A stretch of 64,000 nt of DNA from Gammaproteobacteria bacterium (GTDB taxonomy: Bacteria; Pseudomonadota; Gammaproteobacteria; Pseudomonadales; Moraxellaceae): the NCBI GenBank assembly GCA_028868515.1, contig JAGWUI010000002.1, forward strand, positions 62,001-126,000. Reading direction: 5' to 3'. Made by a program: the position numbers and the translations under genes. Below are positions 1 to 64,000 of this stretch, piece by piece. Each line of letters opens with the position of its first letter. Position 1 is the stretch's first letter. The notes beneath the pieces were generated by a model. That model was not told the DNA's origin. It ran no database searches and worked only from the letters and a program-made list of their open reading frames with translations.

Positions 1-418
1 CACGAACAAAAACTGGGACATCAGCACCAAGTTTTAAACCTAATTGCGCTAATTCATCGATATTGAGTTGGGTTTGCCAGAGATGATTTAAGGCAAGTAG
101 TGTTGTTGCTGCATCAGATGATCCACCGCCTAAGCCACCACCCATTGGCAGGTTTTTTTCTAAAGTGATTCTTGTACCTTGATCACATCCACTTGCTTGT
201 TGTAGGAGTTTGGCTGCACGAACAATCAGATTGTCTTGCGCGGGAAAAGGAAGGTCACTGACGAGCTCTAGCGAATTGTGCGGTTCAAAGGTTAGCCAAT
301 CCATTTGGTCAATCAGTTGAAAGACGGTTTGTAATAAATGATAGCCATCATTTCGACGACCAGTAATATGCAAGAAGCGGTTGAGTTTGGCTGGTGCGGG
401 AAGGCGAAGAAGACTCAC
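1..418 (-). CDS. ispE: 4-diphosphocytidyl-2-C-methyl-D-erythritol kinase (partial, 3' end outside window)
   Basis: Phosphorylates CDP-methylerythritol in the MEP pathway of isoprenoid precursor synthesis (cytosol). Translating the minus strand from a GTG at 418-416 gives a protein beginning [20 protein letters not shown], the typical IspE start. It also contains the GHMP-kinase ATP loop [18 protein letters not shown] near residue 95. The reading frame is open to the window edge, so only about the first 139 residues are visible. The GTG start overlaps the lolB stop by 4 nt (GTGA), indicating translational coupling. lolB-ispE adjacency is common in gammaproteobacteria. Identification is firm; the unusual GTG start rests on the overlap and family alignment. 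Confidence 0.95.
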
Positions 419-1167
419 GGAGCGTTACTCGTAGTTGTAGTTTCTGAGGTAGGTTGTTTAGTTGTCGCTGTTTCTGTTGCGCTTTTTTCTGTTGCAGCTT
501 CCCGTTGAATCGTCAGTATCACGCGATTATGTGGTGCATTTGGATTCGATTGTTCTGATGATTGCGTTGCGCTCTGGGTCATGACGAGTCGGTTTGGAAA
601 TTGGCTATTATCTTGATCATTATAGTTAAAATTAACATCCCAGCCGCCTTCATTTAATGTGATTAAGCGATGTTGCGGGTCACGCGTAACTTGGCTCATG
701 GCATTGACTGGCTCGCCATTAATCCAATGCGGAAGATATGAAATCGGCGCTTGCCATCCTGTTGCACGCTCTAATAGCTCTTCTGGCGTAGTCGCTTCTA
801 TATATCCTGTTTTGGCGCTTTGCAGGCTGACATGGTTGGGTATTCCCTCGATATGAGTTTGTCCGATTCCTAAAGCTCCAGTGAGATCAATCGCAGATCG
901 TTCACCATCTTGCGACCATGCATAAAAAGCACTACCACTTTGCTTGGAGGTTCGAACACCAATTTTTCCCGTAATGTTGAACTGGATGGGTTGTGTTGTA
1001 TTCACAGTAGAGTCTGTCGCTGTGGTTATTATTGATGTGGGGATGTTCGGTAATTTGGGAGGGCGCAAGGATTGGCAAGCGGTCAATAGGCTGAGTAGCG
1101 GTATGACTGATAAATAAAGAACATGACTTTTACAAAAAGCTTTTTTCATAAGACTGCGGTGTTTCAT
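415..1167 (-). CDS. lolB: outer-membrane lipoprotein receptor LolB
   Basis: LolB accepts lipoproteins from periplasmic LolA and inserts them in the inner leaflet of the outer membrane. The 250-residue product has a lipoprotein signal peptide with lipobox LLTAC (Cys about residue 31) and then a LolB-like beta-rich domain ([38 protein letters not shown]). The last 30 residues or so are a Thr/Ser/Glu-rich tail ([17 protein letters not shown]) that canonical LolB lacks. A second in-frame ATG at residue 7 (MKKAF) is an equally good start. It lies between the TPR gene and ispE on the same strand, overlapping ispE by 4 nt, so the three probably form one transcript. Confidence 0.93.
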
Positions 1168-1219
1168 AGTTTAGGTTTCATCGTTTAGATTTCATGTTTT
1201 TATGTTTCGTGGTTTTGGG

Positions 1220-2938
1220 TCAGTGACGAATTACATTGGCAGTCATAGGACTCTTAATTGGTGATGGATGTTTGACTTTAGTGTGGTCAGGATTAGGTTG
1301 TATCGTGATTTGTGATTCATTTGGGAAGTGTTCTTTAAGCTCATTAATGAGTTGCAGACGTTCTGTATCATATTTTTTAGAGCTTGCGAGTGCTGTAACC
1401 AGATGCATTCCGATGTTCATACTTGGCTCTGCATGATATGCCGCACGTAGTGTATCAATTGCAAAGGAGTAATCTTTTTGAAGCAAGGCAATATAGCCAA
1501 GCGTATCTAAAATTGCAGGATGATTTGGTGCTAATTTATTGGCGCGTTCTGCTAATGCTCGCGCATCCGTCAAACGACGATTTTGTTGAGCGAGTGCAAA
1601 TGCAAAGGCATTGAGATAGACAGGGTTGTCTGGGCTGAGCGCGAGCAAATGTTCTGATTCACGATCAAGCAATTCGCTTTCGTTAGGTTTGAGTAGCAAA
1701 ATTCTGGCGTATATGAGGTCAGGTTGATTTGGTAGGCTGGCAATGGCTTCATTGAGAAGTTTACGGGCGGTTTCTGGGCGCTGATTATCTTTGAGTAATT
1801 GCGCTTGGAGTAAATATAAAAAACTGGTTTGTTCTGGATGCTCAATCCGCTCTTGAGTTAAATATTCCAATTCGTTATCGAGTTGATTATTTGCGGTCAT
1901 GATGACTGCAAGTTTTCTTTGCGCTTTGCGATACAGTTCATCACCTTGTACTTTGCGAAAGTAACTAATCGCGACGGCAATATGATTTTGACGTTCTGCG
2001 GCAATGCCGAGATAAAAATAGGCTTGATCAACATATTGGTCGATCGGCAAAAGTTGAACTAAATAACGCTCTGCATCAAGCATGCGTTGGTTATCGATAC
2101 TGACTAAGCCCGCTAATAATAGAATCTCCCCATCACCACGCCAGCGCTGAGACATTTTTTTGAGTCTGGACATCGCAAGTTGGGGTTGATTGTTCTTTAA
2201 TAAAAAACGGACTTCAAATAGTTGCAAACTTTTGTTCTTCGGCTGTCGTTTAATTTCTTCTGCTAATAATTTTTGAACGTCTGCTGTTTTATTTTCGCTC
2301 AATAAAATATTTGCTTTTAAGGTGATAAATGCGGTGACATCAGGTTTTTTGCGTAAGGCAATATTGACTTCGCGGAGTGCATCTTCGGGTTGCCCTGCTT
2401 GAACGAGTAGACCTGCTTTGAGTACGGAAAGCGAAGGGTTGTTATATTCTTTAAGACTTTGAAGCGCGCTGAGTAGCGCAGTACGATCTTTTGGATCATC
2501 TGGTGAAATTCCCGCGACAATACGGTCTAGTGCCGCGTTTGGGTCGTAGCTTAAAATTTTATCAAGGGTTTGGGTTGCAAGGCGATAATCATGTGCTTTG
2601 AGTGATAAATGCGCCATGTAAAATAAAGCGGGGATGTAGTTTGGATCAACGTCAACCCAATGTTTGGTAATGGCGAGACCACCATCAATATCATTGTTTT
2701 CTAGTGCGACAGTAAGTGCGCGCTCTAGGACAATTGGGTCGGTTGTTTGTAATGCTTGTGCTCGATAAAGTACGACGCCCTTATCTGTCATGCCGCGCGC
2801 TAAAGCAAGCTCAGCAGAAAATACATCAAGTAACGCGGCTTGCGCTGTATGTGCGAATAAAGCGGTCAATAAAATTGAACCGCGAATCAAAGTTTGATAG
2901 CGATTGCAATAAGACTTGGCTAAATCCAACTGGAGCAA
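1220..2938 (-). CDS. exported tetratricopeptide-repeat protein
   Basis: A 572-residue protein with a cleavable signal peptide (hydrophobic ILLTALFAHTAQA, predicted cut near residue 34). The rest is built of helical TPR-like repeats, for example ALFYMAHLSLKAHDYRLATQ, AYFYLGIAAERQNHIAVAIS and LDTLGYIALLQKDYSFAID. TPR arrays are protein-interaction scaffolds; its position before lolB in a presumed operon suggests a periplasmic or outer-membrane role in envelope assembly. A homologue occupies the same place in Pseudomonas and Acinetobacter genomes. No catalytic motif was seen. It is divergent from hemA across about 180 bp that must hold both promoters. The exact function is unknown. Confidence 0.85.
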   Translation of the reverse strand: MLQLDLAKSYCNRYQTLIRGSILLTALFAHTAQAALLDVFSAELALARGMTDKGVVLYRAQALQTTDPIVLERALTVALENNDIDGGLAITKHWVDVDPNYIPALFYMAHLSLKAHDYRLATQTLDKILSYDPNAALDRIVAGISPDDPKDRTALLSALQSLKEYNNPSLSVLKAGLLVQAGQPEDALREVNIALRKKPDVTAFITLKANILLSENKTADVQKLLAEEIKRQPKNKSLQLFEVRFLLKNNQPQLAMSRLKKMSQRWRGDGEILLLAGLVSIDNQRMLDAERYLVQLLPIDQYVDQAYFYLGIAAERQNHIAVAISYFRKVQGDELYRKAQRKLAVIMTANNQLDNELEYLTQERIEHPEQTSFLYLLQAQLLKDNQRPETARKLLNEAIASLPNQPDLIYARILLLKPNESELLDRESEHLLALSPDNPVYLNAFAFALAQQNRRLTDARALAERANKLAPNHPAILDTLGYIALLQKDYSFAIDTLRAAYHAEPSMNIGMHLVTALASSKKYDTERLQLINELKEHFPNESQITIQPNPDHTKVKHPSPIKSPMTANVIRH

Positions 2939-3117
2939 ACGAACCTCGTCATCTCAGTGATTAACTAAATACCCAGTTTGGGTGATTTATCGTAATCAAA
3001 AGCACTTCAAATTTATGTATATGATCTGTCGCCGTAGTGATAAATACATAAGCAATGTTTGTATTTGCGCATCGCATATCGCACAATACCATATTTGTAA
3101 GTGGCAATCGACGCACA

Positions 3118-4389
3118 ATGGGTTTCTTTGCATTAGGCATTAATCATACAACCGCACCGTTAGGGATTCGCGAGCAAGTTGCGTTTGTACCCGAGCGTTT
3201 AGGTGATGCACTTCGTCATGCTCAACAACTGGGTTTGACCAATGATTTAGTGATTGTATCAACTTGTAATCGAACTGAGCTATACAGTATTACTGACTCG
3301 CCAAATGATTTGGTTGAATGGTTGGCGAATACCCATGGGCTGGCAGTTGATGCGCTTGTTGATCACCTTTATCAGCATGATGAAGAAGGTGCATTAATTC
3401 ATTTGATGCGTGTTGCAAGTGGTATCGATTCAATGGTTCTCGGTGAACCACAGATTTTGGGTCAGGTCAAAAGTGCACTTCAGTATGCTCGTGATGCGGG
3501 TACAGTGACGCCAAAATTGGCAAGAATCTTCGAACAAGTATTCAGCGCAGCTAAAAAAGTACGCACGGAAACGGCGATTGGGTCACAGGCGGTTTCGTTG
3601 GGTTTTGCTGTTCTTCAATTAGCACGACAAGTATTTAGCGATTTAAGTGAAACGACCGTTTTATTGGTGGCGGCAGGTGAGATGAATACGCTTGTTGGTC
3701 GTCACCTTGCCGATCATGGCGTTAAAAAAATATTAATTTGTAATCGTGGTATTGAGCGGGCGGAAAGCTTGGCGAATGAGCTCAGAGTTCATTTACCTGT
3801 TGAAGTGATTCCGTTTGACCAACTTGATCAGACACTTCATCGTGCTGATCTGGTTTCCTGTTCGACTGGTAGTATAAATCCTGTTGTGACACGAGACATG
3901 GTGCGTCGCGCGCTAAAGGCCCGCCGTCATCGTCCGATGTTGATGGTTGATTTAGCTGTACCACGAGATATTGAGTCCAGCGTTGATGGTTTAGATGATG
4001 TATTTTTGTATACAGTAGATGATTTGCAACGTGTGATTGACGGTAATCTTGCTCAGCGCCGCCAAGCCGCGGTTGAAGCGGAAGTGATGGTCAGTCAGCT
4101 CGCTGCACAATATCTTCAAGCCAGCCGAGTTCAGCAAGCTGGACCAGTGATTGCCCAATACCGTCAACAAATGGATGAGATTCGTCAACAAGAAGTCCTT
4201 CGTGCAAAGCATCTTGTTGAGCAGGGTATTGCGGTTGATGAGGTCTTTGAGCGATTATCTCAAAGTCTAATGGCGAAGCTATTGCATCGACCTTCGCAGC
4301 TGATTCGAGAGGCAGCAATTGATGAAGATAGCGAACGTTTAGCGTGGATTACTAAGGGGCTAGGAAATGATGAACATAATCATGAATAA
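3118..4389 (+). CDS. hemA: glutamyl-tRNA reductase
   Basis: Reduces glutamyl-tRNA(Glu) to glutamate-1-semialdehyde, the first committed step of C5-pathway haem synthesis. The start chosen is ATG 3118 because GluTR begins with a short strand ending in ALGINHTTAP; the ORF opens upstream at ATG 3055, adding 21 unconserved residues. Visible signatures are the STCNRTELY loop with the catalytic Cys, the SGIDSMVLGEPQILGQVK signature, an NADPH-binding domain (VAAGEMN, ICNRG) and a C-terminal dimerisation helix (LHRPSQLIREA). The length of 424 residues is normal. In many relatives hemA is followed by prfA; here it overlaps yceI instead. Confidence 0.97.
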   Translation: MGFFALGINHTTAPLGIREQVAFVPERLGDALRHAQQLGLTNDLVIVSTCNRTELYSITDSPNDLVEWLANTHGLAVDALVDHLYQHDEEGALIHLMRVASGIDSMVLGEPQILGQVKSALQYARDAGTVTPKLARIFEQVFSAAKKVRTETAIGSQAVSLGFAVLQLARQVFSDLSETTVLLVAAGEMNTLVGRHLADHGVKKILICNRGIERAESLANELRVHLPVEVIPFDQLDQTLHRADLVSCSTGSINPVVTRDMVRRALKARRHRPMLMVDLAVPRDIESSVDGLDDVFLYTVDDLQRVIDGNLAQRRQAAVEAEVMVSQLAAQYLQASRVQQAGPVIAQYRQQMDEIRQQEVLRAKHLVEQGIAVDEVFERLSQSLMAKLLHRPSQLIREAAIDEDSERLAWITKGLGNDEHNHE

Positions 4390-5023
4390 AATAAATCAAG
4401 TGAAAGTAGTAAAAAAATCAGCGTTGTTTTTGTGTGTTGGAATTCTAGGTTTGTGCAGTACGAGTTTGACCTATGCTGCAAATTGGCAATTTGATCTTGA
4501 TAAAACCAGTGTTACATTTATTACTCCGCCCAGTGGTTTAACTCAAATTACAGGTAATTTTAATAAATTTGATGGGCAGATCACGGGTGATGTCTTTGAT
4601 CAACAGCATTTACAGGTCTCTTTCACGATACAAACGGGTAGTGTTTCTACGGGTTTAGGTATCCGTGACAGTACTTTAAAAGGAAGTTCATTGTTTAATA
4701 GTGAAAAATTTCCAACCGCGACTTTCAAAAGTACCAGCGTCACTCAAATTGATCCTGCACATGTCATGATGCAAGGTGATTTAACGATGTTGGGTGTCAC
4801 TAAGCCCGTTAAAGTTAAAGTGACCTTAGAAAAACCTAAAGTTGATCCTGTTTCAAAAATGGTCAGTATTAGTGCAACTGCTGATTCAACGATTAGCCGT
4901 TCTGAGTGGGGAATGACGAGTTATAGCTCATTTGTGGGCAATGATATTGCTGTCCATATGGTTGGTGTGATGACGTCAAATAATGTAAATCCAGATGATT
5001 TAGCAAAGGTGATGAAGCATTAA
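4367..5023 (+). CDS. YceI-family periplasmic protein
   Basis: A 218-residue YceI/lipocalin-like protein. The N-terminus is a long signal peptide (ALFLCVGILGLCSTSLTYA, cut before ANWQF), so it is periplasmic. The mature part has YceI signatures: WQFDLDKTSVTFI, FNKFDGQI, IRDSTLKGSSLFNSEKFPTATFKS and GDLTMLGVTKPVKVKV. The family binds polyisoprenoid-like amphiphiles; the physiological substrate is usually unknown. The ATG at 4367 lies 22 nt inside hemA and has an AAGGGG Shine-Dalgarno 7 nt upstream, so the two genes overlap and are probably co-transcribed. A strong terminator follows. Confidence 0.88.
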   Translation: MMNIIMNKINQVKVVKKSALFLCVGILGLCSTSLTYAANWQFDLDKTSVTFITPPSGLTQITGNFNKFDGQITGDVFDQQHLQVSFTIQTGSVSTGLGIRDSTLKGSSLFNSEKFPTATFKSTSVTQIDPAHVMMQGDLTMLGVTKPVKVKVTLEKPKVDPVSKMVSISATADSTISRSEWGMTSYSSFVGNDIAVHMVGVMTSNNVNPDDLAKVMKH

Positions 5024-5045
5024 AAATGCTATGACTACTAGACAA

Positions 5046-5080
5046 TAAAAAAAGGACGCTATTGAAAGCGTCCTTTTTTA
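5046..5080 (+). terminator. bidirectional intrinsic terminator (yceI / fpr)
   Basis: Perfect 8-bp stem AGGACGCT / AGCGTCCT (5053-5060, 5067-5074) around a 6-nt loop, flanked by an A-run on the left and a T-run on the right. It can therefore end both the plus-strand yceI transcript and the converging minus-strand fpr transcript. Confidence 0.9.
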
Positions 5081-5117
5081 TAGTTCGACAATTTTTTAAG
5101 AGCATTTTTAAGAGCAC

Positions 5118-5894
5118 TTATTTTTCGACGAATGCACGCTCAATAACATAGTCACCTGGATCACCCATGCGTGGTGAAACGACTAAGCCGTGTTGATCCA
5201 ACAAATCACTCAAGTCTTTTAGCATGGTTGGGCTACCGCACATCATTGCACGGTCAGTTTCACGATTGAAGCGTGGCAGTCCAATGTCTTCGAACAATTT
5301 ACCATTTTCGATCAATGTGGTGATACGACCTTGATTACGGAATGGTTCGCGTGTGACGGTTGGGTAGTAGATGAGTTTATCTTTGACGAGTTCAGCGAAA
5401 AATTCATCATTCGGCAAGATATTTTCGATCAAGTCTGTATATGCGAGTTCATTGACATAACGAACACCATGAATGAGTACGACTTTTTCAAAACGTTCGT
5501 AAGTTTCTGGATCTCGAATCAATGACAAGAACGGGGCAAGTCCTGTGCCTGTTGATAACATATAGAGATTTTTACCTGGCAAAAGGTCGTCAAGAACAAG
5601 TGTTCCTGTCGGTTTTTTGCTCATTAATAATTCATCACCTTCTTTTAGATTTTGCAAAACGGAAGTTAATGGGCCGTCCTGAACTTTAATGGAAAAGAAT
5701 TCCATTTCATGTTCGTAGTTTGCGCTGGCGATGGAGTAAGCGCGCATCAGTGGCTTGCCATTCACTTCGAGCCCGATCATAACGAATTGACCATTCTTAA
5801 AGCGTAAACCTGGATCGCGGGTCGATTTGAAACTGAATAACGTATCGTTCCAATGATGCACATGAGTAATACGTTCGGAGTTAAATGCTGCCAT
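5118..5894 (-). CDS. fpr: ferredoxin--NADP+ reductase
   Basis: FAD enzyme that moves electrons between NADPH and ferredoxin/flavodoxin, used in redox balance and the oxidative-stress response. The 258-residue protein has the FAD-binding RAYSIAS motif (about 53-59), the NADP-binding STGTGLAPFLSLIRDP loop, MMCGSPTML, and the C-terminal AFVEK ending typical of the Pseudomonas/Azotobacter subclass, whose short C-terminal extension packs near the flavin. It is a single-gene unit, convergent with yceI and divergent from trmO across about 340 bp. Length and all motifs are normal. Confidence 0.95.
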   Translation of the reverse strand: MAAFNSERITHVHHWNDTLFSFKSTRDPGLRFKNGQFVMIGLEVNGKPLMRAYSIASANYEHEMEFFSIKVQDGPLTSVLQNLKEGDELLMSKKPTGTLVLDDLLPGKNLYMLSTGTGLAPFLSLIRDPETYERFEKVVLIHGVRYVNELAYTDLIENILPNDEFFAELVKDKLIYYPTVTREPFRNQGRITTLIENGKLFEDIGLPRFNRETDRAMMCGSPTMLKDLSDLLDQHGLVVSPRMGDPGDYVIERAFVEK

Positions 5895-6236
5895 AATGTC
5901 TCTATTCGTGTGATGGTCTTATCGCGATTTCAGCAAAAAGACTCTGAGAAATATAATTTCCAGAGAAAGTAGCTTCTATGCAACGAGGAAAATTCAATGA
6001 CGCTATTCTACCGAAAAGTTGTCATTGATAAACCTATTTCATTTTATTTTAGTTATAAGTAAAACTGATTAGTAAATGATTTGGATACACCTAGAAACTA
6101 CATATTGCCTATGTAATTTAAGGTTGGTAAACATATAAAATATTGTTTATGCAAAGTTTTGATCAGGAATTAACTAAAAAAGCGTATTTTTTAGTTCAAT
6201 GTGAATAATGAAATTATTTTTAATTTAGGGCGATCA
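5895..6236. other. A+T-rich intergenic region between divergent fpr and trmO
   Basis: About 340 bp with no convincing ORF. It must contain the promoters of both neighbouring genes, but no operator could be assigned with confidence. Several A/T runs are present (for example around 6040-6060 and 6120-6200). Confidence 0.5.
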
Positions 6237-7001
6237 ATGACAGCGCATCATATTACTGTACCTATAATCGGTTATGTACATACGCCTTTTATTGAGAAGT
6301 TTGGTGTTCCACGTCAGCCCAATTTGGTTGATGTAGAAGGGGTCATTGAGTTTGTTGCACCTTATGATCAACCTGCGGCGTTTGAGGGGTTAGAGGGATT
6401 TAGTCATTTATGGTTGATTTGGCAATTTCATCAGAATCGTGAATTGAAGTTCTCGTCTGTTGCTGATCCTTCCTCACCAAAGGGACAATCATCTTCGGAT
6501 TCTTTTCGTACCCAAATTCGTCCGCCACGCTTAGGTGGTAATGAGAAAATTGGTGTTTTTGCATCGCGGAGTATGTACCGTCCTGCGCCGCTGGGTTTGT
6601 CTGCTGTAAGATTAGATCGAATAGAGGTCGTCAAGGGTCGAGTCCGATTACATATTGTTGGCCCAGATTTAGTTGATGGCACACCACTCATTGATCTTAA
6701 GCCTTATATTGCATATAGCGATTCGATTGAAGATGCCATGAGTGGTTTTGCGCTGGAAGCACCAGAGTTGCATCCTGTGCATTGGACGCGTGCTGCGCTT
6801 TGGCAAAAGCATCAATTGATTTCGCTGGGAGTGTTAAGTAACCATCAACTTCCTTTGATTGAGCGAATACTTGCCCTTGATCCTCGTCCAGCTTACCAAG
6901 AAGATGCATTACGAGATTATGGAATGTCTTATGATCGCGTTAATGTTCGCTTTAGCGTTCAGTCTGGAGTAATCTGGATCAAAGAATTGACGGCGCGCTA
7001 A
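6237..7001 (+). CDS. trmO: tRNA (N6-threonylcarbamoyladenosine(37)-N6)-methyltransferase TrmO
   Basis: TrmO (TsaA/YaeB, UPF0066) methylates t6A37 of tRNA(Thr) using SAM. Signatures seen are GYVHTPFIEKFGVPRQP at the N-terminus, FSHLWLIWQFHQN, RPPRLGGNEKIGVFASR with SMYRPAPLGLSAVRL, and DLVDGTPLIDLKPYIAYSD. ATG 6237 is preferred. The frame extends to a GTG at 6201, but those 12 residues are not conserved and 6237 has a GGG-containing upstream sequence at suitable spacing. The 254-residue length fits the family, including the C-terminal domain (VNVRFSVQ). It stands alone in front of the GspE-like gene. Confidence 0.92.
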   Translation: MTAHHITVPIIGYVHTPFIEKFGVPRQPNLVDVEGVIEFVAPYDQPAAFEGLEGFSHLWLIWQFHQNRELKFSSVADPSSPKGQSSSDSFRTQIRPPRLGGNEKIGVFASRSMYRPAPLGLSAVRLDRIEVVKGRVRLHIVGPDLVDGTPLIDLKPYIAYSDSIEDAMSGFALEAPELHPVHWTRAALWQKHQLISLGVLSNHQLPLIERILALDPRPAYQEDALRDYGMSYDRVNVRFSVQSGVIWIKELTAR

Positions 7002-7051
7002 TTGTTAAAAAACAGTTTTGATGGTGTGAGTTCAAAGAATATTGACATGGA

Positions 7052-8851
7052 ATGTGCGTAATGACAGCAAAGATGACAGCAAAAAAGAAATTTTCAATTC
7101 AAGTCGATGTACGCTGGTGCTTGGAAGAGCTCTTGCATGATGGGCGAATTACACAGCGCGATGTGAATTTAGTGACGACAACTGCGCGTCGTAAAGAGCA
7201 GCTTACTTGGCATCCGCTGATGATTATTGCTGATTTTAAGTTAACTGACTTGACTGCCAATGCACAGTCATTAGCACCTAAACTGACGCTGGATGTACTC
7301 ACACATTGGCTTGCACAAAAAGCAGGCATGCCTGTTTATCGTATTGACCCTTTGAAAGTTAATGTTCCTTCCGTGACTTCCATCATGTCGCGCGAGTTTG
7401 CGGAACGTCATAAAATTTTAGCCGTACTTGTTGATGCGGAAACGGTTACGATCGGGAGTGATCAGCCTTTTTATGAAGATTGGCTAGATAATCTGGCGCA
7501 CACACTTCAACCTCGTAAAATCAAACGAGTGATGCTGAGTCCCGAACAGTTAGTCCGTTATCAGGCTGAGTTTTATCAAGTCACTCGTGCGATTGCGGGC
7601 GCTAAAGGCGGTGGAACAGAAGCCACAACCAAAGGTGTTGAGGCACTATTGCAACTCGGCGATATGCTTAATCCTGATGCAAATGACCAACATATCGTAC
7701 GGATTGTGGACTGGCTTTTGCAGTATGCGTTTGATCAGCGGGCGAGTGATATTCACCTTGAGCCTCGGCGAGAAGCTGGTCGAGTCCGTTTTCGTATCGA
7801 TGGGGTTTTGCATACAGTTTATGACATGCCTGGACCCGTTTTGTTGGCGGTCGTATCTCGTATTAAAATTCTAAGCCGCTTAAATGTTGCAGAAAAACGT
7901 AAGCCACAAGATGGTCGCCTCAAGACACGTACACCAAAGGGCTTAGAAACGGAGCTTCGTATATCGACATTGCCAACTGCTTTTGGTGAAAAAATGGTGA
8001 TGCGTATTTTTGATCCAGAAGTCTTAGTGCGGACTTTTGAACAGCTTGGTTTAACGGGTAGTGACCTTGAAAAATGGAAGGAAATGGCTGCTCATCCGAA
8101 TGGCATTATTCTTGTGACTGGCCCGACAGGATCGGGTAAAACGACGACGCTTTATTCCACCTTAAAACAACTTGCAACGGATCAGGTCAACGTTTGTACG
8201 ATTGAGGATCCAATTGAGATGATCGAACCGAGCTTTAACCAAATGCAGGTACAAAGCACGATTGAGCTTGGATTTGCGGAAGGTGTTCGTTCTTTGATGC
8301 GGCAAGATCCTGATATTATTATGATTGGTGAAATACGTGATCATGAAACTGCGGATATGGCGATTCAAGCGGCATTGACGGGACATTTGGTTTTATCAAC
8401 ATTACACACCAATGATGCGCCAAGTTCGCTGACGCGTTTACATGATTTAGGTGTACAACCATTTTTGACTTCGGCAACGATTCTGGGGGTTATGGCTCAG
8501 CGTTTGGTGAGAACGTTATGTCCATTATGTAAAACTCAGATGGATACCGATGTAGAGGTTTGGAATAAATTAGTCAGTCCGTGGCGGAGTGAACCCCCAG
8601 CTAAAATTTACCAAGCGGTTGGTTGCGAAGATTGTCGAGGAACGGGTTATCGTGGGCGAATGGGTGTCTATGAAATTCTAATTCTCACCACAGAAATGAA
8701 GCGGATTATTGGTGATGGCGGAACTCTAAATCAGATTAAACAACAGGCATATCGAGAAGGTTTACTGCCTTTGCGATTAGCTGGTGCAAGACGTGTTGCA
8801 GAAGGTCTGACAACGCTTGAGGAAGTGATGCGTGTCGTACCTTTAAGTTAA
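7052..8851 (+). CDS. GspE/PilB-family secretion or pilus-extension ATPase (orphan)
   Basis: A 599-residue hexameric-type ATPase of the GspE/PulE/PilB family, which powers type II secretion or type IV pilus extension at the inner membrane. Order: an N-terminal MshEN-like domain (about 20-180), a linker, an N2 domain (ASDIHLEPRR, RFRIDGVLH), Walker A GPTGSGKTTTLY (about 357-368), an Asp box (TIEDPIEM), Walker B with DIIMIGEIRDHETADMA, the His box (LSTLHTNDA), and a zinc tetracysteine motif (Cys 490, 493, 525, 528). No gspF/pilC, gspG or pilD lies nearby, so the partner system is elsewhere. It could serve a type II system or be a PilB paralogue. The first in-frame ATG is 7052; 7061 and 7073 are alternatives. 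Confidence 0.88.
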   Translation: MCVMTAKMTAKKKFSIQVDVRWCLEELLHDGRITQRDVNLVTTTARRKEQLTWHPLMIIADFKLTDLTANAQSLAPKLTLDVLTHWLAQKAGMPVYRIDPLKVNVPSVTSIMSREFAERHKILAVLVDAETVTIGSDQPFYEDWLDNLAHTLQPRKIKRVMLSPEQLVRYQAEFYQVTRAIAGAKGGGTEATTKGVEALLQLGDMLNPDANDQHIVRIVDWLLQYAFDQRASDIHLEPRREAGRVRFRIDGVLHTVYDMPGPVLLAVVSRIKILSRLNVAEKRKPQDGRLKTRTPKGLETELRISTLPTAFGEKMVMRIFDPEVLVRTFEQLGLTGSDLEKWKEMAAHPNGIILVTGPTGSGKTTTLYSTLKQLATDQVNVCTIEDPIEMIEPSFNQMQVQSTIELGFAEGVRSLMRQDPDIIMIGEIRDHETADMAIQAALTGHLVLSTLHTNDAPSSLTRLHDLGVQPFLTSATILGVMAQRLVRTLCPLCKTQMDTDVEVWNKLVSPWRSEPPAKIYQAVGCEDCRGTGYRGRMGVYEILILTTEMKRIIGDGGTLNQIKQQAYREGLLPLRLAGARRVAEGLTTLEEVMRVVPLS

Positions 8852-8908
8852 TGTTAAAAATATGACTCATACTGTTTTCTTGAGTTGTGACTAAAAGAGG
8901 TTAGACGT

Positions 8909-9913
8909 TTGTTCGATTATTTGGTTTTTATTGGTCGGTTTCAGCCATTTCATCTCGGCCATTTGGCAGTGATAAAAACGGCTTTGTCACAAAGTAAGCA
9001 AGTTATTTTACTGATTGGTTCAGCCGAACAACCTCGAAGCACACGTAATGTATTTAGCTTTGATGAACGTGCAAAAATGGTTTTGTCTGCATTTGATCAA
9101 ATAGATGCAGCTCGAATTCATTGTGTTCCATTAGTTGATGTTTTGTATGATGATTTTCGGTGGGTTCAATCTGTTGAAAAAGCGGTTGCTTCTGTCAGTG
9201 GCGTAAGCCCATCGTGTCGTATTGGATTGATTGGTCATTACAAAGATAAAACTTCTTATTACTTATCTCTTTTTCCAAATTGGACACCTGTGTCAGTTGG
9301 CAGTTATCAAGGGATTTCTGCGACTCCGATTCGAGATGCCTATCTGCTAGGTGAGCTCCCGACATTAGATTTTGTGCCAACAAGCACATTAGATTTATTG
9401 AAACAATTCATGCAATTACCAGAGTATCAAGATCTTCAGGTCGAGTCGCATTATCTTGTAGAGTATAAAAAGTCTTGGTCGCTTGCGCCTTATCCTCCTG
9501 TTTTTGTGACGGTTGATGCTGTAGTTGTACATTCGGGTCATATTTTATTAATCGAACGGGGGCATTTTCCTGGTCGTGGCTTGTTTGCGTTACCTGGTGG
9601 TTTCTTAGATCAAGAAGAAACCCTGTTCGACGCTTGCCTACGTGAATTACGTGAGGAAACGAACATTGATTTAACAGATGCAGAATGGCGAAAATTCTAT
9701 CGAGCGCAGCGTACTTTTGATGATCCAAAACGTTGCGCGCGTGGGCGAACAATTACCCAAGCATTTTATTTTGAGCTGAATGAGCTGCCTATTCTTCCGA
9801 CAGTGAAAAGTGGTGATGATGCTAAACGTGCATTTTGGTTGCCATTAGACCAAGTTCATTCAAATAAAATATTTGAGGATCATTACGCTATTATTGAAAA
9901 TCTGATTAAATAA
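8909..9913 (+). CDS. nadM: bifunctional NMN adenylyltransferase / Nudix hydrolase (NadM-Nudix)
   Basis: Two-domain NAD enzyme of 334 residues. The N-terminal nucleotidyltransferase domain has FIGRFQPFHLGHLAVI with the HxGH-type motif, RSTRNVFSFDERAKM, and GYISATPIRDAYL-like residues (GISATPIRDAYL). The C-terminal Nudix domain has a full Nudix box (GGFLDQEETLFDACLRELRE then EETNI). Fusions of this kind in Synechocystis and Francisella make NAD+ from NMN and hydrolyse ADP-ribose. The start is TTG at 8909: AAGAGG at 8895-8900 gives 8-nt spacing and no ATG fits. Upstream of it is the GspE-like gene, downstream a minus-strand terminator. Confidence 0.9.
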   Translation: MFDYLVFIGRFQPFHLGHLAVIKTALSQSKQVILLIGSAEQPRSTRNVFSFDERAKMVLSAFDQIDAARIHCVPLVDVLYDDFRWVQSVEKAVASVSGVSPSCRIGLIGHYKDKTSYYLSLFPNWTPVSVGSYQGISATPIRDAYLLGELPTLDFVPTSTLDLLKQFMQLPEYQDLQVESHYLVEYKKSWSLAPYPPVFVTVDAVVVHSGHILLIERGHFPGRGLFALPGGFLDQEETLFDACLRELREETNIDLTDAEWRKFYRAQRTFDDPKRCARGRTITQAFYFELNELPILPTVKSGDDAKRAFWLPLDQVHSNKIFEDHYAIIENLIK

Positions 9914-9949
9914 TAGTCTAGTTATAGATATTTTTTATAAAAAGCCAAG

Positions 9950-9992
9950 CAAAAAATAAGGTCTTAAACATGTTGATGATGTTTAAGACCTT
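9950..9992 (-). terminator. intrinsic terminator of fimX
   Basis: A perfect 14-bp stem (9958-9971 with 9979-9992) with a 7-nt loop. On the minus strand the stem is followed by ATTTTTT, so it ends the fimX transcript 22 nt after its stop. On the plus strand no T-run follows, but it may also limit nadM read-through. Confidence 0.88.
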
Positions 9993-10013
9993 GGATTTCA
10001 AAGAGATTGAAAG

Positions 10014-12113
10014 TTATTCAAAAATCATTTCTTCATTCGGCATTTGGATTAAATAACCTTGTAAGTAACGCGCTCCAATCGACCAAGCCTTAGACATTGC
10101 GATTGGTGTTTCGATGTATGCAACCATCACTTGAGATTTATGAGAAATAATTTCACTGGTTACTTTCTTCACAGCTTGGAAGTTTTCTTCATTTCCTAGA
10201 TCTTGTACAAATGATTTGTCCATTTTGACTAAATCAATTTTGAGATGATCCAGCAAACCCATTGCATTCAATGACGAACCAAAGTTATTGATCGCAACTT
10301 GGCAACCATTTTCTTGGAAAGCTCTGATATTACTACGAGCAAGTTCAAGATAGTTAATTGCATCACCTTCGTTAAATTGAAGTGTGATCGGTTTATTACC
10401 ACCTGTGCTAATTGCACTTGCAAGTTTGCCAACCAGAAGAGGTAGGCTTGTATCTTGTAGTGAGTCCCCGCTCAGGTTGATGAGTAGTCGTGTTTTTGGA
10501 TGCGAGGCTTGCTGAGCTTTTAGACGTTTGCATGCATTCAGCAGTATCCAGCGATCCAGACGGCTTTCCATGCCATAACGATGAGCAACAGGCATAAACT
10601 CTTCTGGCAACATTGACTCACCGTTCGCAAGAGGCAAGCGTGCATAAACTTCAAAGAGTGGTTCTGTGTCACCATTCGTATCATAAACTGATTGGAACAT
10701 GAGTTTGAAAGTGCCTTTTTCTAAGGCTTCTTCAAGTAATTCACGCAGCGCCTGATCAGATTCAGATGCATTCTCGGCAGGATTATAGAGATTTATTCCA
10801 TTACCTAGACCTTGATTTTGGATCTTCACTTTTTCTGATGCATTAAATGCACGAGATAACAGCTCTGCGCTATCTGGCGATGTTTCGCCAATCATGGCGA
10901 TACCAATACTAATTGTTGTTTGAACAGTGCGATTGCCAACACTGATGAGTGATTTTGCGATCAACTCAGTTGTCGCTTGCGCTATCGTACAAATTTCTTC
11001 AGAGGTTGTATTGGTCACGAGCGTTGCAAATGTAGAATCACCGAAGCGGAATGTCTGTGCATCTTTAAACTGACTTTTCAGCACTTCGCTAATTTTAATC
11101 ACAGTTGCGTCGCTACCCGCGATACCTGCGCTAGCATTAATTTGACCGATATTATCAATGCTTGTAAAAATCAGTGCATGTTGAGCTTTGGTTTGTACTG
11201 CGTTATCGCGAGTTGATTCTAATGATTCTTCAAATGCTCTGCGGTTTCCTAGACCTGTCAGTGCATCAAGTCGTTCAACGGCAGCTAGCTGTGCTTCAAG
11301 TAGGCGAGTATCTGCTTTTTCTTGATGTTGAATAATGACTTGTATACATGGTTCGCCTTCAAAACTAGCAGGTGCAAGCTGGAGCATTGCTTCAAATCGG
11401 CTGCCATCTGCACGAATACCGCTAAAATTGAAATCGGTTTCATTTCGACCAGTTTTAGTATAGGTCTTTAAGTAATCTTTGAACTCTTGCAAATCTTTAC
11501 TATCGACAAGATCGATAACGGGCATACCCATCAGTTCATCGATAGACTCATAGTCAAATAACTCTAGGTATGCTTCATTGGCATAAATATGAACGCCTTC
11601 ATCGACATAAGAAACAGCAGTACGAGAGTTTTTAAGCAAGAGTTGGCTACGACGTTCGGCATCTCCTAACATTACTTTGAGATTGCGCTTACTGCGGCGA
11701 TGCTCTAAGTTTCTTAACTCACGTTTAACGCAAAATACGAGTTGTAAAGGATGGCTAATCGGCAAAACATCGACAGCACCAGCGCTATATGCTTTTAAAA
11801 CAGGACTTTCTGAATCTTCGACATTATGGATATCGAAAGCATTAAGATCATCAAGTAAGAGAATAAGCGGGAGGTCTTGATCGCTATCTTTAATCAGTTG
11901 TAATACGTCATCGTATGCAAGGTCATAGCCTTTGACAAATAAGATAATATCCCAGACATGGCGCAAAGCTTTTTCGAGCTCTTCTTTATCATCAAGAACT
12001 TGAAGCCGGGTAGGAATTCCTTGTGTTTTGAGTTGATCTACTAATGCTTCTGCAATTGCATGCGATTCATCGACAGCCAGCAAGCGTAAACTTTCACTCT
12101 TATTACTTCTCAT
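10014..12113 (-). CDS. fimX: FimX-like REC-PAS-degenerate GGDEF-degenerate EAL protein
   Basis: A 699-residue protein with the FimX layout: an REC-like domain (1-130) with no Asp at the phosphoacceptor site (DIILFVKG), a PAS domain (about 155-265), a GGDEF domain (280-440) whose signature is RFGDSTF (356-362), and an EAL domain (450-699) whose signature is EVY (488-490), with NNFGSSL at 609-615. P. aeruginosa FimX has similarly broken motifs. It has little or no catalysis, binds c-di-GMP through its EAL domain and promotes type IV pilus assembly and twitching. The fimW-like gene is directly upstream on the same strand, as in Pseudomonas. The degenerate motifs predict an effector, not an enzyme. 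The homology call rests on architecture and motifs, not a search. Confidence 0.85.
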   Translation of the reverse strand: MRSNKSESLRLLAVDESHAIAEALVDQLKTQGIPTRLQVLDDKEELEKALRHVWDIILFVKGYDLAYDDVLQLIKDSDQDLPLILLLDDLNAFDIHNVEDSESPVLKAYSAGAVDVLPISHPLQLVFCVKRELRNLEHRRSKRNLKVMLGDAERRSQLLLKNSRTAVSYVDEGVHIYANEAYLELFDYESIDELMGMPVIDLVDSKDLQEFKDYLKTYTKTGRNETDFNFSGIRADGSRFEAMLQLAPASFEGEPCIQVIIQHQEKADTRLLEAQLAAVERLDALTGLGNRRAFEESLESTRDNAVQTKAQHALIFTSIDNIGQINASAGIAGSDATVIKISEVLKSQFKDAQTFRFGDSTFATLVTNTTSEEICTIAQATTELIAKSLISVGNRTVQTTISIGIAMIGETSPDSAELLSRAFNASEKVKIQNQGLGNGINLYNPAENASESDQALRELLEEALEKGTFKLMFQSVYDTNGDTEPLFEVYARLPLANGESMLPEEFMPVAHRYGMESRLDRWILLNACKRLKAQQASHPKTRLLINLSGDSLQDTSLPLLVGKLASAISTGGNKPITLQFNEGDAINYLELARSNIRAFQENGCQVAINNFGSSLNAMGLLDHLKIDLVKMDKSFVQDLGNEENFQAVKKVTSEIISHKSQVMVAYIETPIAMSKAWSIGARYLQGYLIQMPNEEMIFE

Positions 12114-12250
12114 TAATCCATAACCTTTGATTTCATATCTGATGCTGTCCTTATCTTCCTAAAAATTGTCAGACTTAAACAATCGTCACTTTTCTTTGAT
12201 CATAAAAGTGATCGGAAATGATTGCGTGACTCATCAATTTTATAGATTAA

Positions 12251-12278
12251 ATGCCCATAGCGATAGTGTTATGGGCAT
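12251..12278 (-). terminator. hairpin downstream of fimW
   Basis: A 9-bp inverted repeat ATGCCCATA / TATGGGCAT (12251-12259, 12270-12278) in the fimW-fimX gap. On the minus strand it is followed by TTTAATC, only a weak U-tract, so it may partly attenuate transcription from fimW into fimX. Confidence 0.45.
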
Positions 12279-12309
12279 TCCTCATGATGTAAGTTACGAT
12301 TTTTATGGA

Positions 12310-14121
12310 TTACAATGTATCCCAAATTTCATCGAGTTCATCTTTAGGCTTAGTTTTTGTTGCAACAGGAATAGGTGCTTCAGCAGCAACTTCCTGTTTT
12401 TTTGTGTGTTTTGATAATTCGCTGTCAGCACTAAGTTTCTCAGGCTGAGTGACCACAAATTCAAACTGGCTAAAACTTTGGGTCACAACAATTTCACGCA
12501 TGAGCTGAGCTTTAACTTCCTCATTTCCAAGACGAATGGATATTTTGTGTCCTGATTTGAACGCCAAAATTGGAGCAATAATACTTGCAGTACGATTTTG
12601 CTCTCTCATTTCTGGTAAGAGGATCGTACGCATGTAGTCACTAGAATAACCATCTTGGCGAATGACGCGTGCACCACAAGCTTTACCGCGTTGTGACAGT
12701 ATTTCAATACCAAATTCTGCACCAGAGTTAAGCTGTTGTTGTACCCAACGAATTAAACCAATGCTCCATTCAGCATCATCGTTTTCACGGATAGCAATGA
12801 GTTCACCGCTACGCAAAACATTAGGTGTTGTTCCAATCCAACGAATACAGTAACCACCTAAGCTGATATTAATAATTTGGCATTGATACGATTCAAGATA
12901 TTCGCGAGTCGCATTTTGGCGAACTTTTCCATCTTGAATACTGTAATTTAGGTCAATATCGTGCGCGGCATTAGGTTGAATAATCGGAAGGTCTGGATTT
13001 GTAGCTGTTTGTTGAATTTGAATGACTTCTTCAAAATCTAACTGATTCGCAAGTTGATAGTGCGCACCAATCAATCCAAGTGCAATGTTAATCGTACCAT
13101 TATGTGGGTGGCGTTCAGTCGAGCGCTCAGCTGGTGCGCGTAGAATTTGCAATAGGTGCAATCTCAACGAGCCTGAAAGTAGTGTTTCTTCAGACGGATG
13201 TAATAGTTTGGCGTGATCGCTGCCTAAGTTTTCAAAGTGACTGAGTAATTGTTGGACGTTGATGTAGTACATTGATGCATTAATTTGCTTCAATTGAGTA
13301 ATGTACATCGGTGGAGAGTCTAACGATGTATCGACTAAGAATAGATCTTGACCACTTGGTGTTGGTGAGATTTGTACAAGACTGACCCATATTTCACTGA
13401 GTTGAGCAATCTTTTTGATTTCAGTCTGACGTAATTTATTGGTATTACAGGCAGACATGAAAACAGAGCGTAGGTAGACTTGTTCAACAGTCAGGATTTT
13501 TCCATACGCTTGATTTTCATCACGCAAAGCGAACTTACTTAATTCAAGCGCTTGTGCTTTTTGAAACAACCCATGCAAATGAAGCCACATGCCTTTATAA
13601 ACAGGAAGATATAACGTCTTTGATTCTGCTAATAAGCGGAAAAACTCAGTGAGTCCACGATGGATGGCTTGAGCCGCTAAATTCAGTAGGATTTTCTTTT
13701 TACCGACTGCAAATAAACCGAAAGTATGCGTTTCAAGTGTTTCTGATGTTCTAAGCGCAATTGTTCGATAGATCATTGCAGTATACACACGCAATTGCTG
13801 AGCTAATCCAGCAATGCGTTCAGCACGTTCATCAAGTAGAATATTTTGATTAATATAATGTTTGGATAAAGATTCAATGATGGTGTAAACAGCAGGGCGT
13901 AATACTTCTAGAATATCAAATCGAGTTGCATCTGGAACATCAAGGATCATGAGTTCTTGCAGGGTAGTGTAGAGCTGCTTTGCTGTTTCCCCAACATTCA
14001 ACATGGATAAACCGTTAATCCATGTTTGTACTTCAGGCTTAGATTCACCAACTAAAGACAAGTGTTTTAGTGAGTTAGTTGGCAAGTCTGCATTTAATAG
14101 CTTAATTATATTTAGGTTCAT
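12310..14121 (-). CDS. fimW: FimW-like PilZ-domain c-di-GMP effector
   Basis: A 603-residue protein, mostly helical for the first 400 residues, then a PilZ-like region: an Arg-rich start (KVRQNATREY), the NISLGGYCIRW motif matching [D/N]xSxxG, and the strand IGLIRWVQQQLNSGAEFGIE. PilZ domains bind c-di-GMP through such Arg and D/NxSxxG motifs. Architecture and position next to fimX match FimW of P. aeruginosa, a c-di-GMP effector that localises to cell poles and promotes pilus assembly on surfaces. The C-terminal 60 residues are acidic/lysine-rich and probably flexible. No signal peptide or membrane segment is seen. The FimW name is inference from architecture and synteny. Confidence 0.75.
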   Translation of the reverse strand: MNLNIIKLLNADLPTNSLKHLSLVGESKPEVQTWINGLSMLNVGETAKQLYTTLQELMILDVPDATRFDILEVLRPAVYTIIESLSKHYINQNILLDERAERIAGLAQQLRVYTAMIYRTIALRTSETLETHTFGLFAVGKKKILLNLAAQAIHRGLTEFFRLLAESKTLYLPVYKGMWLHLHGLFQKAQALELSKFALRDENQAYGKILTVEQVYLRSVFMSACNTNKLRQTEIKKIAQLSEIWVSLVQISPTPSGQDLFLVDTSLDSPPMYITQLKQINASMYYINVQQLLSHFENLGSDHAKLLHPSEETLLSGSLRLHLLQILRAPAERSTERHPHNGTINIALGLIGAHYQLANQLDFEEVIQIQQTATNPDLPIIQPNAAHDIDLNYSIQDGKVRQNATREYLESYQCQIINISLGGYCIRWIGTTPNVLRSGELIAIRENDDAEWSIGLIRWVQQQLNSGAEFGIEILSQRGKACGARVIRQDGYSSDYMRTILLPEMREQNRTASIIAPILAFKSGHKISIRLGNEEVKAQLMREIVVTQSFSQFEFVVTQPEKLSADSELSKHTKKQEVAAEAPIPVATKTKPKDELDEIWDTL

Positions 14122-14480
14122 TTTGTTCTCACTTAACGCCTATAAAATACCTAACGGTTCATTCTAAGCTTATATTTTTCAATAAGTACACCGAGAAATA
14201 ATCATAAACCTTCTGCAAACTATTTCCAACACACGGTTTATTATTGAAAAAACTTAGCCCTAGTCCTTTGAGCGTATCCTTTTGCATTTACATATTATTA
14301 ATACATCAGTTCATCACAATATATCCCAAAAAAGTAGTGAAGTGTAGGCTTCTTAGTTGTTTATATGAAAAAAAGTGCCAATTTGATCACACTTCTAAGT
14401 TGGAAAATGGTGTAAATGAATTTTGTTAAAGCAAATAATCATTTTTTTATGAATAAGAGTCTTGATGACTGTTATCTCTA
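14122..14480. other. A+T-rich intergenic region upstream of fimW
   Basis: About 360 bp between the fimW start and the hslR stop, both minus strand. It should contain the fimW promoter. The only ORF longer than 50 codons here (plus strand, about 14244-14429) has no coding character or ribosome site that I can see. No repeat or RNA gene was recognised. Confidence 0.5.
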
Positions 14481-14927
14481 TCAGAAATCATCATTAGTTT
14501 TTGCGTGATAGTTGTTGTTTCTGTCTTGAAATCGTTGTAATTGCTGCCGTTCGTGTTTATTGGGACGATGGTCAGGTCTCGCTAAGTTAGAAAGTTTCCG
14601 TGCAGCTTGGAAGAGCTCTCGTCGAGCGATACTGGCGGGAGTTTCTTCATATAGGATTTGTGCGGCGGTTGCATTGCCACGTATGGAGGTGAGCCCTTTA
14701 ACAACCACAGTTTTTTCTTCAAATCCCTGTCGAATCGTTAGCTCCATACCAACACGAACTTCTTTGCTGACTTTGACGCGTTCCCCTTGACAGTGAACTT
14801 TTCCACCATCAATCGCTTCTTTTGCTGTGGTGCGAGTTCGATAAAAACGTGCAGCCCAGAGCCATTTGTCAATCCGAACAGCGATCTCTGGGGGAGTTGA
14901 TGAGTTTGAGGATTTATCTTGTTTCAT
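14481..14927 (-). CDS. hslR: ribosome-associated heat-shock protein Hsp15 (S4 domain)
   Basis: Hsp15 binds stalled 50S subunits carrying peptidyl-tRNA. The S4 RNA-binding domain is clear: VRIDKWLWAARFYRTRTTAK, EAIDGGKVHCQGERVKVSK and VRVGMELTIRQG. The tail is basic (ARPDHRPNKHERQQLQRFQ), as in the family. I use ATG 14927 (MKQDKSSNS), giving 148 residues. The frame continues upstream to 15008 but that would overlap the preceding gene and is not conserved. The pair yrfG-hslR is conserved with E. coli, supporting both calls. Confidence 0.92.
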   Translation of the reverse strand: MKQDKSSNSSTPPEIAVRIDKWLWAARFYRTRTTAKEAIDGGKVHCQGERVKVSKEVRVGMELTIRQGFEEKTVVVKGLTSIRGNATAAQILYEETPASIARRELFQAARKLSNLARPDHRPNKHERQQLQRFQDRNNNYHAKTNDDF

Positions 14928-14974
14928 AACATTTGGATTCGTGTGGCTTTTGGAGGTTTTGAGAAATTTATATT

Positions 14975-15643
14975 TTAATGATCTAATCCATGGATTAGTT
15001 CTGACCAATCACTCAGCGTTGGATGGTGTAAGTTTTCTCGTGCAGGAAGTTGGCTATCAGGTTGCTCAATCCCCAGTACATGTAGACCAAAAGCTTTCGC
15101 GGTATGTAAAACAGGTTCGCTGTCATCAATGATTAAGCTACGTGATGGTGTGAATGGATTAGTTTCTTGCATTTCACACCAAAAATTGATTTGCTCTTTC
15201 GCAAAACCATATTCATGACTAGAAATAATGGTTTGAAAAAAATCTCCAAGTCCCGTTTTGTTGAGTTTAATTTCTAATGCTTGTGGGTGAGCGTTAGTGA
15301 CTAACCAGAGCTCTTTGCCATGTGATTTTAGAGTACTTAGCAAGGCAGGAACGCCAGCGCGAAGTGAGATGAGATCACTGTGATGCGCTTTGAGTGCTTG
15401 TAAGTCTAATTGCAGCGTATCACTCCAATATGGCAGGGAGTACCAATTCAAACAGCCTTCTTGTGCGCGAAAGAGAGGAGTGAGTTTTTCAAGGGCGTAT
15501 TCACGAGTGACTTGCTGTGCGTCAGCCCACGCGTCAATCACTGCTTCGCGCCAAAAGAAATTATCAAAAGCTAAATCGAGGAGTGTGCCATCCATATCAA
15601 ACATGACGATATCGATTTGGTTCCACGCAATATTGACAGTCAT
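14975..15643 (-). CDS. yrfG: HAD-family GMP/IMP nucleotidase (YrfG type)
   Basis: A 222-residue HAD phosphatase. Motif I is FDMDGTLLDLAFDNFFWREA with the nucleophile/acid Asp pair, motif II LWLVTNAH, a conserved Lys in GFAKEQINFW, and motif IV LIIDDSEPVLHTA. The opening residues (NIAW...DMDGTLLDLAFDN.FW) closely resemble E. coli YrfG, which dephosphorylates GMP and IMP. It lies 47 nt upstream of hslR on the same strand, the same order as in E. coli. The nudE gene that often precedes it in Pseudomonadales is absent here. It is divergent from cysQ. Confidence 0.88.
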   Translation of the reverse strand: MTVNIAWNQIDIVMFDMDGTLLDLAFDNFFWREAVIDAWADAQQVTREYALEKLTPLFRAQEGCLNWYSLPYWSDTLQLDLQALKAHHSDLISLRAGVPALLSTLKSHGKELWLVTNAHPQALEIKLNKTGLGDFFQTIISSHEYGFAKEQINFWCEMQETNPFTPSRSLIIDDSEPVLHTAKAFGLHVLGIEQPDSQLPARENLHHPTLSDWSELIHGLDH

Positions 15644-15802
15644 GACAATGTTTTTCCTTTAAGCGTGCAAATTTGGGTGAAAATGCGCGTAATATAATAG
15701 GTTAATGTTAATACTTTCCTTAAAAAACTAAGTTGTTGAGCTAGGTTGTTTAGAGCGAAGTTATTAAGAATTTAAGTTATTCAAACGTACGGATCAATTG
15801 TG

Positions 15803-16714
15803 ATGGATCAGAATAGTGTTAAGACCGTACCTAAGACAGTTCCCGAATTAGATTTTCAGGTTTTAATGTCCGCAGTTGTCTCTATTGCCCAACAAGCTGG
15901 TGAGCTACTGACTGTATTTTATAATAATCATTTGCAAAGCTCTATTAATATCGAAACCAAGGATGACCAATCGCCAGTCACTGCTGCGGATATGGCAGCG
16001 CATCAATTGATTGAATCTGCTTTACATGCTTTAACGCCTCAGATTCCTGTGTTGTCGGAAGAGTCTTCTGATGTGAGCGATCGGCGTCAATGGGAAAGGT
16101 TTTGGTTGGTTGATCCTTTGGATGGAACCCGTGAGTTTATTAAAAAAACTGGCGAGTTTACGGTCAATATTGCTTTAGTTGAAGCTGGACAAGTCTTACT
16201 TGGCATCATAGGTGTTCCTCTAAAAAAACAGGTTTATGTCGCGAGTAATAACCTAGCTCCGCATGAGACTCAGCCAAAGATTGCTTATCGAATTGATGTA
16301 GATGGTTCTAAACAGGTGTTAGCTGCACATCCTGTTGTTGGAAAAAAACTCAATGCAGCCATGTCTCATCATTCAACTCGTCCGCAATATACTGAGTATC
16401 AGAAGCAATTAACGCAGGCTGGTTTTGAGTTTGATGCAATCAATGCAGGGAGTGCATATAAATTTTGTCTCATGGTTGAAGGCGAAATTGATTTGTATCC
16501 GCGATTACATCCTACTTCAGAGTGGGATACGGCATCAGGACAATGTCTCTTGGAGGTGATTGGCGGTGCTTTGGTTGATTTGGATGGAAAGCCGTTTCAA
16601 TACAATCAACGAGATCAATTATTAAATGGGGCATTCATTGCAGTGATAGATCGTGAATTGTTGCCAGAGGTGTTACCGAAGAAGTTTGAAACCGAGGCGC
16701 ACCATTTTAAATGA
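15803..16714 (+). CDS. cysQ: 3'(2'),5'-bisphosphate nucleotidase CysQ
   Basis: Inositol-monophosphatase-fold enzyme that removes phosphoadenosine phosphate (PAP) formed in sulfate assimilation. Mg2+/Li+-sensitive motifs are present: TKDDQSPVTAADMAAH, the metal-binding EES (LSEESSD), WLVDPLDGTREFIKKTGEF (about 110-130) and EWDTASGQCLLEVIGG near the C-terminus. The length of 303 residues is slightly long because of an N-terminal extension rich in V/P/K. The frame could open one codon earlier at GTG 15800; ATG 15803 is adopted. Followed by REP-like hairpins. Confidence 0.92.
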   Translation: MDQNSVKTVPKTVPELDFQVLMSAVVSIAQQAGELLTVFYNNHLQSSINIETKDDQSPVTAADMAAHQLIESALHALTPQIPVLSEESSDVSDRRQWERFWLVDPLDGTREFIKKTGEFTVNIALVEAGQVLLGIIGVPLKKQVYVASNNLAPHETQPKIAYRIDVDGSKQVLAAHPVVGKKLNAAMSHHSTRPQYTEYQKQLTQAGFEFDAINAGSAYKFCLMVEGEIDLYPRLHPTSEWDTASGQCLLEVIGGALVDLDGKPFQYNQRDQLLNGAFIAVIDRELLPEVLPKKFETEAHHFK

Positions 16715-16775
16715 TTTGATGATTCTGTGAGAATGAACTTTGTTCATCCATGATTTACATATACAAGTTCTGATG

Positions 16776-16851
16776 TAGGGGGGAGTTCCAAACTCACCCT
16801 ATGTCATTAAAAGTTGATTATTTCTGGGCAGGTTTAGAACCTGTCCCTACG
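16776..16851. repeat. pair of REP-like hairpins
   Basis: Two consecutive imperfect palindromes sit in the cysQ gap. The first (16776-16801) pairs TAGGG...GAGTT with AACTC...CCCTA. The second (16826-16847) pairs GGGCAGGTT with AACCTGTCCC, followed by CTACG. The shared GTAGGG / CCCTAC core in opposite orientation resembles a bipartite REP (BIME-like) unit. A similar GTAGGGGCGAA palindrome lies inside the transposase remnant near 53.5 kb. It may also terminate cysQ and the converging phosphatase gene. Confidence 0.65.
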
Positions 16852-16881
16852 TTTGATGTTAATGAGATACCTTGGATTTGA

Positions 16882-17391
16882 TCAATCGGTTTGCAGTTGT
16901 CCGAGATAGTGTTGATCTAGTTGTTTGATGATTTCCGACCATTCTGCATTCGGTATCCAAATTTGCGAAAGCAAAGCTTTTGCATCTGCTTCATCTATCA
17001 TTAGATGATGGATTCGATACATATACATTAGACTAGAAACTCGCATATTGAGCGCACAATGCAACCAGACTTTTTTGTCTTGTAATGATTTGAGAGTGTC
17101 TAGAGCGCGTAATGCTTGGGTGTAGCTTGGTCGATCGAAAAGTAGTGGAAGATTGATGTAATCCATTCCGAGTTCAAGTACACGTCGATCTTCACCGACT
17201 AACACATTACTGGCATCGGTCAATGCCAGATTGATTACAACTTCAAATCCAGCATCGGCGATTAAAGCCAACTCATCAAAACTAGGTTGTCCAGATGTGG
17301 ATAAATTCTCATGGATATATTGAAAAGCCAAAATATCAGCTAATGCCGGGTGAGTGGACATTAGCTGAGTATCTTGGCTTTTATGATTCAT
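16882..17391 (-). CDS. protein tyrosine phosphatase-like protein
   Basis: A 169-residue protein of the dual-specificity-phosphatase-like family (DUF442-related). Recognisable are LSTSGQPSFDELALIADAGFEVVINL near the N-terminus and the P-loop region VWLHCALNMRVSSLMYMYR. The catalytic loop has only four residues between Cys and Arg (CALNMR) instead of the canonical five (CX5R). I recall the same shortening in related proteins of Pseudomonadales, so activity is uncertain. No signal peptide. It lies 36 nt downstream of aroG on the same strand and may be co-transcribed with it. Substrate unknown. Confidence 0.72.
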   Translation of the reverse strand: MNHKSQDTQLMSTHPALADILAFQYIHENLSTSGQPSFDELALIADAGFEVVINLALTDASNVLVGEDRRVLELGMDYINLPLLFDRPSYTQALRALDTLKSLQDKKVWLHCALNMRVSSLMYMYRIHHLMIDEADAKALLSQIWIPNAEWSEIIKQLDQHYLGQLQTD

Positions 17392-17427
17392 TTTTATTCT
17401 CGTTTTTAGTTTCTAGCTTTTTATGTC

Positions 17428-18543
17428 TTAACGAGTTGGCAAAACATCCTTTAGGGCATTGTGCATATCTAGCAATGCTTGTTCGGTTGTTTCCCAGTCG
17501 ATACATCCATCGGTGACTGATTTACCATATTCAAGCTGAGATAAGTCTGCTGGAATATCTTGGCGACCGCCTTTGATATGACTTTCAACCATCACGCCAA
17601 CGATAGATTTATTTCCATCGATGATTTGCTGAGTGATATTTTGCAATACTAACGGTTGTAAGTATGGGTCTTTATTTGAGTTGGCATGGCTGGCATCGAT
17701 CATGATTTTGCCACTGACTTTTGCTTTTGCCAACGCAGCTTCGACTGCTGCAACAGCGGTTGAATCATAGTTTGGTTTACCAGCACCACCACGAAGTACG
17801 ACATGCGCGTATGGATTGCCTTTTGTGCGAATCACCGCCACTTGACCATCGCCATTTAAGCCGAGAAAACTGTGTCCAGATGCAACAGCTTGCATTGCAT
17901 TAATCGCAACAGTCATGCCGCCATCCGTACCATTTTTGAAACCAACAGGTGATGATAAACCTGAAGACATTTCGCGGTGCGTTTGGCTTTCTGTAGTGCG
18001 CGCGCCAATTGCTGACCAGCTAATCAAGTCTTGTAGATATTGTGGTGAATTTGGGTCGAGTGCTTCTGTCGCGCAAGGTAGACCTTGTTCGTTGAGTGAA
18101 AGTAACAGTTCACGACCCATGCGTAAGCCTTTTTCGACATTGAATGAGTCATTCATGTCTGGATCGTTAATCAGACCTTTCCAGCCAACTGTGGTGCGTG
18201 GTTTTTCAAAATAGACACGCATAACAAGGTACAACGTATCTTTAACTTGTTCAGCAAGTGCTTTTAGACGATTTGCATAATCGTGTGCTGCTTTTGGATC
18301 GTGAATCGAGCATGGGCCAATAACGACAAACAGACGTGGATCGCTACCGTCCAGAATGTTACGAACAGTTTGACGACCAGCCAAAACAGTTGCTTTTGCA
18401 GCATCTGATAATGGAAGTTCAGTTTTAAGTTCAGCAGGAGTGACGAGCAGCTCAATTGCTGAAATGTTGATGTCCTCAACTTGCTGGTCGACTGCTTGAC
18501 TGTTTGCTTGCTTGCTTGCTTGATTTGTTTCTGCGTTAGCCAC
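17428..18543 (-). CDS. aroG: 3-deoxy-7-phosphoheptulonate (DAHP) synthase, class I
   Basis: Condenses phosphoenolpyruvate and erythrose-4-phosphate, the first step of the shikimate pathway. The 371-residue protein contains LFVVIGPCSIHDPKAAHDYA, MRVYFEKPRTTVGWKGLIND, SWSAIGARTTESQTHREMSS, SPVGFKNGTDG and IMIDASHANSNKDP, all class I alpha signatures. It is one of the AroF/G/H isoenzymes; allosteric specificity cannot be read here. The first 28 residues are an unusual Gln/Ala/Asn/Ser-rich extension, partly encoded by a tetranucleotide run (18504-18522). The symbol aroG is chosen as the family default. Confidence 0.93.
   Translation of the reverse strand: MANAETNQASKQANSQAVDQQVEDINISAIELLVTPAELKTELPLSDAAKATVLAGRQTVRNILDGSDPRLFVVIGPCSIHDPKAAHDYANRLKALAEQVKDTLYLVMRVYFEKPRTTVGWKGLINDPDMNDSFNVEKGLRMGRELLLSLNEQGLPCATEALDPNSPQYLQDLISWSAIGARTTESQTHREMSSGLSSPVGFKNGTDGGMTVAINAMQAVASGHSFLGLNGDGQVAVIRTKGNPYAHVVLRGGAGKPNYDSTAVAAVEAALAKAKVSGKIMIDASHANSNKDPYLQPLVLQNITQQIIDGNKSIVGVMVESHIKGGRQDIPADLSQLEYGKSVTDGCIDWETTEQALLDMHNALKDVLPTR
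18504..18522 (-). repeat. short tandem repeat (TTGC)4.75 inside aroG start region
   Basis: Nearly five copies of the tetranucleotide TTGC (plus strand) lie within codons 8-14 of aroG, encoding Lys-Gln-Ala-Ser-type residues. Because the unit length is not a multiple of three, a one-unit slip would shift the frame. Five copies is short for an active phase-variation tract. Confidence 0.6.
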
Positions 18544-18625
18544 GACTTTTTCACCAAAAAATTAATAATTACCCTAACCCACAAGAATGAGGGCAAGTCA
18601 GGATCAGTACAAGGGATCGAAGGTA

Positions 18626-18652
18626 AAAAATCGCTCGAATTGAGCGATTTTT
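18626..18652 (-). terminator. bidirectional-looking terminator downstream of tauE
   Basis: An 11-bp perfect stem AAAAATCGCTC / GAGCGATTTTT with a 5-nt loop, placed between the tauE-like stop (18696) and the aroG start (18543). The U-rich 3' arm on the minus strand fits termination of the tauE-like transcript before aroG. Confidence 0.85.
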
Positions 18653-18695
18653 GGGCAAATAATTAGTATTTCTACCGAATCAATACCGCTTTTGA

Positions 18696-19601
18696 TTAAC
18701 TGCTCACTTTTGCATTACTAATTGTAGCAACAGGCACAGTTGTTGGAGCGGCTTTTTGTTTGACTGGATTTACCACAAAATTAATGCCAAGCAATAATAA
18801 TGTGATGCCTAATACTCGGCGAATAAGATGCTCTGGAAGTTTAGAGCTAATTAATGTTCCGACAATAATTGCTGGAATCGCGCCGATGAGCAAGAACGTC
18901 AACATGTGAAAATCAACATTTCCTGAAAACAAATGTCCAAGACCCGCAACTAATGTCAATAAAACAGCATGAACAACGTCTGAACCAATAATTCGAATCA
19001 TCGGTAAGTTTGGAAATAATAAAACCAAAGCCATCACGCCAAATGCACCAGCACCGACAGAAGACAAGGTCACAAATACACCTAAAACGACGCCCATAAA
19101 AATGACTAAAGGTTTATTTTTCAATAGCTCTTTAGCTTGATTGCTTTGTGCATTTGTGCTGCCTTCGTGTAAATGATGACGTGCTTCAGTTGTCATCCCA
19201 CGACGTTTAGCAAAGAATTGTTCAATCCGCGCACGAAACAGAATTGAAACGCCAGTCAATACCAGCATAAAACCCAGTACGATAGTGAGTAGTTTTTTAT
19301 ATTGGTTGGCATCGCTGAAGAAATGATGCAGTGCCCAAGTTGTGCCCAGTGACGCTGGAATACTGCCAATCGACAGAAAAATAACGATTGGCCAAACGAT
19401 GTTCAGTTTTTTTGCATGAACGAGGGAACCACAGAACTTGGAAATTGAGGCATAGAGCAAGTCTGTACCAATTGCGACTTGTGGTGGAATGCCCATGATG
19501 CTGATGAGGATCGGCGTCATCAAAGAGCCGCCGCCAACACCTGTCACACCAACACAAAGCCCAACGACCAGCCCAGCAAGAATAAAATAATAATCAGTCA
19601 T
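18696..19601 (-). CDS. TauE/SafE-family sulfite/anion exporter
   Basis: A polytopic inner-membrane protein of about 301 residues with eight or so hydrophobic segments. The family's two GGG-type motifs are recognisable: GLCVGVTGVGGGSLMTP near the N-terminus and SSVGAGAFGVMALVLLFP in the second half. The family moves sulfite, sulfoacetate or other organosulfur anions. A cytoplasmic basic loop (RARIEQFFAKRRGMTTEARH) separates the halves. I prefer ATG 19601 (MTDYYFILAGL), which starts just before the first membrane helix; ATGs at 19616 and 19652 also exist. It is divergent from lpxB. Substrate not determinable. Confidence 0.85.
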   Translation of the reverse strand: MTDYYFILAGLVVGLCVGVTGVGGGSLMTPILISIMGIPPQVAIGTDLLYASISKFCGSLVHAKKLNIVWPIVIFLSIGSIPASLGTTWALHHFFSDANQYKKLLTIVLGFMLVLTGVSILFRARIEQFFAKRRGMTTEARHHLHEGSTNAQSNQAKELLKNKPLVIFMGVVLGVFVTLSSVGAGAFGVMALVLLFPNLPMIRIIGSDVVHAVLLTLVAGLGHLFSGNVDFHMLTFLLIGAIPAIIVGTLISSKLPEHLIRRVLGITLLLLGINFVVNPVKQKAAPTTVPVATISNAKVSS

Positions 19602-19805
19602 AGTTGCAATATTCATAACTTTATCAAAAATATTGCGAAAGGTTAGATGCATTCGCTTTGCTTTACAAACGATTAAACTTGGATAGCTTATGAAAAAAAT
19701 TCATATAAGGATAATCACGTCTAATGAAGATTAATGTGTTGTGAAATGTTGTGGCGATATTTGGCAATGCTAAACTATGCGGCAATATGAGTTGGATTGA
19801 GTGGC

Positions 19806-21023
19806 ATGATTGCTAAAACAAAAATTTTGACGATTGGCATGGTAGCGGGAGAGCTATCTGGAGATACGTTAGGTGCTGATTTAATTCGTGAAATCAAAAA
19901 AATCCACCCAAATGTACGCTTGATTGGCATTGGTGGTCCACAAATGCAAGCAGAGGGATTAACTAGTCTTTATCCGCTTGAACGTTTATCTTTATTTGGT
20001 TTATTTGAAGTTCTAGGGCGTTTACCTGAGTTATTTAAGATTCGTGATGGATTAATTGAAACATTTGAAAAAGAAAAAATTGATTTATTTATTGGTGTTG
20101 ACGCGCCAGATTTTAACCTTCGGGTTTCTAAGCAACTTAAAGAAAAACATATTAAAACCGTTCAATATGTGAGTCCTTCGGTCTGGGCTTGGCGACAAGG
20201 ACGCGTCGTTGGTATTCGAGCTGCGGTAGATATGGTGTTGTGTTTATTGCCGTTTGAGGTCGATTTTTATAATCAGCATGATGTGAAAGCTGTTTTTGTA
20301 GGACATCCATTAGCACGTAGTTTACCAGTGAATCATCAAGTCAGTGCTGGCAAACAGCAGTTGGGTATTCCTTTAGATCAAGTCGTGGTGGGTTTATTAC
20401 CTGGTAGTCGATCGAGCGAGGTAGAGCGAGTTGGTCGCGTTTTATTGGACAGTGCAGCGAAACTTTTAAAGAAATTTGAAAAGATACGCTTTGTTATTCC
20501 TGCTGCAAATGATGCACGTCTAGCACAAATTAAAGCGCTATTAGCAGAGCAACCAACTGAGGTACAACGTGCAATTCAAGTGATTGAGCCGAATGATACT
20601 GCAGGTGAAATTGGGAGCGTTGGGCGACGTGTGATGGCTGCCAGTGATGTGGTGATGTTGGCTTCAGGTACGGCTGCACTGGAAGCATTACTTTTAGGTC
20701 GTCCGATGGTTGTGGTTGCTCGTGTTCATTGGCTGACGTATTTATTGGTTCATTGGATGATTAAAACGCCATGGTATTCTTTGCCGAATATCCTTGCCGG
20801 GCGCACGATCGTGCCTGAGTTAATTCAAGCTCAAGCAACAGCCAATAACGTGGTGAATGAAATGTTGCCTTTATTGAGTGATCCAGAATTTAAGCAAGGG
20901 GCTTGGCAAGCACAGCATGTTGAACTTTGTAATATTCATAGTCGCTTACAAAGCGAGAATGTCAGTTCGGCAGCGGCGGCAGTATTGTCTTTGTTAGAGG
21001 AAAAAATAGATGCCACTCTTTAG
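19806..21023 (+). CDS. lpxB: lipid-A-disaccharide synthase
   Basis: Glycosyltransferase joining UDP-2,3-diacylglucosamine and lipid X in lipid A synthesis at the inner membrane face. Signatures are [71 protein letters not shown] and [22 protein letters not shown] 19806 is used because the conserved region begins almost at once; a TTG at 19797 would add three residues. The 3' end overlaps rnhB by 14 nt, the usual lpxB-rnhB order. fabZ/lpxA, often upstream in enterobacteria, are not in this window. Confidence 0.96.
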
Positions 21024-21690
21024 TGAAAGGCTTAGTGAAAAATTTAGTCTTAATTTAGACCAAAAAGATAAAGGTATCTTGGTGCGTTCCACGCAAGCGA
21101 TTATTGTTCCAAATGTAGCTTGTATTGCTGGTGTTGATGAAGCGGGGCGAGGGCCATTGGTGGGTTCGGTGGTGGCTGCCGCAGTAATTTTAGACCCTGA
21201 GCGACCGATAGAGGGTATTAATGATTCAAAAAAATTAACTGAAAAACAGCGTAATCGTTTGTTTGATGTAATTGTGGAAAATGCTGCGGCGTATTGTATT
21301 GCTGAAGCAACACCTGCTGAGATTGATGAGTTAAACATCCTACATGCGACCATGCTTGCGATGCGACGTGCGATTCATGGATTGCCGATTGTGCCGCGTC
21401 TTGCGTTAATTGATGGGAATCGTTGCCCTGATGCGAGTGTGCCCTGTGAAGCAATCGTCGGTGGTGATGCGTTGGAAGTGAGTATTGGTGCAGCAAGTAT
21501 TTTGGCGAAGGTCACGCGCGATCGTCAGCTGGAAGCTTTAGATGCAATTCATCCTCAATATGGTTTTGCCAAGCACAAGGGTTATCCAACAGCAGCGCAT
21601 GTTGCTGCGCTTATGGCTCATGGCGCGATTGATGATCATCGGCGTTCGTTTAAGCCAGTAAGGGACGCGTTAGAACGTGGTGCTCATTGA
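21010..21690 (+). CDS. rnhB: ribonuclease HII
   Basis: Cuts RNA in RNA:DNA hybrids and at single ribonucleotides in DNA, using Mn2+/Mg2+. The RNase HII core shows the catalytic carboxylates in [42 protein letters not shown] and the metal-site Asp in [12 protein letters not shown], then the C-terminal [14 protein letters not shown] motif. There are about 35 residues before the core, longer than E. coli RnhB, starting from ATG 21010 which has a GAGG sequence upstream inside lpxB. A shorter start is not available at a good position. Confidence 0.95.
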
Positions 21691-21741
21691 ATGTAGTATT
21701 TAGGAATTTTACATAATTAAAAGACATGGAAGATTTGATTC

Positions 21742-22647
21742 GTGCGTAACATTATTATCTTATTCAGTTTAGTTATATTTTTTGTGATTTATCACAAGGG
21801 ACACCAGCAAATTCGCAATGACCTATCGAAGCCACCTGCTGAACGAGAAGTTTATTATCGTATTGGCACAATCGATCCTCGTTTTAATTTAAGTGAGAGT
21901 GAGGCGAGGAGTTTGGTTCTTGAAGCTGCAAAAGTTTGGGAAGAGCCTTTAGGACATCAGTTCTTTTTTTATCATCCTAAGGCCGCGTTTACGATTAATT
22001 TTATTTACGATCAACGTCAACAAACTACGAATGAAAGACAGCAAGCTGAGCGTGTATTAAACGATAATCAAGGTCGGAATCAGAGTGCAACAGATAATTT
22101 TCAACAGAAGCAATCAGAGCTTACGGATGAATATCGTCGACATAATGACGAACTGGCGGCATTGAATGAACGAATTAGCCAGCATCAGCAAATGGTTGCG
22201 CTAATCAATGCGCGTGGTGGTGCAACGCCAATGGAAAGACAATCTATGCAAATGGAAAGTGATCAGCTTGATCGCGATGTTGCCGAATTTAATCAGAAAG
22301 GTACAAATCTTGATGTGGAGCAGGTTAATTTAAGGCATCAGGGCGAGGTTATTCAGACGCAAGTAGATGATTATAATCAGAAAGCAAAAGACTATAATCA
22401 GAAGTTTGTGGGGCATCCTTTTGAGGCTGGACTCTATAAAGGTGATGCAATTAATATTTATGAATATGGCGATAAAGATGAGTTGCGTTTAATTCTAGCG
22501 CATGAGCTTGGGCATTCGTTGGGTTTGAAGCATTCCAGAGATCCGCATGCGCTGATGTATCCTACGATGGGGGAACAGGATTTAGCGAATTTCAAACTGA
22601 CACAGGCGGATATTGATTTGTTGTATGGACGAGCGAATCCGTATTGA
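21742..22647 (+). CDS. exported matrixin-like zinc metalloprotease with coiled-coil insert
   Basis: A 301-residue protein starting at GTG 21742 (GGAAGA about 8 nt upstream). Residues 3-20 form a signal anchor (IIILFSLVIFFVIYH). An N-terminal strand region (YYRIGTIDPRFNLSESEA) resembles the first part of M10/M12-type catalytic domains. It is followed by about 130 residues of Gln/Asn/Glu-rich predicted coiled coil (roughly 90-220). Then comes the zinc site AHELGHSLGLKH (HExxHxxGxxH) and a Met-turn HALMYPTM, as in matrixins. The insertion of a long coiled coil between the N-terminal strand and the zinc helix is unusual. It is probably membrane-tethered, facing the periplasm. Substrate unknown. 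Confidence 0.78.
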   Translation: MRNIIILFSLVIFFVIYHKGHQQIRNDLSKPPAEREVYYRIGTIDPRFNLSESEARSLVLEAAKVWEEPLGHQFFFYHPKAAFTINFIYDQRQQTTNERQQAERVLNDNQGRNQSATDNFQQKQSELTDEYRRHNDELAALNERISQHQQMVALINARGGATPMERQSMQMESDQLDRDVAEFNQKGTNLDVEQVNLRHQGEVIQTQVDDYNQKAKDYNQKFVGHPFEAGLYKGDAINIYEYGDKDELRLILAHELGHSLGLKHSRDPHALMYPTMGEQDLANFKLTQADIDLLYGRANPY

Positions 22648-22669
22648 GATTTGTTGAAGTGGTTATCTT

Positions 22670-22702
22670 AGTACCGTTCGTTTCGACTTCGCTCAATGTA
22701 CT
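22670..22702. repeat. REP-like imperfect palindrome
   Basis: A short element bounded by AGTAC / GTACT with the internal sequence TTTCGACTTCGCTCAATG, of the kind dispersed in many gammaproteobacterial genomes. It lies between the protease gene and the lon terminator. Only one copy was noticed in this window, so its repeat nature needs a genome comparison. Confidence 0.4.
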
Positions 22703-22778
22703 ATGCATTTGTATAATTATTTGCTGGAATAGCTATAAAGTGCCATTCAAAAATCCTTGAAAATTATTATCTTTATTA

Positions 22779-22813
22779 AAAAAAACCCCAACCAAAGTTG
22801 AGGGCTTTCTTCC
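22779..22813 (-). terminator. intrinsic terminator of lon
   Basis: On the minus strand GCCCTCAAC, a 4-nt loop and GTTGGGG are followed by a run of eight T. The stem has one bulged base. It lies 20-50 nt after the lon stop. Confidence 0.85.
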
Positions 22814-22831
22814 TACAAAGCAATCATCTAA

Positions 22832-25270
22832 TCAATGACGTGCGGTATCCTTCGTTGTTTCAGGCTTAACCAGCGCCACCTCAGGAATTTCAATTGGAAG
22901 TGGCTTAGGCATTTCAACCAACGCAGCTTTCAGCACTTCATCAATTGTCTTCACTGGGCGAATGTCTAGGCCAGCTTTGATGTTGTCAGGAATTTCATGT
23001 AGATCGCGTAAATTCTCAGTTGGAATCAACACAATCTTCACTCCGCCGCGATGTGCAGCAAGTAATTTTTCCTTCAAACCACCAATCGGCAAGACCAAAC
23101 CGCGAAGTGTGACTTCGCCTGTCATCGCAATGTCTGCACGAACAGGAATCCCTGTCATTGCAGATACCAACGCAGTCGTCAGACCAATACCTGCAGAAGG
23201 GCCATCTTTCGGTGTAGCACCTTCAGGCATGTGGACGTGAATATCCGTTGTGTTGAATTTCTCAAACGGAATACCCAACTGATCACCACGTGTACGCATA
23301 ACGGTAACAGCAGCTTTGATTGACTCTTGCATGACATCGCCAAGAGAACCTGTCGCTGTGTAAGCGCCTTTGCCTTTGACCGCAGCAGCTTCAATGGTGA
23401 GCAGCTCACCACCCACTGAAGTCCAAGCCAAGCCAGTTACACGACCAATCTGTGCATCATCTTCGGCACGACCAAAGTCGAACTTATAGACGCCAGAGTA
23501 ATCAACGAGATTCGCTTCGCTGACATCAATATGTACATTCTTAGATTTGCTGGTCACAGCTTCTTTTACGACCTTACGGCAAATCTTCGACACTTCACGC
23601 TCAAGATTACGCACACCCGCTTCACGGGTATAACGACGAATCAATTCGCGTACAGCATCTTCTTGAATCGTTAATTCTTTCAGCTTCAAGCCATTTGCCT
23701 TGATCGCTTTTGGAATTAAATAACGTTCGGCGATGTTTACTTTCTCATCTTCGGTGTAACCCGGCAAACGGATGACTTCCATACGATCCAAGAGTGGAGC
23801 AGGGATATTCATCGTGTTTGCAGTACAGATAAACATCACTTCTGACAAGTCTAAATCGAGATCAAGGTAATGATCGTTAAACTTGTGATTCTGTGATGGA
23901 TCAAGTACCTCAAGCAACGCTGATGCTGGGTCGCCACGATAATCCTGTGCCATCTTGTCAATTTCATCAAGCAAGAACAGAGGGTTCTTTACGCCGACTT
24001 TAGACAAATGCTGCACGATCTTACCTGGCATCGCACCGATATAAGTACGGCGATGACCGCGAATTTCAGCTTCATCACGTACGCCACCAAGCGCCATGCG
24101 AACAAACTCACGACCAGTTGCTTTCGCAACAGATTCACCGAGAGAGGTTTTTCCCACGCCCGGAGGACCGACCAAACAAAGAATCGGGCCGCGCAATTGC
24201 TTGACGCGTGACTGCACTGCAAGGAACTCAACAATGCGCTCTTTAACTTCTTTCAGACCATAATGATCTTCATCCAAGATCTCTTGCGCTTTATCGAGTT
24301 TGATTGCAACTTTCGATGCTTTTAACCAAGGCGTATTCAAAATCCAATCAATATAGTTGCGAACAACCGAGGCTTCACTTGAAGCAGGTTGCATCGCTTT
24401 CAATTTCTTGAATTCGCTTTCAGCTTTCTTACGTACATCTTCTGGCAATTCAGCATCGAACAGGCGTTTTTCGAGTTCGCCCATTTCATCGACATCGCCT
24501 TCATTCATGTCAGAAAGTTCACGTTGAATAACCTTCATCTTTTCATTGAGGAAGTATTCACGTTGGTTTTTTTCCATTTGTCGTTTAACCGACTCATGTA
24601 AACCTTGTTCAACTTTTTGCTCTTCTGATTGACGGAGCAAATAGTCTGTGAGTTCTTTGACATGATCTGCAATATTGGCATCTTCAAGGAACTTTTGTTT
24701 GACTTCTATAGCAAGCGGCGCACGCGTTGCGATGAAGTAAACCATTTCTAAAAGTTCAGTAATTTTTTCCGATGCAGCAATCAATTCACGGCTATTGCGC
24801 AATTTTGCTTCGGCATATTGTGCAAAGAGCTGTTGTAGTGCTTCACGCTCAGTTTTTTGTGCGTTGGCGCTGATTTTGATTGGTGTCGGTTCTGGTGTTG
24901 TGTCTGCACGCATATAATCATCGTGATCGATGATGGCCTTACGGCGCGCACGGTACAAACCTTCGATTAGCACTTTGATGCAATTATCATCATTTTCATG
25001 GTTCACGACTTGCACGATGCGGCTGACCGTACCGTATTGGTACAGATTGCCATCATCAATGTCTTCAGTCAGTGAATCTTTTTGGGCGACGACGAATACA
25101 AGGTCATCTTCTTCGCGTGCAATTTCAACAGCGCGAATAGACTTTGGACGTCCAACGAATAATGCAATTTGCATGTGTGGATAGACCACAACATCGCGTA
25201 GTGCGAGTAAGGGTAGAACGCGATCAGTGGCTGTGATGTGCGGGGCGTCGGTTTGTTTAGACTCTGTCAT
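22832..25270 (-). CDS. lon: ATP-dependent protease La (Lon)
   Basis: Cytosolic AAA+ serine protease that degrades misfolded and regulatory proteins. The 812-residue chain has the N-terminal LON substrate domain (LPLLALRDVVVYPHMQIALF), a helical linker, Walker A GPPGVGKTSLG (about 367-377), Walker B PLFLLDEIDKMA, and the proteolytic domain with the Ser in ATPKDGPSAGIGLTTALVS and the Lys in LPIGGLKEKLLAAHRGG. Slightly longer than the E. coli enzyme because of the C-terminal tail (PEVALVKPETTKDTARH). It is a single-gene unit; a heat-shock promoter is expected upstream but I did not identify one. Confidence 0.98.
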   Translation of the reverse strand: MTESKQTDAPHITATDRVLPLLALRDVVVYPHMQIALFVGRPKSIRAVEIAREEDDLVFVVAQKDSLTEDIDDGNLYQYGTVSRIVQVVNHENDDNCIKVLIEGLYRARRKAIIDHDDYMRADTTPEPTPIKISANAQKTEREALQQLFAQYAEAKLRNSRELIAASEKITELLEMVYFIATRAPLAIEVKQKFLEDANIADHVKELTDYLLRQSEEQKVEQGLHESVKRQMEKNQREYFLNEKMKVIQRELSDMNEGDVDEMGELEKRLFDAELPEDVRKKAESEFKKLKAMQPASSEASVVRNYIDWILNTPWLKASKVAIKLDKAQEILDEDHYGLKEVKERIVEFLAVQSRVKQLRGPILCLVGPPGVGKTSLGESVAKATGREFVRMALGGVRDEAEIRGHRRTYIGAMPGKIVQHLSKVGVKNPLFLLDEIDKMAQDYRGDPASALLEVLDPSQNHKFNDHYLDLDLDLSEVMFICTANTMNIPAPLLDRMEVIRLPGYTEDEKVNIAERYLIPKAIKANGLKLKELTIQEDAVRELIRRYTREAGVRNLEREVSKICRKVVKEAVTSKSKNVHIDVSEANLVDYSGVYKFDFGRAEDDAQIGRVTGLAWTSVGGELLTIEAAAVKGKGAYTATGSLGDVMQESIKAAVTVMRTRGDQLGIPFEKFNTTDIHVHMPEGATPKDGPSAGIGLTTALVSAMTGIPVRADIAMTGEVTLRGLVLPIGGLKEKLLAAHRGGVKIVLIPTENLRDLHEIPDNIKAGLDIRPVKTIDEVLKAALVEMPKPLPIEIPEVALVKPETTKDTARH

Positions 25271-25490
25271 AAATCACTCCTATGAAACATCAGCTTATTC
25301 GGTTGTCATGATTTATTAATAATGCATGCTTGCAAAATTACAAGGGGCATTGTCACGAATTTCGACCTCTAATCGAAGCTTACTCTTCATCTGTTGTTTT
25401 TGTGATCAATTTAGTGGAATGAACCATTGATTTTAAAGAAGCAAAGAACTTGCCAGTGACCAAAACAATAAACGGATCAAAAGAAACAGA

Positions 25491-26129
25491 TCAAAAGCGT
25501 CGATATTCAGTTGGAGTCAGAACTGCATGAATAGAAATATCCCAATCATTGCTTGGAATCGCGTCGACACGTTGAAAATCATAAGCTAGACCGACACGTA
25601 TTGGTTTGCTTGGCTTTAATTTACGATGTTCCTGTGAGTTTGCGCAATGCGCTAATGTTCGATCATAAAAGCCACCGCCCATGCCTAAACGATGTCCTTG
25701 ATGGTCGAAAGCGACCAAAGGCATGACTAAATAGTCCAATGATTTCACCGATACGCCACGTTGTTTGAAAGGTTGTTTCATCCCAAAACGATGGCGAGTC
25801 ATACGTTGGCTGAGCCATTGATGTCGGGTGATTTGAGCCCAAGCCAGTGGTTTATTTTTTAAGTGTACGACAGGTAAATAAACGGTTTTACGCAATTGAA
25901 AGCATAGTTCAATGAGTGCGTGAGTAGGAACTTCCCCAAAAGCATCTAAATACAAGCCAATTTTGCGGGAGTTCATAAATTGAGGTTCTCGTCGGATTTG
26001 ACGAACGACAGATAGTCCAGCATGTCGACGAGTCTGTGCTGACAAAGCGAGACGTTGACGACGTATGCTTTTGCGCAGTGCTTGCGTATCAGAGATATGG
26101 TGAGGTGTAGGGGGCTGGAGTGATTTCAT
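25491..26129 (-). CDS. fau: 5-formyltetrahydrofolate cyclo-ligase
   Basis: Converts 5-formyl-THF to 5,10-methenyl-THF with ATP (YgfA/Fau). Family features are LRKSIRRQRLALSAQTRR at the start, KIGLYLDAFGEVPTHALIE, TVYLPVV, and the phosphate/substrate loop LVMPLVAFDHQGHRLGMGGGFYDR. ATG 26129 (MKSLQPPTP) gives 212 residues; the frame is open to 26225 but the extra residues overlap the region just behind the 6S RNA and are not conserved. It lies directly downstream of the 6S RNA gene, the conserved ssrS-ygfA arrangement, so it is probably also expressed by read-through from ssrS. It is known to affect persistence in E. coli. Confidence 0.92.
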   Translation of the reverse strand: MKSLQPPTPHHISDTQALRKSIRRQRLALSAQTRRHAGLSVVRQIRREPQFMNSRKIGLYLDAFGEVPTHALIELCFQLRKTVYLPVVHLKNKPLAWAQITRHQWLSQRMTRHRFGMKQPFKQRGVSVKSLDYLVMPLVAFDHQGHRLGMGGGFYDRTLAHCANSQEHRKLKPSKPIRVGLAYDFQRVDAIPSNDWDISIHAVLTPTEYRRF

Positions 26130-26271
26130 ACTGTAGTTGTATGCTTTATCACACAGAATTTCAATTGTTTTTTTAGACGGCAGTATTGAGTTTTGTGGTC
26201 GTAGATAAAGAAAAAACCAGTACAAGCTGGCTAAGAATTTTGATGTTTTTATAGAGGGTGGAACAGCGAAT

Positions 26272-26452
26272 TAGGTCTCCAAGAATGCCGCTAATAACCG
26301 TTACCCTTGAACCCGTTAGGTTCAAGGAGGAGGCGCCGATGGCTCACAGGCTTTCTACTCAAGGCAGACTTGCGCACAGAACCAACAGAACGCATCCCAA
26401 TAGGATGAAATCGGCTCAGGGGATTGGGCTACTTGGCGCGCACCTCAGAGAT
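26272..26452 (-). ncRNA. ssrS: 6S RNA
   Basis: Small RNA that binds the sigma-70 RNA polymerase holoenzyme and reduces transcription in stationary phase. The minus strand reads 5'-ATCTCTGAGGTGCGCG and then CCCAATCCCCTGAGCCGAT, closely matching the 5' arm of E. coli 6S RNA. Near the 3' end CTTGAACC...GGTTCAAGGGTAAC and GCGGCATTCTTGGAGACC match the 3' arm and pair with the 5' end (CTCTGAGG with the GGAGA region). The size, about 181 nt, and the position upstream of fau and downstream of zapA are as expected. The 3' end is estimated from the closing stem. Confidence 0.94.
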
Positions 26453-26458
26453 AGAGTA

Positions 26459-26486
26459 AGTATAACGGTGTGTTGATTAGATGCAA
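26459..26486 (-). promoter_or_regulatory. sigma-70-type promoter of 6S RNA
   Basis: Reading the minus strand, TTGCAT (26486-26481) and TATACT (26464-26459) are separated by 16 nt. The predicted transcription start, about 6 nt further on, is the A at 26452, exactly the first base of the 6S homology. The agreement supports both calls. Confidence 0.8.
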
Positions 26487-26488
26487 GG

Positions 26489-26528
26489 AAAACACTCAGT
26501 CTTTTAGTAAATCATGATCTGAGTGTTT
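26489..26528 (-). terminator. terminator between zapA and 6S RNA
   Basis: A 9-bp inverted repeat AACACTCAG / CTGAGTGTT (26491-26499, 26519-26527). On the minus strand the second arm runs into TTTTCC. It separates the zapA transcript from the 6S promoter. A second hairpin (AGCCGC / GCGGCT, 26601-26620) overlaps the zapA stop codon. Confidence 0.6.
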
Positions 26529-26607
26529 AATATAAAAGCATTTTTTGTATAAAAATGATCTGTGAATATTTGTTTCATCACAGTGATGTTAGTTTGATGA
26601 AGCCGCA

Positions 26608-26913
26608 TTATTTAGCGGCTAGAGCTGCTTCCAAACTTTCAGTAAGTTGTTGAACAAGTTGTCTCATTTGGTGTTTTTCTTTCGCCATTTCATCAGAAAA
26701 CACTCTGAATTGATGTTCAAGTTTGGCGTGCTCCAATACGAGATTGAATGCGACCATTGCTCCGATACGATCAGTCTCAAGACGTGGCATGGAGATACGT
26801 GTTTCACGAAATTTATTTTCGAGCATTTTTGCAGCGACGTGAAGGTTGTGTTCTTCGTTTGGCGCACATTCAAACTTATAGGTTTTATCAAAAATAATGA
26901 CTTCAGTTGGCAT
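26608..26913 (-). CDS. zapA: cell division protein ZapA
   Basis: A 101-residue FtsZ-associated protein that bundles FtsZ filaments at mid-cell. N-terminal globular part: MPTEVIIFDKTYKFECAPNE and LHVAAKMLENKFRETR; C-terminal half is a coiled-coil helix (LVLEHAKLEHQFRVFSDEMA and onward). Motif, size and the position next to the 6S RNA and fau all agree with ZapA. It follows the coiled-coil gene on the same strand by 85 nt and is probably in the same transcript. Confidence 0.92.
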   Translation of the reverse strand: MPTEVIIFDKTYKFECAPNEEHNLHVAAKMLENKFRETRISMPRLETDRIGAMVAFNLVLEHAKLEHQFRVFSDEMAKEKHQMRQLVQQLTESLEAALAAK

Positions 26914-26998
26914 GGATTAATTCCTTTTTAAACACTTTATGGCGTTAATCACGATTAAAAGTGGTCAATCAAATGGGTTTGAATTTACAGATTTAAGT

Positions 26999-27472
26999 TT
27001 ATAGATTCGAATCTGTAGTGGCTGTCTGCCCAAGCATTGATAAACGATGAATAATGGCTTCGACTTTTTGTTTGGCAAAGTCATTTTTGCGCAACAACGC
27101 ATCACGTTCTGCTTCAAGTTGAGCTTTGATCTCATTGAATTCTGCATACTGGTTTTCTAATGCGAGTTTCTGTTGTTCCAATTCTGTAATTTGTAGTTGA
27201 GCTTGCGAGAATGAGTCACTTAATGCGAGATGTGTGAGTTCTAGGGCTTGATGACGGTCTTTCAGCTCTAATTTCTCTTGTTCACTCTGAGCATATTGCG
27301 CTTCTAATTGCGCCACGTGTTGTTGCAACTCAGCGCGTACGGCTTCATCTTCAGGATTGACTGTCTGTAGGCAAAGCTGTTCCTGAAGTTCTGCATTTTC
27401 AAGCTGTTTGGTGTGTAGTTGCTCAGTTAAGCGACCGATGAGTGTTTGTACGTGTTGAAGTTCTGCTAACAT
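26999..27472 (-). CDS. ZapB-like coiled-coil protein (TIGR02449-type neighbour of zapA)
   Basis: A 157-residue protein that is almost one continuous heptad-rich coiled coil (LIGRLTEQLHTKQLENAELQ onwards) ending with a short basic segment (LLRKNDFAKQKVEAIIHRL). It has no catalytic motif and no signal peptide. In Pseudomonadales a small coiled-coil gene of this type regularly precedes zapA, and a role in the Z ring has been suggested by analogy to ZapB. This member is about twice the length of the usual 70-residue form; the C-terminal KNDFAKQKVEAIIHRL resembles the core family. Function inferred from context. Confidence 0.7.
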   Translation of the reverse strand: MLAELQHVQTLIGRLTEQLHTKQLENAELQEQLCLQTVNPEDEAVRAELQQHVAQLEAQYAQSEQEKLELKDRHQALELTHLALSDSFSQAQLQITELEQQKLALENQYAEFNEIKAQLEAERDALLRKNDFAKQKVEAIIHRLSMLGQTATTDSNL

Positions 27473-27861
27473 AATTTTGTCGCCACTTTTTTGTGAATCA
27501 GATGATTTTGCGCATCTGATGATATCGAGCGCTAATATAGTAGGCTCGGGCTAGCTCGGTCAACCTAGATTGCGGTATATCAACGGTTTTAACACAATAG
27601 GTCGTGTTGACATTCGATCCCGCCTCAAATTTATGATAAATCTAAGGCTGTTTGTGATGTTTTTACATGAGAAATGGCTAAATTGTCTTTATCTTAATGA
27701 TTCTTTAAATAAGGTAGATTGATCGTTTGTCGGGTGACTTGTCGATAGCAGCCAATTCAAAACAGGTTTATATTAGCGACAATGATTGAGCCGTCGCTTT
27801 ATTCAAGTGGTTTGCTTTTTACAGAGCAGTTTACAACGTAGTTTAAGAAAGGGTTTATGCA
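27473..27861. other. divergent promoter region (coiled-coil gene / ygfB)
   Basis: About 390 bp with no ORF I can support. It must drive the minus-strand zapA unit and the plus-strand ygfB-pepP-ubiH-ubiI operon. The short G+C-rich patch near 27540-27560 (GGCTCGGGCTAGCTCGG) stands out but matches no site I know. Confidence 0.5.
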
Positions 27862-28506
27862 ATGCATGATGATGCTTCTGGTTGGACCGAATGGGAAGGT
27901 CGCTTTTCGAAAGTGTCTGAGTTGTCAGGTGCAAGTGAATTGCATGGTTTGTTGACGGGTATCGTGGTTGTGTCAGAGCCACCAACTGGCGAAGAATGGC
28001 AAGCAATTTTGGCGAGAATTGGTTTTGAACCGTTATCACCTGAGGCGCTGCGGTTATTGACCGAAGAGGCTGAAGATACGGCAGCAGCATTGGCAGATGA
28101 CAATCTTGATTATGCGCCATTGTTGCCTGATGATGATCATCCGTTGCAAGAGCGTGTTGAGGCGCTGGCAAGCTGGAGTAGTGGTGTCTTGCTTGGCTTT
28201 GGGCTAACAGGCGGCAAGATCCGCAAAGACGAAGCAGAAATCTTACGCGGTCTAAGTGATGTGGCAGGTCTGCTCTACAATGATGAAGACGATGATGAGG
28301 ATGGCGAAGAAAGCTATACTGATCTGGTTGAATTTGCCCGCTTAATTCCAGTGAGTCTCGGTGTTGGCCGTGAGCGTTTACCTGTATCGCGGACAACGTT
28401 GTTGACAGGACAACCTATTGTTTCACCCAATGAAGCGTTGATTGATGAGCTGGATGAGATTGATCCTTCTGTGGTTGAGGTTTTTAACCCTGCAAGACCT
28501 TCTTAA
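27862..28506 (+). CDS. ygfB: UPF0149 (YgfB/YecA-type) protein
   Basis: A 214-residue acidic, all-helical UPF0149 protein. Conserved features are SGASELHGLLTGIVVV, LPDDDHPLQERVEALASWSSGVLLGFGL and the acidic stretch DEDDDEDGEESYTDLVEFAR. An AAGAAAGGG ribosome site sits 8 nt before ATG 27862. It heads the operon ygfB-pepP-ubiH-ubiI, the same order as in E. coli and Pseudomonas. In P. aeruginosa YgfB counters AlpA-dependent expression and alters beta-lactam resistance; whether that holds here is unknown. Confidence 0.9.
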   Translation: MHDDASGWTEWEGRFSKVSELSGASELHGLLTGIVVVSEPPTGEEWQAILARIGFEPLSPEALRLLTEEAEDTAAALADDNLDYAPLLPDDDHPLQERVEALASWSSGVLLGFGLTGGKIRKDEAEILRGLSDVAGLLYNDEDDDEDGEESYTDLVEFARLIPVSLGVGRERLPVSRTTLLTGQPIVSPNEALIDELDEIDPSVVEVFNPARPS

Positions 28507-28552
28507 CGAACTGTCATATTGAACTCTATTATTTTGGATTAGGCTGTTTTCG

Positions 28553-29959
28553 ATGAATCAATTCGCTGCTGCATCAACGACTCAAAGTTTATCCTCTCAC
28601 AGTCTGTCTTCGGTTTACGCAGAACGTCGTGCGCGTTTGATTGCTCAAATGGGTGAGGATTCGATCGCATTAATCACAACCAGTCCAACGCATATTCGTA
28701 ATCGCGATGCGGAGTATCGTTTCCGTGCCGATAGTAGTTTTTATTATCTGACGGGCTTTGCAGAACCAGAAGCACTTGCTTTTATTCAGCCAAAAGCGAG
28801 CCATGCTCAAGCCGTAACAAATCAAGTCGATGTGGAATACGGTTTGTTTTGTCGTGAGCGTAATCGTGAGCGTGAGATTTGGGATGGTTTACGTGCAGGA
28901 ACTGCTGGTGCGGTTGAGACTTTTGGTGCAGAAGTTGCCTATAAGATCGAAGATTTAGATAGCTGGATTCCAAAATTATTGGTGGGTAAAAAACGTCTGT
29001 ATGTCCGTTTAGGTAATGATAGTGATTTTGACTTAAAAATCAGTCAATGGCTGAAAAATGCTGTCTCTAATCAGCGTCAGGGTGGATCTGTTCCTGTTGA
29101 AATTATTCAATTGGACTCATTGCTTGATGAAATGCGTCTGATTAAAGATGAACATGAAATCAATACGATGCGACGTGTTGGGCAGATTAGCGCGCAGGCA
29201 CATATTCGTGCCATGCAAAATGTTCGCCCCAATATGATGGAGTATGCATTAGAAGCGGAACTGCTCTACGAATTTACTCGCAATGGCTGTCAGACTGCGT
29301 ATAACAGTATCGTGGGTGGTGGTGCGAATGGCTGTATTTTGCACTATGTCGAAAACAATGCGCCGCTAAAAGATGGTGATTTAGTGCTGATCGATGCTGG
29401 CGGTGAGTTGGATCACTATGCTGCCGATATTACTCGTACTTTTCCTGTGAGTGGTATCTTTTCACCTGAGCAGAAAGCCTTGTATCAACTCGTACTAGAT
29501 GCACAGTTGGCTGCAATTGATGCTGTTAAAGTGGGTGCATCATGTAAACATTATGATGCTGTTGCAGTGCGTGTGCTTGCGGAAGGTTTGGTGCGTTTAG
29601 GACTCTTGCAACTGGATGAGAAACATCCCGATATTGATGCATTAATTCAAGCTGGTGCGCATCGTCGATTCTATATGCATGGTACGGGACATTGGTTAGG
29701 AATGGACGTGCATGATGTGGGGGCATACAAGGTAGATAACGATTGGCGTCCGTTAGAGATTGGTATGGTGCTGACCGTCGAGCCAGGATTATATGTTGCA
29801 CCAGATGATGAAACCGTTGAGACACGTTGGCGGGGAATTGGGATTCGCATTGAAGATGATGTGCTGGTCACTGCGAATGGTGCTGAGGTTTTGACTCGTG
29901 ATGTACCTAAAGAAATCGATGAAATTGAACAGTTAATGCAAAAGGGGCGTGCTGCTTAA
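28553..29959 (+). CDS. pepP: Xaa-Pro aminopeptidase P
   Basis: Manganese aminopeptidase releasing N-terminal residues next to proline. The 468-residue protein has the N-terminal AMP_N domain (YAERRARLIAQMGEDSIALI, YRFRADSSFYYLTGFAEPEA) and the creatinase-fold metallopeptidase domain with ligands in LIDAGGELDHYAADITRTFP, HGTGHWLGMDVHDVG, LTVEPGLY and GIGIRIEDDVLV. The length is a little above the E. coli 441 residues owing to a Ser/Thr-rich N-terminal extension. Second gene of the ygfB operon, 46 nt after ygfB. Confidence 0.96.
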   Translation: MNQFAAASTTQSLSSHSLSSVYAERRARLIAQMGEDSIALITTSPTHIRNRDAEYRFRADSSFYYLTGFAEPEALAFIQPKASHAQAVTNQVDVEYGLFCRERNREREIWDGLRAGTAGAVETFGAEVAYKIEDLDSWIPKLLVGKKRLYVRLGNDSDFDLKISQWLKNAVSNQRQGGSVPVEIIQLDSLLDEMRLIKDEHEINTMRRVGQISAQAHIRAMQNVRPNMMEYALEAELLYEFTRNGCQTAYNSIVGGGANGCILHYVENNAPLKDGDLVLIDAGGELDHYAADITRTFPVSGIFSPEQKALYQLVLDAQLAAIDAVKVGASCKHYDAVAVRVLAEGLVRLGLLQLDEKHPDIDALIQAGAHRRFYMHGTGHWLGMDVHDVGAYKVDNDWRPLEIGMVLTVEPGLYVAPDDETVETRWRGIGIRIEDDVLVTANGAEVLTRDVPKEIDEIEQLMQKGRAA

Positions 29960-29971
29960 CTCTTGTTAAGC

Positions 29972-31324
29972 ATGCAAGAAGAAACACCAAAACAGATATC
30001 ATTAAACAGATACCACTATACGGATACAACAATGTCGAATGTTGAGAGCAATATCGAGAGTATTGAGAGTCACGAAGATCCTTTTATCAAAGAAAGTTTA
30101 ACTTTAATCAAAGCTCCATTGCTCATCGTGGGTGGTGGAATGGTGGGTTTAACTTTGGCGCTGATGTTGGCGCAAAAAGGAGTTCCTGTCACGATTTTGG
30201 AAGCCATTCGCTATCCAGAAAATACCAGCGATACACCTTATTATTCGAGTTTTGATGCGAGAAATACTGCTTTATCTCGTCGTACTGTCCAGATTTTTAC
30301 TGATTTAGGACTGTGGGATGTTCTACAGGAATTTGCTACACCAATTTTACAGATTCATATTAGTGAGCAAGGTAGTTTCGGTAAAGCGAGATTGGATGCA
30401 CACCAAGAGGGCTTAGAAAGCTTTGGTCAAGTCATTGAAAATGCATGGCTGGGTCGTGTGTTGTTAAGTAAAGTTCGTACCAATGAGCTCATTACGTTGA
30501 TTGATGGCGTGAATGTGACTGAGCTCACGCAGAATGCTGAATATGTCACGATTACTGCGATGAAAATGACCACGGCTGGCGAGCATCAAGTCTTCACGAT
30601 GAAAAGCCCAATTCTGATTGCTGCGGATGGTCGAGATTCATTTTGTCGCCGCGCTGTAGGTGTTGATGTCAGTGAACATGATTACGGTCAGGTTGCACTA
30701 GTGACTACAGTGAAAACCAGCAAATCTCATGATCAGCAAGCATTTGAGCGTTTTTCTCCTCAGGGTCCTTTGGCGCTTTTACCATTGTGCGGTGATACTC
30801 GTCGTGCTGTGGTTTGGACGGTGCCGAAGGGAACAGAGCAAGATTGGTTAGGTGCTGAAAATGATAGTCGGTTTTTGGATGCTCTACAGGAGACCTTTGG
30901 TAATCGCGCGGGAAGATTTGAAAAAACTGGGAATCGTTTTGCGTATCCTTTGTATCAAGTTTTGGCACAACGTCAAGCGATTGGGCGTGTCGTGCTCATG
31001 GGCAATGCCGCACATACTCTGCATCCAGTTGCTGGGCAGGGTTTTAATTTGTGTATCCGTGATGCGCAGGTCTTGACCAATACTTTGGCGATACAAGCCA
31101 CTCAAGGACGTGATTTAGGTGATCATCAAGTTCTTGCTGATTATGAAAAATCACGTTTAACAGACCAAAAACGTGTGATTCGATTCTGTGATTCGATTGT
31201 TCGTGGATTTACTCATTCCAATCCTTTACTGAAGTTGGCTCGAAATACGGGATTACTTGCATTTGATGCAATTCCGGGCGCAAAACAGCTTGTTGCAAAT
31301 TATGCGATGGGATTAAAAGTATGA
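29972..31324 (+). CDS. ubiH: 2-octaprenyl-6-methoxyphenol hydroxylase (UbiH)
   Basis: FAD monooxygenase of ubiquinone synthesis. Motifs: the N-terminal dinucleotide fold LLIVGGGMVGLTLALMLAQ, the DG motif ILIAADGRDSFCRR, and the GD-type motif VVLMGNAAHTLHPVAGQGFN followed by LCIRD, the UbiH-specific form. The 50 residues before the fold are acidic and unconserved. Possible starts are TTG 29963, ATG 29972 and ATG 30032; the last leaves a more typical N-terminus, so the true protein may be 20 residues shorter than given. The stop overlaps the ubiI start by 4 nt. Confidence 0.92.
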   Translation: MQEETPKQISLNRYHYTDTTMSNVESNIESIESHEDPFIKESLTLIKAPLLIVGGGMVGLTLALMLAQKGVPVTILEAIRYPENTSDTPYYSSFDARNTALSRRTVQIFTDLGLWDVLQEFATPILQIHISEQGSFGKARLDAHQEGLESFGQVIENAWLGRVLLSKVRTNELITLIDGVNVTELTQNAEYVTITAMKMTTAGEHQVFTMKSPILIAADGRDSFCRRAVGVDVSEHDYGQVALVTTVKTSKSHDQQAFERFSPQGPLALLPLCGDTRRAVVWTVPKGTEQDWLGAENDSRFLDALQETFGNRAGRFEKTGNRFAYPLYQVLAQRQAIGRVVLMGNAAHTLHPVAGQGFNLCIRDAQVLTNTLAIQATQGRDLGDHQVLADYEKSRLTDQKRVIRFCDSIVRGFTHSNPLLKLARNTGLLAFDAIPGAKQLVANYAMGLKV

Positions 31325-32631
31325 CAGCCAGTTCTGTTCTAGCGACTTCTCTTGCTACTTCAAAAAATGCGGATGCTGTCATCGTTGGTGGCGGCTTGGT
31401 TGGCGGATTATGCGCATTATTACTTGCTGAGTCAGGTGTTGACGTCATTGTGATTGACGCTGCGCCGCCGCTAACAGACGAAGTCCGCGCGAAAGAATTA
31501 CTGGATCAGAGAGATGCTCGCGTATGGGCACTCAGTCCTGCAAGTTTGAGCCTATTAGAGCGGGTGGGTGTTTGGTCGCGTGTGGTTCGACATGCGCCGT
31601 ATCAAGGGATGCAAGTTTGGTCGCGTGATGGTCGAGGTATTCTTGATTTTGGTCAGGTGGACCAAACTGGAATTGATCAGGACAATCTGCGAGACAGTAG
31701 ATTGCTAGGCAGCATGGTTGAGCCTAGTGTGTTGGCTTTGGCACTACAGCAAGTGATGCAGGAAAAATTAGGCGAACGATATTTACAGCCTAAACGCTTG
31801 AAAAACATTGAGCGTTTTAGTCATGATTGGCAAGTCTCACTTGAAAGTGGCGAGTGTTATCGAACACCGTTAGTCATTGGTGCTGATGGCGCAGGCTCCA
31901 TGGTACGCCAGCTTGCGGGGATTCAAGTTGAGTTATTAGATTATAAGCAAATGGCGTTGACGGGTGCGATTCGCACGAAAAATCCACATGGCGGAATCGC
32001 AAGGCAGGTCTTTTTACCTACTGGCCCATTGGCTTTTTTACCTTTAGCAAACCATCCAGTTCAATTGCCTGAGGAAGAAGATTGCTGGCAGTCTATTGTC
32101 TGGACGTTGCCAGCCGTTGATGCGCAAGATATGGCTGATTTAGATGATGCTGCTTTGATGGCTAAATTGAGCCATGCGAGTGGTCATGTGCTTGGTCAAG
32201 TGACAGCAATCGAATCGCGTGGAATTTTCCCGCTAAAAGCGCAGCAAGCCAAGCTCTATTGTTTGGATGGTTTAGCTTTGATTGGCGATGCTGCACATGT
32301 CGTTCATCCGATGGCGGGACAAGGTGTCAATTTAGGTTGTTTAGATGCAGCTGTTTTGGCTGATGCTTTACTCCATGATCGTGATCGTGGGTTATGGGCG
32401 CACAGACAAACACTCAAACGATACGAGAGAGAGCGTAAGCTGCCAAACAGTGTGATGATGCATGGATTATCAATTTTAGGCTGGATGCAAAGTTCTGATC
32501 AGCAGTGGATCATGTGGTTGCGTGGTGAAGGAATGCATTTGCTGACTCAATTTGATGGATTGCGTCACATTGTGGGTGAACAAGCCAGTGGACGTGGTGC
32601 AATTAAATCAACGCGCTATCGTATCGCCTGA
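31321..32631 (+). CDS. ubiI: UbiI/UbiF-family ubiquinone biosynthesis hydroxylase
   Basis: Second FAD monooxygenase of the pair, 436 residues. Motifs: AVIVGGGLVGGLCALLLAES at residue 19 on, ARVWALSPASLSLLERVGVW, the DG motif LVIGADGAGSMVRQ, and LALIGDAAHVVHPMAGQGVN then LGCLDA. This GDAAH form marks the UbiI/UbiF/VisC branch. Position after ubiH matches E. coli visC (ubiI), which hydroxylates C5 of the ring. UbiF (C6) cannot be excluded from sequence alone. Translationally coupled to ubiH by an ATGA overlap. Confidence 0.9.
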   Translation: MTASSVLATSLATSKNADAVIVGGGLVGGLCALLLAESGVDVIVIDAAPPLTDEVRAKELLDQRDARVWALSPASLSLLERVGVWSRVVRHAPYQGMQVWSRDGRGILDFGQVDQTGIDQDNLRDSRLLGSMVEPSVLALALQQVMQEKLGERYLQPKRLKNIERFSHDWQVSLESGECYRTPLVIGADGAGSMVRQLAGIQVELLDYKQMALTGAIRTKNPHGGIARQVFLPTGPLAFLPLANHPVQLPEEEDCWQSIVWTLPAVDAQDMADLDDAALMAKLSHASGHVLGQVTAIESRGIFPLKAQQAKLYCLDGLALIGDAAHVVHPMAGQGVNLGCLDAAVLADALLHDRDRGLWAHRQTLKRYERERKLPNSVMMHGLSILGWMQSSDQQWIMWLRGEGMHLLTQFDGLRHIVGEQASGRGAIKSTRYRIA

Positions 32632-32864
32632 TTTTTCTGTGAATCAAGCGAGATATTCGCCATAAATATATACAAAAAATAAACCAGATAAGCGGCATTT
32701 CTCATGCTGTAAAGGGGCTCGTGAGACTAGCGCAAATTCAAACTGCTTGCTAAAGTTAAACTATTGCAAACACACTTAAAAAGACGCTGCAATCTCTAAT
32801 AAAGATATGATATAAAGCGTAAAAATGGCATGTGTGTTGAAGTAAGACGTAAAAGGAGAGGTAG

Positions 32865-33167
32865 ATGAGCAGTACTGAATATACAGATGATTACGAAGGC
32901 GTAGATCCATCTGATGAAGCGTCGGATGACGATAGCCTTGATGATGTGGACGCAGCCGTCGCATCTGAGGAAGTCGGCGCTGATGCAGGTTCAGGAAAAG
33001 ATGATGGAGAGGGTCGCCCTGCTCCAGATGATTTGGCTCAAGCTGAGAGTTTATCTCCAAGTGCAAAGCGCGATGAGCGTCAGAGATTAGCAGAGGAGCT
33101 TGAACGCTTTCTTGCGCAAGGTGGACGTATTCAAGAGGTTCCGCCAGACGAAAGTATTCGCGATTAA
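32865..33167 (+). CDS. SutA-like small acidic RNA polymerase-binding protein
   Basis: A 100-residue protein with a strong AAAGGAGAGG ribosome site. The first 60 residues are very acidic and low-complexity (DDYEGVDPSDEASDDDSLDD), so probably disordered. The remainder forms a helix and tail: RQRLAEELERFLAQGGRIQE then VPPDESIRD. This closely resembles the core of SutA of P. aeruginosa (helix with EEFLARGGKVQEVEP), which binds RNA polymerase and adjusts transcription, including rRNA, in slow growth. The present protein ends earlier and lacks SutA's basic C-terminal tail. The match is from memory of the motif; function is inferred. Confidence 0.62.
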   Translation: MSSTEYTDDYEGVDPSDEASDDDSLDDVDAAVASEEVGADAGSGKDDGEGRPAPDDLAQAESLSPSAKRDERQRLAEELERFLAQGGRIQEVPPDESIRD

Positions 33168-33193
33168 TACGAAGCAGCAATGAAGCGAGTTAA

Positions 33194-33227
33194 AATGAAG
33201 TAAGTTAAACAGTAAACTTACTTCATT
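33194..33227. terminator. convergent terminator hairpin (sutA-like / rsmI)
   Basis: Perfect 13-bp stem AATGAAGTAAGTT / AACTTACTTCATT with an 8-nt loop, between the plus-strand SutA-like gene and the minus-strand rsmI. U-tracts are short on both strands (TTTT on minus), so efficiency is uncertain. Confidence 0.7.
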
Positions 33228-33253
33228 ACCCTAATAATAAGATGATTCTTTTT

Positions 33254-34090
33254 TTAATCTTTTAATTGTAACGCGCGCTGATAAAGCTCATTTTTCTTGA
33301 TCCCTGTGAGCTCTGATGCTAGCTGTGCAGCGGCTTTGACGGGAAGATCCTGTAATAAACGTTTCAGTAGTTTATCGGTCGCTTCGGTATTTTCGACTTC
33401 TTGTTCTGCATCGTATCCACCAACGACAAGTACAATTTCTCCGCGTTCTTGATTGCTGTCATTTTTAACAAATTCAAGAAGTTCACCTAAAGTGGCTTTT
33501 TTAATTGTTTCAAAGGTCTTGGTGATTTCACGCGCGATACAAGCTTGTCGGTCTTTGCCAAATACTTCATTTAAATCAATCAAGCTGTCTAATATTCGAT
33601 GAGGTGCTTCGTAAAAAATCAGCGTGCGAGTATCTTTTTTTAAGCTGTCGAGTGTTTGTTTGCGAGCATGTGTTTTTGCTGGTAAAAAACCTTCAAAACT
33701 AAAACGATCACTCGGTAGTCCCGATGCTGATAATGCTGAAATTGCCGCGCATGCACCCGGAACAGGAACAACACGAATTCCAGCTTCATGTGCAGCACGA
33801 ACTAATCGAAAACCAGGATCACTAATGAGTGGTGTACCTGCATCACTGATGAGGGAGACATGATCACCTTGCTGCATTCTCGCGATGAGTTCAGGAACTT
33901 TTTGTCCTTCGTTATGATCATGACATGGGGTAGTTGGGGTGTTGATGCTATATGCAGAAAGCAAATGCCCAGAGTGGCGCGTGTCTTCGGCGGCAATGAT
34001 TTGGCAAGTTTTAAGCGTTTGTTCGGCACGGCGTGAGAAGTCGTCTAAATGACCAATCGGTGTGGCAACGACAAAGAGAGTTCCAGCCAT
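33254..34090 (-). CDS. rsmI: 16S rRNA (cytidine(1402)-2'-O)-methyltransferase
   Basis: RsmI methylates the 2'-OH of C1402 in the ribosomal P site. The tetrapyrrole-methylase fold is evident: LFVVATPIGHLDDFSRRA, IIAAEDTRHSGHLL, SLISDAGTPLISDPGFRLVR, VVPVPGACAAISALSASGLP, FEGFLPAK, LIFYEAPHR and CIAREITKTFE. ATG 34090 (MAGTLF) is used, with GGGAA 9 nt upstream; the frame begins 7 codons earlier. The protein is about 278 residues. Divergent from lpoA-like, the usual yraL-yraM arrangement. Confidence 0.95.
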   Translation of the reverse strand: MAGTLFVVATPIGHLDDFSRRAEQTLKTCQIIAAEDTRHSGHLLSAYSINTPTTPCHDHNEGQKVPELIARMQQGDHVSLISDAGTPLISDPGFRLVRAAHEAGIRVVPVPGACAAISALSASGLPSDRFSFEGFLPAKTHARKQTLDSLKKDTRTLIFYEAPHRILDSLIDLNEVFGKDRQACIAREITKTFETIKKATLGELLEFVKNDSNQERGEIVLVVGGYDAEQEVENTEATDKLLKRLLQDLPVKAAAQLASELTGIKKNELYQRALQLKD

Positions 34091-34260
34091 ATCAATATGT
34101 TCCCATGTCAAATATTATGTGTAATGTAAAATTGCTCAATGCAAATATTTGTTAAATATCACATCTTGTCTAATCATCTTTGCAAAAATGAAACCCAAAA
34201 TGAAATATAGTTTCCGTTAAAATAGAACTGCTTTAGATTACCAAAAAATAGAAGATCATC

Positions 34261-35202
34261 ATGATGTCGAAAACATTGATACAGAACTTACGCCTATCTG
34301 TATTTTTATCTATATTTTCTCTTACGCCAGTTGCACACGCCGAAATTTTGGTACTGCTTCCAGAGCATGGCGTATTAGCACCAGCAGCCAGTAGTATCAA
34401 AGAAGGTTTATTAGCGGCTTATTATGCAGGAACTCTGCAACCTCCGCTTCGTTTTGTTGATACAACTGATCAGCCAATGGACATATTGCTTGCGAAAGAA
34501 GTGAAATCAACGACGGATTTAGTGATTGGGCCGTTATCACGTGAACAAGTCGGTGAGGTGGTTAACATTTTTTCGATTCAGGTTCCGATGCTGGCTTTAA
34601 ATCAAGTTGCTCAAAATCAAAAAAATGTCTGGCAATTTGCACTTGCGCCTGATGAGGATGCTCAAAGTCTAGCAAAAGCAATATTAAGTGATGGTGTGAC
34701 ACAGCTTTATGTGGTGACACAACCTCAGTTTACGAAGGGTGAACGATTTAAAGATGCGTTGATTCAAGCCACCAAACTTAAACCAAATTTCGTTAAAGTA
34801 ATTCCACCGAGTTTGAATCGAACTCAAGGCTTGCTTGTACTGGGATCAAGTCAATGGGTCGGTGAGCAGAAATTACCGCATGATCGTGTGTACGCACCAT
34901 CGTTTGCATTTGACCGTAGAGTTCCAGTATCTACAGGTATACAATTCTGTGATACGCCTGCATTATTGAGAGCAGACTGGCCTGAGTTGAATGCATTGAA
35001 CAATAAAAAACTAACATCAACAGAAGCACAAAGATTGCATGCGTTTGGCGCAGACGCATGGCAATTAGCTATGTTGCTGGCAAATCATGCATTGAGTGCA
35101 CAATTCTCAGGTAGAACGGGAATGATTACCTTGAAGAATCAAGATATTCAACGTGTTCCTGTATGTTTTCGCGCAACAGATAGTGGACTTTTGCCGCGAT
35201 GA
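34261..35202 (+). CDS. truncated LpoA-like periplasmic protein (C-terminal domain only)
   Basis: A 313-residue protein in the position of lpoA (yraM) between rsmI and yraN. A signal peptide (LSVFLSIFSLTPVAHA) is followed by EILVLLPEHGVLAPAASSIK and EGLLAAYYAG, a periplasmic-binding-protein-like fold as in the LpoA C-terminal domain, with LVIGPLSREQV and RLHAFGADAWQLA. E. coli LpoA is about 680 residues and a lipoprotein, with an N-terminal TPR domain and activation of PBP1A. Here no lipobox Cys and no TPR domain are present. It may therefore be a soluble periplasmic relative with a changed way of acting. Identity as LpoA-like is well supported by synteny. Confidence 0.8.
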   Translation: MMSKTLIQNLRLSVFLSIFSLTPVAHAEILVLLPEHGVLAPAASSIKEGLLAAYYAGTLQPPLRFVDTTDQPMDILLAKEVKSTTDLVIGPLSREQVGEVVNIFSIQVPMLALNQVAQNQKNVWQFALAPDEDAQSLAKAILSDGVTQLYVVTQPQFTKGERFKDALIQATKLKPNFVKVIPPSLNRTQGLLVLGSSQWVGEQKLPHDRVYAPSFAFDRRVPVSTGIQFCDTPALLRADWPELNALNNKKLTSTEAQRLHAFGADAWQLAMLLANHALSAQFSGRTGMITLKNQDIQRVPVCFRATDSGLLPR

Positions 35203-35227
35203 TTGAGCGAACAAACATGAGATTGAT

Positions 35228-35632
35228 ATGACTGTTGGTCGTTCGACCAGTCCAAAACATCAAATTGGTCAACAAGCAGAAGAAACAGCCTTGAACTTTT
35301 TGCAGCAACAAGGCTTCCAATTTGTTGCGCAAAATTACCATTGTAAAATGGGCGAAATTGATTTGATTGTAAAGAAGGATCATTTACTGGTTTTTGTGGA
35401 AGTACGACAACGTAAATCAAGTGTATTCGGTGGTGCAGCTGCTAGTGTTACACCAAGTAAACAACGAAAAATCATTCAAACTTCAGCTTTTTTCTTGCAG
35501 TCATTTTCTGAGTTTGAGTCATTTGATTGTCGGTTCGATGTGATTGCGATTGATCGTCCTGCACAATTTAGTGATAGCAAGAAAATTGATTGGATTGAAG
35601 ATGCGTTCGACGCATCAGTCTTATATGGATAG
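35228..35632 (+). CDS. yraN: UPF0102 protein YraN (nuclease-fold)
   Basis: A 134-residue UPF0102 protein with the endonuclease-like core: GQQAEETALNFLQQQGF, QNYHCKMGEIDLIVKKD and LLVFVEVRQRKSSVFGGAAAS. The G-E-I-D-L-I and V-E-V-R residues correspond to a PD-(D/E)xK-type site. Its biological role is unclear. It follows lpoA-like after 25 nt, conserved with E. coli yraM-yraN. Confidence 0.92.
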   Translation: MTVGRSTSPKHQIGQQAEETALNFLQQQGFQFVAQNYHCKMGEIDLIVKKDHLLVFVEVRQRKSSVFGGAAASVTPSKQRKIIQTSAFFLQSFSEFESFDCRFDVIAIDRPAQFSDSKKIDWIEDAFDASVLYG

Positions 35633-35771
35633 AAAGGCTTTATGCTTAATATTCTGGATGGTTGTGAAGGTATGTGATTTGCATATTGATTAACACAATC
35701 AACTCATTTTTTATTCAATGTTTTGTTAGACTCCCATCATTCCACGAATTCGATGTTACAGAGGTTTTAAA

Positions 35772-36551
35772 ATGTTTAAGAATCTGAATCTGCTGCCTAT
35801 GACAACCAGTATTCTTTCTGCCAACCGTTTGTCAAAAATGACGGTTGTATCCGTGTTGTCTGCAACATTGCTCCTGTCAGGCTGTAGTTCTTTTATTGCG
35901 GCAAACTCTGGAACTGAGCCTGTTGGCGTTGCATCCAGTGATCGTACTTGGGGACAGATTTTTACAGATAATTCTATTGAAAAAACAGCGAGTATTAACC
36001 TGTATAAATTAGATCCACGTTTTAAATTATCTCGTGTGAATATTCATTGTTTTCATGGTGTTGTATTGCTGACAGGACAGGTGCCAGATGCGAGTTTGAA
36101 GCGTTTAGCCAGTGACAATCTAAAAGCGATGGACGATGTAAAAGCTGTACAGAACTATCTGACTGTTGGCGATGAAATTGGCTATGACCAAATCGTACAA
36201 GATGGCATCACGACTGCAACTGTTCGCAAAAATTTCCTGCTGTTGAAAGGCTTTAAAGATTCTCGTGTCAAAGTTGTGACGGAAAACAATGTGGTTTATT
36301 TGATGGGTAAATTGCCGAAGAGCGATGTGGATTGGTTGCTTGATACGCTACAACGTACGCCAAATATTGCTCGAATTGTGACGTTGATTGATATTCTGCC
36401 AGAAGCAGCGCCTACAATTTTGGAAACGCCAATCGTTCATCGTCCTCTCACAACAAACCATAGCAATGATACGACTGCTGTCGTTGAACCGACTGCTATT
36501 GCGACGCCGATTGCTGTAGATCCTTCTGTGACTTCACAGCAGCTTCAGTGA
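35772..36551 (+). CDS. dolP: dual-BON-domain outer-membrane lipoprotein (DolP/YraP-like)
   Basis: A 259-residue lipoprotein: lipobox LLLSGC (Cys about 38), then two BON domains (about 70-135 and 145-210; VNIHCFHGVVLLTGQVPDAS and VKVVTENNVVYLMGKLPKSD). The C-terminal 45 residues are Thr/Ala/Pro-rich and not conserved. DolP of E. coli supports outer-membrane integrity and binds anionic lipids at the division site. It is in the expected place after yraN, but the intervening diaA gene found in E. coli is absent. The tail makes it longer than E. coli DolP (191 residues). Confidence 0.88.
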   Translation: MFKNLNLLPMTTSILSANRLSKMTVVSVLSATLLLSGCSSFIAANSGTEPVGVASSDRTWGQIFTDNSIEKTASINLYKLDPRFKLSRVNIHCFHGVVLLTGQVPDASLKRLASDNLKAMDDVKAVQNYLTVGDEIGYDQIVQDGITTATVRKNFLLLKGFKDSRVKVVTENNVVYLMGKLPKSDVDWLLDTLQRTPNIARIVTLIDILPEAAPTILETPIVHRPLTTNHSNDTTAVVEPTAIATPIAVDPSVTSQQLQ

Positions 36552-36598
36552 TATCAGGCAGTGATTGGTTGTTTTGTAATCTGAATATTTTTGGTTAA

Positions 36599-37531
36599 AT
36601 GACTGTTCCACAAGTTATTGCAAAATCACGTCAATTTTATGGTTCAAAGAAAATGTCAATTTTTGGTGCAGTGAGTGTTGCGGTTGCTGGTGTTGTCACA
36701 TCTTTACCGAGTAGAGTTCTGACCGCGATTTCGTCAATATGTGGTTTAACCGTCATCAAAGATATTCATTATGGTATCAATCCTCGGCAGGTTCTTGATA
36801 TTTATCAGCCTGCTGTCAATAGATCAGCATCTCATCAGGTTGGTGGGTTACCTGTTGTGGTTTTTATTCACGGTGGATCTTGGCAGCACGGCGACAAAGA
36901 AAGCTATGGTTTTGTCGGGCATAGCTTAACTCAGGCTGGATATTTGTCAGTTGTGATTAGTTATAGACTCGCACCAAAGAATATTTATCCTGATTATATT
37001 CATGATTCTGTCAGTGCAATTTCGTGGGTTTATCAACATATTGCGCAATATGGTGGTAATCCGGATCAGATTTTTGTAATGGGACATTCTGCTGGTGCAT
37101 TTAATGCGGTAACAGCAGTTGATGATGAGCGATTTTGGAAAGACAGTTTAGTACCAAGTACGGCAATTAAAGGCGTGATTGGTTTGGCTGGGCCATATTC
37201 TTACGATTTTCGTGAATATGATAGCAAGATTGCGTTTCCGACTGATTTGAAACCTGAAGATATTATGCCAGACAGTCATGTGCGTTCCGATGCGCCGCCT
37301 CATTATTTGTTAACGGCAGAGAAGGATACGCTGGTAGGTATTAAGAACTTACTGAAAATGAAGCGTGGTCTTGAACGTGCCAATGTTCCTGTTGAGACCG
37401 CTGTGATTCCTAAAGTGGGTCATATCACGATGATTGTAGCGATGGCATCTCCAATGGTGTGGATGGGTCATACTAGACAAATGGTTTTGGATTATATGGC
37501 GCGTAGGTTGAAAGAGGGCGAAGCAACGTAA
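36599..37531 (+). CDS. alpha/beta hydrolase (BD-FAE/carboxylesterase-like)
   Basis: A 310-residue alpha/beta hydrolase. An N-terminal hydrophobic stretch (AVSVAVAGVVTSLPSRVL) may be a membrane anchor or signal. The oxyanion-hole motif is VVVFIHGGSWQHGDK, then VISYRLAPKNIYPDYIHDS, the nucleophile elbow FVMGHSAGAFNA, and a C-terminal VIPKVGHI with the likely catalytic His. Family members hydrolyse short esters. The neighbouring genes give no hint of substrate. No signal of recent transfer. Confidence 0.8.
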   Translation: MTVPQVIAKSRQFYGSKKMSIFGAVSVAVAGVVTSLPSRVLTAISSICGLTVIKDIHYGINPRQVLDIYQPAVNRSASHQVGGLPVVVFIHGGSWQHGDKESYGFVGHSLTQAGYLSVVISYRLAPKNIYPDYIHDSVSAISWVYQHIAQYGGNPDQIFVMGHSAGAFNAVTAVDDERFWKDSLVPSTAIKGVIGLAGPYSYDFREYDSKIAFPTDLKPEDIMPDSHVRSDAPPHYLLTAEKDTLVGIKNLLKMKRGLERANVPVETAVIPKVGHITMIVAMASPMVWMGHTRQMVLDYMARRLKEGEAT

Positions 37532-37637
37532 TGTCGAAAAATAAAAAATATTATTGATCATAATAGAAGTTGTCGCAATGTCGACTTACGTGGACTTGAA
37601 GCAAAACTAAAAGAGCAATGAAAGAGATCAGCTAAAA

Positions 37638-38144
37638 ATGCCGATTCCCAAAATAATAATTGAAACCGAATGGCTTTTGAGAGAAGTTGACGTAGTTTTT
37701 CCAGTTCTACCGATGCCAGCCTCGGAAGAATTAACCACACATCAAGCCGATTGTGAAGACTGCGATGATGTGCGTAAATATCTTAATGCATACAGATATA
37801 AAGCAATTGGAGATGACATTCTTATTACACATCTTCGTATGTTGTTATCAACATTATCACCAGTGACCTATCTCTGGATCTTGCCACATTATCTCAAATT
37901 TTGTTTGAATTCGGAGTGGTGACGTGCACAGGATGCAGTATATTTTTTTGTCTTCGATCTTGGTCCAAACCCTGAATTTGAAAGTGAGACATATTTACGA
38001 CTTCAAACATTAAGTATTGAACAGATAAATTGTTTAATTCATTTCCTACAGTGGTGTACTGGAATTGAAGATTTTGTTTATATCGAAGAGGATATTGATA
38101 AAGCATATAATTTTTTGCAAAAGCTTATTGCAAAAATTAAGTAA
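37638..38144 (+). pseudogene. DUF6714-like gene interrupted by an in-frame TGA
   Basis: The frame from ATG 37638 gives MPIPKIIIETEWLLREVDVV and then CEDCDDVRKYLNAYRY, LSPVTYLWILPHYLKFCLNS, stopping at TGA 37920-37922. Reading straight on in the same frame gives a further 73 codons, RAQDAVYFFVFDLGPNPEFE, YLRLQTLSIEQINCLIHFLQ, to TAA 38144. Together (about 168 residues) they match the pattern I recall of DUF6714 proteins: xPYYLRFCL followed by xYNLGP and INCLIHFLEWC. So a single codon, perhaps TGG to TGA, interrupts an otherwise intact gene. Alternatives are sequencing error, stop read-through (the context is TGA-C) or simply a pseudogene. Function unknown. Confidence 0.75.
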
Positions 38145-38146
38145 GC

Positions 38147-38177
38147 GTATCGCAATAACCACAGGGCATTGCGATAC
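38147..38177. terminator. hairpin between the interrupted gene and the esterase gene
   Basis: A 10-bp perfect stem GTATCGCAAT / ATTGCGATAC with an 11-nt loop, 2 nt after the TAA at 38144. No proper U-tract on either strand, so it may act as a mRNA-stabilising or rho-assisted end for both convergent genes. Confidence 0.55.
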
Positions 38178-38199
38178 ATACACTTGATAGTGATATTTA

Positions 38200-38886
38200 T
38201 TAAGAGTGGATCAACCCAGTCAACCACTGCCCAATATCCCGTACTTCCTCAATACAAACTGAGTGTGCCATCGGGTAGGTGTGCCATTCAATTTTACAAC
38301 CAAGCTGTTCTGCATGATTTTTTGCATCAAGTCCCATCGGTAAAAGTACAATATCATCTTGTAAACCATGCCCTGCAAAAATCGGAGTGTCACGATTATT
38401 TGCAGAAAACTCAGATTGAATGAGATCTGGTGCTGGCATATACGCGGATAATGGCATGATGCCCGCCAGTCGTTCTGGCTGAGTCAAACCAACGGTATAA
38501 GCCATCGCACCCCCTTGAGAGAATCCAGCCAACACAATACGATCACTTGGAATACCACGTGCATTTTCACGCATGATCAGTGCGCGTACACGATTGCGCG
38601 TTGCCAAAATCCCAGCCTCATCGATTTTACGGTTGCTACCATCCAACGATAAAATATCGTACCAAGCAGGCATACGATAGCCACCATTGATGGTGACAGG
38701 CATGTGATCTGCGTGTGGAAATATAAAACGAACTGCGGCGGTTTTTGGCAATCTTAGTTCAGGAACAATCGGTGCAAAATCATGACCATCAGCACCCAAG
38801 CCATGTAGCCAAATGACACAAAACGTTGGATTGGGCGCAGTTTCAATTTCGATTTCTGTACTATTTTTAGCAAATGGTTCAGTCAT
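38200..38886 (-). CDS. carboxylesterase/phospholipase-type alpha/beta hydrolase
   Basis: A 228-residue Abhydrolase_2 enzyme resembling P. fluorescens carboxylesterase II and acyl-protein thioesterases. Motifs: VIWLHGLGADGHDFAPIVPE near the N-terminus, NGGYRMPAWYDI, the elbow IVLAGFSQGGAMAYTVGL, GHGLQDDIV with the Asp, and PMAHSVCIEE with the His. No signal peptide, so cytosolic. These enzymes hydrolyse short- and medium-chain esters. Single-gene unit, convergent with the interrupted DUF6714 gene. Confidence 0.9.
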   Translation of the reverse strand: MTEPFAKNSTEIEIETAPNPTFCVIWLHGLGADGHDFAPIVPELRLPKTAAVRFIFPHADHMPVTINGGYRMPAWYDILSLDGSNRKIDEAGILATRNRVRALIMRENARGIPSDRIVLAGFSQGGAMAYTVGLTQPERLAGIMPLSAYMPAPDLIQSEFSANNRDTPIFAGHGLQDDIVLLPMGLDAKNHAEQLGCKIEWHTYPMAHSVCIEEVRDIGQWLTGLIHS

Positions 38887-39083
38887 GACTCAGATTCCAA
38901 ATTTATTTCTCTTAGTAGGTATCCATAGTATACGTGTAGTCATTCATATTTAAAAAATAATAGATTTAGACTGAGTGGTTTTATGTGATGTATTTGCTTA
39001 TATTTGAATATCATTAGTATGCTTTTATTGAATTATTCTTTGATACAATACAACCATTAAATAATAACTTTTGAGCAAATGAT

Positions 39084-39959
39084 ATGAGTGCAATCGTCAA
39101 CCTGCCGATTACAGACTGGCAAATGCCTGTGACTGCTGAATTACAAAATCAGGCGATACGTTCACTTGAACATGGTGATGTATTGGCATTTCCTGAACTT
39201 AGTTTTGCGATGAGCGAAGCGGAACAGCAATTTCTTTCGCCATCAATCATTGGCAAAAGTAAGAATGTGAGTTTTGATATTAATACTGACAAGTTACAAG
39301 GCAGCAGCGTTGATGAAGAAGCGACAGTCTTGCTACGACATATGATGCATCGCTATGCGATTTTCAGTAAAGGATTGATCGATCACTTATTTCCACAATA
39401 TCAAAAAGACCTGATCCAGTCCCGTACCAGCTATCGTCCGTTAGAAGTTGCAGGGCGCAAGACATCATGGCGTAAAGATGATACACGTCTGCATGTCGAT
39501 AGTTTTCCAGCAACGCCTGTACAAGATAAACGTATTCTTCGTGTTTTTACCAATGTGAATCCACATGGTAAAACGCGCTCATGGCGTGTGGGTGAGTCGT
39601 TTGAAAAAGTCGCAGAACGTTTTTTGCCTAGAATTTCTGGGCCGTTTTGGGGAGTGAGTAGCTTTCTTCATACTGTTGGGTTAACGAAAAGCCATCGTAG
39701 TCCTTATGATCATTATATGTTGCAAATGCATGATAATATGAAAGCAGATATGGATTACCAAGCTAATGTTGAATATCTTGCACATGAGTTTCCTGCGGGA
39801 AGTACATGGATGGTATTTACAGATCATGTCTCTCATGCCGCAATGGCAGGTCAGTATATGTTTGAACAAACGTTTTATTTGCCTGTAGCTGCGATGTATG
39901 ACGAGCATCAAGCACCACAGCGCATATTAGAACGATTGACAGAACAAACATTACTGTGA
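39084..39959 (+). CDS. kdoO: Kdo hydroxylase (Fe(II)/2-oxoglutarate-type), LPS inner-core modification
   Basis: A 291-residue protein of the Kdo hydroxylase (KdoO) family, which converts the outer Kdo of the LPS inner core into Ko (D-glycero-D-talo-oct-2-ulosonic acid). Family landmarks: FPELSFAMSEAEQQFLSP, KNVSFDINTDKLQG, SYRPLEVAGRKTSWRKDDTR, the iron-site candidate LHVDSFPATPVQDKRILRVF, NVNPHGKTRSWRVGE and a second His in FTDHVSHAAMAGQYMFEQTF. Ko is known in Acinetobacter and Burkholderia LPS. Single gene with a good terminator behind it. The family call is from remembered motifs. Confidence 0.85.
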   Translation: MSAIVNLPITDWQMPVTAELQNQAIRSLEHGDVLAFPELSFAMSEAEQQFLSPSIIGKSKNVSFDINTDKLQGSSVDEEATVLLRHMMHRYAIFSKGLIDHLFPQYQKDLIQSRTSYRPLEVAGRKTSWRKDDTRLHVDSFPATPVQDKRILRVFTNVNPHGKTRSWRVGESFEKVAERFLPRISGPFWGVSSFLHTVGLTKSHRSPYDHYMLQMHDNMKADMDYQANVEYLAHEFPAGSTWMVFTDHVSHAAMAGQYMFEQTFYLPVAAMYDEHQAPQRILERLTEQTLL

Positions 39960-40001
39960 TGTCTAAGTTTCAACTTTGGATCATTAAGCTGATTTAAAAA
40001 T

Positions 40002-40033
40002 AAAGGGTTAATATCATGTGATATTAACCCTTT
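40002..40033. terminator. bidirectional terminator (kdoO / His-rich protein gene)
   Basis: A 15-bp perfect inverted repeat AAAGGGTTAATATCA / TGATATTAACCCTTT with only 2 nt between, followed by TTATC on plus and by ATTTTTAAA on minus. It ends kdoO and the convergent minus-strand gene. Confidence 0.85.
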
Positions 40034-40062
40034 TATCTTTGATTTAGCGATCAGCAACGCTA

Positions 40063-40512
40063 TTAATCTCCGTCATGATCGCCGTGATTGTGTTCCCAGC
40101 CACGATGTTCTCCATGATCATGATGATCTCTATCATGATCCCAGCCGCGATGTTCACCGCGATCCCAATGTTCACGGTAGTGTGGTACATAGACTGTGTT
40201 ATACCAATTATCTTGTACAAAATAGACTGGGCGACCACAGGCTTGATAGAAGCCACAATATCGACGCCAGTGTCTTGCATGTTCAGGGCGGACGCGAAGG
40301 TAAATGGGTTCGATAGCCACAGGTCCCCGATCAATCCACATTGGTTCTGCGTAAATCAGTTGGGGAGGAGGAGCATCTCCTAGATTAATCTGACCATAAA
40401 ATCCTGGCTGCCCAACATTAATCGATACGCCAACAGCGGCGGATACAAAGGCGGATACGAAGATGGAAACTGCAAGTAATCCTACGGTCGCTAAAAATTG
40501 AATATGCTTCAT
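40063..40512 (-). CDS. exported His/Asp-rich small protein
   Basis: A 149-residue protein with a signal peptide (FLATVGLLAVSIFVSAFVSA). The mature part begins VGVSINVGQPGFYGQINLGD and has APPPQLIYAEPMWI and HARHWRRYCGFYQACGRPVY, resembling small secreted proteins of unknown function found widely in proteobacteria. The last 35 residues are a repeat of acidic His-rich units (EHRGWDHDRDHHDHG then EHRGWEHNHGDHDGD), also visible as a DNA repeat at about 40075-40170. Such tails often bind Zn, Ni or Cu; this is inference. Two Cys (CGFYQAC) may form a disulfide. Confidence 0.75.
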   Translation of the reverse strand: MKHIQFLATVGLLAVSIFVSAFVSAAVGVSINVGQPGFYGQINLGDAPPPQLIYAEPMWIDRGPVAIEPIYLRVRPEHARHWRRYCGFYQACGRPVYFVQDNWYNTVYVPHYREHWDRGEHRGWDHDRDHHDHGEHRGWEHNHGDHDGD

Positions 40513-40599
40513 GATGAAATTTCCTGTGCAATATTGGCTGGATTGATGAATCTTTCCAACACATATATTTGTCCAAGATCATTCTGGTCAGTGCATATA

Positions 40600-40639
40600 A
40601 AAGCAAAAACTCGCACCATCAGATTGATAGTACGAGTTT
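40600..40639 (-). terminator. terminator of mltF
   Basis: On the minus strand a 14-bp stem with two G-U pairs (40639-40626 with 40620-40607), 5-nt loop, then TTTGCTTTTA. It lies about 75 nt after the mltF stop codon. Confidence 0.75.
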
Positions 40640-40714
40640 GACATAATTTTCTGGGGTGTTAAGTAGTAAGTGTTTGTATATCTGTAGCAGATTTGCGCAC
40701 CAGTGTGAACTAGA

Positions 40715-41941
40715 TCAAACTTTCGTTAGATTTTGATTCTGTTTGATGGCTTCTAAATATGCACGAATACGCGTGACGTAGTGTAAACACTGACCATATT
40801 GTGAGTTACTTTTTGCATGAGTAGACAGGTACTGATAGGTTTCTGTCCAATTATCTGGATTTTTACCCATCTTCTTGACTGCACTACGCACACGATCCAC
40901 ATTGCCACTGCCCATATTATAAGCAGCCAAAGAGAACCAAATCCGATCAGGGTTGGGGATGCTCGCATATTGAGTCATCAGCAAATTCAGGTATTGTGCA
41001 CCGCCTTTAATGCTTTGTGCTGGATCGTTACGATTGCTGATCCCCATTTCTTTTGCTGTACCTTGAGTCAGCATCATCAAGCCACTGACTCCAGTTGGCG
41101 AAATCGCTGTGGGTACCAAATGTGATTCTTGATAACTGACCGCAGCAAGTAATTGCCAATCAAGATTTTGCTTTTTTGCATTGAGTTGAAAAGACGCTTT
41201 TAGAATTGGCAATCGATTGTATATCGCCTCATTAAAAGCAGTTTTTTCAAACTGATCATTCATTAAATGACGATTGTAAAATGCAGCCAATTGCTTGGTA
41301 CTACCCAGTTGACGTTGGTCACATACAAAACCATGTCCACTGGCGGTCAGTGGATCAGCGCCATCACGAAACGCCCAACTGACAGAAGGGTTGAGACCTT
41401 CGTTTTTGAGTGTATTGGCATTGCCGCAGCTTAGACTCACGGGTGTTAAGGATTTATTGCTTAACAGATTCAGAGAGGCTGTTGTCAAAGCCACATCAGC
41501 TTTGCCCTGTTTGACTAAATCTAGCGCAATCGCATTGCTTGCAACTTGTTTAAATTCAAAGTCAACGTTGAGGTCACGTGCAAATTCACGAGACATCTCG
41601 TAACCAAAGCCATGCAAGAAGCTACCTGCTTTAAAGAAGGTTGTGTCATCGGCAACACTGACGACACGAAGTTTATGGTTCTCGATAACTTGATCAAGTT
41701 GTGTGGCTTGACTAAAGCCTTGTAACGCAAGACCAGCAATAACAATACCACCTACGAGCAGAGGCTTCTTAACGATACTGTGATTAACGAGTGATCGTAA
41801 TGAAAAGTTTGTATTTGGTTGATCATTTTGATCAATAAGTGTAGTGGTAATTAAATTTGTATTCTGTTCTGAGTGAGAGCTTTTACTGTTAAAAGAAAAA
41901 AAGGCATAGCTATAGGCTAACCAATCAGAAATGGGGCGCAT
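40715..41941 (-). CDS. mltF: MltF-like lytic murein transglycosylase with solute-binding domain
   Basis: A 408-residue inner-membrane or periplasmic lytic transglycosylase. An N-terminal segment (about 1-55, polar) precedes a hydrophobic helix (KKPLLVGGIVIAGLALQGF). Then comes a bacterial solute-binding (SBP3-like) domain (KLRVVSVADDTTFFKAG, GFGYEMSREFARDLNVDFEF) and an SLT domain with catalytic Glu in LLAAVSYQESHL, SPTGVSGLMMLTQGTA and WFSLAAYNMGSGNV. MltF has exactly this two-domain build, and the SBP part controls the active site. The SBP domain is shorter than in E. coli (518 residues total) and the 50-residue polar head before the helix is unusual, so a different start is possible. Confidence 0.82.
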   Translation of the reverse strand: MRPISDWLAYSYAFFSFNSKSSHSEQNTNLITTTLIDQNDQPNTNFSLRSLVNHSIVKKPLLVGGIVIAGLALQGFSQATQLDQVIENHKLRVVSVADDTTFFKAGSFLHGFGYEMSREFARDLNVDFEFKQVASNAIALDLVKQGKADVALTTASLNLLSNKSLTPVSLSCGNANTLKNEGLNPSVSWAFRDGADPLTASGHGFVCDQRQLGSTKQLAAFYNRHLMNDQFEKTAFNEAIYNRLPILKASFQLNAKKQNLDWQLLAAVSYQESHLVPTAISPTGVSGLMMLTQGTAKEMGISNRNDPAQSIKGGAQYLNLLMTQYASIPNPDRIWFSLAAYNMGSGNVDRVRSAVKKMGKNPDNWTETYQYLSTHAKSNSQYGQCLHYVTRIRAYLEAIKQNQNLTKV

Positions 41942-42585
41942 GTGTGTCTCCAGCAGACGGTATCGGAACGATGCAATTCAATAAATCAAGTGCATCGTGC
42001 ACGGTAAGGCTCGGTTCGGCATCGCATAGCGTCACAAGTGACGGTATCTAAGTGGACGGCAGTATGCCGATGTGAATGGCATTTGTCATGTTTTTTGTGA
42101 CGAACGGCACAAATATTGAGCTAGTTGTAACGGGTGTTTTTACTTTTTGGTGATATTTTAGTCACATTTAATTTCTGTAATTTACTGAATATAAAATATT
42201 ATTTTATTTTTAATATGTTATTTGATTGTTTTATGATCTGTTACAAAATATGTATCGTTGAAGTGCCAATTGACTAATAAATGATCTGTATGTGGGTAGT
42301 TTTGGGATATGGCTTACACTGATTTTCGCCTTTTTCTCTCAAGAATGGCTATTTTAAGCATGGAATTTGGTGGTGGAATAGAATTTTATTGCTTATTCAG
42401 CATTGTTTTTTATCTAATCAAGATAAAAAATGTAGCTCGATTTATGAGAGGGTTGTTATTTTAGGGTTAAAAATCTTTAAGAAAGCCGTGTTTTTTCAAG
42501 ATCGAATCGATAAATTTTATCTTTGATTTCAAGTGAATTATATTTATAGGTTTGGACACATGTGGTGGTTTAAGATTTAGATTTC
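41942..42585. other. 640-bp gene-free region with two palindromes upstream of mltF
   Basis: No ORF with coding signs. The part next to mltF contains two perfect inverted repeats, GTGCA-tcg-TGCAC (41990-42002) and CGTCAC-aa-GTGACG (42030-42043), within 50 bp, both possible operator sites for dimeric regulators. The rest (42100-42585) is very A+T-rich with poly-T runs, and no RNA gene is recognised. Confidence 0.5.
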
Positions 42586-43059
42586 TTATTGCTTATATTC
42601 AATGTGAATGACATACCAAACTTTTTTACCACTCGGCGTATATACTTGCACTTCATCATCAATAGATTTGCCTAAGCAAGCTTTTGCCATTGGGGATTGT
42701 AGAGAGACGTAGTCATTTTGGGCGTAGATTTCTTCATCGCCGACGATACGGAATTTGGCGGTTTCACCCTGATCATTTTCTAATTCGACCCATGCGCCAA
42801 AATATACTTTTCCTTCTTGTTGAGGGTGGTATTCAACTTTTTTGGAAACTTCAAAGAGTTTGGTTAAATATCGAATTCGGCGGTCAAGTTCTCGTAGTTT
42901 TCTTTTGTTGTATTGATAATCTGCATTTTCTGATCGGTCACCAAGGCTTGCGGCCCAAGACACAATTCTTGTGATTTCGGGACGTTCATTACGAAGTAAA
43001 TGATCGAGTTCATCATGTAGTCGTTGATAGCCTTCGGCAGTTAAGAGTTTATAATTCAT
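42586..43059 (-). CDS. greB: transcription elongation factor GreB
   Basis: A 157-residue Gre factor that rescues backtracked RNA polymerase. N-terminal coiled coil: MNYKLLTAEGYQRLHDELDH, LRNERPEITRIVSWAASLGD and RSENADYQYNKRKLRELDRR with the acidic tip D-x-x-E (GDRSENADY). C-terminal FKBP-like domain: EGKVYFGAWVELENDQGE and ALGKSIDDEV-like (CLGKSIDDEV). The K-R-K-L-R-E basic patch and IRYL(T)K fit GreB more than GreA. Single gene, separated from sodB by a strong terminator. Confidence 0.93.
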   Translation of the reverse strand: MNYKLLTAEGYQRLHDELDHLLRNERPEITRIVSWAASLGDRSENADYQYNKRKLRELDRRIRYLTKLFEVSKKVEYHPQQEGKVYFGAWVELENDQGETAKFRIVGDEEIYAQNDYVSLQSPMAKACLGKSIDDEVQVYTPSGKKVWYVIHIEYKQ

Positions 43060-43101
43060 ACTGATATTCTAAAAGTTTTAAAGCTATTCACGTATTACGT
43101 A

Positions 43102-43135
43102 GAAGAAAAAACAGACTACCGAAGTAGCCTGTTTT
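43102..43135 (-). terminator. sodB terminator with UUCG-type tetraloop
   Basis: On the minus strand AAAACAG-g-CTAC, the loop TTCG, then GTAG-t-CTGTTTT and further T. This is a stem of 11 pairs with one mismatch, a stable tetraloop and a U-run, directly after sodB. Confidence 0.92.
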
Positions 43136-43166
43136 GGATCAATACTAAATCAGAGCATTGATGGAA

Positions 43167-43793
43167 TTAGTGTTCAACACCTGCATGTTGACCAGCTAAT
43201 TTCGCATTTGCGTAATCCCAGTTCACCAGCTTGTCGAGGAATGTAGTGACGTAGTCTGGACGACGGTTGCGATAGTCGATGTAGTAAGCATGTTCCCATA
43301 CGTCTACAGTTAACACAGCGATTTTGCCATGTGCCATAGGGGTGTCAGCATTTGGAGTTTTCATGATTGAGAGTGAGCCATTGACTTGGTCTGCAACCAA
43401 CCATGCCCAGCCTGAACCAAATTGAGTCAACGCAGCTTGCTTGAATTCTTCTTTGAATTTGTCGTAGCTACCGAATGCTTCATCAATTTTTGCAGCTAAT
43501 GCGCCAGTAGGTGCACCACCACCATTTGGTGTCATGCAGTTCCAATAGAAAGTGTGGTTCCAGATTTGTGCTGCGTTGTTGAATACACCTGCTTTGCTTG
43601 CGTCTTTTGCTGATGCAAGAACGACTTCAACCAGTGATTTGCCAGCGAGATCAGTATCTTTGATCAGGTTGTTCAAGTTGGTTACATAGGCTTGATGGTG
43701 TTTGCCATGGTGGAAGTCCAGTGTTTCAGCACTTAAGTATGGCTCTAATGCGTCTTTTGCGTATGGCAACGCTGGTAGGGTAATTTCTGACAT
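43167..43793 (-). CDS. sodB: superoxide dismutase, Fe type
   Basis: A 208-residue cytosolic superoxide dismutase. N-terminal ITLPALPYAKDALEPYLSAE, metal ligands His in HHGKHHQAYVTNLN and in NHTFYWNCM, and Asp/His in VDVWEHAYYIDYRNRRPDYV. The Gly/Gln placement FGSGWAWLV and the overall pattern fit the iron family (SodB), though Mn cannot be excluded. A 7-bp inverted repeat lies 23 nt upstream of the start. Confidence 0.95.
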   Translation of the reverse strand: MSEITLPALPYAKDALEPYLSAETLDFHHGKHHQAYVTNLNNLIKDTDLAGKSLVEVVLASAKDASKAGVFNNAAQIWNHTFYWNCMTPNGGGAPTGALAAKIDEAFGSYDKFKEEFKQAALTQFGSGWAWLVADQVNGSLSIMKTPNADTPMAHGKIAVLTVDVWEHAYYIDYRNRRPDYVTTFLDKLVNWDYANAKLAGQHAGVEH

Positions 43794-43815
43794 GATGTTT
43801 TCCTTGTAGTTGGCT

Positions 43816-43832
43816 ATGCTTTATCAAAGCAT
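43816..43832. promoter_or_regulatory. inverted repeat in sodB leader/promoter
   Basis: ATGCTTT-atc-AAAGCAT, a perfect 7-bp inverted repeat at 23-39 nt upstream of the sodB start. It may be a leader hairpin or an operator. It does not clearly match a Fur box. Confidence 0.35.
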
Positions 43833-43879
43833 TTGGCTGTGAATCTGAACAAACGTTGAATCAATAAAACATTCATTGT

Positions 43880-43912
43880 CAAGCAAACAGCCCAAAATCA
43901 GATTTGAGCTGT
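43880..43912 (-). terminator. terminator of peroxiredoxin gene
   Basis: On the minus strand ACAGCTCAAA (43912-43903) pairs with TTTGGGCTGT (43896-43887) with one G-U pair, 6-nt loop, followed by TTGCTTG. A weak U-tract but well placed 22 nt after the stop. Confidence 0.6.
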
Positions 43913-43933
43913 ATTGATTATTTAACTTCGAAA

Positions 43934-44536
43934 TTACAGTTTGTCTGCGTGTGCGCCTAAGTATGCTGCAACGCCTTCTGGAGATGCTGTCATACCTGCA
44001 TCACCTTTTTTCCAGTTTGCTGGGCAAACTTCGCCGTGTTCTTCAGTGAATTGCAGTGCGTCAACAATACGAAGGATTTCGTCCATGCTACGACCGAGTG
44101 GTAGGTCGTTTACGATTTGTGAGCGAACAATGCCGTTTTTGTCGATGATGAATGCACCACGGAATGCAACGCCACCCGCTGATTCAACGTCGTAAGCTTG
44201 TTGGATTTCGTGCTTGGTGTCTGCTGCCAGTGTGTATTTAACTGGACCAATACCACCTTGATCCACTGGTGTGTTACGCCATGCGTTGTGAGTGAATTGT
44301 GAGTCGATTGAAACACCAACGACTTCAACGCCACGCGCTGCGAACTCAGGAACTTTGTGATCCAGTGCGATCAATTCTGATGGACAAACAAAAGTGAAGT
44401 CGAGTGGGTAGAAGAATACTAATGCGTATTTGCCTTTTGTTGCTGTTGCAAAATTATAAGAATCAACAATTTCACCATTGCCTAATACAGCTGCTACGGT
44501 AAAGTCTGGGGCTGGTTTGCCAACTAATACTGCCAT
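43934..44536 (-). CDS. ahpC: typical 2-Cys peroxiredoxin (AhpC/TSA type)
   Basis: A 200-residue thiol peroxidase reducing H2O2 and organic peroxides. MAVLVGKPAPDFTVAAVLGN at the start, peroxidatic Cys in FFYPLDFTFVCPSELIALDH, Arg in GGVAFRGAFIIDKNGIVR, and resolving Cys in EVCPANWKKGD. ATG 44536 is chosen (AAGAAGGA 8 nt upstream); a 14-codon upstream extension is ignored. It is closer to the PrxI/TSA subtype than to E. coli AhpC, and no ahpF gene is near, so it is probably recycled by thioredoxin. Symbol given provisionally. Confidence 0.9.
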   Translation of the reverse strand: MAVLVGKPAPDFTVAAVLGNGEIVDSYNFATATKGKYALVFFYPLDFTFVCPSELIALDHKVPEFAARGVEVVGVSIDSQFTHNAWRNTPVDQGGIGPVKYTLAADTKHEIQQAYDVESAGGVAFRGAFIIDKNGIVRSQIVNDLPLGRSMDEILRIVDALQFTEEHGEVCPANWKKGDAGMTASPEGVAAYLGAHADKL

Positions 44537-44776
44537 GATTAATTCCTTCTTTAGGGTAAGTGAATAAGATGTGCTCAATGTGCAGAAGTGATTTTTTAAT
44601 CACGATTTCTAATGACTAAGTGATAACTATGTCGATTGGAAAAATCGATAAAAAGGCACTTCAACGCGCCCCAATACCATGCCCGAAATCGCTTAGTATT
44701 TGCAAGGGATGATATGTGTGTTTGTGTTGCTAAATGCCCAAAAAGCAGACGATTTCAATGGAATTAAACGATGATG

Positions 44777-45574
44777 TTAAACGGGATTTTCAATATCAAT
44801 AAATTCCACTTCAATTCCAAATTGTTCCGCAATCGCTTGTCCTAAACGCTGGATTCCTCCGCGTTCGGTTGCATGATGACCACACTCAAAATAGTGAATG
44901 CCTAGTTCAGCCGCTTCATGAAAAGTCCGCTCGCTAACTTCACCAGAAAAATACGCATCGCAGCCCATTTTTGCGGCTTGATGAATGAAGTCTTGTGCGC
45001 CACCAGTACACCATGCCACTTTTTGAATTATTTCAGGGCCGCCAGCAAGATAACGTGGTCTGCGTCCCAATTTTTTTCTTAATAATTCTGCCATTGCAGG
45101 TACAGTCATCGGTTCGCAAGTACCGATGTTGCCAATAGGATTTTTTTCTTCTGGATAAAGACCGCCTTGCGTTTTAAATCCCATCAGATCAGCAAAAGCA
45201 ATGTTATTACCCAGAGCAGTATGTGCATCCAATGGTAGATGGTAGGCGATCAGGGAGATGTTGCGCTGAAATAAGCGTTGTACGCGTTTACTTTTCATGC
45301 CTGTCAATGTCGCATCTTCACCTTTCCAAAAATAGCCGTGATGTACCATGATGGCATCGGCGTTTTCTGAGATAGCTGCATCAATCAAAGCAAGGCTTGC
45401 TGTGACACCCGTGACGAGTTTACTAATGACAGGTTTGCCCTCAACTTGTAGACCATTTGGCGCATAATCTTTAAATGATGAAATCGCAAGCGTCTGGTTA
45501 CACCAGTCAACCAATTTGGTTAATGAGACGGTCGAAGATGATAAGGTAGCTGGTAACGAATCGGATACAGGCAT
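44777..45574 (-). CDS. Nif3-like dinuclear metal-binding protein (DUF34)
   Basis: A 265-residue Nif3/YbgI-family protein that forms hexameric rings with a two-metal site; the physiological role is unresolved. Motifs: LVDWCNQTLAISSFKDYAPN, GLQVEG, VTGVTASLALIDAAI, MVHHGYFWKGEDA, IAYHLPLDAHTALGNNIAFA, ARYLAGG-type (PRYLAGGPEIIQKVAWCTGG), and the C-terminal HYFECGHHATERGGIQ metal motif. In Pseudomonadales this gene is commonly next to a DegS/AlgW-type protease gene, as here (divergent). Confidence 0.9.
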   Translation of the reverse strand: MPVSDSLPATLSSSTVSLTKLVDWCNQTLAISSFKDYAPNGLQVEGKPVISKLVTGVTASLALIDAAISENADAIMVHHGYFWKGEDATLTGMKSKRVQRLFQRNISLIAYHLPLDAHTALGNNIAFADLMGFKTQGGLYPEEKNPIGNIGTCEPMTVPAMAELLRKKLGRRPRYLAGGPEIIQKVAWCTGGAQDFIHQAAKMGCDAYFSGEVSERTFHEAAELGIHYFECGHHATERGGIQRLGQAIAEQFGIEVEFIDIENPV

Positions 45575-45725
45575 AGCAGAGACACAACAGTTTAGTGGTT
45601 TACATGATCCATAAGTCTAACCAAAATAGGTGAGAATAGTGCGAATGTTTGTGTAAAAATCTAAAGTGATTACTCTGCTTTAGAGTTTATTGATATTTGG
45701 TTTGGTTGGAATAAGGGGAATAAGC

Positions 45726-46928
45726 GTGCGGCGTGTGTTTATGGCGTTACCTTGGTTTTTATTGGTCGTCGTGATTGCGTGGTTTTGGCACTTAAAGGAA
45801 CAGTGGCGTAAGCATCCAGAAACGCTTGCTGTTCAGAGCTCTGAAGTTCTTGTATCTGGTGCAGTATCCTCTTATCACAATGCGGTCAAAGCAGCCGCAC
45901 CAGCCGTGGTGAATATCTATACAACCCAAAAGGTTCGGGCACATCGTCAGATTGATGATCCAGTTTTGCGCCGCTTCTTTGAGTTTCATGAGGGTAATCC
46001 GCAATTAGATGATTCTGAACGTGCGGCAACAAAGCCAACCAGTCTTGGTTCTGGCGTGATTACAACTTCAAATGGTTACATTCTGACGAATAATCATGTG
46101 GTTGCTCAGGCGGATAAAATTATTGTGGCCTTACAAGATGGTCGCCGTGCTGAGGCGACGGTGATAGGCACGGATCCTGACAGTGATCTTGCGGTGATCA
46201 AGATTAATTTAACCAATCTTCCTATTTTGCCATTTCGCAAAAACCCAACAGAAGTTGGGGATATTGTACTCGCAATTGGTAATCCATTCGGTGTTGGTCA
46301 AACGGTGACGCATGGTATTGTGTCTGCCACAGGTCGCTCAGGGCTTGGAATTAACGCCTTTGAAGATTTTATTCAGACTGATGCAGCAATTAATCCTGGT
46401 AATTCGGGCGGTGCTTTAGTGGATGTTGCGGGTAATTTGGTTGGGATCAATACGGCGATTTTTTCCCAGACAGGCGGATCCATGGGCATTGGTTTTGCAA
46501 TTCCTGCAACTTTAGCGCAACAAGTGATGATGGATATTATCCAGAAAGGCAAAGTCACGCGCGGCTGGCTTGGGATTGAGGTTGGAAATCAAGATGATCT
46601 TACAGGCATGGGTGATGATGTGGCGGGTGTAAGAGTTGTTCGTACACTCAAAAATGGTCCTGCTGATCGTAGTGGCTTGAAAAGTAATGATGTGATTCTC
46701 TCGATGAATGATGTCCCTGTGTCTACTGCTGCACAATTGATTCAACGTGTTGCGGCACAAAAACCAAGTACATCACTTAATTTATTGGTGAAACGCGGTC
46801 ATCAACAAATCAAACTTGCGGTAGCAATCGGGGAGCGTCCACCAGCCGATGCAAAAAATGTAGAAGATAATAATGCCAATGCTAACGATGGCGACCCATC
46901 ATTATTTGGATTGTTTAATGGTCAATAA
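45726..46928 (+). CDS. DegS/AlgW-type inner-membrane serine protease
   Basis: A 400-residue HtrA protease anchored by one N-terminal helix (ALPWFLLVVVIAWFWHL). Catalytic triad: His in GYILTNNHVV, Asp in DPDSDLAVIK, Ser in INPGNSGGALVDVAG. One PDZ domain follows (LGIEVGNQDDLTG, GPADRSGLKSNDVIL). One PDZ and an anchor mark the DegS/AlgW branch, which cleaves anti-sigma factor RseA/MucA in the envelope stress response. The start is GTG 45726 with AAGGGG about 6 nt before; the frame begins at TTG 45690. The C-terminus has a short polar tail after PDZ. No rseA/mucA gene nearby. Confidence 0.87.
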   Translation: MRRVFMALPWFLLVVVIAWFWHLKEQWRKHPETLAVQSSEVLVSGAVSSYHNAVKAAAPAVVNIYTTQKVRAHRQIDDPVLRRFFEFHEGNPQLDDSERAATKPTSLGSGVITTSNGYILTNNHVVAQADKIIVALQDGRRAEATVIGTDPDSDLAVIKINLTNLPILPFRKNPTEVGDIVLAIGNPFGVGQTVTHGIVSATGRSGLGINAFEDFIQTDAAINPGNSGGALVDVAGNLVGINTAIFSQTGGSMGIGFAIPATLAQQVMMDIIQKGKVTRGWLGIEVGNQDDLTGMGDDVAGVRVVRTLKNGPADRSGLKSNDVILSMNDVPVSTAAQLIQRVAAQKPSTSLNLLVKRGHQQIKLAVAIGERPPADAKNVEDNNANANDGDPSLFGLFNGQ

Positions 46929-47102
46929 TAGGATTTATTACGTTAATGATCATAAATATATGACTGAATAATCTATCACTTTACTTCACTTTATTTACAT
47001 GAAGGCGTTAAAGTCGACATGTGAATAAAGTGAATATTTTTTGACTTTTTTATATTGCATACAGATATCAATCTGACTAATTCAATCCAAGGAATGAAAT
47101 CA

Positions 47103-47726
47103 ATGAAACTATTTACCGCTGAACGTGCACCGAATCCACGTCGTGTCTTATTATTTTTAGCGGCAAAAGGTCTTGTGCCTGCTGATATTGGATTAGACGT
47201 CATTGAGGTCAGTATCGCAGGTGGTGAGAATCGTACACCTGATTATCTGCAAATCCATCCATTAGGCCAGATTCCTGCACTTGAGTTAGATGATGGACAG
47301 TTGATTACAGAATCCATGGCAATCTGTCGTTATCTAGAGGGGAAGTATCCGCAAAATCCATTATTCGGTACAGAACTCATGGAGCAAGTGCGGATTAATC
47401 AATATAGTCGCCAAGCAGAGCTAGAGGTTTTACTGCCTTTAATTACAGCTTTTCAACATGGTCATCCGTTTTGGGAAGGGAAATATGAGCAGATTCCAGA
47501 TATTGCGCCAGTGGCTCGCCGTCGGGCATTTTCTCGTTTTGCTTATTTTGATCGACGCTTACAAGTTGTGCCATACCTCGCTGGAGACAGTCTGAGTGTT
47601 GCTGATTTGACTTTGTATGCAGCTCTTGATTTTGGTCGTTTGGCTGGGCTTAAAGTCGATGAACAGCATCCGCATTTACTGGCGTTTTATCAGCGTATGC
47701 ATAAACAGTTTGATGCAATTCGTTAA
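47103..47726 (+). CDS. glutathione S-transferase family protein
   Basis: A 207-residue GST. N-terminal thioredoxin-like domain: MKLFTAERAPNPRRVLLFLA, PDYLQIHPLGQIPALELDDG and LITESMAICRYLEGKYP with the glutathione-binding Glu-Ser. The C-terminal helical domain ends with LAGDSLSVADLTLYAALDFG. ATG 47103 has AAGGA 9 nt upstream; a longer frame exists from TTG 47055. The catalytic residue class (Ser/Tyr/Cys) is not clear. Substrate unknown. Confidence 0.88.
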   Translation: MKLFTAERAPNPRRVLLFLAAKGLVPADIGLDVIEVSIAGGENRTPDYLQIHPLGQIPALELDDGQLITESMAICRYLEGKYPQNPLFGTELMEQVRINQYSRQAELEVLLPLITAFQHGHPFWEGKYEQIPDIAPVARRRAFSRFAYFDRRLQVVPYLAGDSLSVADLTLYAALDFGRLAGLKVDEQHPHLLAFYQRMHKQFDAIR

Positions 47727-47730
47727 ACAA

Positions 47731-47781
47731 ATGTGCTATTTATCACCAATATGCGACTTGAAATTATTGGTGATCACACAT
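47731..47781. terminator. hairpin downstream of the GST gene
   Basis: A 10-bp stem ATCACCAATA / TATTGGTGAT (47742-47751, 47765-47774) with outer pairing ATGTG / CACAT. No clear U-tract. It probably ends or protects the GST mRNA before the esterase gene. Confidence 0.45.
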
Positions 47782-47826
47782 ACTGATTAACATGATGTCA
47801 ACACGCCCTAATTGAGTAAGGTAAAT

Positions 47827-48786
47827 ATGAAATTGCCAGTAAAAAAGTATCAGAAAATTCTTTTGAATTATAAAGAAAAAGCAGCAACAACAAGTATCAA
47901 GGCAGGCTTGAGAGGGTCATTTAAGGCTGCTAGTGGTTTACCTTTACCACTGACTTTTCTTCGAAATGCCATGGAATTAAGTGCTGGAATATTTAAAGTC
48001 AGATCTGATGTTCAAGTTGAGCGTTTGGTATTGGGCGGAGTCAATGCTGAACAACTGAATCTGAAAAGTGGTTTTCATCAGATTGCTGAACAAAACTATG
48101 CATTATTACATTTTCATGGTGGGGTGTTTGTTGCAGGGTCGGCGGCTACTCATCGTGCATTAGGTGGTGAAATCGCAGCGAGAAGTGGTGCGACAGTCTA
48201 TATGCTGGATTATCGCTTGGCTCCACAGCATCGCTACCCAGCAGCACTTGATGATTGTTTGGCTGCTTATCAAGCCTTATTGGCAAAAGGTTATCTACCT
48301 GAACATATTATTTTAGGCGGCGATTCAGCGGGAGGCGCTCTTGTATTAGCAACATTAGTCGCTTTACGTGAGCTGAAAGTTGCTTTGCCTGCTGCGGCAT
48401 TATTGATCTCTCCATTTGTTGATATGACATTGTGCGCAGACTCATTTAAGAAGAATGCGTTACGCGACCCAATGCTGACTAAGGAAATATTAAAACGTGG
48501 CGCAGATGCATATCGTGGCGATATTCAAAGTGCAGATGCACGTGTTTCGCCAGTTTTTGCTGATTTAACTGGTTTACCTCCGATGCTGATTCAAGTGGGT
48601 ACTGAGGAGGTTTTATTGGATGATGCACTGCAACTCGCCAAACGTGCTGAACGCTCAGGAATTGCAGTAGATTGTCATGTCTATGATGGCATGTGGCATA
48701 ACTTCCAAATGTTTAATGCTTTGCTCAAAACATCAGATCAAGCTTTGGATGAAATTGCTCAATTTATAAAAAATCATGTGAAATAA
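47827..48786 (+). CDS. alpha/beta hydrolase of the hormone-sensitive lipase family
   Basis: A 319-residue esterase: oxyanion motif ALLHFHGGVFVAGSAATHRA, then VYMLDYRLAPQHRYPAALDD, elbow IILGGDSAGGALVLATL, Asp in VGTEEVLLDD, and the catalytic His in YDGMWHNFQMF. These features define the HSL (group IV) family of short-chain lipases/esterases. ATG 47827 with AAGG about 6 nt upstream is used; a TTG at 47812 adds five residues. No signal peptide. Substrate unknown. A 9-bp hairpin without a U-tract follows at 48798-48833. Confidence 0.88.
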   Translation: MKLPVKKYQKILLNYKEKAATTSIKAGLRGSFKAASGLPLPLTFLRNAMELSAGIFKVRSDVQVERLVLGGVNAEQLNLKSGFHQIAEQNYALLHFHGGVFVAGSAATHRALGGEIAARSGATVYMLDYRLAPQHRYPAALDDCLAAYQALLAKGYLPEHIILGGDSAGGALVLATLVALRELKVALPAAALLISPFVDMTLCADSFKKNALRDPMLTKEILKRGADAYRGDIQSADARVSPVFADLTGLPPMLIQVGTEEVLLDDALQLAKRAERSGIAVDCHVYDGMWHNFQMFNALLKTSDQALDEIAQFIKNHVK

Positions 48787-48914
48787 GCGTCGAATAGATG
48801 TCAGCTTGAATGCATTTGTATTTGAGCTGACATTGCCAATCTTTGGTCAATGTCCGTAAAAATTATAACAATGCTATTATATGCATGATTTGCCACTATC
48901 TTGCCGTGAGTTGT

Positions 48915-49598
48915 ATGTCCTCTGATTCAGCTAATTTTCCAGAATCCCCCTTTTTTTCAGAATCAAACTATTCTGTTCATTACCGATGTGATGATTTTTT
49001 AATTATTTATAAGCCGCCAGGACTGCTATCGGTGCCAGGAAAAGGCGAGCATTTGTTCGATAGCTTACTGACTCGATTACAAGCAGTTGAGCCGAATATA
49101 AAACTCGTTCATCGTCTAGATCGTGACACATCAGGTTTGATGGTTTTTGCACTTAATCCAGAGGCGCAGCGCAATATTTCCAAACAGTTCGAAGATCGAC
49201 TCACGACAAAAATGTATCAAGCGATTTTGCTTGGAAAATTAACAGGTGAAGGCTCGATTGATGTGCCTGTACGCTATGAGCCGACGACGCCACCATTACA
49301 TGTAACGGATAAATTGTATCCAAAAAAAGCATTGACGGATTGGCAAGCATTAGATATTTATGAAATTAATAATACAACGGTGACAAAAGTGTTACTGAAA
49401 CCCATTACTGGACGTTCTCATCAACTTCGAGTTCATACTCAATATATCGGTCATGCGATTATTGGTGATGAGTTGTATGCTAATGAAATTGGTCAATCTC
49501 TGATGAGCCGATTGTGTCTTCATGCTGCTGAATTAGGCTTTAATCATCCTGTCACAGGTGAACGAATGAGCTTCAATCTAGATGCTGATTTTTGGTAA
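48915..49598 (+). CDS. rluA: RluA-family pseudouridine synthase
   Basis: Converts U746 of 23S rRNA and U32 of some tRNAs to pseudouridine. Landmarks: LIIYKPPGLLSVPGKGEHLF, catalytic VHRLDRDTSGLMVFAL, KMYQAILLG, LLKPITGRSHQLRVHTQYIG and HAIIGDELYA, all close to E. coli RluA, including the order. ATG 48915 (MSSDSANF) gives 227 residues; the frame opens at 48843. The next gene is rapA, the same neighbour as in E. coli (rluA-rapA), which argues for RluA rather than RluC or RluD. Confidence 0.92.
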   Translation: MSSDSANFPESPFFSESNYSVHYRCDDFLIIYKPPGLLSVPGKGEHLFDSLLTRLQAVEPNIKLVHRLDRDTSGLMVFALNPEAQRNISKQFEDRLTTKMYQAILLGKLTGEGSIDVPVRYEPTTPPLHVTDKLYPKKALTDWQALDIYEINNTTVTKVLLKPITGRSHQLRVHTQYIGHAIIGDELYANEIGQSLMSRLCLHAAELGFNHPVTGERMSFNLDADFW

Positions 49599-49840
49599 AA
49601 TTTGTTTTTGTTACATGAAACTATTTGCGTGATATATTTGGCATTCTATAGATCTAATTTTTGAAAAAATATTCGATAAAGCATGTTCAAATATGTGAAA
49701 ATATGCGCTGCATATTTTGAAGTGTTTTTTTGCAAATTGTTTGCATATTGATAATATGCTTAAAACATGAGCAAATAGCGAAATATTCTCAGTTCCATTT
49801 CTATCTCATATTTTTGTTTTTCTTTGGAAATAAAAGCGTT

Positions 49841-52675
49841 ATGCAAGATTTTGCAATTGGTCAGCGGTGGTTGTCAGATACCGAATCAGAATTAGGTTTG
49901 GGCGTTCTTGTTGATGTTGATGAACGGACGATCAGTATTTTATTTCCAAAGAGTGATGAAACGCGCGTTTATGCACGAGCAAGTGCGCCGTTATCGCGAA
50001 TTATTTTTGCTGCTGGTGATTCTTTAACGGATTTGGATGGTGTCGATTGGATGGTTCTATCGACTGAAGTTCATTCTGGTGTTTTGCGTTATCACTGCAC
50101 ACAAGTTGCAAAACCTGAAATCACAAAAACGCTCTCAGAAACCCGTCTTGCTGCTCATTTACAATTAGCGCGTCCGCTTGAACGTTTGCTTGCGAGCCAA
50201 CTTGAACCTAAAGAATGGTATGACCTCCGCATTGAAGCGTTACTGACTCAATCGCGTATGGCGACAAGCCCGCTACGTGGCATGATTGGTCCACGTGTAG
50301 GATTGATTCCGCATCAGTTTTATATTGCTCATGAAGTTGGTCGCCGTCTTGCGCCGCGTGTTTTGCTGGCAGATGAAGTTGGCTTAGGGAAAACAATCGA
50401 AGCTGGTTTGATCATGCACCAGCAATTGACGACGGGTCGCAGCGAGCGAATCCTCGTGCTAGTTCCTGATTCATTGCAATATCAGTGGATGATTGAAATG
50501 CGCCGTCGTTTCAATCTGAATTTCTCGTTATTTGATCTCGAACGCACTGCATTCTTAAAAGAAAACGAACCCGAAGCCAATCCGTTTGAGACCGAAAGCT
50601 GCATCATTGCCAGCGTCGATTTGTTGCTTGACCATGAAGATCTGAAACTTCAAGCACTGCAAGCAGGTTTTGATCTTTTGGTCGTGGATGAAGCGCATCA
50701 CTTAACTTGGCATGAAGATGAAGGCGGTAATGATCGCTATGATCTCGTTGCTGAGTTTGCCAATCAAACAGCAGGTGTGTTGCTGCTCACCGCAACACCT
50801 GAACAGTTAGGTGTGGATAGTCACTTTGCGCGTTTGCGTCTGCTTGACCCTGAGCGTTTTGATACGCTGAATCATTTCTTGGAAGAAGAAGCGAATTACG
50901 CGGATACTGCAAAAGTCGCCGAAGCGCTGATGTCTGATGACATGCTAGATGAAGCACAGCATGAGGCGATTACCGCGCTGCTTGGGCATCCTGTCGAAGA
51001 TACACCAGATGCGCGCTATCGTGCGATTAGTGAATTGTTAGATCGCCATGGTACTGGACGGATTTTGTTCCGTAATACGCGTGAAGCAATTCAAGGTTTC
51101 CAAGGTCGCGATTGCTTGCCAGCACCGCTGATTGCACCAGAAGGTTGGCCAACCACGGGTAATTTGCGTAAGCAAATGTGGCCAGAAGAAGAACAACTTG
51201 ATGGCGAATGGATGCAAACCGATCCCCGTGTGCCGTGGTTGTTAAACTTACTGAAAACTGAACTTAAACATCAAAAAGTATTGTTGATTGCGCGTAGTGG
51301 TCCTGTAGTTGAATCACTTGAACTTGCGCTGCGTGTACATGGTGGTATTCGCACTGCGATGTTCCATGAAGCCATGAGCTTGCTGGAGCGTGACCAAGCG
51401 GCGGCTTATTTTGCAGATGATACTTATGGCGCACAGATTTTGCTGTGTTCTGAAATTGGTTCAGAAGGACGTAATTTCCAGTTTGCAAGTAACCTTGTTT
51501 TGTTTGATATGCCATCTAATCCAGATGTGCTGGAACAGCGTATTGGTCGTTTAGATCGTATCGGTCAGCAAAATCGTATTCAAATTCACGTGCCATATTT
51601 AATGCAAACTGCGCAAGAGCGCATGTTCCGTTGGTATAACGATGCGTTGGATATTTTTGGTCATATTTCACCGACTGCACAGGTTCTGCAAGAAAATCAT
51701 TTGGTGACGCTCAAAGAAGCATTGTTGGCACCGCTTGAATCTGAGGATGACCACAATCGTTTTGATGCATTCTTGGCACAAGTCAATGATGAACGTTTGG
51801 ACTTAGAAGCAGAATTACAATCTGGACGTGATCGTTTGCTCGAGTTCAATTCTTGTCGTCCAACCGTTGCTAATCGCATTATTCGTGCGATGCAAGATCA
51901 AGATGCAAACAACTCTTTACCTGATTTCATGCTGCGTTTCTTGTCATCGACCAATATCGAACATGATGAACAGCATGACGGTAGTTTGATCATTCATCCT
52001 TCGGCTGAAATGTTGGTGGATGGCTTAGATCTACCAGAAGATGGGATGACGGTCACATTCCATCGTGAGCAAGCATTAACGCGAGAAGATACTGAATACA
52101 TGACGGTTGAACATCCGTTGATGGGTCGTATTTTTGAAATGGTGCGTACACAATCTTTTGGTAATGCCAATGTCTGTGTACTGCGTAGCTCTGTGATTCC
52201 AGCAGGAAAAATTCTGCTTGAGGCATGGTTCCGCGTCGAAGTGATTGCGCCTAAAGTTTTGAATCTTGCTGCGAGTCTGCCTCAGCAGTTGATTCGTGTC
52301 TTGATCAGTGAAAATGGTCAGGATTTGTCAGCGCGTATTAATTCAGCCATGTTGCAACCGCAGCTTCATTCACTGGATATGAATAATGCACGTCAAGTTG
52401 TGAAGTTACGTCGTGATGTGATCGAGCAGCGTTATAAGCAAGCTGAGGAGCTTGCGAGATCACAGATCAAAGGATTTTCGGAAACTGCTCAGAAGCGTTA
52501 TGGTGATCACTTACAACAAGAGTTGGATCGTTTGATTTATCTGAAAGAGCACAATCCAAGTGTCCGTGAGGATGAAATTGAACGTTTGACCAATCAACGT
52601 GCGCAAGGTTTGAAATTGCTTGAGCAGTTGTCACTTGTGCCTGATTCGATACGGATTTTGGTGGTGATGAAGTAA
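49841..52675 (+). CDS. rapA: RNA polymerase-associated ATPase RapA (HepA)
   Basis: A Swi2/Snf2 ATPase that recycles RNA polymerase from stalled post-termination complexes. Starting at ATG 49841 (MQDFAIGQRWLSDTESELGL, the family start) it has 944 residues. The helicase region shows Walker A LLADEVGLGKTIEAGLI, Walker B LLVVDEAHHLTW, motif III LLTATPEQL, and motif VI DVLEQRIGRLDRIGQQNRI. A C-terminal helical region follows. The longer ORF upstream (49730) is not conserved. Encoded next to rluA; a hairpin after the stop ends the transcript. Confidence 0.96.
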   Translation: MQDFAIGQRWLSDTESELGLGVLVDVDERTISILFPKSDETRVYARASAPLSRIIFAAGDSLTDLDGVDWMVLSTEVHSGVLRYHCTQVAKPEITKTLSETRLAAHLQLARPLERLLASQLEPKEWYDLRIEALLTQSRMATSPLRGMIGPRVGLIPHQFYIAHEVGRRLAPRVLLADEVGLGKTIEAGLIMHQQLTTGRSERILVLVPDSLQYQWMIEMRRRFNLNFSLFDLERTAFLKENEPEANPFETESCIIASVDLLLDHEDLKLQALQAGFDLLVVDEAHHLTWHEDEGGNDRYDLVAEFANQTAGVLLLTATPEQLGVDSHFARLRLLDPERFDTLNHFLEEEANYADTAKVAEALMSDDMLDEAQHEAITALLGHPVEDTPDARYRAISELLDRHGTGRILFRNTREAIQGFQGRDCLPAPLIAPEGWPTTGNLRKQMWPEEEQLDGEWMQTDPRVPWLLNLLKTELKHQKVLLIARSGPVVESLELALRVHGGIRTAMFHEAMSLLERDQAAAYFADDTYGAQILLCSEIGSEGRNFQFASNLVLFDMPSNPDVLEQRIGRLDRIGQQNRIQIHVPYLMQTAQERMFRWYNDALDIFGHISPTAQVLQENHLVTLKEALLAPLESEDDHNRFDAFLAQVNDERLDLEAELQSGRDRLLEFNSCRPTVANRIIRAMQDQDANNSLPDFMLRFLSSTNIEHDEQHDGSLIIHPSAEMLVDGLDLPEDGMTVTFHREQALTREDTEYMTVEHPLMGRIFEMVRTQSFGNANVCVLRSSVIPAGKILLEAWFRVEVIAPKVLNLAASLPQQLIRVLISENGQDLSARINSAMLQPQLHSLDMNNARQVVKLRRDVIEQRYKQAEELARSQIKGFSETAQKRYGDHLQQELDRLIYLKEHNPSVREDEIERLTNQRAQGLKLLEQLSLVPDSIRILVVMK

Positions 52676-52686
52676 GGTTTTTACTG

Positions 52687-52730
52687 CTAAGGGTTTGTGG
52701 GGCTAGCCCTTAGTCTATTTCTATTGTTTT
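52687..52730 (+). terminator. terminator of rapA
   Basis: A 7-bp stem CTAAGGG / CCCTTAG (52687-52693, 52707-52713), followed by a T-rich stretch (TCTATTTCTATTGTTTTT), 11 nt after the rapA stop. Confidence 0.65.
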
Positions 52731-52754
52731 TGAAATAATTAAAAGGAGATTAGT

Positions 52755-53309
52755 GTGTCTTGGCATAGGGATTATGTATTTTTTACAAAAAAAAATTTAC
52801 CTTTATCTATTGATTGGTCTGAAGATTTGGTGGAAAAGAATGTATTAGATGAAATGGAGTTAAATTTTCATTCAAGATCGGATGTTTTTGGAGATATTGT
52901 TCGAGATATTATTCATCATTTTGATGATTTAACAGCATTACACTTTTTTCAAGAACGAAATGAAGCAGATGTTGCAGATTCCTGTAAGGCCTATAAGGAA
53001 CTCTTTGAAAAAAGACTAGTGACTTTTGATTACCAACAACAAACTCAAGTTGTTGACGCTATTAAGAAAATATTCCAATACACTAAAACCCAACCGACAA
53101 TTTTTGAAGAATGGGCTTATGAGTTTTTTAGTGATTCATTGGAAGATCAATTGCATGAGGCTGAATCTGTAACTTTAGATGATTTTAAATCTAATGATGA
53201 TAATGATACGTTTGGGGCAACGATGGTTATTTTGAGGTTGATAATGGACTTATTTAATAAGTCGTTGGAGAAAAAGCAATATGTTGGTTTTTATGAGTAT
53301 ATTCCTTAG
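52755..53309 (+). CDS. hypothetical protein, no family recognised
   Basis: A 184-residue protein starting at GTG 52755 with a near-perfect ribosome site AAAAGGAG 7 nt upstream. It is rich in Asp/Glu/Phe and Lys, with no signal peptide, membrane helix or catalytic motif. Recognisable stretches are MSWHRDYVFFTKKNLPLSID, IVRDIIHHFDDLTALHFFQE and IFEEWAYEFFSDSLEDQ. Base composition is more A+T-rich than rapA and it is flanked on the right by a REP-like hairpin and a transposase remnant, which suggests an acquired gene. Size and charge resemble immunity or accessory proteins, but this is not evidence of that function. Confidence 0.65.
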   Translation: MSWHRDYVFFTKKNLPLSIDWSEDLVEKNVLDEMELNFHSRSDVFGDIVRDIIHHFDDLTALHFFQERNEADVADSCKAYKELFEKRLVTFDYQQQTQVVDAIKKIFQYTKTQPTIFEEWAYEFFSDSLEDQLHEAESVTLDDFKSNDDNDTFGATMVILRLIMDLFNKSLEKKQYVGFYEYIP

Positions 53310-53319
53310 CAAGGCGTAG

Positions 53320-53337
53320 CGTGGGCTTTAACCCACG
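53320..53337. repeat. REP-like hairpin
   Basis: CGTGGG-ctttaa-CCCACG, a 6-bp G+C-rich palindrome preceded by GTAG, 11 nt after the preceding stop codon. This is the classic form of a REP next to a REP-associated transposase gene, whose remnant starts about 50 nt further on. It could also terminate the preceding gene. Confidence 0.6.
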
Positions 53338-53389
53338 ACCAAGATGCATTTGAAAGCCTTTATTGCAATTTGCTAAAAAATCAAAAAAA

Positions 53390-53636
53390 ATGAAAGAGCT
53401 AGCTCAACGCAAACGGAATCGTTTATTGGGATATGACTATAGTCAGAACGGTGCATACTTTATAACCATTTGTATAAAAGACAAGCATGAAATACTGAGG
53501 AAAATCGTAGGGGCGAACTCTGTTCGACAGAATGATGTCCCCGACATTGCTTCCTTCTGACATTGGTTTGCTCGTCATGAGAGAAACTGAGAATTTAGCA
53601 ACGACCTCTATAAATGACGTAAGTTTTTTAACCTAA
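53390..53636 (+). pseudogene. remnant of a REP-associated tyrosine transposase (RAYT, TnpA_REP)
   Basis: The frame from 53390 encodes ELAQRKRNRLLGYDYSQNGA then YFITICIKDKHEI, the typical start of RAYT (IS200/Y1-like) transposases. It stops at 53560 after GANSVRQNDVPDIASF. A second frame from about 53550 continues with LPSDIGLLVMRETENLATTS to a stop at 53636, resembling the next RAYT segment, so a frameshift separates them. The catalytic HUH and Tyr parts are absent. A REP-like palindrome, GTAGGGGCGAACtctGTTCG (53507-53525), lies within the reading frame. It is a decayed, non-functional gene. Confidence 0.75.
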
Positions 53637-53720
53637 AAATAGAAAATGAAATAAAAAGTGGATATTCATCTCAAATCAGATCACTATATTTAAAACATTA
53701 TTTTGTGATCCAAGGATTGG

Positions 53721-54395
53721 GTGAGTGTTATGTTAGGAATTCCTCTTGCGTTGTTTTTCGCCAACGGTGTGGAGTGGTACACACACAAGTATGCTTTACA
53801 CGGTAAGCCACAAGCTGGCGGAGGGCGTAAGTCTCCAGATGAGAAGCGCATGAAAAACCATTGGGCGCATCATCGCCGCACTCGTTTAAATCAATATTAT
53901 GATCATGAGCTTTATCTGCATCCTATGGAAAATGATGCAGGTCGCTTAGAGATTAGAGGCGTGGTACTTTTGGCTGGTTTAACCACTTTTGTATTTCCTG
54001 TAGCGCCTTTATTTACGCTGACTTCTTATTATTGTGGTTGGAATTATTATCGCACTCATCGGAAATCACACCTTGATCCAGAGTGGGGTAAAAAGACAAT
54101 TCCTTGGCATTACGATCATCATATGAATACGAATCAGGATGCGAATTGGTGTGTTACCAAGCCTTGGTTTGACTATATTATGGGTACACGCATTATTTCA
54201 TCGAGTGATTTACAAGAGTCAAATCCACTGGGCATTAAATTACCTAAAAAGATTGAAGATAAGCTTAATGCACTTGCACGTCGCTATGCTCCTGATACCT
54301 TTGCTAAAGTTGATGCCAATATGATGGCGGAGCAAGTGAAACGTGAAAATGGGTTAGAAAATATGATGCCTGTATTTGCTGATACGCCTGCATAA
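53721..54395 (+). CDS. histidine-box membrane protein of the fatty acid hydroxylase / sterol desaturase superfamily
   Basis: A 224-residue protein with the di-iron His clusters of this superfamily: HKYALHG (about 22-28), HWAHHRR (about 47-53), YRTHRKSHLD (about 112-121) and WHYDHHMNTNQDANWCVTKP with WFDYIMGTR. One strong hydrophobic hairpin is seen (LEIRGVVLLAGLTTFVFPVA), so it sits in the inner membrane. Members hydroxylate or desaturate lipids; the substrate is unknown. GTG 53721 (AAGGA 4 nt before) or ATG 53730 may start it. The DUF2804 gene follows after 33 nt, suggesting a two-gene operon. Confidence 0.82.
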   Translation: MSVMLGIPLALFFANGVEWYTHKYALHGKPQAGGGRKSPDEKRMKNHWAHHRRTRLNQYYDHELYLHPMENDAGRLEIRGVVLLAGLTTFVFPVAPLFTLTSYYCGWNYYRTHRKSHLDPEWGKKTIPWHYDHHMNTNQDANWCVTKPWFDYIMGTRIISSSDLQESNPLGIKLPKKIEDKLNALARRYAPDTFAKVDANMMAEQVKRENGLENMMPVFADTPA

Positions 54396-54428
54396 ATTCA
54401 GATTAATGATTTGTATAGAGAGTTTTAA

Positions 54429-55457
54429 ATGGTTACGCCTTTAATTGTAAATGGTCAGCCACGTTATGGCCGTTTTGAGTCAACGCCGTCCGTGATTAAT
54501 GTGGATGATTTTGAGCTTGTATCACCGTTTAATAAGCCATTACGAGGGATTCAGGCTGCGTTGAAACGTAAGCTGGGTTTTAAGTCTTTTCAGTTTGTCG
54601 GTATTAATAACCAAGATGTAATGATTGGCCTAGCCGTTGTCAATTTAGGCTGGGTTGGGAATGGTTTTTTTTATATCTACAATAAAAGAACGAACAAGGT
54701 TCAGGAAATCTCAGCGTTACAGCCTCTTGCGTATCAAACAAAAATTGAGAATCCAGCTGATTTAGCGCATTGCGTGTTTGAAAAGGGTAGTTTCAAGATT
54801 GAGATTATTCGTGCTGATCAAAAGCGCGTTGTGAAGGTAACTCAGGGAAATCAATGCTTATTAGATGCAACGATTGATATTTCTCAAGTTGAGCCACTTG
54901 CTTTATGTAACCCAACAGGTGCGACAGGTTGGACATATACGCAGAAACAAACAGCAGAAGAGGTGCGTGGATACTACCTACATCAAGGCCAGCGTGTTGA
55001 GATTTCACCTGAGTCTGGCTATCTGGCAGCCACTGATGATAGTTGTGGTTTTTTAAATTACCGCACGTCATGGCATTGGCTCAGTGTGTCAGCAACAATT
55101 GCGAGTGGTCAGCGTGTCGGGCTTAATTTTGCGATGGGTGTGAACCAAGGATTTGGTACTGAAAATGCGCTTTGGATTGATGGAAAGATTTTTGAAATTC
55201 CACCAGTCATGTTTACTTTAGTTGAAGGTGATCAGACCGAAAATAGTTCAACTTGGCATGTTTATTCGGCGGATCATTCGGTGGATCTGAGTGTCGAAAC
55301 GGGTTGGTGTCGCCAAGAGTCATTGAATTTAGGATTAGTGGCCAGTCATTTTAATCAGTGGGTATCTAAGGTTTCTGGTCGAATAAAATGTGAGTCAGAT
55401 ACGATCGAATTTGACGGTGAATTAGGCTTGTTGGAAAAGCATTTTGCCAAATGGTAA
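54429..55457 (+). CDS. DUF2804 family protein
   Basis: A 342-residue, beta-rich protein of the DUF2804 family. Characteristic parts are SPFNKPLRGIQAALKRKLGF, FQFVGINNQDVMIGLAVVNL, GWVGNGFFYIYN and GQRVGLNFAMGVNQGFGTEN with ALWIDGK; the fold has been compared with AttH/lipocalin-like proteins that handle lipids. No signal peptide. It follows the His-box hydroxylase closely and is probably co-transcribed, so it may process or bind the same lipid. Function is not established. Confidence 0.8.
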   Translation: MVTPLIVNGQPRYGRFESTPSVINVDDFELVSPFNKPLRGIQAALKRKLGFKSFQFVGINNQDVMIGLAVVNLGWVGNGFFYIYNKRTNKVQEISALQPLAYQTKIENPADLAHCVFEKGSFKIEIIRADQKRVVKVTQGNQCLLDATIDISQVEPLALCNPTGATGWTYTQKQTAEEVRGYYLHQGQRVEISPESGYLAATDDSCGFLNYRTSWHWLSVSATIASGQRVGLNFAMGVNQGFGTENALWIDGKIFEIPPVMFTLVEGDQTENSSTWHVYSADHSVDLSVETGWCRQESLNLGLVASHFNQWVSKVSGRIKCESDTIEFDGELGLLEKHFAKW

Positions 55458-55468
55458 GTGTTGGTTTT

Positions 55469-55492
55469 GGTATGAGGTTAAGATCTCATACC
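55469..55492. terminator. convergent terminator (DUF2804 / AraC)
   Basis: An 8-bp stem GGTATGAG / CTCATACC (55469-55476, 55485-55492) with an 8-nt loop; followed by ATGTTTTAAA on plus. It serves the DUF2804 gene and possibly the converging AraC gene. Confidence 0.65.
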
Positions 55493-55512
55493 ATGTTTTA
55501 AACATATAAAAA

Positions 55513-56604
55513 TTAGGCGTGTTGCATTTCTATAAACTCGGTAGGAGATACGCCAGTCCAACGTCTAAAAGCCTTGGTAAAATTAGATGAATCCGTAAAT
55601 CCGAGCACAAGTGCAATTTGAGTGACGGATTCGCCACCACGCGAAAAATACTCTGTTGCTAATTTTTCGCGGACTGCATCCAATATTTGTTGATAAGTCG
55701 TGCTTTCTTCTGCCAGTTTTCGACTCAATGTACGACCGCTCATGCCTAAATTGCTCGCTGCTGATTCTAATGAAGGAAATGCACCGTAGCAGCGCAGTAA
55801 AAGTCTGCGTAAACGTTGAGGGAGTAGGCAAAGCGTGCGAGTTGGAATGTTCTCAAACAGTTTTTCTTCTGCCGATATTGCCATTTGGCGATTCGCGAGA
55901 GGGAGTTCGTAATGAGCAACTTCAGCGTCGATGATTAATCGAGTTTGAGGTTGGTTGAATCTGACAGGGCATTTAAAGTAACGTCGATAAATATGTCCCC
56001 AAGATGGTTCAGGGTAGCTAAAATCAACGCCTAAAATTTGATGCTCATTTGCAACTAAGTGATTAAATATATTGTAAAAACTAACAGTATTTAATTCAAA
56101 AAGATATTGCGTGAGATGTGATAAATCCATGTTTGCACCAATGACAAACATGAGCTTGTTGTCTTCAGGTTGCAGATGCATTTCCATCGGTGGAAATAGC
56201 TCTGAACAAAAACGACAAATGACTTCCATACAGTCATGTAAGGTTGGCTGAGTGATGGCAGCCATGCCCGCCATACCATGGTGGGAAATCGTCATGAGAT
56301 TGCCCATGACAAGCCCCAAGTAAGGCATTTTTAGAAGATGAATGGCTTGATCAATGAGTTGAAAACATTGTCTAGGACTAATGAGGATATTAGTCTGGTC
56401 GGGGCTATATTCAATTCCCGCTTTACGATAACAAACTTCTAAATCAATCCCGAGAACTGCTTTAATCGTTGATTCTGCATTAAATAAATCGTGTTTGATG
56501 CGTTTGGTTAACCAGTTGATGTCTGGAGTAATTTCTTTGCGTAGATTGAGATAGTTCTCTACATAAGCCAAAGGAATACATTTTGTATCAAGATCTATAT
56601 TCAT
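55513..56604 (-). CDS. AraC-family transcriptional regulator, copy A
   Basis: A 363-residue regulator with an N-terminal Arabinose_bd-type (PF12625-like) sensor domain (IPLAYVENYLNLRKEI, GLVMGNLMTISHHGMAGMAA, VDFSYPEPSWGHIYRRYF) and a C-terminal AraC HTH domain (AASNLGMSGRTLSRKLAEES, ESVTQIALVLGFTDSSNFTK, AFRRWTGVSPTEF). ATG 56604 (MNIDLDTKC) is chosen because it matches the start of copy B; the frame opens five codons earlier. This OruR-like branch often controls fatty acid, lipid or amine genes. It lies in tandem with copy B and close to the RND operon. Confidence 0.9.
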   Translation of the reverse strand: MNIDLDTKCIPLAYVENYLNLRKEITPDINWLTKRIKHDLFNAESTIKAVLGIDLEVCYRKAGIEYSPDQTNILISPRQCFQLIDQAIHLLKMPYLGLVMGNLMTISHHGMAGMAAITQPTLHDCMEVICRFCSELFPPMEMHLQPEDNKLMFVIGANMDLSHLTQYLFELNTVSFYNIFNHLVANEHQILGVDFSYPEPSWGHIYRRYFKCPVRFNQPQTRLIIDAEVAHYELPLANRQMAISAEEKLFENIPTRTLCLLPQRLRRLLLRCYGAFPSLESAASNLGMSGRTLSRKLAEESTTYQQILDAVREKLATEYFSRGGESVTQIALVLGFTDSSNFTKAFRRWTGVSPTEFIEMQHA

Positions 56605-56880
56605 CGGTCCATCCATCATGATTGATGATTCATCGAGTACATTTCGTACTGATTTTTTTTGTTTTGGTTGATCTAGAAGTATTTACTTCACGACATCAGT
56701 TTTCTGAGTGCACAGATGTACACTATGTGGATCGAAACTTACTGAGAAGTGAAGTTGTTGTCAATCACTGTGGCTGGATTTGACCTGATCAAGTTAAAAT
56801 TGGCGAGATTTAACCGATAAGGTGAATTGATTTGGCGAAACTTTTTGTCGAGAAAGGAAGTAAGAGCAAGTAGCTCCAGT

Positions 56881-57975
56881 TCAAGTTGGATTGATTTCCA
56901 TGTATTCAGTAGGAGATAGACCAGTCCACCGTTTGAATGCTTTTGAGAAATTTGATGAATCCGTATAACCCAGCATGAGTGCAACTTGAGTCACTGATGT
57001 TCCGCCACGAAGAAAGTATTCTTTGGCGAGTTTTTCTCGTAAGGTATCTAACACTTGCTGGTAGGTCGTACCATCTTCTGCTAACCGTCTACTTAAAGTG
57101 CGAGCACTCATACCAAGATCACTTGCAGCAGTATCTAATGACGGAAACGCACCATAATATCGCATTAATAATCGGCGTAAGCGCAAAGGTAGTAATCGTT
57201 GAGAATTAGAGGGTGTATTTTCATAAAGAATCTTTTCCGCAGACATTGCCATTAAACGATTTGCAAATGGGAGTTCATAAAAACCTAGACTTGCCTCACC
57301 CAAGAGACAAGTTTTTGGTTGATTAAAGCGAACGGTACAGTTTCGGAAATAGTGACGATACATTTGCCCCCACGCTGGTTCTGGATAGCTGAAATTAACG
57401 CTATGCAATTTAAACTCGCCGCCGACAAGATGATTAAAAATATTATAAAAACTCACCATATAGAGTTCGACGAAGAAGTGAAAGTTGGGCGGAAATTTGA
57501 CATTCTCGGAAATAATAAACATGCCTTTATCGTCTTTTATCTTGGCATACATTTCCAGTAGAGGGAAAAGTTCAGAGATGTATCGGCCGATACTATGGAG
57601 GCAGCCCGCAAGAGTAGGTTGAGCTACAGCCGCAACACCTGCCATACCGTGATGGGAAATGGTCATCAGATTACCCATCACAAGACCTAAAAAAGGCATA
57701 TTTAGTGCGTTGATCGCTTGATTGGCAAGCATGAGGCATTGCCGAGGAGTGATAAAGACATGAGTAATATCATTGCTGTAATCTATGCCAGCTTTTCTAT
57801 AAAAGTCGGTTGGATTGATGTTCTGAATGGTTTTGAATATTTCATCAGGATTGCTGATTTGGAGTTTTGTACGTTTTTCTAACCAATTTAAGTCGTGGAC
57901 AATTCCTTTACTGAGGTCGAAATAAGTTTGCATATGAACCAGTGGAATGCATTTTGTATCTAAATCGATGCTCAT
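56881..57975 (-). CDS. AraC-family transcriptional regulator, copy B
   Basis: A 364-residue paralogue of copy A with the same domain layout. Start MSIDLDTKCIPLVHMQTYFD, shared sensor segments AGIDYSNDITHVFITPRQC and GLVMGNLMTISHHGMAGVAA, HTH residues AASDLGMSARTLSRRLAEDG and VALMLGYTDSSNFSKAFKRW. The similarity to copy A runs over the entire length, so the two arose by tandem duplication. It is divergent from the glycosyltransferase-RND operon and is the best candidate for its regulator. A second regulator with changed ligand range (copy A) may adjust the neighbouring hydroxylase/DUF2804 genes or the same operon. Confidence 0.9.
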   Translation of the reverse strand: MSIDLDTKCIPLVHMQTYFDLSKGIVHDLNWLEKRTKLQISNPDEIFKTIQNINPTDFYRKAGIDYSNDITHVFITPRQCLMLANQAINALNMPFLGLVMGNLMTISHHGMAGVAAVAQPTLAGCLHSIGRYISELFPLLEMYAKIKDDKGMFIISENVKFPPNFHFFVELYMVSFYNIFNHLVGGEFKLHSVNFSYPEPAWGQMYRHYFRNCTVRFNQPKTCLLGEASLGFYELPFANRLMAMSAEKILYENTPSNSQRLLPLRLRRLLMRYYGAFPSLDTAASDLGMSARTLSRRLAEDGTTYQQVLDTLREKLAKEYFLRGGTSVTQVALMLGYTDSSNFSKAFKRWTGLSPTEYMEINPT

Positions 57976-58345
57976 TAATCATCCTGAATTAAAAAAACTG
58001 CCGCATGTTTGTCGCACTATGACCATTGTGACGCTAGAAAAACGCTTGCTATAAGTTGTGTCATAGGGTTGTTTTTTGAGTCAGAGTGAAATTAATCATT
58101 CGTCATAAATTTGTCAATCTGACAATCTGCATAATCTCAAGTCTAATCCATAATGGCTGTATTTGACCGACATTTGTCTCTGGATGACCTGTAATTATTG
58201 TCATCTCTACATAGACTAGCCACCTGCCTAAGCTCACTATTTTCTCTAGCATGATAGGCGATATCAAATCAATTGAAAGACAGCCCAAATCACAAAGTGG
58301 CCATCTTGAAACAACAAATACATTAAATGTTGAATGGATGCATAT
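57976..58345. other. divergent control region of AraC copy B and the glycosyltransferase/RND operon
   Basis: About 370 bp without a supported gene. It must hold the promoters for copy B (minus) and for the operon (plus). The plus-strand promoter may be near 58220-58280. No palindromic operator is obvious, which is normal for AraC-type sites (direct repeats). A minus-strand ORF across 58103-58576 overlaps the glycosyltransferase and is rejected. Confidence 0.5.
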
Positions 58346-59605
58346 ATGAGAATCCTTATTGCAACAGCTGGAAGTCATGGCGACGTTTTGCCTTTTATTG
58401 CCATCGGACAGGAGATGATTGCTCGTGGGCATGAGGTTGTTTTTTATGCTAATCCATTCTTTGAAAAATATTTGCGTGATACAGGCATTAGATTTACTCC
58501 AATTGGGACTGTTGAGGAGTATTTGGCGGTTTGGAGTGATACAAATGGTAAAAAACCATTTAAGGCGTTTCGTCATGTGACGAAGTATTTTTTGAGTATT
58601 TGCCTACCATATTATAAAGCGATGACGCAGGATGTCATTCCTGATGAGACGATTACGATCGGTCATCCTTTGATGTTTTCAACACGGTTTTTGAAAGAGA
58701 CACATCACATTCCGACAGCGACTGTGCATCTAGCACCTGTTCCTTTTAGATCAAATACTTATCCATCAAAGTTGTTGCCTATTTGGATTACGCCAAAGAT
58801 GCCAAATGTCGTCAAAAATATGGCATGGAGTGCGATGGATCATTTGTACTTCGATCACAGTGTGAATAAGCCATTCAATGAGTTAAGACATCTTATCGGA
58901 TTGAAGCCACTGCGCAAGGTTTTCAGGGGTTGGATGACTGATGCTGATGCAGTGATCGGCATGTTTCCTCAGTGGTTTGCTGTCCCTCAGGCAGATTGGT
59001 CTGCAAAAGTTCATTTTGCAGGTTTTCCACAAAATGCACATGGCTCAGATGAGCGTTTACCTGATGATATTCAAGCATTTCTCGATGCTGGAGATCCGCC
59101 TGTTTTGTTTACCGCAGGAACAGCTTCAGCGATGGCGCAAGATTTTTTTGAAGCATCGATCAAGGCTTGCTTACAGGGAAAAATTCGCGGAATTTTGCTC
59201 ACGCCATTTAATAACCAAGTCCCTGAGCATTTGCCAGAAGGCATAGTCCATTACAGCTTCCTGCCATATCATTTGTTGCTGCCAAAATTGGCTGCAATCG
59301 TTCATCACGGTGGGATTGGCACAACGAGTTTAGCCTTACATGCGGGCATTCCTCAGCTTATTAGACCTGTCGCCTATGATCAGTTTGATAATGCAAATCG
59401 GGTGGTGAACTTATTGGGTGTGGGCAAGCAGTTGCTGCCGATGAGTTATACCCCAACCGTTGTTGCTTATGTGCTGAAGAAGTTAATCACGGATGTGAAG
59501 GTTCGTGAACATTGTCGAGTTTATGCCAAGAATCTTTCTCACGAAGGCAATGCGATTAAAAACGCTTGTGATGTCATATTGGAACTTGGAGTTGTTCCAG
59601 CATGA
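58346..59605 (+). CDS. UGT-type glycosyltransferase (RhlB-like)
   Basis: A 419-residue GT-B glycosyltransferase. N-terminal acceptor domain: MRILIATAGSHGDVLPFIAI and RGHEVVFYANPFFEKYL. C-terminal nucleotide-sugar domain: PPVLFTAGTASAMAQDFFEA, YSFLPYHLLLPKLAAIVHHG, GIGTTSLALHAGIPQLIRPV and DQFDNANRV. The order and wording resemble RhlB (rhamnosyltransferase chain B) and macrolide-type UGTs. Substrate could be a hydroxy-fatty acid, terpenoid or other lipophile. ATG 58346 gives the family start; ATG 58334 adds four residues. The stop overlaps the outer-membrane factor start by 4 nt (ATGA), so it is the first gene of an RND efflux operon. Confidence 0.85.
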   Translation: MRILIATAGSHGDVLPFIAIGQEMIARGHEVVFYANPFFEKYLRDTGIRFTPIGTVEEYLAVWSDTNGKKPFKAFRHVTKYFLSICLPYYKAMTQDVIPDETITIGHPLMFSTRFLKETHHIPTATVHLAPVPFRSNTYPSKLLPIWITPKMPNVVKNMAWSAMDHLYFDHSVNKPFNELRHLIGLKPLRKVFRGWMTDADAVIGMFPQWFAVPQADWSAKVHFAGFPQNAHGSDERLPDDIQAFLDAGDPPVLFTAGTASAMAQDFFEASIKACLQGKIRGILLTPFNNQVPEHLPEGIVHYSFLPYHLLLPKLAAIVHHGGIGTTSLALHAGIPQLIRPVAYDQFDNANRVVNLLGVGKQLLPMSYTPTVVAYVLKKLITDVKVREHCRVYAKNLSHEGNAIKNACDVILELGVVPA

Positions 59606-61302
59606 TCGTGGATGGATTTATCGATCAAAATCGTCACAGGGTTAAGCTCATTGTAATCGGTGTAGCTTCAATTTATCTCACCGCATGTCAAGTCAATCCA
59701 CCGACTCCAGCGGCTGATGAGTGGACCAAAGCTGCTTTTCCACAAAAGTATAGTTCAGATGTTGCTGATACAGCGTCGATTGATCATGCTGTGTCACCTC
59801 AGTTTGATCAAAATACACCGTGGTGGCAGCAATTCCACGATCCACAGCTAACAGCTCTGATTGAAAAGACAGCAAAGCAGAATTTTGATGTGGACTTGGC
59901 GTTGGAGCGAGTGAATTTAGCGCGTTCAGGTGCTGCGTCAGCGAGTGCGGATCTTCTCCCGACGCTTTATCTAAATGGCGGCCGAAATACCGACAGTACT
60001 GGTTATTCCAAGGCGGTAAAGACAGGTGATTTATTGCCTGATAAAAGAATTTCGCAAGCAGGTTTAAATTTTAATTGGGACTTTGATATTTTTGGCGCGG
60101 GTCGTGCTGGAAAAGCTGCTGCGTTAAAAGAAGTTGATGCCAGTATTTGGGGTGTTTATGGTGCACAGTTGGTTGCGAGCCAAGAAACAGCATCTCAATA
60201 TTTTTTATACCAAAGCTTATTAGTCCGTAAAGAATTAATGACCAATTTAATCGCATCACAACAAGATACGTTGGATGCAGAAGCGAAACGTCAACAAGTG
60301 GGTCTGAGTAATGAAATTCAGATGGATCAAGTTGAAATTAACCTCGCAAACTATAACGCCTCGTTACGTCAGATTGATAATGCGCTGGACAATGCACACC
60401 ATCAAATTGCGTTGTTAACCGTGACGCCGATTGAACAGCTCAAGATTACGCCAAATCCAGAAATCCTGAATCAGCCTGTATTATTTGAAAATATTCCTAC
60501 AGGTTTACCCATCGATTTGCTGACACGTCGTCCAGATATTCGTGTGGCTGAATTGCAACTTGCGAGTGAGAGTGATCGCTTGGTTCAAGCTGAACGCAAT
60601 CGGTTGCCAAAAACCGTGGCAAGTTTGGTTTGGGGTGGACAAGATCTTGCCTTCACACCGTCATCACCTGTCCCATTAACGCCAGTTTATTTTTTAAATA
60701 CGGCGTTGTCATTTGCATTGCCTTTGTATGATGCGCGCATTAAAGCGGCGATTGTTGGGCAAACGGTTAAAGAAAAAACGGCTCTGATTCAATATAACAA
60801 AACCGTTTTTAATGCCTTAACCCAAGTCGAAAATAGTATTTCAGTCCGCAAGCAAGGACAGAAGCGAATCGATGATTTAAAGAACGTTGCGCTGAAATAT
60901 CAGAATGCATATACGCATACTCAACGTTTATTCGATCAGGGTCTCACAAATCGTGTGAGATTACAGGAAGCGAATCGAGGGCAGATCGTCGCACAAATGT
61001 CTTTGCTGGATGTTCAGCTTTCTCAAGCTGATGCAACGATAGGATTGTATACCGCGTTAGGTGGTAGTTGGCTGCCGCGTGCAGATCAATCATTTTCGGA
61101 TACATTATTTAAAGCCAAATCTCATAGTCCGTTACTTCAGCCAAGTGAAAAGAAATCTCAAGATAAAGAGAATTGGTTTAGTCGGCTATTTTCCTCTCAA
61201 GTTTCTTCTCATGCTAAGCAAGTGCCAGCATCGCAATCACTATCAAATCAAGAAAATACTGACGTTATAGGCGTGAAGCCAGTTCATTCGGGAGCAGATT
61301 AA
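59602..61302 (+). CDS. outer-membrane factor lipoprotein of an RND efflux system (NodT/OprM family)
   Basis: A 566-residue TolC-like channel. Lipobox IYLTAC (Cys about 29), then a typical NodT start (PQFDQNTPWWQQFHDPQLTA, LIEKTAKQNFDVDLALERV) and internal repeats (GLNFNWDFDIFGAGRAGKAA; DLLTRRPDIRVAELQLASES; RLFDQGLTNRVRLQEANRG). The final 75 residues (after LGGSWLPRADQ) are a polar, Ser/Lys/Gln-rich extension absent from most OprM homologues. It starts inside the glycosyltransferase stop and ends one base into the adaptor gene start (TAATG), so the genes are tightly coupled. Confidence 0.9.
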   Translation: MIVDGFIDQNRHRVKLIVIGVASIYLTACQVNPPTPAADEWTKAAFPQKYSSDVADTASIDHAVSPQFDQNTPWWQQFHDPQLTALIEKTAKQNFDVDLALERVNLARSGAASASADLLPTLYLNGGRNTDSTGYSKAVKTGDLLPDKRISQAGLNFNWDFDIFGAGRAGKAAALKEVDASIWGVYGAQLVASQETASQYFLYQSLLVRKELMTNLIASQQDTLDAEAKRQQVGLSNEIQMDQVEINLANYNASLRQIDNALDNAHHQIALLTVTPIEQLKITPNPEILNQPVLFENIPTGLPIDLLTRRPDIRVAELQLASESDRLVQAERNRLPKTVASLVWGGQDLAFTPSSPVPLTPVYFLNTALSFALPLYDARIKAAIVGQTVKEKTALIQYNKTVFNALTQVENSISVRKQGQKRIDDLKNVALKYQNAYTHTQRLFDQGLTNRVRLQEANRGQIVAQMSLLDVQLSQADATIGLYTALGGSWLPRADQSFSDTLFKAKSHSPLLQPSEKKSQDKENWFSRLFSSQVSSHAKQVPASQSLSNQENTDVIGVKPVHSGAD

Positions 61303-62534
61303 TGCAGTTTAGATTTTCCGCTAACCAAGATCACTCTCCAGAAAAATCATGGCTACACACGATTCAGCTTGGATTAATTGGCGTATGCATGGTTGTTTAT
61401 CCTGTGCTATTTGTCGCCTGTGCAAAGAAAACTGAGCCACCAATTCCTGCAAGTCGTGTACTTGTGACCACGATTTCATCTAATGCGATGGGAGAAGAGG
61501 AGCGCTTTAATGGCACATTTATGCCTCGTATTCAGACGATGCTGAGTTTTCGTGCTAGTGGCAAAGTGATTAATCGGTATGTCGAAGTCGGAGATATTGT
61601 GAAGCAAGGTACAGTCCTTGCTCGGTTGGACGGCGAGGATTATGGTTTGGCTGAGCAAACAGCACAACAGCAAGTGGTTGCAGCAAGAGCCGATTCAGAA
61701 CAGGCTGCTCGTGAAGAAGCGCGACTCAAGAATCTTGTGGCAGATGGAACAGTGAGTCGTTCCGAATATGAACAAGTTTTATCTAAAAAAATTGCAAGTG
61801 CCGCAGTGACTGCTCAAGCAGAAAAGCAATTGAATCTCAATCAAAATAAGGTCAGCTATTTGAATCTTGTTGCTCCGCAGTCTGGGGTGATTAGTGATAT
61901 ACGATTTGAGGTTGGACAAATTGTTGGAGAAGGTCAGCCAGTTGCAACGCTATCAGATCAGAGTGAAATGGAGTTGGCCGTTGATTTGCCAGATTACATG
62001 GTGAAAGACATCAATGCGTGGCGTGCACATGCCAAGTTTTGGCCAAATGATTCAACAGTTGATTCAACAACACCGCCACAAGATATGGAACTAAAGTTAC
62101 GCCGTTTATCACCTGTGGCGTCAGGAATGAGTCAGAGTTTTGAAGCACGTTATACGTTGGTTGGGCTTAAGCATGAAGCGATGGCTCAGTTAAAACAGGG
62201 AATGAGCGCACAGGTTGTTTTACAACGTATTACACCGTCAGCAGGAATCACATTACCTTCGGGTGCTGTTGGAAAAACCAATGCTTCAACATTTGTTTGG
62301 GTGGTGACAAAAGACCATCATCTAAAGCGAGTTCCTGTGAATGTCGTTCGCTTTGCAGAGTCTACGATTCAAGTTACGGGTCTCACAAATGGGATGCAAG
62401 TGGTTACTGTGGGCATCCAAAAATTGGATGACAACATGACTGTTGAGGCGATAGAGCGTCCTTTAGAAATCCAGAATCATGAGCCAGATCAGCCGCAATC
62501 GGCTGATGCAGCGTCTTCTTCCACATCGAATTAA
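61302..62534 (+). CDS. RND periplasmic adaptor subunit (membrane fusion protein)
   Basis: A 410-residue HlyD/AcrA-type adaptor. An N-terminal hydrophobic segment ends in a possible lipobox (PVLFVACAKK). Then a biotinyl-lipoyl half (LSFRASGKVINRYVEVGDIV), hairpin (AARADSEQAAREEARLKNLV; DGTVSRSEYEQVLSKKIASA), the second lipoyl half (LNLVAPQSGVISDIRFEVGQ), a beta barrel and a membrane-proximal domain (GKTNASTFVWVVTKDHHLKR). It connects the RND pump to the outer-membrane factor. The hairpin is short, as in small MexA-type adaptors. Third gene of the operon. Confidence 0.92.
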   Translation: MQFRFSANQDHSPEKSWLHTIQLGLIGVCMVVYPVLFVACAKKTEPPIPASRVLVTTISSNAMGEEERFNGTFMPRIQTMLSFRASGKVINRYVEVGDIVKQGTVLARLDGEDYGLAEQTAQQQVVAARADSEQAAREEARLKNLVADGTVSRSEYEQVLSKKIASAAVTAQAEKQLNLNQNKVSYLNLVAPQSGVISDIRFEVGQIVGEGQPVATLSDQSEMELAVDLPDYMVKDINAWRAHAKFWPNDSTVDSTTPPQDMELKLRRLSPVASGMSQSFEARYTLVGLKHEAMAQLKQGMSAQVVLQRITPSAGITLPSGAVGKTNASTFVWVVTKDHHLKRVPVNVVRFAESTIQVTGLTNGMQVVTVGIQKLDDNMTVEAIERPLEIQNHEPDQPQSADAASSSTSN

Positions 62535-62547
62535 GGACGACTGCAAG

Positions 62548-64000
62548 ATGTTAAAGTCATTCAATTTATCTGAATGGGCAGTGAAACATCAGACTTTTGT
62601 GATGTTTCTCATGATCATTGCAATGATTGGCGGCGGCATGGCATTTAACGGGCTAGGTCGTTCAGAGGATCCGCAATTTACTGTGCCTGCAATGTCGATT
62701 TTGATGACTTGGCCGGGTGCGACCGCAGAGCAAGTACAAGAGCAAGTCATTAATCGCTTGGAGAATAAACTCAAAGAATTAGATCATGTCAAAGCAATCC
62801 AGTCATTTAGCCGACAAGGCTATGGTGGTCTGATTCTGGAAATGCAGGGCGGTCAAAGCGATGAGCAATTACGTGAAGCGTGGTATCAGGCTCGTAAAAA
62901 AGTTAATGATATTCGTAGTGAATTTCCAGCAGGTGTCACAGACCCGATTTATAACGATGAATATTCTGATATTTATTCGGTACTTTATGCTGTTCAATCG
63001 AAAGATATGAGCTATTCAGAACTATTAACCTATTCTGAAAAAATTAAACTCAAGTTGCAAGGTGTTCCAAACGCTAAAAAAGTCGATATTTTTGGCAAGC
63101 AAAAAGAGCAAATATTTGTTGAATTTTCCAGTAAAAAACTTGCTGGTTTAGGCATTTCACCAAGCGCCATCCTGAATGCACTTGCTGCACAGAATACCAT
63201 TACACCATCAGGTGCTTTTGATACCAAAAACGACAAAGTGTTTGTTCGTATTAGTAATTCTTTCAAGAATCAAACTGATGTAGGCAATACTCCGATACGT
63301 TCGGGTAATACCGTTCTACGTCTACGAGATGTCGCGACAATACGTCATGGTTATCAAGATCCTCCTGATTATCAGGCTCGCTTTAATGCACAGCCTGCTT
63401 TAGTGATCGGTCTGACGATGCAGCCTGGTGGGAACGTTCTGACTTTTAGTAAGGATCTCGAAGATAAAGTTGCTGAGCTACAAAAAGAGCTTCCTGTTGG
63501 TTTGACTATGACCAAGTTTGCTGACCAGCCAAAAGTGGTTAAACAATCGATTTGGGAGTTTGAAAAGAGCTTTCTAGAAGCGCTTGTCATTGTTCTCGTC
63601 ATTTCATTTATTGCACTGGGATTTAGATCAGGTCTTGTTGTTGCGACCAGTATTCCTTTAGTGCTTGCGATCGTTGCGGTCATTATGAAGTCTAATGGCT
63701 GGGACTTAGATCGAGTCACCTTGGGTGCATTGATTATTTCGTTAGGACTTTTAGTTGATGACGCCATCATTGCCGTAGAAATGATGCAGGTGAAGATGGA
63801 GGCAGGATGGGATCGGATTCGATCAGCTTCTTTTGCTTATACATCGACTGCTTTCCCGATGCTGACTGGAACTTTGATCACCGTTGCAGGCTTTATGCCT
63901 GTTGGCTTGGCGAAATCAGATGCGGGCAAATATGCGAGTGGAATCTTCTGGGTTTTGGGTACTGCTTTGATTGTTTCATGGATTGTCGCGGTTATTTTTA
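62548..64000 (+). CDS. RND-family efflux pump (5' part; cut by window end)
   Basis: The inner-membrane proton-driven pump, of which the first 484 or so residues are visible. ATG 62548 has AAGGA 10 nt upstream. N-terminal MLKSFNLSEWAVKHQTFVMF; first membrane helix (LMIIAMIGGGMAFNGLG); porter domain with SEDPQFTVPAMSILMTWPGA and TAEQVQEQVINRLENKL; the second helix block (FLEALVIVLVISFIALGFRS); and the proton-relay helix ISLGLLVDDAIIAVEMMQVK with the Asp pair. The opening GRSEDPQF resembles HAE1-type pumps of the MdtB/TriC sort rather than CzcA metal pumps. Frame open to the window edge. Confidence 0.93.
   Translation, partial: MLKSFNLSEWAVKHQTFVMFLMIIAMIGGGMAFNGLGRSEDPQFTVPAMSILMTWPGATAEQVQEQVINRLENKLKELDHVKAIQSFSRQGYGGLILEMQGGQSDEQLREAWYQARKKVNDIRSEFPAGVTDPIYNDEYSDIYSVLYAVQSKDMSYSELLTYSEKIKLKLQGVPNAKKVDIFGKQKEQIFVEFSSKKLAGLGISPSAILNALAAQNTITPSGAFDTKNDKVFVRISNSFKNQTDVGNTPIRSGNTVLRLRDVATIRHGYQDPPDYQARFNAQPALVIGLTMQPGGNVLTFSKDLEDKVAELQKELPVGLTMTKFADQPKVVKQSIWEFEKSFLEALVIVLVISFIALGFRSGLVVATSIPLVLAIVAVIMKSNGWDLDRVTLGALIISLGLLVDDAIIAVEMMQVKMEAGWDRIRSASFAYTSTAFPMLTGTLITVAGFMPVGLAKSDAGKYASGIFWVLGTALIVSWIVAVIF

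Follow-up and report, generated by a model that had tools for sequence, protein, structure and literature searches.

What kind of protease combines a matrixin zinc motif with a long coiled coil set inside its own sequence, and what could such an insertion do? The question is raised by a gene of a Moraxellaceae genome. The gene lies in the 64,000-nucleotide stretch of DNA analyzed here, called the window below. The open reading frame occupies positions 21742-22647 of the forward strand, starts with GTG and encodes 301 residues; a TGA is the second codon upstream of the start. It is located after lpxB-rnhB and before lon, which is on the other strand (names partly assigned by eye). The first-pass annotation had described a gene adjoining lpxB-rnhB without a partner, and no obvious partner is indeed seen beside it in the window. 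Between positions 19600 and 23000 of the window, no sigma-70-like promoter match was found, as compared to a mean of 8.5 (sd 2.7) in shuffled sequences. The features of the gene, given below, were assigned from the sequence, from an AlphaFold2 model of the protein and from the alignment of 32 family members (named A2) with which this model was built.

21742-22647, + strand: whole open reading frame, 301 residues, stop included; matrixin with an inserted helical hairpin (Pfam match and model)
21745-21798, + strand: N-terminal hydrophobic helix, residues 2-19, putative signal anchor, topology inferred (DSSP of the model, hydrophobicity; no cleavage-site-like motif by eye)
21850-21873, + strand: first strand, residues 37-44, YRIGxxD motif; D45 is invariant in the 32 A2 rows (alignment and model)
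21895-21951, + strand: domain helix A, residues 52-70; W66 is nearly invariant (alignment and model)
21991-22002, + strand: strand 84-87, leading into YDxRQ; D90, R92 and Q93 are nearly invariant (alignment and model)
22012-22212, + strand: hairpin arm 1, helix of residues 91-157, 67 residues (model; heptad-like periodicity in the family profile)
22213-22227, + strand: hairpin tip, residues 158-162 (model)
22228-22404, + strand: hairpin arm 2, helix of residues 163-221, 59 residues (model; heptad-like periodicity in the family profile)
22429-22458, + strand: short strands 230-232 and 236-239 ahead of the zinc helix (model)
22501-22533, + strand: zinc-binding motif HELGHSLGLKH, residues 254-264 (sequence and family alignment)
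22555-22557, + strand: Met-turn methionine 272 (sequence; kept in 110 of 111 distinct frames)
22603-22623, + strand: C-terminal helix, residues 288-294 (model)

The protein matches PF00413 (Matrixin, Peptidase_M10) from residue 35 to residue 292, with an E-value of 2.5e-14 and 53.9 bits for a gathering score of 24. The HMM search that had been proposed as a check therefore places it above the cut-off of the matrixin family. The same model matches all 32 aligned A2 members at E 0.001 or better. PF12388 (Peptidase_M57) also passes its cut-off (22.6 bits for 21), over residues 140-265 that are mostly coil, and matches 2 of the 32 A2 members. No NCBIfam model reached its cut-off with the window protein.

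The AlphaFold2 model has a mean pLDDT of 94.9 and a pTM of 0.80. From the N- to the C-terminus, it shows helix 2-19, strand 37-44, helix 52-70, strands 75-77 and 84-87, helices 91-157 and 163-221, strands 230-232 and 236-239, the zinc helix 245-259 and helix 288-294. On its own, Foldseek matched this model to no PDB or viral entry at E 0.001 or better, the best PDB match being MMP8 (E 2.4e-3). The fold likeness to MMPs comes from VIA-align, a second look at the Foldseek matches. With this program, MMPs align over 130-138 residues with Z of 13.0-13.7 (best 50 rows), and MMP12 (6ela_A) aligns with Z 13.7 over 135 residues (rmsd 3.2). The window protein is predicted to have a matrixin/metzincin catalytic fold, and the structure prediction called for by the first-pass annotation contains this fold around the zinc motif.

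Sequence comparison with MMPs locates the insertion. The best PDB sequence matches of the window protein are MMP7 and MMP8, across the zinc helix and Met-turn region. When the family profile is aligned with an MMP8 chain, profile positions 42-100 correspond to MMP8 13-68 and positions 252-303 to MMP8 110-161. The first of these blocks is weak alone (11.2 bits, i-Evalue 1.5) and agrees with the model. Since the two blocks flank it, the insert lies between two MMP8-aligned regions. In MMPs, the stretch between the blocks comprises the S-loop plus two strands. The S-loop of animal MMPs is short, joins two strands of the sheet, carries metal sites and lies at the rim of the cleft. In the model of the window protein, the space between the two blocks is filled by the hairpin, two short strands and loops.

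Animal MMPs (MMP12, MMP8, MMP7; PF00413) thus share with the window protein the HExxHxxGxxH motif, the Met-turn and the catalytic fold. Animal-type MMPs (M10A) have structural zinc and calcium sites and a propeptide with a cysteine switch. In contrast, the window protein has no propeptide, no cysteine, a predicted bacterial membrane anchor and, in the model, a 131-residue helical hairpin in place of the S-loop. The absence of a propeptide with a cysteine switch follows from the lack of any cysteine together with the 17 residues that, in the model, separate helix 2-19 from the first strand at residue 37. Serralysins (M10B) carry C-terminal RTX calcium repeats; the window protein ends at residue 301, shortly past helix 288-294, and has no such repeats. 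Karilysin from Tannerella forsythia (4r3v, 8b2q) has the bacterial matrixin fold in common with the window protein (VIA-align with 4r3v: Z 13.1, 132 residues aligned, rmsd 3.0). However, with 166-179 residues its chains are too short to include the hairpin, and karilysin has a propeptide (4r3v title).

The catalytic residues are strongly conserved. The HExxHxxGxxH motif and the Met-turn noted on first inspection are HELGHSLGLKH at 254-264 and Met272, and the motif arises in only 1 of 20,000 shuffles of the window protein. The A2 rows come from the window or from related loci and were picked with a pattern requiring the zinc motif, so that the invariance of the motif in A2 is partly by construction; A2 leaves out L069, L087, a number of close relatives and all six loci with a variant glycine, which the pattern failed to pick up wherever it was applied to them. 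We therefore also used a set built with no motif filter, from frames of at least 150 residues in 110 loci with a profile E of 1e-10. Of the resulting 111 distinct frames, from 109 loci, 110 retain H254, E255, H258, H264 and M272. The remaining one (L160), 223 residues long, does not cover the zinc-motif and Met-turn positions. G261 is kept in 104 of the 111 frames. At six loci (L006, L053, L056, L066, L074, L151), Ser, Asp, Arg or Glu is found at the glycine of the motif; these hairpin members retain all three histidines, the glutamate and the methionine. A dead protease was considered and ruled out on the basis of the 110 frames in which the three histidines, the glutamate and the methionine are kept. 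These residues make peptidase activity probable.

The insert itself spans residues 91-221, that is 131 residues according to the model and the alignment, in agreement with the roughly 130 residues first noticed between the early strands and the zinc helix. Following strand 84-87, it is predicted to form an antiparallel helical hairpin with a bend at residues 158-162. pLDDT blocks are at 96-98 across residues 91-220. From 59-67 residues at 1.5 Å each, the arm is about 90-100 Å long. A homologue from Patescibacteria, 27% identical, is also predicted with two long helices (83-149 and 155-214; pLDDT 93.9), and its model aligns with MMP12 (5i2z_D) with Z 15.1; the same 32 sequences underlie both predictions.

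The composition of the insert varies. Gln plus Asn account for 27% of its residues as against 7% in the rest of the window protein, as the description of a Gln/Asn-rich segment had it. As a family trait, this description does not hold: the mean Q/N fraction of the insert is 0.33 in the 18 Moraxellaceae rows and 0.17 in the 14 other rows. The insert is Q/N-rich in Moraxellaceae and more charged elsewhere. Between Moraxellaceae and other rows, the mean identity is 16% in the hairpin as compared to 37% in the catalytic part.

The length of the insert is much better kept. It is exactly 131 residues in 17 of the 32 A2 rows. In the set used for the tree described below, it is 131 in 51 of 85 rows and 130-132 in 72. 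In the unfiltered set, these numbers are 64 and 93 of 111 distinct frames, the 18 frames outside 130-132 ranging from 85 to 160. The longest-armed A2 row (L079) has 14 more residues in each arm (84 + 75 vs 70 + 61). In the alignment, arm 1 of another locus (L085) is 13 residues longer and its arm 2 is of unchanged length, and a third locus (L083) lacks 22 and 10 residues in arms 1 and 2. The near-constant arm length may follow simply from the need for insertions and deletions to match in both arms.

Family-averaged hydrophobicity (32 rows) repeats at 102-103 degrees, or about 3.5 residues, in both arms. For arms 1 and 2, 9 and 0 of 1000 shuffles, respectively, gave a periodicity as strong. Taken by itself, the window protein has no significant heptad signal (568 and 139 of 1000 shuffles). 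Conservation at the tip is no better than in the rest of the arm, with a commonest-residue fraction of 0.30-0.33 at positions 151-170, which speaks against one conserved docking partner. At the base of the hairpin, D90, R92 and Q93 are nearly invariant while the arm sequence drifts.

The distribution of hairpin matrixins is wide and patchy. The family is matched in 7 of 38 near relatives, in 3 of 4 genomes of the window genus, and in 160 of 348 Moraxellaceae genomes, belonging to 6 of 16 genera. The window genome has one match, and more than one was counted by hand in only 47 of the 160 matching genomes of the family. In one of the genomes (G015), two matches correspond to one gene. The locus of this genome (L007) contains a 668-residue open frame in which the family domain begins near residue 364; the part scanned upstream of it has no Pfam match. 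Tandem copies of hairpin matrixins are found in Acinetobacter. Outside the family, three genomes (G951, G952, G1349) contain two copies, located either on different contigs or some 1.5 Mb from each other.

A search of genome contigs with the single window protein gave no match, and a profile scan of genome contigs gave at least 44 loci. Among the matches listed, loci beyond Moraxellaceae belong to Patescibacteria and its groups, Balneolaceae, Rhodohalobacter, Chitinophagaceae and Gemmatimonadetes; further ones, again among the matches listed, belong to Thioalkalivibrio, Holophaga, Sulfurimonas, Arsukibacterium and Phycisphaerales. Many of the loci outside Moraxellaceae are metagenome bins. One locus of the profile scan (L087) has a matrixin-like frame without hairpin. 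A second, hairpin-less matrixin-like frame is also present on a Patescibacteria contig (L053:885-1613, - strand).

Samples of genomes give the same picture. In the Patescibacteria phylum sample around a Yanofskybacteria genome, up to 30 of 286 genomes match, the centre genome being counted; 3 of these matches touch the coil only and 1 the first half only. Around Rhodohalobacter, 8 of the 198 genomes in the phylum sample match, centre genome counted. The order sample around the window genome has some match in 27 of 244 genomes, and most of the profile is spanned in 2 of the 244 (G000 and G013). Both near full-length matches belong to the family. In the phylum sample around the window genome, there is some match in 27 of 398 genomes and most of the profile is spanned in 2 of the 398 (G000 and G695). 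The remaining matches of the order and phylum samples are partial, mostly to the zinc motif or the coil.

The phyletic survey that had been suggested thus extends from Moraxellaceae to Patescibacteria, Balneolota, Gemmatimonadota, Thioalkalivibrio and others. The window protein has the RIGxxDPRF-like strand, the YDxRQ motif, the hairpin of about 131 residues and the HExGH motif that characterize the subfamily. Because the same layout, mostly of near-equal length, is found in distant bacteria, we consider these proteins as an uncharacterised subfamily rather than a one-genome oddity. The layout had been called unusual for a bacterial M10 protease. It is indeed unusual for M10, but normal within a subfamily that is widespread.

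Mobile elements were also considered. Seven viral-contig loci bear the C-terminal motif. Six of them (L035, L036, L037, L039, L040, L041) have 45-91 residues between two profile-matched blocks; three of the six share one sequence, and the block ends differ. In the seventh locus (L038), the motif alone matches. A phage origin was rejected, as the six viral-contig matrixins have no room for the hairpin and the seventh shows the motif only. Four plasmid records match, all from Acinetobacter; three of them exceed 3.6 Mb and are thus probably chromosomes.

A tree was built with a quick method from 85 rows and 142 columns, leaving out the hairpin, with a midpoint root for drawing. One of 86 candidate rows (L053_1, low score, hairpin-less) and the third copies of six Acinetobacter arrays were left out. 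The 47 Moraxellaceae rows form one group (SH-aLRT 94), which sits beside a Moraniibacteriota sequence (89). Both belong to a 64-row set (84, not starred) whose other members are mostly Patescibacteria. Parsons and Fournier (2025) describe a supported group of MMPs that unites CPR sequences with some from proteobacteria, and interpret it as the outcome of transfers from CPR (PMC12587646). This group joins the same two sets of organisms as the 85-row tree and may correspond to the hairpin matrixins. The words acinetobacter, moraxella, coiled and insertion have no mention in the main text of their article, which states that bacterial MMP function is short of experimental tests and that the cleavage targets are currently unknown (PMC12587646). 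Among the matches listed in our literature search, titles and abstract beginnings contain no description of the hairpin or of a function for hairpin-matrixin genes.

Among the known genes closest to that of the window are those named 'matrixin family metalloprotease' in Acinetobacter baumannii (L042). They have the same family assignment and layout as the window protein, and the best place is 34.2% identical over 90% of the query. Unlike the window gene, they form a tandem pair after grpE-dnaK, at another locus, with signal-peptide-like N-termini (by eye). No function for these genes was found in the literature searched.

Gene neighborhoods differ between groups. In the window genus, rnhB is upstream of the protease gene, about 50 bases apart, and lon is convergent. 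In one genome of this genus (G003), a sulfatase-like gene takes the place of the protease after rnhB; it codes for a 643-residue membrane protein (L167:4800-6731; both assigned by eye). In Acinetobacter, among the matches listed, dnaK is upstream in 19 of 20 loci, the 20th (L081) ending early, and a conserved, acidic open frame of about 125 residues is downstream in 20 of 20. A copy of this frame downstream of Acinetobacter protease copies is at L042:10043-10429. At L030, dnaK is present and the frame is absent. The frame shows no Pfam match, as scanned on a copy lacking a few codons, and reading by eye reveals no signal sequence. In the window, the gene that follows the protease is a different one. 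At four Moraxella-type loci (L048, L050, L056, L089), an oligoribonuclease-like frame is upstream in all four cases (by eye). Neighbors outside Moraxellaceae were read by eye on a selection. No partner gene common to the window genus, Acinetobacter, Moraxella-type and other lineages was seen (partly by eye), so that genomic context names no substrate.

The N-termini suggest where these proteins would act. Helix 2-19 of the window protein has no obvious cleavage site by eye, which makes the membrane tether put forward in the first-pass annotation plausible. In seven Acinetobacter arrays (L052, L054, L055, L057, L059, L067, L072), the N-terminus resembles an anchor in the first copy and a signal peptide in the later ones (by eye). 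In the A. baumannii pair, both copies are of the signal-peptide-like type by eye. These types were read by eye because a script rule, which gave 14 of 67 as signal-type, misfiles several. Of the 14 rows from outside Moraxellaceae, 12 carry a pair of cysteines, one just ahead of the first strand and the other near the C-terminus, and 2 carry neither. Judging from the sequences, a disulfide within this pair is likely. In Moraxellaceae, 17 of 18 rows have neither cysteine, and L048 has only the one near the first strand. The signal-peptide-like paralogues and the cysteine pair found outside Moraxellaceae point to an outside location, and hairpin matrixins are probably exported.

We propose, with a confidence slightly above even, that the window protein is an extracytoplasmic, membrane-held zinc endopeptidase of the metzincin fold, with no propeptide, in which a coiled-coil arm docking a protein partner takes the place of the S-loop. 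The N-terminal helix would remain uncleaved and anchor the protease to the inner membrane, on its outer side. As there is no propeptide, the protease is probably made active. The antiparallel coiled-coil hairpin would stand in for the MMP S-loop. Its arm may dock a partner, either a substrate, an inhibitor or another copy of the protease, and position it at the cleft. Periplasmic or outer-membrane proteins, already suggested as targets, are possible substrates.

Regulation and oligomerisation are close rivals of this docking arm. Less probably, the hairpin could be a regulatory arm, blocking or deforming the cleft and shifting in response to a signal, in place of the missing propeptide. The 17 residues between helix and first strand, the lack of cysteine and the insertion of the arm at the site of the S-loop, at the rim of the cleft, agree with such a role. 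However, the model of the hairpin gives two long helices at high confidence (pLDDT 96-98 over 91-220), and no strongly conserved patch is seen along the arm in ten-residue bins. It is a little less probable still that the hairpin serves dimerisation or oligomerisation, two protease copies being paired into a bundle. The family profile has coiled-coil periodicity in both arms, arm length is largely kept as the sequence drifts, and Acinetobacter has tandem copies, all of which would fit. On the other hand, a hairpin can satisfy its own core; the window genome has a single match and just 47 of 160 matching family genomes have several, which also counts against pairing, although it bears only on pairs of different copies.

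We regard as doubtful that the hairpin is a mere scaffold that replaces the metal-binding S-loop and stabilizes a small domain. Its position at the S-loop site and the nearly invariant D90, R92 and Q93 at its base, under an arm that drifts, are what one would expect of a scaffold, but a short loop would suffice, as in the six viral-contig matrixins with 45-91 residues between the blocks, and most members retain an arm of nearly full length. Finally, the first-pass view makes the coiled coil a spacer that takes the protease across the wall in the direction of the outer membrane, as an anchor helix followed by a 67-residue helix of about 100 Å might have suggested. This view is rejected on the predicted topology and has next to no likelihood: the hairpin is predicted to leave and re-enter the catalytic domain, both halves of which stay near the anchor. 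An arm inside this domain, which itself begins 17 residues past the membrane helix, could not move the active site away. The arm is moreover kept in signal-peptide-type paralogues of Acinetobacter (by eye) and, at the same length, in Patescibacteria, which are not known to have an outer membrane.

What can most safely be stated is that these proteins probably form an exported, catalytic subfamily of bacterial matrixins that has no propeptide and carries a coiled-coil arm for the S-loop. More tentatively, they could be a metzincin subfamily shared between Patescibacteria and Moraxellaceae, apparently by gene transfer, in which a coiled-coil arm of nearly fixed length, rather than an S-loop or a propeptide, selects or gates substrates, making them non-zymogen relatives of MMPs. 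Hairpin matrixins, which are present in Acinetobacter species such as A. baumannii and in part of the Patescibacteria, carry only the name matrixin where an annotation was seen. If the arm controls the choice of substrates, these proteins would represent metzincin control without a propeptide, and the arm would offer a handle on the cleavage targets of bacterial MMP-like enzymes.
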